Shown here: piece by piece, positions 1-23,586 of the stretch
How positions within the stretch are numbered: position 1 is the stretch's first letter
How the letters are laid out: each line of letters starts with the position of its first letter
From: a virus
IMG/VR virus record: IMGVR_UViG_3300033997_000266
Location: 1-23,586 of that record
Reading direction: 5' to 3' (one strand)
DNA length: 23,586 nt
Notes under the pieces: generated by a model
What the model was told of the DNA's origin: nothing
Databases searched by the model: none
What the model saw: only the letters and a program-made list of their open reading frames with translations
Translations under genes and position numbers: made by a program

Positions 1-2
1 CC

Positions 3-116
3 AAGCGATTGGGCCGCTGCCCGCAGGAGTGGCTGAGGGCAGTTGTCAGGTCCTGCATCGAGAAAACCGACTACCCGTTCCCGGAGGAGTTGGTGCTGTC
101 AACACCGTCCCGGTGA
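3..116 (+). CDS. possible C-terminal end of an unidentified rightward gene, cut by the window edge
   Basis: An open frame runs from the window edge to a TGA at 114-116 and gives about 37 residues, ending in FPEELVLSTPSR. The mix of charged and hydrophobic residues looks protein-like, but the fragment is too short to assign to a family. It is convergent with, and overlaps by about 18 bases, the leftward gene that ends at 99. If real, it marks the far boundary of the leftward early operon. It could equally be chance reading through a recombination junction. No start, ribosome site or terminator can be seen, so confidence is low. Confidence 0.25.
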   Translation, partial: KRLGRCPQEWLRAVVRSCIEKTDYPFPEELVLSTPSR

Positions 117-551
117 ACGGTTACCTCCAGAACGGTACAGGGTGAAGCTGTTCAGCCAGCCAGGAATGTAAATGCAACTGCCTGGCGAATAAGTGCGCTC
201 TCCAGGCGTTAGAAGGTCTTTGTCGAGCTCCCACCCATCCACTTGATGTTCCATCCACCATTCCCGGAATGAAGAAAACCGGAGCCACTCATTGCAGACC
301 GTCACTGAAGCGTAGGTAGGCCAGCGCTTATGGTATTTCGCTGATGCAACCCTATTTAGCATGGCCACCCATGACTGGTATGCGGGACAGCAAGTAGGTC
401 TTTTCCCGTTTATTCTCGTTGGGTATACGTTGTAGTCGGCGTCATTAACGCCAACGCCATGCACAGGTTTTCTTCTGGCCATTGACTCTGATGTAGCTGG
501 GTTACTAGCCCTGATGCGATCTGAATATTCCCTGTTCTCATGCCGCTTCAC
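99..551 (-). CDS. HNH/AP2-type phage protein, probably C-terminally truncated
   Basis: About 150 residues. The chosen start is GTG at 551, which overlaps the preceding gene's stop as GTGA; an upstream ATG-initiated frame would run deep into that gene. The body has the pattern GVGVNDADY, then YQSWVAMLNR, VCNEWL.FSSFREWW, LDKDLL and YSPGSCIYIP. This is the pattern of phage-encoded HNH/AP2-like putative homing or DNA-binding proteins. In that family the LNSFT segment normally leads into a further conserved DNA-binding region. Here the frame instead ends about 12 residues later in RSGGNRSPGRC, with no recognisable continuation in the other two frames. I infer loss of the C-terminal half by recombination near the left edge. 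It is the last gene of a chain of overlapping leftward genes. Function as an active endonuclease is doubtful. Confidence 0.6.
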   Translation of the reverse strand: MKRHENREYSDRIRASNPATSESMARRKPVHGVGVNDADYNVYPTRINGKRPTCCPAYQSWVAMLNRVASAKYHKRWPTYASVTVCNEWLRFSSFREWWMEHQVDGWELDKDLLTPGERTYSPGSCIYIPGWLNSFTLYRSGGNRSPGRC

Positions 552-964
552 GATTGCTCTCCTTCCACAAATTCGAGGGCAGTGGCCACCTCCGGCAGCA
601 GCTCGTCCCAGGTAGCAATGGCGCCGTTCTGGTGCCAACCGGCCACCCCCTGGCTGTTGTTCATCACGCCCAGCACGCCATTGAGCGCCTCGAGCAGCAC
701 ATCGCGCTGCCTCTCCGCATGGAGTAGCTGGTTACCGAAGGCGGAAGCCAGCCCCCTCTGCTCCAGCTCGTCCGTGGGCAGCCCGAGACAGGCATTCCAG
801 CAGGCGACAATGCGGCTGGCGTTGGCTGGGGTGACGGACTCGGCGACCATGTGGCCGCCGTAGTAATCGAGCGCATCGCTGCCGCTCATTTCAGGTACGG
901 GGTGATCTGCCACAACTGCCCCTGGGCGGCCCACTCGCAGCAGGCCCTTGGTGTGTTCGCTCAT
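548..964 (-). CDS. conserved phage early protein of unknown function
   Basis: A 138-residue soluble protein. The N-terminal half contains VVADHPVP, LDYYGGHMVAESVTPANASRIVACWNACLGLPTDELE, a pattern recurring in small early proteins of many temperate phages of enterobacteria and relatives (family recalled, not searched). The second half is predicted mostly helical. The start ATG at 964 overlaps the previous stop as ATGA, and its own stop overlaps the next start as GTGA, so translation is probably coupled on both sides. No catalytic motif or membrane segment is visible. Expression should follow the left early promoter. Function is unknown. Confidence 0.75.
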   Translation of the reverse strand: MSEHTKGLLRVGRPGAVVADHPVPEMSGSDALDYYGGHMVAESVTPANASRIVACWNACLGLPTDELEQRGLASAFGNQLLHAERQRDVLLEALNGVLGVMNNSQGVAGWHQNGAIATWDELLPEVATALEFVEGEQS

Positions 965-1329
965 GCTCCCGCCTCCTCGAAATCGGCCTTAGTCAGGGTG
1001 TACTCTGTCACCATCTCAACAAACTGATACCCAGTCGGGTTGTGCTTCCCAAGCCATCCGGTTATCAGGCTGTCCAACTCGGCGATAGCTTCCTTGGAGT
1101 AGTCCCAATTTTCTCCGATTTCGCCCAACTCATCCCAGGCTCTTTCGGCTGCCATTTCGGCGATGTCATCGCCACTGACGAGATCGAAACCAGTGAACGG
1201 GGAGCACACGCCACGGAAGACGACACGCCCTGGCTCCAGCTCAGAGTGAGATAAGATCAGGTCGCCGATCTCATGCTCCCAGCCGCTGGCGCCATCTTCA
1301 TCAACAGACCAAACGATGTTGTCGCTCAT
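961..1329 (-). CDS. small acidic hypothetical phage protein
   Basis: A 122-residue acidic protein rich in Asp and Glu (for example SVDEDGASGWEHEIGD and AWDELGEIGENWD). It has no signal peptide, membrane segment or cysteine motif, and I do not recognise the family. The start at 1329 overlaps the preceding stop by ATGA, and its stop overlaps the following start in the same way. It lies in the accessory end of the left operon, where phages often carry small host-takeover or anti-defence proteins. That role is context only and nothing in the sequence demonstrates it. Confidence 0.65.
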   Translation of the reverse strand: MSDNIVWSVDEDGASGWEHEIGDLILSHSELEPGRVVFRGVCSPFTGFDLVSGDDIAEMAAERAWDELGEIGENWDYSKEAIAELDSLITGWLGKHNPTGYQFVEMVTEYTLTKADFEEAGA

Positions 1330-1670
1330 ACATCCCCCAGCATTCTGATTTCGTCGTCCGTAAGGCCGGCAGCCCGGGCCTTATCCATCACTCGCAGGCG
1401 CTCGGCGTTGAGCGCGTCAGCGCGGCGATCTGCATCGTTGGGCTCGATGATGCTCACCGGCGCCAGCCAACTGCCGCGCACTTTCACGGCGGTCATCTTG
1501 CTGACGTGGGCGTCGCTCCCCTGGACGCCCTTGCGTATCGACATGCGTGCGGCGGTTGCGGGTGATCCGCAGACGTGGATCGGGTACTGATGCCCACGGC
1601 CCTCGGTGAGGTCGGTGTTGGTGTAAACCACCCAGACCTCCTTGGTGTCGGTTATGGTAATGTCGGTCAT
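1326..1670 (-). CDS. hypothetical phage protein
   Basis: 114 residues starting MTDITITDTKEVWVVYTNTD. I chose ATG at 1670 because it overlaps the previous gene's stop as ATGA; a longer frame starting five codons upstream would overlap more without gain. The N-terminal part looks like a beta-rich domain (VWVVYTNTDLTEGRG...PIHVCGSPATAARM), and the C-terminal part is helical with ALNAERLRVMDKARAAGLTDDEIRML. The latter resembles a short helical tail seen in other small phage proteins. No catalytic residues can be assigned. It is co-transcribed and coupled with both neighbours. Confidence 0.65.
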   Translation of the reverse strand: MTDITITDTKEVWVVYTNTDLTEGRGHQYPIHVCGSPATAARMSIRKGVQGSDAHVSKMTAVKVRGSWLAPVSIIEPNDADRRADALNAERLRVMDKARAAGLTDDEIRMLGDV

Positions 1671-1939
1671 GACCCCTTCCCCCATTTGCGCATGGCCTGC
1701 CGTTTGCTCAGGCCCTTGGCGTTGCCAAAAATCATTTTCCCCATGATCTCCGCCCGGCTACGACCGACTTCCAACACGCTATCGTCGCCGTGCCGCACCA
1801 GCACATACGCCTTCTTGTGCTTTCCAGACTTGATTTGCGTGCTGTAGAACGCGAGGCGAAATGCGGTTCTGAAGCTCTCCGTGTCATCGCTCTCCCTCAT
1901 GCGCCGGATGTAGAGCGCCCCCTTGCGGTATTTGCTCAT
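1667..1939 (-). CDS. small basic hypothetical protein coupled to rdgC
   Basis: 90 residues, strongly basic, beginning MSKYRKGALYIRRMRESDD. The start ATG at 1939 overlaps the rdgC stop as ATGA, so the in-frame extension into rdgC is rejected. Many Lys and Arg residues (QIKSGKHKKAYVLVRHGDD, KGLSKRQAMRKWGKGS) suggest a nucleic-acid-binding or nucleoprotein partner role, but no named motif is visible. Its tight coupling to rdgC could mean it acts in the same recombination module; that is inference. Function unknown. Confidence 0.6.
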   Translation of the reverse strand: MSKYRKGALYIRRMRESDDTESFRTAFRLAFYSTQIKSGKHKKAYVLVRHGDDSVLEVGRSRAEIMGKMIFGNAKGLSKRQAMRKWGKGS

Positions 1940-2874
1940 GCAGCCTGCTCCTCTGCCGGGGCTTGGTAGTCCATCATGGTGCAGAGGTCGGTGATGGCCT
2001 TCGACAGCAGGATGAGGTTTGCAGCGTTGCACTGGCGCCAGTGGTGGGCGTAATCCTCGACATCCTCGTCGGAGTCGTAATCAGGCATGGAGATGGCGCG
2101 CAGGCTGAAATCACTGTTCAGCTTGAAGCTGATGGGTTCGTGCCACAGCTCCAACTCCTCCACCTGGTAGCCAGCTTCCAGTAGGGAAACCACATCAGAG
2201 GCGCGATCCCCGTTGAGATCCATCCCTTTGAAGGTCACCATCTCTTGCGCAGTGTCGGCAGACTTGAGCTTGACGAACTGGAGCGGGGAGAAGGGGCCGA
2301 GCGCTTCAGGACGCTCTGCGCTATCGGTCAGGTAGTCTTTCAGGCGGTTGCTGATCCCCATCTTGATGTCGTCGATGTGGATGGTCTGGGTCTTGAGGGA
2401 ACCCATGCACTTCACCAGCAGGTGCATGACCACCTTGAGCGGGCGCTTGGTGGTGGTGTTGAGGTACAGCAACTCGTTGCTCTGGTCGTACAGGGCGTGG
2501 ATGAGCGTGGTTTCATATTCAGCCGTGGCGGCCATTTCAACAATCAGTTGGTCCTTCATGGCCAGTTTCTCTTTGCGAGTAACCTTCTCCCGCAGGCCGG
2601 AGCTGATCAGCGCATCAACGCGCTCTTTGAGCTTGCGGTTGACGATCTTGGTCGGAATGAGCTTGGTGTCTTGGCGCACGACGAATGCGTAGCCGACGCC
2701 TGGCAGGTTGGTAACAAGCTCGCCGGTCACCTGGTTGTTCTCGAACCCGGCACAGCTGAGCTGATTTTCAGTGAGCGGGGTGAAGGAGAGCTCGGCCAGG
2801 TGTTCGCGCATTGCGGCGATGTCTGGGAGCTTGGCACTGTAGATGCTGGCGGATTTGATAACGGAATGGTTCAT
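1936..2874 (-). CDS. rdgC: RdgC-family recombination-associated DNA-binding protein, phage-encoded
   Basis: 312 residues, close to the roughly 300 of chromosomal RdgC. RdgC forms a ring-shaped dimer that binds duplex DNA without sequence preference and limits RecA-mediated strand exchange. Similarity is by pattern: an early LAELSFTPL segment, a central GVGYAFVVRQDTKLIPTKIVNRKLKERVDAL block (chromosomal RdgC has ...KEEKILPSPVIKQALEAK), a MKDQLI helix, and a C-terminal ISFKLNSDFSLRAISMPD beta segment followed by a final helical region. The start ATG at 2874 is preceded by AAAGGACCCAGACC, the recurring leader in this phage. It sits downstream of recE/recT and the methyltransferase in the left operon. 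A phage copy probably tunes host RecA while RecE/RecT recombination runs. Lineage is clear; its exact role here is inferred. Confidence 0.85.
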   Translation of the reverse strand: MNHSVIKSASIYSAKLPDIAAMREHLAELSFTPLTENQLSCAGFENNQVTGELVTNLPGVGYAFVVRQDTKLIPTKIVNRKLKERVDALISSGLREKVTRKEKLAMKDQLIVEMAATAEYETTLIHALYDQSNELLYLNTTTKRPLKVVMHLLVKCMGSLKTQTIHIDDIKMGISNRLKDYLTDSAERPEALGPFSPLQFVKLKSADTAQEMVTFKGMDLNGDRASDVVSLLEAGYQVEELELWHEPISFKLNSDFSLRAISMPDYDSDEDVEDYAHHWRQCNAANLILLSKAITDLCTMMDYQAPAEEQAA

Positions 2875-2894
2875 GGTCTGGGTCCTTTGGTCGG

Positions 2895-3089
2895 TTAGTT
2901 GCGGGCTTTCTTGGCTTGCAGGTCGTGGATCTTCTTGGCTGCGGCCTCGGCGGTTTGCCTGTCGCAGGTGATGCCGCCTGGCAGAACGAACTTGCCGGGC
3001 TGCTTGGGATGGGGCATGACGACGCCCAACCCGATGACTACTGCACCGCAGTAGGGGTTTTCCGTGGCTTTCATGGGGGTCCTCGACAT
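2895..3089 (-). CDS. small conserved phage protein of unknown function
   Basis: 64 residues from ATG at 3089 (MSRTPMKATENPYCG). An internal ATG at 3074 has AGGACC only a few bases upstream and would give 59 residues; both starts are credible. The longer frame reaching 3233 runs through Pro/Ser-rich sequence antisense-like in character and is rejected as the start. The core NPYCGAVVIGLGVVMPHPKQPGKFVLPGGITC followed by a C-terminal helix is compact. It carries two cysteines but no complete metal site. It lies between the methyltransferase and rdgC with short gaps. No function can be given. Confidence 0.6.
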   Translation of the reverse strand: MSRTPMKATENPYCGAVVIGLGVVMPHPKQPGKFVLPGGITCDRQTAEAAAKKIHDLQAKKARN

Positions 3090-3132
3090 ACCCACCGTTC
3101 CTGTGGGGATAGCGGTGGATGGGTTGGGGGTA

Positions 3133-3717
3133 TCAGGCTGCGGACTGCTCTGGTAGTGATGGGGCTTCGTTGCCCCAGCAGTCCCAGCCTGGGGCGGCTG
3201 CTCTGGCAAAGAGCTCGATGCGTGGGACATCACCGCACAGTTTCTCGATCGCCTCTCGGCACTCGTGCGGCTTTTCGCTGTGGCGCCCCACCTTGGCTCG
3301 AATGACCGAGCGCACAGCCTTGTCTACTACCAGGTTGCTGACTTTGCCCTTGATGCCGATCAGGGCGCACTCCGCACCGGCCCGGGTTGCCCACCCCATA
3401 CCGAAGTGGGGGTTGTCGTTTACGGTGCGCTTCTCCCACACCAAGCCGGTCATGGTCATGATCCGGAATCCCCAGGCTTGGCACAGGTCGATGGCATCTT
3501 GTGGCATGCTGCCTACCCACCACATGACCAGCATGCAGTTGTCGTCTGCCAGCCTCGCTACTGGCAGTGCCTTCATGTCCTCTATCGAGGTGACGCTGTA
3601 CACCTGCGCAGCCCCGCTTTTCATTGAGCCGCCTGACTTCTTCGACTTGAATTGCCAGGCCGGGTCCGCGTAGATCACCCGGTACTTGTGGTTGGTGCTG
3701 TGGATGTCGATCTTCAT
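3133..3717 (-). CDS. MT-A70-family DNA N6-adenine methyltransferase
   Basis: 194 residues, usual for short phage MT-A70 enzymes, which transfer a methyl group from S-adenosylmethionine to the N6 of adenine. The catalytic DPPW-type motif is present as DPAW at residues 18-21 (VIYADPAWQF). Further family features are the MLVMWWVGSMP segment, the FRIMTMTGLVWEK strand and helix, GMGWATRAGAECALIGIKG, and the late PRIELFARAAAPGWDCWGNE, which is highly typical of the group. The start ATG at 3717 overlaps the upstream coiled-coil gene's stop as ATGA, so the much longer frame is not used. Phage enzymes of this kind usually modify phage DNA against restriction or to alter regulation. The target sequence cannot be read from here. 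No partner specificity gene or endonuclease is adjacent. Confidence 0.88.
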   Translation of the reverse strand: MKIDIHSTNHKYRVIYADPAWQFKSKKSGGSMKSGAAQVYSVTSIEDMKALPVARLADDNCMLVMWWVGSMPQDAIDLCQAWGFRIMTMTGLVWEKRTVNDNPHFGMGWATRAGAECALIGIKGKVSNLVVDKAVRSVIRAKVGRHSEKPHECREAIEKLCGDVPRIELFARAAAPGWDCWGNEAPSLPEQSAA

Positions 3718-4934
3718 GCCGCCTCCTGGTGTTGTTCCGGTTGCCGACTGGCTGTGAACTGCTCCTCCCACAACTTCACCCTGAGCTCGCAGGCGTAGAC
3801 GATCTGGCCGACCAGCTTCTCGCCGATACCCTTCACCTTGTCCAGCTTGTTCCCCTGGTGGCTCATCACCTTGTAGAGGGTGTCGATCCCTGCCTCCTCC
3901 AGCGGCTTGATGGTGCGCGGCGGCAGGCCGCATTCATGGATGCTGACCGTCTTGGCCCATTCGGCGCGCGGCTGCAGGTAGGGGTGGCTCTGCTCCAGGG
4001 CCTCCTGCATGAAGGCGAAGATGTCCCGGGTCATGTCGTCCGGGGCCCCGGCACCATATGGCGTCGGGTAGATGGGATTCATCCACTGGCTCAACATGAC
4101 CGAGCAGCCAGAGCCATCGGACTTCATGGCGTGTAGCTTCCAACTGAGGTCGTTGATGAGGTAGGTGGTGTTCGATTTCAGGCCGTGATCCACCAGGTAG
4201 ACGTTCCATAGCGTGCCATCCTCGCCCTTGTAAGTGTTGGCGAGGTGTTTGTGCCAGACCAGCTTGGCTGCTCGGCTGCTCTCCAGCTCCATGATGACGG
4301 TGTGACGGCGCTCCAGCTCGCGATCCTGTTCGTTGATGGCGCCCAGCAGCTCACTGATACGGCGCTCCAGCTTTAACACTTCCGCGCGGTAGGCGGCCTC
4401 GTTGCTCTTGTGCTTGGCGATTGCCGTGCGCTGATCCTCCAGCAGTTCGTTCTTCTCCTTGATGCGGCGCTTCATGCCGGCTGGGTCCATGGCGTTGAGG
4501 TCGCTCAACTGGCGTTCGAGCTGGCGGGAGGTGTACTGCATGGCACTGTACTTGGTCTGGACGTCGTTCAGGGCGCGCTGGGCCTTGTAGAGCTCGTCGG
4601 CCTTGGCTTCCAACCCGGTGGCGCCTTCTTGTCGTGCGGTAGTAATGCGCTGCTCGGCTTCGGCTGCCTGTTGGCGCAGCTCGCTGACCAGGATGGCCTG
4701 GGTGAGCAGCTCGCTATCCCGCGCCTCCAGCTCACCGACTAGGACATTGAACTCGTTGATGTGGGCGTTGGCGGCCTCGCTGATCATGGTCAGGTTGGCG
4801 GTGAGCAGGGTTTCGAAGCTGCCAATGGCGGCCTTGGCCGGGCCATCCGGCATCAGCAGGATGTTGCTGATCTGGCTGGTGAGGGTGTGCAGGGCGAGAC
4901 TGGTCGCCTCGCTGGGGTTCAGTTCGGTGGTCAT
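3714..4934 (-). CDS. long coiled-coil protein with alpha-CTD/helix-hairpin-helix-like C-terminus
   Basis: 406 residues. Residues about 60-225 are highly charged and heptad-like, predicted as a long coiled coil (QAAEAEQRITTARQEGATG, RQLERQLSDL, LKLERRISELLGAINEQDRELERRH). A Trp-rich region follows (KLVWHKHLANTYKGEDGTLWNVYLVD... QWMNPIYPTP). Near the end, residues about 335-385 read LPPRTIKPLEEAGIDTLYKVM... LDKVKGIGEKLVGQIVYACE. This closely follows the order of the RNA polymerase alpha C-terminal domain and other helix-hairpin-helix folds, with a short helix, a GID/GIN turn and a GIG hairpin. I infer a DNA- or transcription-factor-binding tail on a rod. The start ATG at 4934 follows ACAGGACCCGAACC. 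The gene is translationally coupled to the methyltransferase. It is not a recognised enzyme. Confidence 0.7.
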   Translation of the reverse strand: MTTELNPSEATSLALHTLTSQISNILLMPDGPAKAAIGSFETLLTANLTMISEAANAHINEFNVLVGELEARDSELLTQAILVSELRQQAAEAEQRITTARQEGATGLEAKADELYKAQRALNDVQTKYSAMQYTSRQLERQLSDLNAMDPAGMKRRIKEKNELLEDQRTAIAKHKSNEAAYRAEVLKLERRISELLGAINEQDRELERRHTVIMELESSRAAKLVWHKHLANTYKGEDGTLWNVYLVDHGLKSNTTYLINDLSWKLHAMKSDGSGCSVMLSQWMNPIYPTPYGAGAPDDMTRDIFAFMQEALEQSHPYLQPRAEWAKTVSIHECGLPPRTIKPLEEAGIDTLYKVMSHQGNKLDKVKGIGEKLVGQIVYACELRVKLWEEQFTASRQPEQHQEAA

Positions 4935-4960
4935 GGTTCGGGTCCTGTTGGGAAAGAGAA

Positions 4961-4981
4961 AGCCCCGTTGGCGGCGGGGCT
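4961..4981 (-). terminator. intrinsic-type hairpin between two coiled-coil genes
   Basis: A perfect seven-pair stem AGCCCCG/CGGGGCT with a seven-base loop lies just after the leftward gene ending at 4989. On the minus strand it is followed by TTTCTCTTT. The U-run is interrupted, so termination may be partial, letting some transcripts continue to the coiled-coil and methyltransferase genes, or read-through may depend on antitermination. Confidence 0.65.
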
Positions 4982-4988
4982 ATCAGGA

Positions 4989-6095
4989 TTAGTAGTTGAT
5001 GCTCAGGTGCTCGATCTTGTTGCTGGCGATGTGCTTGACGAGGTTCATGGCGAAATCCTCAGAGAGCCCCATCCCCATCAAGTCCATCACGATGGCACTG
5101 TTGATGCGGCCGCGGTGGGCGCGGTCTGCTGCACGGCGGGCATCTTCTTCAGCTTTCAGGCGTTGCTCATTCTCGATGCGCTGACGCTCTTGCTCGGCGG
5201 CGCGTGCTGCAGCCTCTTCGGCTTGGCGGCGGGCATTCTCTTCGGCCTGCAAGCGGCGCTGCTCTGCCTGCTCAGCTTCGGCAATACGGCGGGCCTCTGC
5301 CTGCTGGCGGGCCAGCTCTGCGGCTTCGGCATCGCGGATTGCCTGTTGCTCGCGCTCTTTGGCTTCGCGTTCGCGGCGCTCGGCATCGAGGCGGGCCTGC
5401 TCTTGGCGTTGGGCTTCGGCTGCTGCGGCCTGCTCTGCGATGCGACGCTCACGATCTTCCTGCTCGCGGGCTGCCTGTGCTTGGCGCAGGCGCTCCAGCT
5501 CGGCGGCTTGCGCTTCACGCTCTTTTGCCTTCTCGATGACTGTGCGCAGGTGCAGCACGGCGGCGTCCTTGGCCACACCAGCCTGGGCGGTCATCTCTTC
5601 CCAGCTGTCGTCGATGGCGATCGCTTCAATCTGCTGCAGATAGTGCTCCAGCTCGGTGCTCGGCAGCTCTGCGGTGGCCTGCTTGGCATCGGCGAAGGCG
5701 GTCATGCGATCCTTGAGGGCAGCGACCCGGGCTTCCTCTGCCGCTTCGTACTGGGTGAGCGGGGCACGCACCTCGTCTTTCAGGGCGTCCAGGGTGTCGC
5801 GCAGCACCTTGCGGTTCGCATCGATGCGCTTGGGGATCTCCTTGTACTTGTCGGTCAGTTCCTTGCCGAAGCCTTCCAGATAGGTTTTGGTCTTGGCAAC
5901 GGCGTAGGCGACGCTGGCGATCTCCTTGCGGCCCTTGGTGGTGGTGATGTCGGGCACCAGGCTGGTTGCCTTCTGGCGGATATCGGCCAGCAGCTCGGCG
6001 ATGCCCTGGCCCTCGGTAAACAGGGCGACGGCGGTGGTGGGTTCGATGACAACCAGCTGGGTCTGGGCGGTGTCGGTCTTGGCTTGTTCGGTCAT
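4989..6095 (-). CDS. Ala/Glu/Gln/Arg-rich coiled-coil phage early protein
   Basis: 368 residues from ATG at 6095 (MTEQAKTDTAQTQ), chosen because AAGGA stands about nine bases upstream. A start nine codons earlier would lie within the U-run of the preceding terminator. The N-terminal 180 residues form a helical domain with LADIRQKATSLVPDITTTKGRKEIASVAYAVAKTKTYLEGFGKELTDKYKEIPKRIDANRKVLRDTLDALKDEVRAPL. This pattern recurs in phage early proteins encoded next to recombination genes. Residues about 195-330 are nearly pure charged/Ala coiled coil, which makes automatic matches to TolA or similar rods likely but misleading. A short C-terminal domain (INSAIVMDLMGMGLSEDFAMNLVKHIASNKIEHL) follows. No membrane segment is present, so TolA function is rejected. 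A structural or scaffolding role near recT is inferred. Confidence 0.75.
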   Translation of the reverse strand: MTEQAKTDTAQTQLVVIEPTTAVALFTEGQGIAELLADIRQKATSLVPDITTTKGRKEIASVAYAVAKTKTYLEGFGKELTDKYKEIPKRIDANRKVLRDTLDALKDEVRAPLTQYEAAEEARVAALKDRMTAFADAKQATAELPSTELEHYLQQIEAIAIDDSWEEMTAQAGVAKDAAVLHLRTVIEKAKEREAQAAELERLRQAQAAREQEDRERRIAEQAAAAEAQRQEQARLDAERREREAKEREQQAIRDAEAAELARQQAEARRIAEAEQAEQRRLQAEENARRQAEEAAARAAEQERQRIENEQRLKAEEDARRAADRAHRGRINSAIVMDLMGMGLSEDFAMNLVKHIASNKIEHLSINY

Positions 6096-6127
6096 GTCGG
6101 GGTCCTTGTGGCGCTCGGCCATAAAAA

Positions 6128-6147
6128 AGCCCGCTGGTTGGCGGGCT
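6128..6147 (-). terminator. strong intrinsic terminator after recT
   Basis: Stem AGCCCGC/GCGGGCT with a six-base loop, followed on the minus strand by a run of Ts (gggcttttttat). It stands 20 bases after the recT stop at 6168 and before the next leftward ATG at 6095. Because genes continue leftward without an obvious new promoter, read-through by an antitermination complex is a reasonable inference. Confidence 0.8.
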
Positions 6148-6167
6148 GGATGGGTTGAAGTGGTTGG

Positions 6168-7136
6168 TTACGCTTGCGGCTGGTCAAGTTGGCGCTTTCG
6201 CTCGCCAGCGATCTGCTTGATGCCTTTGACTATCTGCGGGTCGCCGGTGCCGTTAGCCCACTCCCACGCGGCGGTGTAGGCTCGTTGCCATTCCTCGCCG
6301 GAGGATGCGCCCTCGATGGCGGCGCTGTGGTCGGCGTAGGCGCTGGCGTGGTCAACTTGCTCGACCGTTTCGATGTGCGGTTCAGCATGTTGCTGCGGCT
6401 CAGCTTCAATCACCGGTCGCTGTGTACGCATGGCGTCGAGAGTGCGATTGCCAGACGATGGCGGCGTTACATCGCGCTCGACCCGCTCACCTTCGAACTC
6501 GTCCGGCGTGTAGACGCCCATGATGACGTCCGGACAGTAGAGGCGAGCCCAGCGCTTGGTGGCCAGATAGGCCAGCTGCTGGCGAGGGTCATCAGCCCAG
6601 AGCGTGGAGTTGCGGGTGCGCGCCTGAGCCAAGTACAGCTCCAGCATCCGTGGCTCATCCTCACCCTTGATGGTGGCCCAGACCTTGATGCCAAGGCCTT
6701 CTTCATCTTTCATTGACCAGCTTGGCTGGCGGTACTCCTTACCATCCTGGTTCTTCTTGATGTCGAATTTGCCAATCACCTTGCTCCAATCCCCGAACCA
6801 TTCGAAGTGGAGCCGGTCTTTGGTGGGGGCGAGGGCGGTGATCACGGCGTTGACCAGCTGCGCCTCATAGCCAATCTTGCCGGATACGAAGTGGGTCTTT
6901 TGCGCCACAGCGAACGGGTTCATCCCCCACTGTACCGCCTGCATCACCACCGCCAAGCAGTCGCCCGGGCTGTTGCGGTATTCCTGCGGGATGGTTGCCT
7001 TGCCGGTGGCCATGATGTTGGCGAGGCTCACCATGGAGTTCATGCTGGCCACGTCGAGAGTGAGGTTTTGCCCCATGCCTTGCGGGGCTGCTGCTGTTTG
7101 CTGGCTGCCGTACTCGGCAATCTGGGTATTGTTCAC
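6168..7136 (-). CDS. recT: RecT-family single-strand annealing recombinase
   Basis: 322 residues from GTG at 7136, which has AAGGAG six bases upstream and overlaps the recE stop as GTGA. RecT binds single-stranded DNA exposed by an exonuclease and anneals complementary strands independently of RecA. Family features are the LANIMATGKATIPQEYRNSPGDCLAVVMQAVQWGMNPFAVAQKTHFVSGKIGYEAQLVNAVI core (about residues 38-97), then WATIKGEDEPRMLELYLAQARTRNSTLWADDPRQQLAYLATKRWARLYCPDVIMGVYTPDEF (about 150-215). The C-terminal 100 residues are a less conserved acidic tail. It is tightly paired with the RecE-type exonuclease just upstream, which is the usual arrangement. A terminator follows the stop. Confidence in the family is high. 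Confidence 0.93.
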   Translation of the reverse strand: MNNTQIAEYGSQQTAAAPQGMGQNLTLDVASMNSMVSLANIMATGKATIPQEYRNSPGDCLAVVMQAVQWGMNPFAVAQKTHFVSGKIGYEAQLVNAVITALAPTKDRLHFEWFGDWSKVIGKFDIKKNQDGKEYRQPSWSMKDEEGLGIKVWATIKGEDEPRMLELYLAQARTRNSTLWADDPRQQLAYLATKRWARLYCPDVIMGVYTPDEFEGERVERDVTPPSSGNRTLDAMRTQRPVIEAEPQQHAEPHIETVEQVDHASAYADHSAAIEGASSGEEWQRAYTAAWEWANGTGDPQIVKGIKQIAGERKRQLDQPQA

Positions 7137-7975
7137 GCTGCTCTCCTTGCCCATGCCGGGCGGGTAAGTGGTATCAGGTCGTGCCAGTCGTTGTTGACGC
7201 GGCACTCGTGGAATTTGCGCAGGTCGCGGCGGTAGAGGTCTTTGCCAGCCTCTTTCCACTCCTGCTCCAGCGGGCGAACCCGCACCGGGTAGCGGCCGCA
7301 CTCAATGGATGAGCTGACCGCGATAAAGATGAAGTCCGGGATCTCGTCGTAAATTTCGCGAAAGCCGTCGGAGTACATGGCGTCCTGAACGTGGTAGCGG
7401 AACTCCTCGACGTGGCGCTCGAAGCGGCCCATGTCGTCCACCTTCTTCACGTCTGCCAGAATTGGGAAGTTGTTGAGCTTCTTGTCTGGTCGGCAGCGGC
7501 AAAGCTCCTCTGTCTCGCGGTCAGTCCAGTACAGCGACCCCTCACAGATGCCGTCTTGCTCCAGAAACCATCTGGCGTCTGGGTGGGCGAACACGCTTTC
7601 GCGCATCAGTTGCAGCTTGCGGTCATCCTCGAACGAGAGAATGGTCTTGCCAAGCTCGGAGCAGTTGGCCATGAACTCCTTCTCCTCCTCCTTGCCTGCG
7701 TTGGTGCGGCGGTTGAACTCAGGGGCGATGATGAATCGATCCTTGAACTCTTCCGGCTCCAGCAGCAGGCAGTGCAGGGCGGTGCCCATGTCCAGCGCCT
7801 TGAGCTTTTCCTCATCGACCGGCGCGCTCTTGCGCCAGATGTAGGTGGCTGGGCTCTCGGCGATGTCGTCGAGCTGGGATTTGCTGATGCCGGGGCCGGA
7901 GTGGTACTCCTCGTTGGAGAGGCCCAGCACCAGACCTTGCGGCAGGGCCAGGCTGGTATCTACGGCGGCGTTCAT
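7133..7975 (-). CDS. recE: RecE-type exonuclease VIII (PD-(D/E)XK, 5'-3' dsDNA exonuclease)
   Basis: 280 residues, matching the catalytic C-terminal part of E. coli RecE and short phage versions. The enzyme digests duplex ends 5' to 3' and leaves 3' single strands for RecT. Visible motifs are GTALHCLLLEPE with His68, EGSLYW (Glu145), CRPD (Asp164), ADVKK (Asp175, Lys177) and YHVQDAMYSDG (Gln198). IAVSSSIECGRYPV and the closing RPAWARRA also match RecE closely. The usual DLKT/DVKT active-site strand is DVKK here; the key Asp and Lys are retained, so activity is expected. The start ATG at 7975 overlaps the preceding stop and has AGGAG upstream. Confidence 0.92.
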   Translation of the reverse strand: MNAAVDTSLALPQGLVLGLSNEEYHSGPGISKSQLDDIAESPATYIWRKSAPVDEEKLKALDMGTALHCLLLEPEEFKDRFIIAPEFNRRTNAGKEEEKEFMANCSELGKTILSFEDDRKLQLMRESVFAHPDARWFLEQDGICEGSLYWTDRETEELCRCRPDKKLNNFPILADVKKVDDMGRFERHVEEFRYHVQDAMYSDGFREIYDEIPDFIFIAVSSSIECGRYPVRVRPLEQEWKEAGKDLYRRDLRKFHECRVNNDWHDLIPLTRPAWARRAA

Positions 7976-8337
7976 GCTGCGCTCCTGTGCTGGTATTGCT
8001 CAAACTGCTCCTCGCTCATGGCGTCGTGCAGGGCGGCGAGGTGATAACCCCATGCTTCCTTGGCCAGCTCTGCCAGCCCGGCATCGACCACCTGGTCAAT
8101 GAACTGCATCAGCGGCGCTTGCTCGCCGTCGTTCATCATCAGCCAGATAGCCTGGTTGTAGTGGCGGTGCTGGTCGGCGTTGAGCTCGCCCAGCAGGGTG
8201 GCCGGGTCGGTTTCAAGCATCCCGGCCAGAAGCAGAGGGCGGTTTGCGTCACACCAATCGGCGATCCACTCGGCCTCGGCGTTGGCCTCGGCTTCGCGGC
8301 TCTCCAGCAGGGCGAGCATTTCGTTTTCTCGGGTCAT
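7972..8337 (-). CDS. acidic helical hypothetical protein upstream of recE
   Basis: 121 residues, acidic and Ala/Glu-rich, predicted helical throughout (MLALLESREAEANAEAEWIADWCDANRPLLLAGMLETDPATLL...). It has two tryptophan-containing segments and no catalytic motif. The start overlaps the previous stop as ATGA, and its stop overlaps the recE start the same way. Small acidic proteins at this place in lambdoid left operons sometimes act on host nucleases, as with lambda Gam. No Gam or Abc similarity is visible, so that is only a contextual suggestion. Confidence 0.65.
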   Translation of the reverse strand: MTRENEMLALLESREAEANAEAEWIADWCDANRPLLLAGMLETDPATLLGELNADQHRHYNQAIWLMMNDGEQAPLMQFIDQVVDAGLAELAKEAWGYHLAALHDAMSEEQFEQYQHRSAA

Positions 8338-8552
8338 GACGCGCCCCCCTTTCCCAGCTCAGCCAACAGGGCGTCGGCATACGACACTGCCTGCTCCGCA
8401 CCGTACTTAGGAGTAAATTGAGTAGGGGCGATGCCACACATGATGTGCATTGCCATCATCTCGCGCTTGGTTAGTCCGGTGTAAGCAATCGGCTCATACG
8501 ATCCGAACCCGCTAAGCTCAACTGGCATCGCTGGCATATCTGCATTCTTCAT
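8334..8552 (-). CDS. small conserved phage protein (GLTKRE... family)
   Basis: 72 residues with the order MPAMP, SGFGSYEPIAYTGLTKREMMAMHIMCGI, then AVSYADALLAELGK. This is a very common small phage protein pattern (TGLTKREYFA...YADALI.EL) of unknown function, recalled and not searched. ATG at 8552 has GGAG within the end of the preceding gene. The stop overlaps the next start as ATGA. No membrane or metal site is present. Confidence 0.7.
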   Translation of the reverse strand: MKNADMPAMPVELSGFGSYEPIAYTGLTKREMMAMHIMCGIAPTQFTPKYGAEQAVSYADALLAELGKGGAS

Positions 8553-8554
8553 GG

Positions 8555-8746
8555 CTACATCTCCATTTCAAGCCGCAGGGCGCGCTGCTCTTGGTACTCC
8601 TCGATGGCGCGGCGGGTAGAGGCTTTGTTGCGGGCCATCTGCGCCTGTTCGGCGGATGGGGCGGCGTCTACGTGGTACTTGCGGCGGGTGGGTGGCACCA
8701 TCGCGCCGCGAAAGCCCATCAACTGGGCCTCGGTCAGTGGCTTCAT
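8555..8746 (-). CDS. small basic hypothetical protein, first coding gene after the structured leader
   Basis: 63 residues, beginning MKPLTEAQLMGFRGAMVPPTRRKYHVDAAPSAEQAQMARNK and rich in Arg, Lys, Glu and Ala with a helical C-terminus. ATG at 8746 is preceded by ACAGGACCCAGACC, the recurring leader of this phage. Upstream lies the gene-poor, hairpin-rich region 8747-9322. Its function is not recognised. A gap of only two bases separates it from the following gene. Confidence 0.6.
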   Translation of the reverse strand: MKPLTEAQLMGFRGAMVPPTRRKYHVDAAPSAEQAQMARNKASTRRAIEEYQEQRALRLEMEM

Positions 8747-8772
8747 GGTCTGGGTCCTGTGGTGGTTTATCC

Positions 8773-8871
8773 GAAGGCGGCCACAGCTTCGACGCTATGG
8801 TGTTGCCAGCTCCACCGGAGCCGCCTTGGGATACCCGCTGTTGCCAGCGGGTTGCCGGTTACGTCATCCGG
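8773..8871 (-). other. three consecutive hairpins, candidate structured RNA
   Basis: In 99 bases there are three stems. An outer eight-pair stem AAGGCGGC/GCCGCCTT pairs 8773-8780 with 8819-8826. A six-pair stem CCCGCT/AGCGGG pairs 8833-8838 with 8845-8850. A five-pair stem GCCGG/CCGGC pairs 8853-8857 with 8867-8871. The nine-base word GTTGCCAGC occurs at 8801-8809 and 8839-8847, so loop sequences repeat. None is followed by a U-run on the minus strand, which argues against an ordinary terminator. It ends about 26 bases before the start at 8746. Covariation has not been tested. Confidence 0.45.
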
Positions 8872-9211
8872 CGCCTTCTGGTAAGCCGTCCGTGCTGTCG
8901 CGCTATCGCCGCTAATAACAGGTGTCCACCCCAGATTTGTGGACTGCTCTACCCATGCCACTTGGTTTATTGACCCTAACCAGATGCAAAGCTGGTTTCC
9001 CACGCGGAGAACTCGGGGCGCCATCATTACTGGCGCATGGATTGGCCGCTTCTAACGGCTGTCGGTTACATCGTTCGCACTCCCTGTTGTGTTGATGTCG
9101 CAATAGTCGAGTGATAAATCGTTCAATTTCACACGCCGCTTTCCGGTTTTAACGGGGTATCGGCGCATCCCTACCGGCATCGGGATTCGTGGTTGTGAGC
9201 CGGTTCCAGGT

Positions 9212-9223
9212 TGTTAAAGAGCA
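9212..9223 (-). promoter_or_regulatory. boxA antitermination element, perfect match to E. coli rrn boxA
   Basis: The minus strand reads TGCTCTTTAACA, identical over 12 bases to the E. coli rrn boxA that binds NusB/NusE on nascent RNA. It lies in the untranslated part of the left early transcript, upstream of recE/recT. An ATCCC/GGGAT inverted repeat with a ten-base interval (9167-9186) follows, but no textbook boxB is evident. I infer a nut-like or rrn-type antitermination site, allowing polymerase to pass the terminators at 6128 and 4961. Confidence 0.65.
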
Positions 9224-9249
9224 GGCCCAGCCGAATTAGGCGTGAGCGA

Positions 9250-9313
9250 AGCCAAAGCATCCTTGCGGTGCTTGAGAAAGAGGCTTTGGCTACGGCGCTA
9301 TCAGGGAAGCGCC
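9250..9313 (-). other. two hairpins upstream of boxA
   Basis: Between the stop of the small Arg-rich gene and boxA there are two inverted repeats. AGCCAAAGC (9250-9258) pairs with GCTTTGGCT (9283-9291) around a 24-base interval. GGCGCT (9294-9299) pairs with AGCGCC (9308-9313) around an eight-base loop. Neither is followed by a U-run in the leftward direction. They could be binding structures for an antitermination factor or RNA processing sites; this is inferred. Confidence 0.4.
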
Positions 9314-9322
9314 AGACCCGGG

Positions 9323-9577
9323 TCAGATGGCGTTGCGGTGGAACTCAGCGCGCCAGTGGAGGAGGGCGCGGCATTTCATGGCGGTCATGGTGCGCACCTT
9401 GGCAGACTGGGCGGTGCGGGCTGCGACGAGCTGGTGCCGCTCGGTGGCCATCATGGCAACCGCCAAGCGTTGCTTGATGGTTCGGCGGCGGGCGGCGTTG
9501 CCGTTCAGGCGGTCGGCGATGGCGGCAACGATCTGGTCGGCGCGTTTCGCGGCTCTGGAAAAAAGGCGTATGGTCAT
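9323..9577 (-). CDS. small Arg-rich protein at head of left operon, possible N-like antiterminator
   Basis: 84 residues from ATG at 9577, with CAGGAG about 11 bases upstream. The protein is strongly basic (MTIRLFSRAAKRADQIVAA). An Arg-rich stretch at residues 27-38, NAARRRTIKQRL, resembles in style the boxB-binding N peptides (P22 N has NAKTRRHERRRKLA). The remainder is helical and basic, ending WRAEFHRNAI. Position fits an N gene: first in the left operon, next to a boxA. Against this, the boxA lies downstream of the gene rather than upstream, the Arg-rich segment is not at the extreme N-terminus, and no boxB is obvious. The alternative is an unrelated small DNA-binding protein. The coding call is moderate; the N-like role is speculative. 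Confidence 0.5.
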   Translation of the reverse strand: MTIRLFSRAAKRADQIVAAIADRLNGNAARRRTIKQRLAVAMMATERHQLVAARTAQSAKVRTMTAMKCRALLHWRAEFHRNAI

Positions 9578-9701
9578 GGTACATTCACTCCTGTTGGCGA
9601 GTTGGTCCTCGCTGATTCCCACCGGTTTAGGCTGGTCGGGGTCCTGATTGTCGGGGTTGGTCCCCTGGCATTCTGATTGGGGTGGTACCCCAGTCCTTCG
9701 A

Positions 9702-9728
9702 AGCCCGCCTTGTGCGGGCTTTGTCGTT
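9702..9728 (+). terminator. rightward intrinsic terminator with no rightward gene before it
   Basis: Stem AGCCCGC/GCGGGCT with loop CTTGT, followed on the plus strand by TTTGTCGTTCTT. It is preceded at 9679-9691 by a second perfect small hairpin, GGGGT-GGT-ACCCC. No convincing rightward gene ends here. The element matches the late-region terminator at 19350 in about 26 of 30 positions by eye. It may end an antisense or small RNA facing the left operon, or be a relocated duplicate. Confidence 0.6.
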
Positions 9729-9846
9729 CTTACGCGCTGGTCAGGCGCTTCACTGCTGCCCTGGTTGGGGCTGGGTCCTGTTGCCGGGTGGTACTGAATT
9801 AGTTACGTCTGGCTACCGGTCGATGCTGTCGCCCTGGTGGTGCTCA

Positions 9847-9899
9847 GTACAACGTGTACCTGATGTGGTTTATAGTGTACTCGCAGTTCATTTAATGCA
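9847..9899 (-). promoter_or_regulatory. left operator and probable left early promoter region
   Basis: On the minus strand 9876-9891 reads ATGAACTGCGAGTACA, identical to 11429-11444 at the right promoter. It is a pseudo-palindrome of form TGWACT-N3-AGTWCA. A second dyad, GTACA-ACG-TGTAC, lies at 9847-9859. TTGCAT (minus strand, 9894-9899) precedes the shared element, and a weak -10 such as CACTAT or TACACT overlaps its end. The -35/-10 assignment is uncertain; the operator call is stronger because of the exact repeat. It should drive the leftward genes from 9577. Confidence 0.6.
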
Positions 9900-9943
9900 A
9901 GTTTTTTTCGCTCTTTCTGTGGGCGCTTTTCTGCGGGCATAAA

Positions 9944-9966
9944 AAAAGCCGCATTGCGCGGCTTTT
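9944..9966 (-). terminator. terminator of the lysogenic cI transcript
   Basis: Nine-pair stem AAAAGCCGC/GCGGCTTTT with loop ATTGC, followed on the minus strand by a run of Ts (9941-9947). It stands 14 bases after the zinc-ribbon gene's stop and before the left operator. It should end the leftward cI transcript and insulate it from the left early operon. T bases also follow the stem on the plus strand, so it may work in both directions. Confidence 0.8.
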
Positions 9967-9979
9967 GGTGGGGTCGTGG

Positions 9980-10684
9980 CTACTTGCGATTCAGGCAGTA
10001 GCGGCACCATTTGGTTAGCTTATCAGGCCTGTTCTTATTTTCTTCAAAGTTTGTTTTCAGGCGGCGCATACCGCACTTAGGGCAAATCTTATAATGGCGC
10101 TCTTCGCCTGGCGAGGTCATGCAGTCGATACACCATTTTGTCAGGCCGTCCGGGGTGTTTGAGTTGGAGCGGAACGAAGGGGTGGGCTTGGTTTTCCGGC
10201 ACTTAGGGCAGCGTTTGACTGATTGTGGGGTAGTTTTTATCGCCTCGATCACAACACCCTTGGCTGGGGGTTCATCAATCACGCTGTAGGTTGTGCGGGT
10301 TACTGTCGTTGGTGGTTGAGGGGCAGGCCGCTCAATGGGTTGTTGCTGGATAGGTTTGTGGGTTGCCACCGGGATATTGGCCTTTGTGCTGGCGATAGCG
10401 GTGAGATGGGTGGCCGTGTCGCGGTTGATTATCGCTTGCTGGGGCTCGGTATTGACGGGGGTGACGTTTTTGCTTTTTTCAAACTGACGTACCCCCTCTC
10501 GCATGATCGCCATCTGCTTGGAGTCTATTTCCCGCTGGCGTTCGTAGGTGATTGAGCCCGAGTCAGTGAGTATTGTTTTCCGCTCGGTGATTGTTTCGCG
10601 TGTGCTGGCTTTTGTTCGGTTGTTGACCAGCCAGTAAATACCCCCTGCCAAACCCAATAGCGTGAGCACGTCTTCCATCTGCAT
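9980..10684 (-). CDS. membrane-anchored protein with two zinc ribbons, expressed with cI
   Basis: 234 residues from ATG at 10684, with GGGAGG seven bases upstream. Residues 6-20 (VLTLLGLAGGIYWLV) form one short membrane segment near the N-terminus. A charged helix (about 28-75) and a Pro/Thr/Gln-rich linker (about 76-155) follow. The C-terminus holds a tandem repeat about 42 residues apart, each unit CPKC...LTKWCxxC: Cys159, 162, 185, 188 and Cys201, 204, 227, 230. These are two four-Cys zinc sites. Orientation is probably C-in, placing the ribbons in the cytoplasm. It is 18 bases after cI and shares its transcript, the slot where prophages carry superinfection-exclusion or anti-phage genes. 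Base composition appears less GC-rich than its neighbours. I recognise no named family for the whole protein; a prophage-expressed exclusion role is inferred. Confidence 0.75.
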   Translation of the reverse strand: MQMEDVLTLLGLAGGIYWLVNNRTKASTRETITERKTILTDSGSITYERQREIDSKQMAIMREGVRQFEKSKNVTPVNTEPQQAIINRDTATHLTAIASTKANIPVATHKPIQQQPIERPAPQPPTTVTRTTYSVIDEPPAKGVVIEAIKTTPQSVKRCPKCRKTKPTPSFRSNSNTPDGLTKWCIDCMTSPGEERHYKICPKCGMRRLKTNFEENKNRPDKLTKWCRYCLNRK

Positions 10685-10702
10685 GGGGTTCCTCCCTATT
10701 GC

Positions 10703-11380
10703 TTATAACGCCTTTCTGGTGCTGCGCCGATGCTCCACCACGACGCCAATCAACTGGATCGTTTGCAGGTCTGATCTCATGGTTGGGAATACATCATTGA
10801 GCGGTGCCAGCTCGAACCACTCCTGACCCTTATCATTCACTCCGCGTGGGCGGTATTGTTTGATCGTGGCCTCGCCGTTGCCGTTCTTGGCAACCACAAA
10901 CTCCCCGGGGCGGGGGCTTGCGTCTGGGTCAATGAGCACAACATCGCCGGGGCGGATCTCTGGCAACATGCTGTCGCCTTTGACGCGCAGGGCAAACGCA
11001 TTTTTCCCCATTCGTGGATCCGCATAGATGTATTCGGTGCTGCCATCAATATCAGTGGCCCCGCAAGCCTCCGTCCAGGCGCCCGCCTGAACGTAATCGA
11101 GCACTGGGATCAGCCGCTGCGGTGTGCGGGTCATTAACTCCAATTCCGATTCACCGTATTGAAGCCAGGAAACCGACACCCCGAGCATGTTGGCCAGGGC
11201 GATCATGGTGTCACGCGCAGGGATGGCCTCAGCATTAAAATATTTGCTGACGGCCTTTGGGGTGACCCCGAGGTGTTGGGCTATTTTTGCGCCTCGGCCA
11301 CGACTTGGCAGGCCAGCAGCGTTAGCTGCTTTTTGGAGTCGCTGGGCGAAGGCTGCCCTTTCATCGTTAGTTTGTACCAT
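10703..11380 (-). CDS. cI: CI-type repressor with S24 self-cleaving domain
   Basis: 225 residues from ATG at 11380. The N-terminus holds an XRE/lambda-type helix-turn-helix (about residues 28-60: GRGAKIAQHLGVTPKAVSKYFNAEAIPARDTMIALANMLGVSVSWLQYG). The C-terminal LexA/S24 domain has the cleavage site Ala99-Gly100 (DYVQAGAW), the nucleophile Ser137 in VKGDSMLP and Lys174 in TIKQY, so RecA-stimulated self-cleavage is expected. The much longer open frame upstream would run through the right operator and cro, so it is rejected. No Shine-Dalgarno is seen; the ATG lies seven bases after a TACGAT -10-like hexamer, suggesting a leaderless message from a maintenance promoter. It represses the divergent cro promoter and the left promoter. 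Confidence 0.92.
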   Translation of the reverse strand: MVQTNDERAAFAQRLQKAANAAGLPSRGRGAKIAQHLGVTPKAVSKYFNAEAIPARDTMIALANMLGVSVSWLQYGESELELMTRTPQRLIPVLDYVQAGAWTEACGATDIDGSTEYIYADPRMGKNAFALRVKGDSMLPEIRPGDVVLIDPDASPRPGEFVVAKNGNGEATIKQYRPRGVNDKGQEWFELAPLNDVFPTMRSDLQTIQLIGVVVEHRRSTRKAL

Positions 11381-11387
11381 GGGTTCA

Positions 11388-11444
11388 ATCGTAACGATAT
11401 CTTGAGTCTCAATCAGTTCACGTTTATTATGAACTGCGAGTACA
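11388..11444. promoter_or_regulatory. right operator region with divergent cro and cI promoters
   Basis: Rightward promoter: TTGAGT (11402-11407), 17-base spacer, TATTAT (11425-11430). Leftward cI promoter: TACGAT on the minus strand (11388-11393) with a poor -35, typical of a promoter needing activation. Dyads present are ATCGT-A-ACGAT (11388-11398), TTGAG-T-CTCAA (11402-11412), AGTTCA-N9-TGAACT (11415-11435) and TGAACT-N3-AGTACA (11430-11444). The last, with one flanking base, is the exact 16-base copy of the left operator. Repressor binding would cover the -10 and start of the cro promoter. Confidence 0.75.
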
Positions 11445-11459
11445 TCAAGGAGGCATATC

Positions 11460-11690
11460 ATGTCATCGTTCAAGACCATTATCTCCCATTGCGGAGTCAT
11501 CCATATCGCCAAGGCGGCGAAGATTAGCCCGCGCGCGGTATACAAGTGGCTGGCTCGCGACTGTCTTCCCCGCACTGAATTTACCGGGGAGACGAATTAC
11601 TCCGAGATCATCAGCGACCTGTCTGGCGGGACTTATTCGCCTGATGAGGTGAGGGCTGCCGGTCGTTATCAACCCAACCAAGCGGCCTAA
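11460..11690 (+). CDS. cro: Cro-like regulator
   Basis: 76 residues. AAGGAGG stands seven bases before ATG. Residues about 12-34 form a helix-turn-helix (GVIHIAKAAKISPRAVYKWLARDCLPRTEF), and the tail SEIISDLSGGTYSPDEVRAAG matches the P22/YdaS-type Cro pattern. It is the first gene of the rightward transcript, divergent from cI with operators between. It should bind the same operators in a different order of preference and shut off cI during lytic growth. Size and position are typical. Confidence 0.88.
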   Translation: MSSFKTIISHCGVIHIAKAAKISPRAVYKWLARDCLPRTEFTGETNYSEIISDLSGGTYSPDEVRAAGRYQPNQAA

Positions 11691-11723
11691 CCAGCCACTC
11701 AACCATCCACAGGACCCAAGACC

Positions 11724-12527
11724 ATGACCAATCTGATTAGCAAGGCCTTTGAAGGGCACAACATTCGCATCATTACCGACCAGCAGGGCGAGCCCTGGTT
11801 CGTGGCGGCTGATATCGCCAAGGTGCTGGAATACCTCGAAGCCAAAGACATGACCCGGTTGCTCGATGACGATGAAAAGGGTCGGCAGATTGTGCCGACC
11901 CTTGGCGGCAACCAGGAAATGAACACCATCAACGAATCCGGCCTCTACTCCGCCATCCTGCGCAGCCGCAAGCCGGAGGCCAAGTTGTTCAAACGCTGGG
12001 TTACCTTCGAGGTGTTGCCCAGCATCCGCAAGCACGGCGGCTATCTTGCCGGTCAGGAGCAGGATGCGCCGGAGCTGATCATGGCCAAGGCGCTGATGGT
12101 GGCGCAGTCGGTGATCGACCGGAAAAGCCAAGAGCTGGCAGCCGCTCAGCAGACCATTGCGGACAACGCCCACAAGAACGACTTCTTCGACAACTACGCC
12201 TACTGTGGCGGATCTCTTGGTTTTCGTGAGGTGGCCAAGCTGCTCAAGGCAAAAGAGCATGAGTTTCGCGCCTTCCTGTGTGCCAAGCGGTACATGTACC
12301 AACTCAGTGGTCAGTGGATGGCATACGCCCCGCATCTTGATGCTGGGCGCTTTGAGGTGAAAACGGGGACTGCTGAACGCAATAACTACGCCTTTGCCAA
12401 GACCGTGTTCACCCCGAAAGGTGTGCAGTGGATCGCGGGTGAATGGGGCAAGCACCAGGCCGAGAAAGAGCTGAATTGTCAGGTTCCTGCATTGCAGGAG
12501 ACCCCCTATACCTATGCGCAGCATTGA
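11724..12527 (+). CDS. ant: phage antirepressor, BRO-N plus KilAC domains
   Basis: 267 residues. The N-terminal BRO-N domain (about residues 1-105) shows IRIITDQQGEPWFVAADIAKVLEY, then TINESGLYSAILRSRKPEAKLFKRWVTFEVLPSIRKHGGY. After a short helix (about 110-150) comes a KilAC/ANT domain (about 155-260) with FDNYAYCGGSLGFREVAKLLKAKEHEFRAFLCAKRYMYQLSGQWMAYAPHLDAGRFEVKTG and FTPKGVQWIAGEW. Such proteins bind or titrate repressors and promote lytic development. The leader ACAGGACCCAAGACC precedes ATG. Its place right after cro is unusual compared with P22 immI but common in Gammaproteobacteria prophages. A long minus-strand frame across it is a shadow. Confidence 0.9.
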   Translation: MTNLISKAFEGHNIRIITDQQGEPWFVAADIAKVLEYLEAKDMTRLLDDDEKGRQIVPTLGGNQEMNTINESGLYSAILRSRKPEAKLFKRWVTFEVLPSIRKHGGYLAGQEQDAPELIMAKALMVAQSVIDRKSQELAAAQQTIADNAHKNDFFDNYAYCGGSLGFREVAKLLKAKEHEFRAFLCAKRYMYQLSGQWMAYAPHLDAGRFEVKTGTAERNNYAFAKTVFTPKGVQWIAGEWGKHQAEKELNCQVPALQETPYTYAQH

Positions 12528-12582
12528 GACCCAATCTCCTGAAAAGTCAGGCGATTAAAAAAACCACCAGAGGACCAACCTC

Positions 12583-12972
12583 ATGGGAAGAGTAACGCTC
12601 CCCGATCATGAAAATATGAGCACGCGCTCCCCGCTGCGGGTGCGCGGCACCCCGGCCCAGCGCCAGGTGTGGCAAGAAGTCGGCGCCGAGTGTGGCATGA
12701 CTGAAACCGCATTTGCGCGCGCTTCATTGCTGATCTTGCTCAAGGCCATATCTCAGCACGAACCCCAGATCCTGGCGAGGGCCGTCAAACGGGCCAATCG
12801 AAGCCTGCTCGACCAGGGATTTCCGCCCGTCACCGTCGAGGAGATCCTGGATGGCTCCGGCCTGCCCGAGCGCGGCCTGCTGCAGTTCACCCAGGAAGAC
12901 GAGGCCGTCTACAACGAGGAGCGCCCGCTGCGCCCCCTGCAAAAACTCATCAACTTCGTTCTCGGGAGGTAA
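12583..12972 (+). CDS. hypothetical early protein, possible DNA-binding helix domain
   Basis: 129 residues. The start at 12583 is supported by AGAGGACC ten bases upstream; a second ATG at 12616 is possible. Residues about 12-55 (SPLRVRGTPAQRQVWQEVGAECGMTETAFARASLLILLK) have the strand-helix-helix order of ribbon-helix-helix proteins, although I cannot confirm the family. The rest is helical and ends PLQKLINFVLGR. It lies between the antirepressor and the small genes before the replication protein, where lambda-like phages encode cII. No clear CII signature is present. Confidence 0.65.
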   Translation: MGRVTLPDHENMSTRSPLRVRGTPAQRQVWQEVGAECGMTETAFARASLLILLKAISQHEPQILARAVKRANRSLLDQGFPPVTVEEILDGSGLPERGLLQFTQEDEAVYNEERPLRPLQKLINFVLGR

Positions 12973-12976
12973 CCCC

Positions 12977-13195
12977 ATGACCATGCAACTCCGTCCGCCG
13001 CGCCCGGCATCCCAGCACGTCAGCGATCGCGACAACATCATCCTGAAGTCGGTCATGCATGAGCTGGCCCTAGCCCTCGACGAGCCGCTGATCTCGACCG
13101 CGCATGCCGCCGGTACCGACCGGCAGGCCCTGCGCCTGGCCCGCGAGCTTGAGGCTCGCACCCTTGAACGCGCCGAGAACCAGCCCAGCGCATAA
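12977..13195 (+). CDS. small helical hypothetical protein
   Basis: 72 residues starting MTMQLRPPRPASQHVSDRDN. ATG at 12977 follows GGGAGG closely after the previous stop, so the longer overlapping frame is rejected. The body (LKSVMHELALALDEPLISTAHAAGTDRQALRLARELEARTLERAEN) is strongly helical and amphipathic with no cysteines or membrane segment. It is probably co-translated with the preceding gene. Function unknown. Confidence 0.6.
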   Translation: MTMQLRPPRPASQHVSDRDNIILKSVMHELALALDEPLISTAHAAGTDRQALRLARELEARTLERAENQPSA

Positions 13196-13245
13196 CCCTC
13201 TTTGGCCCGTCTCACCACCGGGCAGCAACACAACAGGACCCAGCA

Positions 13246-13401
13246 ATGACCAATTCAACCATGGCCCATGGGGGCCACCCCTTGCTGAACGACCTCAACC
13301 ACTGCCCACTGTGCGGCAGTGATCTGCAGTCCGGCAGCAATGACCGCGCTTATGAGTGCCCCGCCTGTGAGTACACCGAGCAGGAGGTGGCTCATGGTTA
13401 A
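13246..13401 (+). CDS. 51-residue zinc-ribbon microprotein
   Basis: ATG at 13246 follows ACAGGACCCAGCA. The protein has CPLCG at residues 20-24 and CPAC at 38-41, a four-cysteine zinc ribbon (Cys20, 23, 38, 41) with the intervening loop SDLQSGSNDRAYE. Such microproteins (LNHCPLCGSDL...YECPACEYTE) occur widely in phage early regions. The tail overlaps the start of the next gene at 13394 by eight bases. A nucleic-acid or protein-adaptor role is possible. Confidence 0.65.
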   Translation: MTNSTMAHGGHPLLNDLNHCPLCGSDLQSGSNDRAYECPACEYTEQEVAHG

Positions 13402-13525
13402 CCCCTCATCCGTTGCCATCTGGGAGCTCTATGAGCTCAAGAAGCGTGAATTGCAAGCAATGGGGTTATCCCAGCGTGAGTACGAGCTGGCCGTGCGCCG
13501 ATTGGCTGATGAATTGGAGGTGTGA
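13394..13525 (+). CDS. 43-residue helical phage protein
   Basis: MVNPSSVAIWELYELKKREL...LSQREYELAVRRLADELEV. ATG at 13394 has GGAGG about seven bases upstream inside the preceding gene, giving an eight-base overlap. The peptide is almost entirely amphipathic helix. It ends one base before the replication gene's ATG at 13527, so it is probably translated in tandem with it. It may be a partner of the replication protein; nothing in the sequence proves that. Confidence 0.6.
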   Translation: MVNPSSVAIWELYELKKRELQAMGLSQREYELAVRRLADELEV

Positions 13526-13526
13526 G

Positions 13527-14279
13527 ATGAGCATGGCTCTTATGGTTAAGGCGATGTGCATCAAGGTAGGTAACCCGCTTCGCAAACTGGTGCTGATCAA
13601 GCTGGCAGACAATGCCAGCGACAACGGTGAATGCTGGCCATCACATCAGCATATTGCCGATCAGTGTGAGATCTCCCGGCGTTCAGTGATCAATCACATT
13701 GAGGCTCTGTGTGAATCCGGATTGCTGAAAAAAGAGGGTCGATTAGGGCCTAATGGCAAGAAGTCGAACATGTACGTTTTGAGTCTTGATGGTGCAGGAG
13801 CTGCACATCCGAATGTGCAGGAGATTCACCAGGGTGGTGCAGGAGCTGCACTAGGGGGTGGTGCAGGAGCTGCACATAGAATCAGTCACTCTTTAGAACC
13901 AGTCATTGAACCAGTAATACCCCCTGTATCCCCCAAGGGGGAAAAATCAAAGCGCGGGACGCGTTTGCCTGATGACTGGAAACTTCCCAAAGCCTGGGGT
14001 GAGTGGGCAATGACCGAGCTTGGCCTGTTGCGAAACCAGATCCTGCTGGAGGCGGAAACTTTCGCCGACTACTGGCAATCACTGCCAGGCGCCAAGGCGG
14101 TGAAGCTGGACTGGGAGAAGACCTGGCGAAACTGGGTCCGTCGCTCCTGCACCAGCCCGTCGCGAAAACCTGCTAACCGTAAACCGGAGCCGCCGATGCC
14201 ACGGGCCTTTGGCGAGGACGCTGCCCCGAGCGGCAAGCCATCGGCTCCGGCCTTCCGTCCACGCGCTTTCGGGGAGTGA
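13527..14279 (+). CDS. winged-helix phage replication protein (lambda O / helicase-loader type)
   Basis: 250 residues from ATG at 13527, supported by GGAGG upstream and tight spacing to the previous stop. The N-terminal winged helix (about residues 16-88: RKLVLIKLADNASDNGECWPSHQHIADQCEISRRSVINHIEALCESGLLKKEGR) is the typical phage replication-initiator helix-turn-helix domain. The middle (about 88-117) is an Ala/Gly repeat encoded by iterons. The C-terminal part (about 145-215: LPDDWKLPKAWGEWAMTELGL...FADYWQSLPGAKAVKLDWEKTWRNWVRRS) is the DnaT-like tail common in such proteins. It should bind the internal origin and deliver the DnaB helicase encoded next. A PRAFGE motif occurs twice at the end. 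Confidence 0.85.
   Translation: MSMALMVKAMCIKVGNPLRKLVLIKLADNASDNGECWPSHQHIADQCEISRRSVINHIEALCESGLLKKEGRLGPNGKKSNMYVLSLDGAGAAHPNVQEIHQGGAGAALGGGAGAAHRISHSLEPVIEPVIPPVSPKGEKSKRGTRLPDDWKLPKAWGEWAMTELGLLRNQILLEAETFADYWQSLPGAKAVKLDWEKTWRNWVRRSCTSPSRKPANRKPEPPMPRAFGEDAAPSGKPSAPAFRPRAFGE
13792..13875 (+). repeat. four iterons within the replication gene, probable origin
   Basis: The 15-base dyad GTGCAG-GAG-CTGCAC occurs perfectly at 13792-13806, 13837-13851 and 13861-13875, and in degenerate form (GTGCAGGAGATTCAC) at 13815-13829. Starts are 22-24 bases apart, close to two helical turns. Sequence after the last copy (13876-13920) looks richer in A and T. The arrangement parallels lambda ori, where four iterons lie inside gene O next to an AT-rich segment. 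Confidence 0.75.
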
Positions 14280-14283
14280 TGCC

Positions 14284-15627
14284 ATGAGAAACCAAAACGT
14301 TAGCGCCATCGCCCCGCAACAGGCCGAACACCACCTGAGCGAGCGGCTCTACAGCCACGATGCGGAGTCCTCCGTGCTGGGCTGTGTGCTGCTCGATGCC
14401 AGCCTGATGGCCGAGTGCCGCCTGACCCAGGAGTCGTTCAACTCGCAGGTCCATCGCCGGATCTTTGCCGCCTGTCTGGCGCTGCACCTGAGCCGGACGC
14501 CCATCGATCTCATCACCCTGCAGGGGGAGCTGGAGCGCCGCAACGAGCTGGACATGATCGGCGGGTTCGCCTACCTGGTCGAGATCGCCAAGAACACCCC
14601 AAGCTCGGCGAACTTCAGCGCCTACCAGGAGATCGTGCAGTCCCGTTACCAGTTGCGTAAGACCTACCTGATGCTGCGTGAGGCCCTGCCGCGGCTGGAG
14701 CGCGGCGAGAACGTCTCTGACGAGCTGGCATCCTCGCTGATGCGCATCGCTCAGCCCAGTGGCAAGTACGAGCACGGTCCGGAGGAGATTGCCAGGGCGG
14801 CAGTCGATGCCATCGAGCGCTACCAGATGGGGTTTGAGCAGGGGGTCACCTACGGGATCCCCGATCTGGATGCGGCCGCCAACGGAGCGCATAACTCGGA
14901 CCTGGTGATCATCGCCGCCCGCCCGGCCATGGGGAAAACCGCGCTGCTGCTGAACATGATCCTGGGCGCTCTGGCGGTGCCCGCCGGCCATTCGGTGGGG
15001 TTTATCTCAGCCGAGATGCCGGTCGCGCAGATTGGCACCCGGATCTGCTGCATGGATGGCCGCGTGAACAGCCACAAGATGCGCACCGGCCAGTTGGATG
15101 ACGAGGACTGGGCGCGGCTGACTGCCGCCACCGGGCGCCTGATTGGCTCCAAGCTGCGGGTGTTCGACAAGTCCGGGGTGAGCATTGGCGAGATTGAGCG
15201 GCTCGCCCGGCGCTGGAAGCACGAGCACGGCCTGACGGCGCTCTACGTGGATTACCTGCAGCGCATCAAGGGGGTGAACCCCAACGCCGAGCGCTGGCAG
15301 CAGGTGGGGGACAACGTCATGCGGCTCAAGGAGCTGGCCCGCGAGCTGGATATCCCGGTGATCTGCCTGGCCCAGGTGAACCGGGCCTGCGAAGAACGTG
15401 GCAACAAGCGGCCCGGCATGGGGGACATCGCCAACTCGTCCGAGGTCGAGAAGGAGGCCGACCAGATCATGGTGTTGTATCGGGATGAGGTCTACGACGA
15501 GAACAGCACCGACAAGGGGACCGCCGAGATCAACTACGTGAAGAATCGCCACGGCCCGACCGGGGTGGTGCGGGTGCGCTGGCAGGCGCCATTCATGCGG
15601 TTCTGCAACCTGAAGGAGGAATACTGA
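14284..15627 (+). CDS. dnaB: DnaB-family replicative helicase
   Basis: 447 residues from ATG at 14284, four bases after the previous stop. The N-terminal DnaB domain (about 15-120) has LYSHDAESSVLGCVLLDASL, followed by IDLITLQGELERRNELDMIGGFAYL. The RecA-like C-domain carries Walker A ARPAMGKT (residues 212-219), ISAEMPVAQIGTR, Walker B ALYVDYLQRI and the downstream ICLAQVNRACEERGNKRPGMGDIANSSEVEKEADQIMVLYRDEVY. It ends with the DnaB-type tail NRHGPTGVVRVRWQAPFMRF. The enzyme unwinds DNA 5' to 3' as a hexamer. Its pairing with the winged-helix origin protein forms a P22-like replication pair rather than a lambda O/P pair. Confidence 0.95.
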   Translation: MRNQNVSAIAPQQAEHHLSERLYSHDAESSVLGCVLLDASLMAECRLTQESFNSQVHRRIFAACLALHLSRTPIDLITLQGELERRNELDMIGGFAYLVEIAKNTPSSANFSAYQEIVQSRYQLRKTYLMLREALPRLERGENVSDELASSLMRIAQPSGKYEHGPEEIARAAVDAIERYQMGFEQGVTYGIPDLDAAANGAHNSDLVIIAARPAMGKTALLLNMILGALAVPAGHSVGFISAEMPVAQIGTRICCMDGRVNSHKMRTGQLDDEDWARLTAATGRLIGSKLRVFDKSGVSIGEIERLARRWKHEHGLTALYVDYLQRIKGVNPNAERWQQVGDNVMRLKELARELDIPVICLAQVNRACEERGNKRPGMGDIANSSEVEKEADQIMVLYRDEVYDENSTDKGTAEINYVKNRHGPTGVVRVRWQAPFMRFCNLKEEY

Positions 15628-15806
15628 TGGACGCTATTGCTGTGCCAGCAAGCCAGATCTTGCAAGAGTGGGAGGCTGAGATGCGCATCAGGGCGAAGTT
15701 GACACCACCAGAGTTGGCAGCTCGGGAGCGCCAGCAACGCATGGTCAGAGAACGGGAGATATCCCGTGCCTTTGGGCGGCGCTATCGCATCGAGGAGGAT
15801 TGCTGA
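15627..15806 (+). CDS. 59-residue charged helical protein after dnaB
   Basis: ATG at 15627 overlaps the helicase stop as TGATG, with AAGGAGG upstream in the end of dnaB. The sequence MDAIAVPASQILQEWEAEMR...PELAARERQQRMVREREISRAFGRRYRIEED is strongly charged and helical. The strong ribosome site and coupling support it as a real gene despite its size. It could interact with the helicase or act as a small regulatory partner; no motif decides. Confidence 0.6.
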   Translation: MDAIAVPASQILQEWEAEMRIRAKLTPPELAARERQQRMVREREISRAFGRRYRIEEDC

Positions 15807-15807
15807 C

Positions 15808-16110
15808 ATGTTCAATCCTGATGTGATCGTCGCGGTCGTGGCTGCGAAGTTCTGCCGGGTGGTGATCTATCCGGCCGTGCGGGGCTGGTGTGGGGAACGG
15901 ATGCAGCTCGAGGTGGCCGACGAGATCGCCGCGCTGGGCCACACCGATTGCCAGCGCGGGGCAGGGCATTGGCTGGTGCAGGGCGCGACGCCTGAGCGAG
16001 TGGCGGAGGAGGCTGCACGGCTGAGAGCCGCGCCAGTGCTGGTGTTGCGAGGCGGTGACTCATTTGGGGTTGTGGATAACTTCGAAGGGGAGGGCCTTGC
16101 CAACCAGTGA
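15808..16110 (+). CDS. hypothetical protein
   Basis: 100 residues from ATG at 15808 (MFNPDVIVAVVAAKFCRVVIYPAVRGWCGERM), with GGAGG about ten bases upstream. The first 25 residues are hydrophobic but interrupted by Lys and Arg, so a membrane segment is doubtful. The rest alternates strands and helices (LEVADEIAALGHTDCQRGAGHWLVQGATPERVAEEAARLRAAPVLVLRGG). No family is recognised. It ends the helicase cluster before a 76-base gap. Confidence 0.55.
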   Translation: MFNPDVIVAVVAAKFCRVVIYPAVRGWCGERMQLEVADEIAALGHTDCQRGAGHWLVQGATPERVAEEAARLRAAPVLVLRGGDSFGVVDNFEGEGLANQ

Positions 16111-16147
16111 CAATCGGTATATCGCGCCGTAACATGTTTCAGGCCGA

Positions 16148-16187
16148 ACCTAGACCACCCGGCTGTTTAACCAAAGGACCTAGACCA
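16148..16187 (+). repeat. direct repeat in the intergenic leader
   Basis: ACCTAGACCA occurs at 16148-16157 and again at 16178-16187, thirty bases apart, the second copy running into the ATG of the next gene with AAAGG before it. It is a variant of the recurring AGGACCCAGACC leader of this phage. The 76-base gap 16111-16186 holds no other clear element; no confident promoter is seen. Confidence 0.45.
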
Positions 16188-16480
16188 TGACCAAACCGCA
16201 TACCCGAGATCTCTCCATCGCGACCCAACTTGGCCGCGTGATTGCGATCATGAGCGACGGAAAAGCCCGTACCCTGCGCGACATCGAGCGCGAGTGCTGG
16301 AGCCGCTACGGCCACGCCGACACCCAGGCCGCCATCAGCGCCCGCCTGCGCGAAGTCTGCTGTCACGGCTGGGTAAAACACTCCAGCTGCCAGAACATCG
16401 ACGGCAAGCAGGTGTGGCACTACCACCTCTCGCCGTTCCCCACAGCGGAAGCCGTTGCGGCTAAGGCGGTGGCAGCATGA
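16187..16480 (+). CDS. small winged-helix-like protein
   Basis: 97 residues from ATG at 16187, preceded by AAAGGACCTAGACC. The region about 10-75 (TQLGRVIAIMSDGKARTLRDIERECWSRYGHADTQAAISARLREVCCHGWVKHSSCQNIDGKQVWHYHLS) has the helix-helix-wing order of small winged-helix proteins, with a RLRE recognition-like helix and a beta hairpin ending in HYHL. A DNA-binding role is inferred. It is coupled by ATGA to the next small gene. Confidence 0.65.
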   Translation: MTKPHTRDLSIATQLGRVIAIMSDGKARTLRDIERECWSRYGHADTQAAISARLREVCCHGWVKHSSCQNIDGKQVWHYHLSPFPTAEAVAAKAVAA

Positions 16481-16650
16481 GATTCGCCATGACAATCGCC
16501 GCTGTTATGGCGGCCAGTGCTCCGGCCTGGATTGACCCGATCCGCTTCACGCCATCCAGTTCATTCTGCATCCCCAACCCGCGCAATGACAGGGCCGCAA
16601 AACGCCAGCGTGCCGCCGCCAAGCGCCGCAACAAAGCCAAGCGGGGGTGA
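16477..16650 (+). CDS. 57-residue protein with hydrophobic N-terminus and highly basic C-terminus
   Basis: ATG at 16477 overlaps the previous stop as ATGA. The N-terminal MRFAMTIAAVMAASAPAWID looks like a signal peptide or short membrane segment, with possible cleavage after ASA. The C-terminal 20 residues are dominated by Arg, Lys and Ala (DRAAKRQRAAAKRRNKAKRG). The combination is odd for a soluble phage protein and may mark a membrane-acting or DNA-binding microprotein. It ends two bases before the next ATG. Confidence 0.5.
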   Translation: MRFAMTIAAVMAASAPAWIDPIRFTPSSSFCIPNPRNDRAAKRQRAAAKRRNKAKRG

Positions 16651-16652
16651 GG

Positions 16653-17183
16653 ATGAGCAATCTGACCCAGGCCCAAGAGGCCCAATTCCGTGAGCTGGTG
16701 ATCGCCAAGCACGGGGAGGCGTTCACCACTTCCCGCCAGGTAGCTGAGCTGTTTGGAAAAGATCATCGCAACGTGCTGCGAGCTATCCGCTTGCTGGACT
16801 GTGATGAGGAATTCACCGCGCTCAATTTTGAGCTGACTGATTTCATTGATAAAAATGGCGATCCAAGACCAGAGTACCTGATGACGAAGGACGGCATGGT
16901 ATTCCTGGTTATGGGGTTCACCGGCAAGAAAGCTGCACAATTCAAACTGCTCTACATCCGTGCGTTCAACTGGATGGCCGAGCAGATCCGCTCCACCCAT
17001 GAGCTGACCAACTGGCAGCACGATTTCACCCGCAGAGAAGCAGCATCGGTTGCCAACGGTACGCTGCATGGGCAAGGTCTGGCCCGTCGCCGCATCGAGA
17101 AGCATGCGCTGAGCCATGAGCAAGCAGCCATCCATTCCAAGCTCCAGCTGTGCTTGAATCTGATCGGTGAGGAGGCGGCATAA
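16653..17183 (+). CDS. rha: Rha-family phage regulatory protein
   Basis: 176 residues from ATG at 16653. The Rha core (about residues 20-100) shows FTTSRQVAELFGKDHRNVLRAIRLLDCDEEFTALNFELTDFIDKNGDPRPEYLMTKDGMVFLVMGFTGKKAAQFKLLYIRAFNWM, an excellent match to the pRha pattern (VA..F.K.H..VLR.I..L, LMTKDGF..L.MGFTGKKA..FK..YI.AFN). Rha proteins occur in temperate phages and are reported to interfere with lytic infection in some hosts. The C-terminal part carries an ANGTLHGQGLARRRIEKHALSHEQAAIHSKLQLCLNLIGEEAA helical extension. It is the regulator before the DUF1367/DUF1364 pair. Confidence 0.88.
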   Translation: MSNLTQAQEAQFRELVIAKHGEAFTTSRQVAELFGKDHRNVLRAIRLLDCDEEFTALNFELTDFIDKNGDPRPEYLMTKDGMVFLVMGFTGKKAAQFKLLYIRAFNWMAEQIRSTHELTNWQHDFTRREAASVANGTLHGQGLARRRIEKHALSHEQAAIHSKLQLCLNLIGEEAA

Positions 17184-17185
17184 CC

Positions 17186-17779
17186 ATGGAACTTACCCTT
17201 CTGAAAATGTCCGGCGGGGTACTTGCCCCATCCACTCCGGCCGATGCCGAAGCCATCAAGCTGATGCCGATCGGTACCACCATCCTGGCCAAGGGCAAGG
17301 GGCGCCGCAACCTGGCGTTTCATCGCCGTTTCTTCGCCCTGCTCAACCTGACTTTCGATTACTGGGAGCCAACTGGCGGCATGGTCTCGCCAGCAGAGCA
17401 GGGGATCCTGTCCCGATTCGTTCGCTACCTCGCTCAGTTCGGCGCAGGCGGCGTGTTGGACAAGGCCAAGGATGAGTTTATCGACCAGCTAGCCAGCAGT
17501 CGTACCGAGCGCCACGGTCCCCAGGCTGAGAAGTCGTTTGAGGTGATGCGCAAGTGGCTCACCGTCGAGGCCGGTTATTACACCGTGGTGATGCTGCCGG
17601 ATGGCGGCATGCGCAAGGAGGCCAAGAGCGTCAGCTTCGCCAAGATGGATCAGGCGGAGTTCTCCGACCTGTACCGGGCTGTGTTCGGGGTCTGCTGGCG
17701 CTATGTGCTGAGCAAGCAGTTTGCCACCGAGGAGGAGGCTGAGAATGCCTGCTCCCAACTGATGGGGTTCGCCGGATGA
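17186..17779 (+). CDS. DUF1367 family phage protein
   Basis: 197 residues. It matches the DUF1367 order over its full length: LLKMSGGVLAPSTPADAEAI, RNLAFHRRFFALLNLTFDYWEPTGG, VRYLAQFGAGG, VMRKWLTVEAGYYTVVMLPDGGMRKEAKSVSFAKMDQAEFSDLYRAVFGVCWRYVL and AENACSQLMGFAG. The function is not known. It is usually found, as here, in the nin-like region between replication genes and Q. The stop overlaps the next start at 17776. Confidence 0.88.
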   Translation: MELTLLKMSGGVLAPSTPADAEAIKLMPIGTTILAKGKGRRNLAFHRRFFALLNLTFDYWEPTGGMVSPAEQGILSRFVRYLAQFGAGGVLDKAKDEFIDQLASSRTERHGPQAEKSFEVMRKWLTVEAGYYTVVMLPDGGMRKEAKSVSFAKMDQAEFSDLYRAVFGVCWRYVLSKQFATEEEAENACSQLMGFAG

Positions 17780-18105
17780 GATTCGAGACCAGCCCAATCC
17801 GATCCGGCGACCTGCGCGATGGCGCTCGCGGCCAGCTCTGCAAGATCCAGCTTGCCGGGGTCTGCATCGGTGGTACCGAAACCACGGTGCTGGCTCACCT
17901 GCCAAGCGCCCCGCATGGAATGGCCCTCAAGGGGGATGATTTGGTGGCAGTTGAGGCGTGCTGTGCTTGCCATGACGCCATTGATGGCCGTATCGCCTAC
18001 GACTGGCAGCCCGGGGAGCGTGAAGAGGTCACCTATAGCGCCCTGACACGTCAGCTGCATAGTTGGGTGGTGCGCGGGCTTGTCAGTGTGAAGGGGGCGG
18101 CATGA
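17776..18105 (+). CDS. DUF1364-type putative nuclease
   Basis: 109 residues. The family shows R..ARGQ.C...IPGVC...TTVLAH, then ACSACHD.IDGR; here these are DGARGQLCKIQLAGVCIGGTETTVLAH (Cys22, Cys30, His41) and VEACCACHDAIDGR (Cys62, 63, 65 and His66). The Cys/His layout resembles HNH-like metal-bound nucleases, and the family is often labelled a nuclease. The start ATGA-type overlap with the DUF1367 stop and the overlap with the following gene at 18102 show tight coupling. The substrate is unknown; a replication or recombination role in the nin region is likely. Confidence 0.78.
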   Translation: MRFETSPIRSGDLRDGARGQLCKIQLAGVCIGGTETTVLAHLPSAPHGMALKGDDLVAVEACCACHDAIDGRIAYDWQPGEREEVTYSALTRQLHSWVVRGLVSVKGAA

Positions 18106-18524
18106 TCCACCTCTCTGCTATCGATGCCAGCCGCCTGCTCGGCAACAATCCGAAAGCCAAGGCCGTGGTGAACAAGGTCAAGAAGGCGCAGCAGGTGGAC
18201 ACCCTGCACAGCAAGGTGCTGGCCCAGCTGGTCGGCTTCCCTGACCCAGCCACCGAGCTGTTGTTTCACCCCAAGCGCAAATGGCGCTTCGACTACGCCT
18301 GGGAGGCGCAGAAGCTCGCCCTTGAGGTCCACGGCGGGATCCACTCCGGTGGTCGCCACACCCGGGGGAGGGGGTTCGTAGAGGACCGGGCCAAGATGAA
18401 CGAGGCCACCTTGCTCGGGTGGACCGTGCTGGAAGTCACCCCGGAACACATCAAATCCGGCCAGCTTCGTGCCTGGCTGCTCTCCGCTTTCAATCAGGAC
18501 CCAGACCAGAGGACCAATCCATGA
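18102..18524 (+). CDS. VSR/Hjc-like PD-(D/E)XK endonuclease
   Basis: 140 residues from ATG at 18102, overlapping the previous stop as ATGA. Residues 52-85 read ELLFHPKRKWRFDYAW...LALEVHGGIHSGGRH. This is a phage restriction-endonuclease-fold pattern with an early Glu52, a central Asp64 (RFDYAW) and a Glu75 followed by a HGG turn, then RAKMNEATLLGWTVLEVTPEHIKSG, the typical closing alpha-beta unit. It resembles VSR/DUF559-type nucleases; the usual K of ExK is replaced by His77. A Holliday-junction or repair role in place of RusA/NinG is inferred from the nin-region position. Confidence 0.7.
   Translation: MIHLSAIDASRLLGNNPKAKAVVNKVKKAQQVDTLHSKVLAQLVGFPDPATELLFHPKRKWRFDYAWEAQKLALEVHGGIHSGGRHTRGRGFVEDRAKMNEATLLGWTVLEVTPEHIKSGQLRAWLLSAFNQDPDQRTNP
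18496..18515 (+). repeat. tandem copy of the recurring leader word before Q
   Basis: AGGACC occurs at 18496-18501 and 18510-18515, within the last codons of the endonuclease gene, upstream of the Q start at 18521. The first copy is the full AGGACCCAGACC seen before ATG at 2874 and 8746. Only the second is at ribosome-binding distance, so the first may be a duplicate. Confidence 0.5.
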
Positions 18525-19219
18525 CCCATGCTATCGAAATGGCTCTGCGCCTTTTCTCGCCGAAAGGCGCACTGCATGAGCCCTCGTCTGGTCGCTCCAG
18601 CGCCCTGGGGAGGGAGGAGTTTCTGGGAGCCCTGCAGGTGGCCGCAAAGAGCAACCCGCAAGGACTTCAGTTCCTTATGGCTGACCACCTGGGGGATGAA
18701 CAAGCCCTTGCGTCGCTGCTGGCCCACTTCTGCACCACTCTTGGCAGCAGCGATGCCGGTGGCATGGCCATGGCTATCCTGCTGCGCCGCCCGCTGCCTG
18801 AGCAGCTGGATCACCTGGTACTTTGCCACCCTCACTATGACAAGGAACGCCGCCGGGCCGCCGTGGTGATGGAGAAGGCCAAGCGCGCCCACCGGTCCGG
18901 CAATGATCACGAGTACCAGCGCCTTCTGGCTGAGCGGAACGAGATCCTGTCCCTGGCCAATGACCACTGTGTCGCCGAGATGATGCAGTCAGGGCGCTGC
19001 CCGCACTGCAATGGCACCGGGATCCGCCCGCGCAAGGGTGACGGCTGCCCGAAGTGCCACGGCACCGGCCGGGTCGTGCCACACGTAGAGTTGGTGTCGC
19101 GCCGGTTCGGGCAGGAGATGAGGCAGGCCGTAGAGCGTGCTGTTGATGAGGTGATCCACCAGGCGTCAGATCTGGCCAAAGTCATGGGCCGACAAGTGAG
19201 GGAGATGCGGGCGGATTAG
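18521..19219 (+). CDS. Q: late antitermination protein Q with Cys4 zinc finger
   Basis: 232 residues from ATG at 18521, overlapping the previous stop as ATGA. The N-terminal part is helical. A zinc finger of the CxxCxGxG type (DnaJ-like) spans residues 160-183: Cys160, Cys163 with NGTG, then Cys176, Cys179 with HGTG. This is characteristic of the phage antitermination Q family (phage 82/phi21-like group). A helical C-terminus (FGQEMRQAVERAVDEVIHQASDLAKVM) follows. Q loads on RNA polymerase at the late promoter and makes it ignore terminators. Directly after the gene stand a late promoter and two terminators, exactly where Q should act. Confidence 0.88.
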   Translation: MTHAIEMALRLFSPKGALHEPSSGRSSALGREEFLGALQVAAKSNPQGLQFLMADHLGDEQALASLLAHFCTTLGSSDAGGMAMAILLRRPLPEQLDHLVLCHPHYDKERRRAAVVMEKAKRAHRSGNDHEYQRLLAERNEILSLANDHCVAEMMQSGRCPHCNGTGIRPRKGDGCPKCHGTGRVVPHVELVSRRFGQEMRQAVERAVDEVIHQASDLAKVMGRQVREMRAD

Positions 19220-19271
19220 GCGCGGAGCGTTCGCCGCCGAGCAGGCGCAACCCCATGAATAGACGCAGTGA

Positions 19272-19300
19272 TTGAATCTACCCCTCCCCGGCGTTAGTAT
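19272..19300 (+). promoter_or_regulatory. probable late promoter (pR')
   Basis: TTGAAT (19272-19277), 17-base spacer, TAGTAT (19295-19300); start expected near 19307. Each hexamer matches the sigma70 consensus in four of six positions. It lies 52 bases after the Q stop and just before two terminators, as for late promoters of lambdoid phages. The qut recognition site would overlap it but cannot be defined from this sequence. Confidence 0.65.
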
Positions 19301-19311
19301 TGCTCAAAGAT

Positions 19312-19341
19312 GGCCAGAGTCTCCGTGACCCTGGCCTTTTT
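19312..19341 (+). terminator. first late terminator (tR')
   Basis: GGCCAG pairs with CTGGCC around a 13-base interval (19312-19336), followed by TTTTT. It begins only a few bases after the predicted transcription start, so an unmodified polymerase would release an RNA of roughly 35 bases. Q should override it. Confidence 0.78.
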
Positions 19342-19349
19342 CATTTCTG

Positions 19350-19376
19350 GCCCGCCTCGTGCGGGCTTTGTCGTTT
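19350..19376 (+). terminator. second late terminator
   Basis: GCCCGC-CTCGT-GCGGGC (19350-19366) followed by TTTGTCGTTT, nine bases after the first terminator's U-run. It is nearly identical to the element at 9702. Its U-run ends about 12 bases before the holin ATG, so terminator and ribosome site (GGAGGGG) are closely packed. Confidence 0.72.
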
Positions 19377-19387
19377 CTGGAGGGGCG

Positions 19388-19702
19388 ATGACGCCTGACA
19401 AGGATCCACAGAACTACAGCGTGCTCGCCTATCTGGCATTCGGCGGGCTGAGCGTATGGGGAGGGCTTGTGACCTACATACAGACGGTGAAACGCGAGGG
19501 AAGGAAATTCCGATGGGCTGAGGCGCTGCTCCAGGTGGTGGTGTCAGGGTTCGCCGGGATGTTGACCATGCTGCTGAGCTGGTACATCGCAGCCCCACTC
19601 CCGTTGTGCGGCTTCATGGCTGGCCTGGCTGGCTTGATGGGATCGAAAGCACTGGAGCTGTACGAACGCCGGGCAACCGGCTGGATGGGAGGGAAGGAGT
19701 GA
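19388..19702 (+). CDS. holin (LydA-like), three membrane segments
   Basis: 104 residues from ATG at 19388, with GGAGGGG just upstream; the longer frame would cover both terminators and is rejected. Predicted segments: about 11-30 (SVLAYLAFGGLSVWGGLVTY), 48-66 (LQVVVSGFAGMLTMLLSWY) and 70-85 (PLPLCGFMAGLAGLMG). The charged tail is ELYERRATGWMGGKE. The length and layout suit a class I, LydA-type holin that makes inner-membrane lesions releasing endolysin. It is followed with a TGATG overlap by the endolysin. Confidence 0.8.
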   Translation: MTPDKDPQNYSVLAYLAFGGLSVWGGLVTYIQTVKREGRKFRWAEALLQVVVSGFAGMLTMLLSWYIAAPLPLCGFMAGLAGLMGSKALELYERRATGWMGGKE

Positions 19703-20184
19703 TGGTGAAAATGCGCTGGGTAGATGAAGCCCGTAGGCATATCGGGTTGACGGAGATTAAGGGGCCCCAACACAACCCCGAGATCGTGGCGATGTGGAAG
19801 GCCATCAAGCGGGGTGGCATCCGTGATGATGAAACCCCGTGGTGTGCCGCCTTTGTTGGAGCGTGCCTGGAGCGGGTCGGTATTCAGTCCACCCGGTTCG
19901 AGGGGGCGCGTTCCTATGCCTCTTGGGGGGAGAAGCTGGAAAAGCCGGTGGCAGGCTGCGTAGTGGTGTTCTCCAGGGATGGTGGCGGACACGTTGGGTT
20001 CGTAGTGGGGCAGGACAAGGCTGGCAATCTGCTGGTATTGGGCGGCAACCAAGCTGACGCGGTGAACGTGAAGGCGTTCCCTCGCTCCCGGGTAACCGCA
20101 TACCGCTGGCCCGCTGGCGAACCGACTCCGGTGGGGGAGCTGCCGGTGATGGCTGCAGCTGAGTTCTCGAAGTCCGAGACATAG
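19702..20184 (+). CDS. endolysin, Cys/His amidase-peptidase (TIGR02594, NlpC/P60-like)
   Basis: 160 residues from ATG at 19702, overlapping the holin stop. The fold signature is TPWCAAFVGACLERVG (Cys48), SYASWG, GCVVVFSR, GGGHVGFVVG (His97) and LLVLGGNQADAVNV (Asn116), followed by RVTAYRWP. These give the Cys-His-Asn set of papain-like peptidoglycan hydrolases of the TIGR02594 group. There is no signal peptide or membrane segment, so release through the holin is expected. The bond cut (amidase or endopeptidase) cannot be decided. Confidence 0.88.
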   Translation: MVKMRWVDEARRHIGLTEIKGPQHNPEIVAMWKAIKRGGIRDDETPWCAAFVGACLERVGIQSTRFEGARSYASWGEKLEKPVAGCVVVFSRDGGGHVGFVVGQDKAGNLLVLGGNQADAVNVKAFPRSRVTAYRWPAGEPTPVGELPVMAAAEFSKSET

Positions 20185-20237
20185 GCGCAAGCCTTGCCAA
20201 TATCGCCGGATAACCGGTAACAGCAGAGGAGAGTGCG

Positions 20238-20462
20238 ATGGAACACATCGTTGAGGTGGTCATCAACTGGATTGTCATCCTGATGGCTGTAGTGGGCGGC
20301 GCGTCCATGGTGGTGCAGGGGCTGGCCAAGATTGCGGCCGTCACCCCTTCCACCCGGGACGATGAGGTGATCGGGAAGGTGCAGGCCTTCTTGGTTGGCC
20401 TGACCAAGGTGCTGGACAAGCTGGCTATGAACCTGCCGGCTGAGAAAGCCAGGAAGCAATAA
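20238..20462 (+). CDS. small membrane protein, second holin or antiholin candidate
   Basis: 74 residues, preceded by GAGGAGAG about five bases upstream. Residues 8-28 (VINWIVILMAVVGGASMVVQG) form one membrane segment; the rest is amphipathic (AFLVGLTKVLDKLAMNL). The acidic N-terminus and basic C-terminus (PAEKARKQ) suggest N-out, C-in. Located between endolysin and spanins, it may be a second holin, pinholin or antiholin. The family is not recognised. Confidence 0.65.
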   Translation: MEHIVEVVINWIVILMAVVGGASMVVQGLAKIAAVTPSTRDDEVIGKVQAFLVGLTKVLDKLAMNLPAEKARKQ

Positions 20463-20463
20463 C

Positions 20464-20694
20464 ATGAACAGCTTGCTCCAACTGCTCGACATTCTAACGG
20501 CCCTTCTGGGCCGTTGGCTTAAGCAGGAGAGGGCAAGGGAGGTGCAGGAACGCTATGACAAGAATCATGCGGACCCACAGGGGTGTTTTGCTGAGCGTTT
20601 CGGTGCTGCTTCTGGTCAGTTGCCAGACAGCTCCAAGCCAAACAGCGAACTGCCCGCCACCCACACCCAGGCTGACATGGAGCCCCGCCGCTAA
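20464..20694 (+). CDS. Rz-like inner-membrane spanin subunit
   Basis: 76 residues beginning one base after the previous stop. Residues 1-18 (MNSLLQLLDILTALLGRW) form an amphipathic or short membrane segment, followed by a charged helical stretch (LKQERAREVQERYDKN) and HADPQGCFAERFG, a pattern (DP..CF..RFG) that recurs in short spanin-type proteins. The gene overlaps the lipoprotein gene in another frame, the hallmark of Rz/Rz1 pairs. The short length makes the i-spanin call moderate. Confidence 0.6.
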   Translation: MNSLLQLLDILTALLGRWLKQERAREVQERYDKNHADPQGCFAERFGAASGQLPDSSKPNSELPATHTQADMEPRR

Positions 20695-20773
20695 TGGCGG
20701 GGTTTGTCTTTCTGGGGAATCCACAGCCGACCTACTGGACTATCTCGATGCACTGGAGCGATGCGGTGGTTAA
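20555..20773 (+). CDS. Rz1-like outer-membrane lipoprotein spanin
   Basis: 72 residues, in a different frame from the Rz-like gene, with which it overlaps for 140 bases. The signal segment is MTRIMRTHRGVLLSVSVLLLVSC with a lipobox LLVSC, Cys23 being the lipidated residue. The mature part is Pro-rich (QTAPSQTANCPPPTPRLTW), as in Rz1/LysC proteins, and ends LSGESTADLLDYLDALERCGG. With its partner it should span the periplasm and fuse the membranes at lysis. Additional cysteines (33, 51, 70) could cross-link. Confidence 0.75.
   Translation: MTRIMRTHRGVLLSVSVLLLVSCQTAPSQTANCPPPTPRLTWSPAANGGVCLSGESTADLLDYLDALERCGG
20683..20713 (+). terminator. terminator-like hairpin inside the spanin overlap
   Basis: CCCCGCC-GCTAAT-GGCGGGG (20683-20702) followed by TTTGTCTTTCT. 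The stem includes the stop of the Rz-like gene in its loop and lies within the Rz1-like coding sequence. It should be overridden by Q-modified polymerase, or it may act only partly. Confidence 0.65.
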
Positions 20774-20927
20774 TGGCATTACCGTGACCGGGGTTGTTAC
20801 TCAGGTGAGGGAGTATGACGGGAGTCAGGCCCTGGTCACCCTGAATACTGGCGTCTCCGTCGTAGTACCGGCTACCCATGAGCCTGTACCTGGTGATGCC
20901 ATCGTCGAAGGCGAGCTATCCATCTAA
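20748..20927 (+). CDS. small hypothetical beta-rich protein before terminase
   Basis: 59 residues from ATG at 20748 (MHWSDAVVNGITVTGVVTQVREYDGSQALVTLNTGVSVVVPATHEPVPGDAIVEGELSI). A start at 20694 lies in the terminator hairpin, and a GTG at 20766 with GGAG upstream is an alternative that would give about 53 residues. The body alternates beta strands with turns, like a small OB or SH3-like barrel. The stop is adjacent to the terminase ATG. Function unknown. Confidence 0.6.
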   Translation: MHWSDAVVNGITVTGVVTQVREYDGSQALVTLNTGVSVVVPATHEPVPGDAIVEGELSI

Positions 20928-21797
20928 ATGGCAAAGACCGACTGGGCACAGCTCAATGCAGAGTTCCTGCAGGAGCATGAAGCGACCGGCATCAGTGCGA
21001 AAGACTGGTGTGACAGCCGCGGCCTGAACTACAACTCGGCGCGTCGCTATTTGAAATCTCGGGGGCAATCCCCTGCGCAACCTGACAAATCTCGCGTAGC
21101 TGCGCAATCTGCGCATTCCGAAGTGCGCAAAACTGCGCAATCTGCGCAAAGTGCGCAAGCCAAAGGGAATGAAGCCAAGGCCAAAGGGGGAGAGCGAAGA
21201 GGGGAGAAGTCCTCCGCATCCACTCGCGCCCCGGCAGACTCAGCCCATAACCCGAAAACAAACGGCCGGGACAGCAGCGGCCGCTTCACCGAGGGCAACC
21301 CCGGCAACCCCAACCCGGTCACGAAGTGGAAGCCCGGCGACCGCCCGGCGCTGACCCATGGCGGCTATGCCAAGTTCCTCGATGCAGAGGAGCTGTTCGA
21401 CCAGGCCCGCGAGCTGCAACTGCGCGATGAGCTGGACTTCACCCGGGCTCGCGTCATCTCCGTCACCAAGCTGCTCAAGGGACTGCAGCAGGACCTGGTT
21501 AACGCCACCGAGATGACCGACCGGATCGCGCTCTATGACAAGATCCTGAAAGCCGAGCAGGCCCTCGACCGCAACATCCAGCGGATTGAGTCCATCGAGC
21601 GGACCCTGAGCGCCCTGCGCATCGACGAGGTGAGCGTGCCGAAGATTGAGGAGGATACTCGCCGCATCCGGGCTGCTGCCCGCAAACTGACCGCCGAAGC
21701 AGATCGCCTCGAGAAGGATGGCGGCAGTGAGTCCACGCCGGTCAGTGAGATGGTGACTGAGTTGCAGGGCATGGGGACCGGGGGGCTGATGTCGTGA
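20928..21797 (+). CDS. terS: terminase small subunit
   Basis: 289 residues, ATG immediately after the previous stop. An N-terminal helix-turn-helix (about residues 8-44: LNAEFLQEHEATGISAKDWCDSRGLNYNSARRYLKS) is followed by a low-complexity Ala/Gln/Ser/Lys linker (about 47-120), encoded partly by TGCGCA repeats. A helical oligomerisation core then runs from about residue 150 to 260 (LFDQARELQLRDELDFTRARVISVTKLLKGLQQDLV... LDRNIQRIESIERTLSALR). It should recognise packaging DNA and stimulate the large subunit, with which it overlaps as GTGA. It is longer than many small subunits, mainly because of the linker. Confidence 0.85.
   Translation: MAKTDWAQLNAEFLQEHEATGISAKDWCDSRGLNYNSARRYLKSRGQSPAQPDKSRVAAQSAHSEVRKTAQSAQSAQAKGNEAKAKGGERRGEKSSASTRAPADSAHNPKTNGRDSSGRFTEGNPGNPNPVTKWKPGDRPALTHGGYAKFLDAEELFDQARELQLRDELDFTRARVISVTKLLKGLQQDLVNATEMTDRIALYDKILKAEQALDRNIQRIESIERTLSALRIDEVSVPKIEEDTRRIRAAARKLTAEADRLEKDGGSESTPVSEMVTELQGMGTGGLMS
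21074..21157 (+). repeat. cluster of seven TGCGCA repeats in the small terminase gene, possible packaging site
   Basis: TGCGCA occurs at 21074, 21101, 21110, 21124, 21134, 21143 and 21152 (start positions). Six of seven lie within 57 bases, at spacings of 9, 14, 10, 9 and 9, near one helical turn. The repeats encode AQSAHSEVRKTAQSAQSAQ. In P22 the pac site lies inside the small terminase gene, and in SPP1 it is within or next to it. A similar recognition role is inferred here. Confidence 0.55.
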
Positions 21798-23494
21798 GTG
21801 ACGCCATCGATACCTCCGCCATGACTGAGCAGGCGCAGATGGCCTACATCCGCTCGAAGCTCAGCGATAAGTGGTGGCGGATGAACAACCTCTACATGAT
21901 CGAGAACGAGCAGGGCAAGCTGGTGCGCTTCCGGCTGCGCCCGGCGCAGGAGCTGCTGTTCCGGACCATGTGGTACCTGAACATCATCCTCAAGGCGCGT
22001 CAGCTCGGATTCTCCACGGCCATCGACATCTATCTGCTGGACGAGGCGCTGTTCAACAAGAACCTCAAGTGCGGGATCATCGCCCAGGACCTGACGGCCG
22101 CCGGCGAGATCTACCGCACCAAGATCGAAGTGCCCTTTGATAACCTGCCGGGCTGGCTCAAGGCCCAGTTCAAGGTGGTGACCCGGCGCGGCGGGGCGAA
22201 TGGCGGCCACATCCTGTTCCGGCACGGCTCCAGCATCCAGGTGGCCACCTCATTCCGCTCCGGTACCGTCCAGCGCCTGCATGTCTCCGAGCACGGGAAG
22301 ATCTGCGCCAAGTATCCCGAGAAGGCCAAGGAGGTGCGAACCGGGACGCTGCAGGCGATCCACCCGGGCGCCGTGGCCTTCATCGAGAGCACAGCCGAAG
22401 GGGTAGGGGGCGACTTCCATGCCATGAGCATGAAGTCCCTCGAGCTGGCCAGGGCCTCCGGTGAGCTCAGCCAGCTTGATTGGAAGTTCCACTTCTTCGC
22501 CTGGTGGCGGGATCCCAAGTATCGCGCCGACGTGCCGGCATCCGGCGTAGTGATGAGCAAGACCCAGGCGGAGTATTTCGCCGCGGTCGAGAAGTCGATG
22601 GGTTGCACCATTACCGACGAACAGCGGCAATGGTACGTGCTGAAAGAGTCCACCTTGGGCGCCGAGATGAAGCAGGAGTTCCCCAGCACGCCGCTGGAGG
22701 CCTTCCTGACCTCTGGGCGCCGGGTGTTCGACCCCATCCATACCATGGATGCCGAGGGCGATTGCATGGCCCCGCTCATCGTCTACGACATCGACCCAGT
22801 GACCGGCAGGCGCGAGAAGGCCCGCAAACCGGAGAAGCTGGACGAGCGTGGCCAGCGCTCCCTCGAGAACATGCTGCTGGTCTGGGAGCTGCCAGACCCT
22901 GACGAGGATTACGCCATCGGCGCCGACGTGGCGGAAGGGCTGGAGCACGGCGACCGCTCAAGCCTCGACGTGACAGCCAAGAGCGACGGCCGGCAGGTGG
23001 CCCACTGGTTTGGGCATCTCGACCCGGGGCTGTTTGCCCAACTGCTGGCCCACGTCGGCCGCTTCTATGGCACCGCAGAGCATGGCCCGGCCTACATCGG
23101 CCCAGAGCGCAACAACCACGGTCATGCCGTGCTGCTCAAGCTCCGCGAGATCTACCCGACCCGGCGCATCTACACCCAGGAGCACATCGACCGGGACCGC
23201 GACGACGAGACGCCACGCCTCGGCTGGCTCACCACCCGGCAGTCCAAGCCGATCCTGGTTGATGGCCTCAAGGCCCTGCTGCGTGCCGGTCAGTCCGGGA
23301 TCCGCTGGATAGGTACCATTTCCGAAGCCACCACCTACGTCTACGACAAGAGCGGCAGCATGAACGCCCAGGACGGCTGCTACGACGACCAGCTCATGAG
23401 CTACATGATTGCCCAAGAGATGCGTGCCCGGATGCCGGCTCGCATCGTCAAACCTGAACCCTCCCGCAAACCCAAGCACTGGATGGCCAACTGA
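21794..23494 (+). CDS. terL: terminase large subunit (ATPase and nuclease)
   Basis: 566 residues from GTG at 21794, overlapping the previous stop as GTGA. Walker A-like KARQLGFST is at residues 67-75, and Walker B RLHVSEHGK at 161-169 with Glu166 as probable catalytic carboxylate. IESTAEGVGGDFH (198-209) is the coupling motif region. The RNase H-type nuclease domain carries GADVAEG (Asp378), ERNNHGH (438-444) and a C-terminal GCYDDQLMSYMIA (Asp531/532). The order fits large terminases of headful-packaging, P22/SPP1-like phages. It translocates DNA into the prohead and makes the terminating cut. TGATG couples it to the portal gene. Confidence 0.95.
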   Translation: MSDAIDTSAMTEQAQMAYIRSKLSDKWWRMNNLYMIENEQGKLVRFRLRPAQELLFRTMWYLNIILKARQLGFSTAIDIYLLDEALFNKNLKCGIIAQDLTAAGEIYRTKIEVPFDNLPGWLKAQFKVVTRRGGANGGHILFRHGSSIQVATSFRSGTVQRLHVSEHGKICAKYPEKAKEVRTGTLQAIHPGAVAFIESTAEGVGGDFHAMSMKSLELARASGELSQLDWKFHFFAWWRDPKYRADVPASGVVMSKTQAEYFAAVEKSMGCTITDEQRQWYVLKESTLGAEMKQEFPSTPLEAFLTSGRRVFDPIHTMDAEGDCMAPLIVYDIDPVTGRREKARKPEKLDERGQRSLENMLLVWELPDPDEDYAIGADVAEGLEHGDRSSLDVTAKSDGRQVAHWFGHLDPGLFAQLLAHVGRFYGTAEHGPAYIGPERNNHGHAVLLKLREIYPTRRIYTQEHIDRDRDDETPRLGWLTTRQSKPILVDGLKALLRAGQSGIRWIGTISEATTYVYDKSGSMNAQDGCYDDQLMSYMIAQEMRARMPARIVKPEPSRKPKHWMAN

Positions 23495-23586
23495 TGATCA
23501 ACGCCCAACCCAAGGCCCCTGAAAAAGGCGGCCTCGATACCCCGCGCCTGCTCAAACTGATGAGCGATATCAACGGCCAGCCGGAC
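23494..23586 (+). CDS. portal protein, N-terminal fragment (window ends)
   Basis: 31 codons from ATG at 23494, overlapping the terminase stop as TGATG. The text LDTPRLLKLMSDINGQPD matches the beginning of P22-like/DUF portal proteins, in which a ...ISDI..QPDWR segment precedes the clip and stem domains. The position directly after terL is the standard one for the portal. The rest lies outside the window, so no catalytic or structural check is possible. Confidence 0.7.
   Translation, partial: MINAQPKAPEKGGLDTPRLLKLMSDINGQPD

Follow-up and report, generated by a model that had tools for sequence, protein, structure and literature searches.

The question raised by this locus is whether a short array of dyad repeats, set inside a winged-helix gene of a virus, marks the place where the virus begins to replicate its DNA. 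The analysis covered the whole window, the 23,586-base virus record IMGVR_UViG_3300033997_000266 (GC, 0.61). Aeromonas phage phiARM81mr is the best phage match of the record (63% covered, 91.6% identity), the nearest initiators among the best 80 of 177 genome loci sit in Aeromonas (83–85%), and the record appears to be a phage of Aeromonas type. Judged from comparison of the gene with its relatives, positions 13792–13917 are very probably a phage replication origin lying inside its own initiator gene. The features that bear on this reading are:

13527..14279, + strand: replication initiator gene, 250 aa, predicted to encode a winged helix, an origin-encoded linker and a DnaT-like C-terminal domain (HTH_36, PHROGs)
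13533..13781, + strand: winged-helix DNA-binding domain, aa 3–85 (AlphaFold2, HTH_36)
13677..13718, + strand: predicted recognition helix, aa 51–64 (AlphaFold2 model; columns 49, 50, 52, 53 and 55, at its start, covary with the half-site)
13792..13806, + strand: iteron 1, GTGCAGGAGCTGCAC, exact match
13815..13829, + strand: iteron 2, GTGCAGGAGATTCAC, two mismatches to GTGCAGNNNCTGCAC
13837..13851, + strand: iteron 3, GTGCAGGAGCTGCAC, exact match
13861..13875, + strand: iteron 4, GTGCAGGAGCTGCAC, exact match, 2 bases before the constant element
13878..13917, + strand: constant element, candidate DNA unwinding element (GAATCAGTCA at 13879, GAACCAGTCA at 13896 and GAACCAGTAA at 13908; spacing 17 and 12)
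13797..13961, + strand: predicted disordered linker, aa 91–145, largely origin-encoded (pLDDT below 50 for 91–125 and 127–145)
13989..14153, + strand: putative DnaT-like C-terminal helical domain, aa 155–209 (family profile; helices in the AlphaFold2 model)
14284..15627, + strand: replicative helicase DnaB gene (DnaB_C, 7.6e-77; Pfam)

The N-terminal domain of the initiator matches the Pfam profile HTH_36 (PF13730; 4.8e-11, 42.7 bits against a cut-off of 25), the top PHROGs matches of the protein are ‘replication initiation’ (1.3e-46 and 2.7e-45), and directly downstream there is no P-type helicase loader, the DnaB helicase gene standing there instead. Searches of Pfam at E up to 0.05 gave no match to Phage_rep_O (PF04492) or to RepA_N (PF06970), and the whole protein had no match in NCBIfam. 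Against the PDB, neither the whole protein (phmmer) nor a full-length family profile found a credible match, and a profile of the N-terminal domain found weak matches only.

The repeats lie inside the winged-helix gene at the positions given by the original prediction, as confirmed by pattern search, with spacings of 23, 22 and 24 bases, all four within the ORF at 13527–14279 and ~265–350 bases into the coding sequence. When up to one mismatch is allowed, the iteron pattern has no further occurrence in the 23,586 bases of the record. With up to three mismatches allowed there are 32 matches record-wide against a shuffle mean of 21.5, and 4 of 100 shuffles reach 32; this count is weak evidence, whereas the clustering of the iterons is strong evidence. 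Synonymous-codon shuffles of the ORF (n = 300) contained a mean of 0.07 GTGMA-N5-TKCAC sites and never more than one, against the four observed.

Conservation of the repeats was followed in a set of 79 distinct ORFs, consisting of the record, five phage records and the best 80 of 594 loci with duplicates removed; the loci were retrieved with six peptide patterns, one of which (HPNVQEIH) is in the linker and favors the iteron class of the record. A second, genome-found set (best 80 of 177) used protein patterns confined to the winged helix. Three to six GTGMA-N5-TKCAC sites are present in 78 of the 79 ORFs (loci: best 80 of 594), the lone exception being Vibrio phage L008, which has another half-site. 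Altogether the set contains 353 sites, of which 288 are read in one frame and 65 in another, with a spacing of 21–24 bases except for 15 gaps of 43 or 45, which is the length of two steps. Across all the DNA retrieved for these loci, one site is not within an initiator ORF, and synonymous shuffles of the proteins in the set leave ~0.1 sites per gene. In the genome-found genes, a dyad array stands at the same place in 80 of 80, 63 of them identified by regular expression and 17 by eye. The original prediction had named relatives that keep the amino acids and not the DNA repeats as the outcome that would speak against it; the opposite was found, with the repeats kept as DNA and in two frames.

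Two details of the array differ from the earlier description. The second iteron, previously called degenerate, has an ordinary form of the family, GTGCAGGAGATTCAC being second commonest (44 sites) after the ‘perfect’ form (64 sites) in the 79 ORFs. The description of each iteron as a full dyad stands as to the dyad, and the half-site is to be written GTGMA, as arms that are unlike (one GTGCA and one GTGAA) are common, occurring in 90 of the 155 sites of the cluster representatives. In a near-identical relative, L009, there are six iterons in a gene of 265 aa, owing to a frame-keeping 45-base repeat of two iterons; this duplication shows that arrays can grow without breaking the gene.

Initiators with other arrays were reached by a DNA scan for GAACCAGTCANNGAACC and by a protein-profile genome scan. 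Among the matches listed for the 17-base DNA scan, a winged helix is next to the element pattern in 61 of 80 loci; the other 19 are listed without a winged-helix match nearby, some being cut off and others unrelated chance matches. The other arrays are again dyads about a 5-nt center, including GGGCA/TGCCC, TAGGC with AAGCA, TGCCA/TGGCA, GTGTA/TACAC and TAGCA/TGACA, among others. All 13 of the phage loci picked for diversity (tblastn identities of about 37–67%) carry arrays by eye, such as GTGTC/GACAC in mEp554 and GTGAC/GTCAC in Vibrio phage D77; one of the diverse phage loci, L215, has only two clear iteron copies.

Beyond the iterons there is a second conserved component, absent from the earlier delimitation of the origin, which was right for the iterons at 13792–13875 and missed the element at 13878–13917. 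Two bases past the last iteron begins AGAAYCAGTCACTCTTTNGAACCAGTCA, in which a GAAYCAGTCA unit recurs, mostly at 17 and 12 bases, with the first copy in another frame than the later ones. For a codon test, 172 protein-found ORFs were reduced to 62 clusters, of which 54 were used and eight without a recognizable in-frame block were left out; loci found by the DNA scan for the element were kept out, since they had been chosen by it. Where the residue is the same, 399 of 406 codons in the element keep the codon, including the AGT and TCT serines and the AGA arginine, though p-values from this test overstate independence because of the common descent of the sequences. When the representatives are shuffled synonymously, the median distance to the element is 9.4 mismatches, against 2 observed. 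The element stays the same whatever the iteron class, the C-terminal domain or the host genus, and in the genome-found genes (best 80 of 177) it is present within six mismatches in 67 of 80 and within eight in 69 of 80; in the block-less genes that were inspected the spacing was altered, the units were altered or the sequence was cut short. Three loci (L262, L269 and L296) keep the units at spacings of 16, or of 12 and 14. The frame of the element is constant in all 156 ORFs with a recognizable block (of 158 ORFs; DNA-scan loci included), and thus part of its conservation could be at the level of the peptide (RTSHSxEPV).

The element has a GC of 0.38, against 0.61 for the record, and three other places in the record are less stable than the 60-base segment from 13870, which ranks as its fourth-lowest stability peak. 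Only 0.33% of the 60-base segments of the record are as unstable as the one from 13876.

Because the center of the last iteron stands at a constant offset from the element, no motif search is needed to read its arms, which could be compared with the predicted recognition helix. The comparison used 241 ORFs with an in-frame element within eight mismatches, reduced to 85 representatives (95% clusters), a set that includes loci chosen by the DNA scan for the element itself. A right arm of GTGCA or GTGAA goes with a (K/R/E)RS(V/A) helix in 44 of 46 representatives, TGCCA with an (S/T)AV(R/K)-type helix in 9 of 9, TGCTT with STVR in 8 of 9, GGGCA with RSTVK in 7 of 8, and GTGTA with (K/T)TAI in 2 of 2. 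Columns 52, 53, 49, 50 and 55 are in the top eight by corrected mutual information with the half-site, and the remaining three (21, 46 and 47) are less variable. There are exceptions: one KRSV protein has GGGCA as its last arm, two proteins with GTGCA have helices of another type, and the TGCTT, TGCCG, TGTCA and TGCTA classes have mixed helices. The class of the half-site thus appears to follow the residues at the start of the recognition helix, imperfectly. The clearest evidence that helix and iterons may change together comes from near-isogenic pairs: over positions 1–69, L101 and L105 are identical at 55 of 59 positions outside the helix and 3 of 10 inside it, differ in their iterons and almost agree in the element, and L266 and L265 are identical at 52 of 59 outside and 3 of 10 inside.

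In the AlphaFold2 model of the initiator (mean pLDDT, 67.8), ten-residue means are 76–96 over residues 1–90. The matches to this winged-helix fold are generic, with many transcription regulators and the DnaD N-terminal domain included; DnaD (2v79; Z, 8.7; rmsd, 4.4; 93 residues) is among many generic winged helices of equal Z. A Foldseek search placed 4pql at rank 8 and 4pt7 at rank 39, with no match having an E below 0.001. No lambda O structure is among the fold matches listed, from which no exclusion follows. The C-terminus of the record, searched alone against Pfam, had no match, and it is the family profile only that points to DnaT: a profile of the C-termini of eight relatives gave six PDB matches, all of them DnaT or primosomal protein 1 (best E, 0.0066), and Pfam DnaT (PF17948) is found in three of the eight profile members (best, 1.1e-5), the record’s own copy being without a match.

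Among 181 ORFs (DNA-scan loci included), the C-termini that follow the element fall into seven clusters by single linkage. GTGMA iterons pair with six of the seven clusters, and four of the seven include arm classes that clearly differ. The best explanation of these pairings is that iteron specificity and the C-terminal domain have been exchanged between phages with the element held constant.

The best functional evidence comes from synteny, since the initiator cassette stands where a related phage has a replication module of known type. The flanks at 12568–13389 and 15808–16428 of the record are 88–90% identical to phiARM81mr (KT898134.1), and between them, methylase, Phage_rep_O and Phage_lambda_P genes of that phage replace the initiator and DnaB genes (13390–15807 of the record). 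The phiARM81mr O protein matches PF04492 (1.3e-26), and its gene has internal repeats of its own. Relatives of the initiator are also present in 39 plasmid records, ten of them from Arsenophonus, and two of the 39 were examined. On a circular 43.5-kb Microbulbifer element the initiator stands together with DnaB, and the 56 features of the element, in a gene table that is incomplete with many hypothetical entries, include no second annotated initiator; it also encodes a small ‘PriB/PriC domain’ protein beside a portal gene and looks like a phage genome. Arsenophonus paNv_CH13 was considered as further support and dropped, as its record contains two RepL genes and another replication initiation protein; with three other annotated replication genes present it is no proof that the initiator gene suffices.

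Several other functions could produce dyads at this place. Repressors share the layout of a dimeric winged helix on dyads, and, with many transcription regulators among the fold matches, the sites might be operators at which the protein represses or road-blocks its own operon, the origin lying elsewhere. This is improbable given that the sites are ~265–350 bases inside coding sequence and at a fixed offset to a conserved element of low stability, and given the DnaT-like C-terminus, the helicase neighbor and the syntenic exchange with O and P; autoregulation in addition to origin function is possible. An incidental origin of the repeats, through protein-level selection for a low-complexity linker peptide, would agree with the predicted disorder of the linker and with the single frame of the element in 156 of 156 ORFs with the block, but the same 15-mer is read in two frames to give GAGAA and VQEIH peptides, shuffled genes retain ~0.1 sites where 78 of 79 ORFs (loci: best 80 of 594) have three to six, and the element both keeps its codons (399 of 406) and is far from its shuffles (median of 9.4 mismatches against 2), leaving such an origin of the repeats very improbable. 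Fainter still, and close to negligible, is the prospect that the dyads act as mRNA hairpins (GUGCAG-GAG-CUGCAC), for example in translation control; perfect copies could form 6-bp stems, as read from the sequence, yet the pairing of GTGCA and GTGAA arms in 90 of 155 sites disrupts the stem by placing C opposite U or A opposite G, and the half-sites covary with a DNA-binding helix.

A further alternative concerns the element only and accepts the origin. The GAAYCAGTCA units may be a duplex site for a host or phage assembly factor and not an unwinding element, and their constancy across iteron classes, C-termini and host genera is what would be expected of a shared partner; the composition, at a GC of 0.38, is not purely A+T. 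Set against this is the location of the element, which lies where an unwinding element is expected and at a low-stability point of a record with 61% GC; a duplex site is possible and, on balance, somewhat unlikely.

The proposal of an origin within the replication gene is supported, at the level of sequence, by repeats that are kept as DNA, by their covariation with the helix, by the exchange with O and P, by the DnaT-like profile and by the low-stability element. In such an origin, the winged-helix domain would bind each iteron as a dimer, with one subunit per GTGMA half-site, as the covariation strongly supports, and sites 21–24 bp apart would build a nucleoprotein complex. The complex may then destabilize the adjacent GAAYCAGTCA element, leading to its opening and to capture of a single strand, and the DnaT-like C-terminal domain could bind the single strand or the phage’s DnaB and help to place the helicase. 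The origin-encoded linker peptide would be a tether, leaving the DNA there free to serve as origin.

An in-gene iteron origin is of a known kind, because lambda O, the gp18 proteins of P22 and L, and the Rep proteins of pSK41 and pPR9 are precedents. The iterons of lambda O are dyads, and the specificity of the protein lies in its N-terminus. Accounts of lambda O, as excerpted, describe iterons inside the initiator gene, a dimeric initiator and an adjacent region that is easily melted (PMC7466680, PMC5043065). The record shares the layout of an initiator gene with internal iterons next to a low-stability region, and would work alike without being a member. The original prediction that the locus mirrors the lambda origin therefore holds for the layout, and descent is unsupported because the initiator has no Pfam match to the lambda O family. 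The two differ in that lambda has a P loader whereas the record has a DnaB gene and a DnaT-like C-terminus, and in that the melted region of lambda is, in the excerpted text, A+T-rich and strand-asymmetric in purines (PMC5043065), whereas the element of the record consists of repeats of a specific sequence. The iterons bound by lambda O, P22 gp18 and L gp18 appear to differ from one initiator to the next, each set lying within the gene of the protein concerned, and the two gp18 genes, as described in the excerpts of the same source, are like the record in having internal repeats and an adjoining DnaB-type helicase gene (gp12) (PMC8022706); the repeat of phage L given there, TGTCCAACGGA, differs from the iterons of the record.

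For the staphylococcal plasmids, the excerpted source describes pSK41 Rep as having a DnaD-like winged-helix N-terminus, Rep boxes inside rep, a dispensable linker and a genus-specific C-terminus, and pPR9 Rep as having an HTH_36 (pfam13730) N-terminus and a mini-replicon that replicates (PMC5703833). By this description pPR9 Rep shares its N-terminal family with the initiator of the record, and both plasmids differ from it in their host and in that the initiator has no RepA_N match. Initiators that bind specific repeats in an unwinding element are also on record in excerpts (PMC10797057, PMC5043065); RctB at ori2 of Vibrio cholerae and the initiators of the RK2 or F plasmids bind such repeats as single strand (PMC10797057). 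The ori2 motif (G/A)ATCA, as excerpted there, resembles AATCAGTCA, a 5-nt likeness that may be chance. A report on prophages of P. fluorescens Pf-5, considered as a prior description of the iterons, was set aside, the text in excerpt being concerned with a genomic-island origin.

The initiators SfV orf39 and ST64B sb42 have a winged helix 79% identical to that of the record over aa 1–91, the same iteron class and the same element; they differ in a C-terminal domain of another cluster, and no annotated DnaB gene lies within ~3 kb of them. The literature searched, which did not include the SfV genome paper, gave no description of their iterons. The iterons of the family, the helix-iteron series and the constant element were not found in the literature searched, which covered few subscription journals, and a repeated element that stays constant beside interchangeable iterons seems to be a new combination.

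The genome loci (best 80 of 177) bear names that we take to be gammaproteobacterial, with two exceptions. These are Thalassospira lohafexi and Martelella alba, alphaproteobacterial by record name (NCBI taxonomy). The evidence leaves us evenly divided on a broader proposal, that a single origin design is common to phages and prophages of many gammaproteobacterial genera and these two alphaproteobacterial-named records, comprising a constant, sequence-specific GAAYCAGTCA unwinding element read by a shared factor or a conserved part of the initiator, interchangeable iterons at a fixed offset with the half-site set by about five helix residues, and interchangeable C-termini that recruit the helicase. 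If true, origins would have been re-addressed in nature by the joint change of one short helix and its iterons, as the pairs L101/L105 and L266/L265 suggest. The family provides a large natural series in which mainly helix and iterons vary, making an initiator protein-DNA code readable and testable. The constant element gives a handle on the long-standing question of what initiators need of a sequence for strand opening besides A+T richness, and it would also aid the search for origins in prophages in which the initiator carries no annotation beyond ‘helix-turn-helix domain-containing protein’.

Several individual loci depart from the common arrangement. In L021 (IMGVR_UViG_2852464720_000002), the best segment is 100% identical to the record, the C-run after the constant element is one base shorter, and the frame breaks at 161 aa, through either a sequencing error or a real broken copy. 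The distant initiator L186 has a different iteron, GGTACGGAAATGGTTTCCG, ~370–400 bases into the ORF and followed by TTTGAACCAGTCACTGAACC, a match to the element that may be selection because the locus was found by that DNA pattern. Three distant Pseudomonas phages (L212, L214 and L217) have CCCGCAG...TGCACCC arrays and then GAACC every ~11–12 bases, and the GAACC repeats may be a differently spelled element of this kind. The one Arsenophonus plasmid record examined (L302/L304; NZ_CP123557.1), a 28-kb phage-plasmid, has RepL genes and genes for ParM-type segregation close to the initiator gene; its iterons are of the GTGAC type, and its GAAYCAGTCA units are spaced at 14 and 17.
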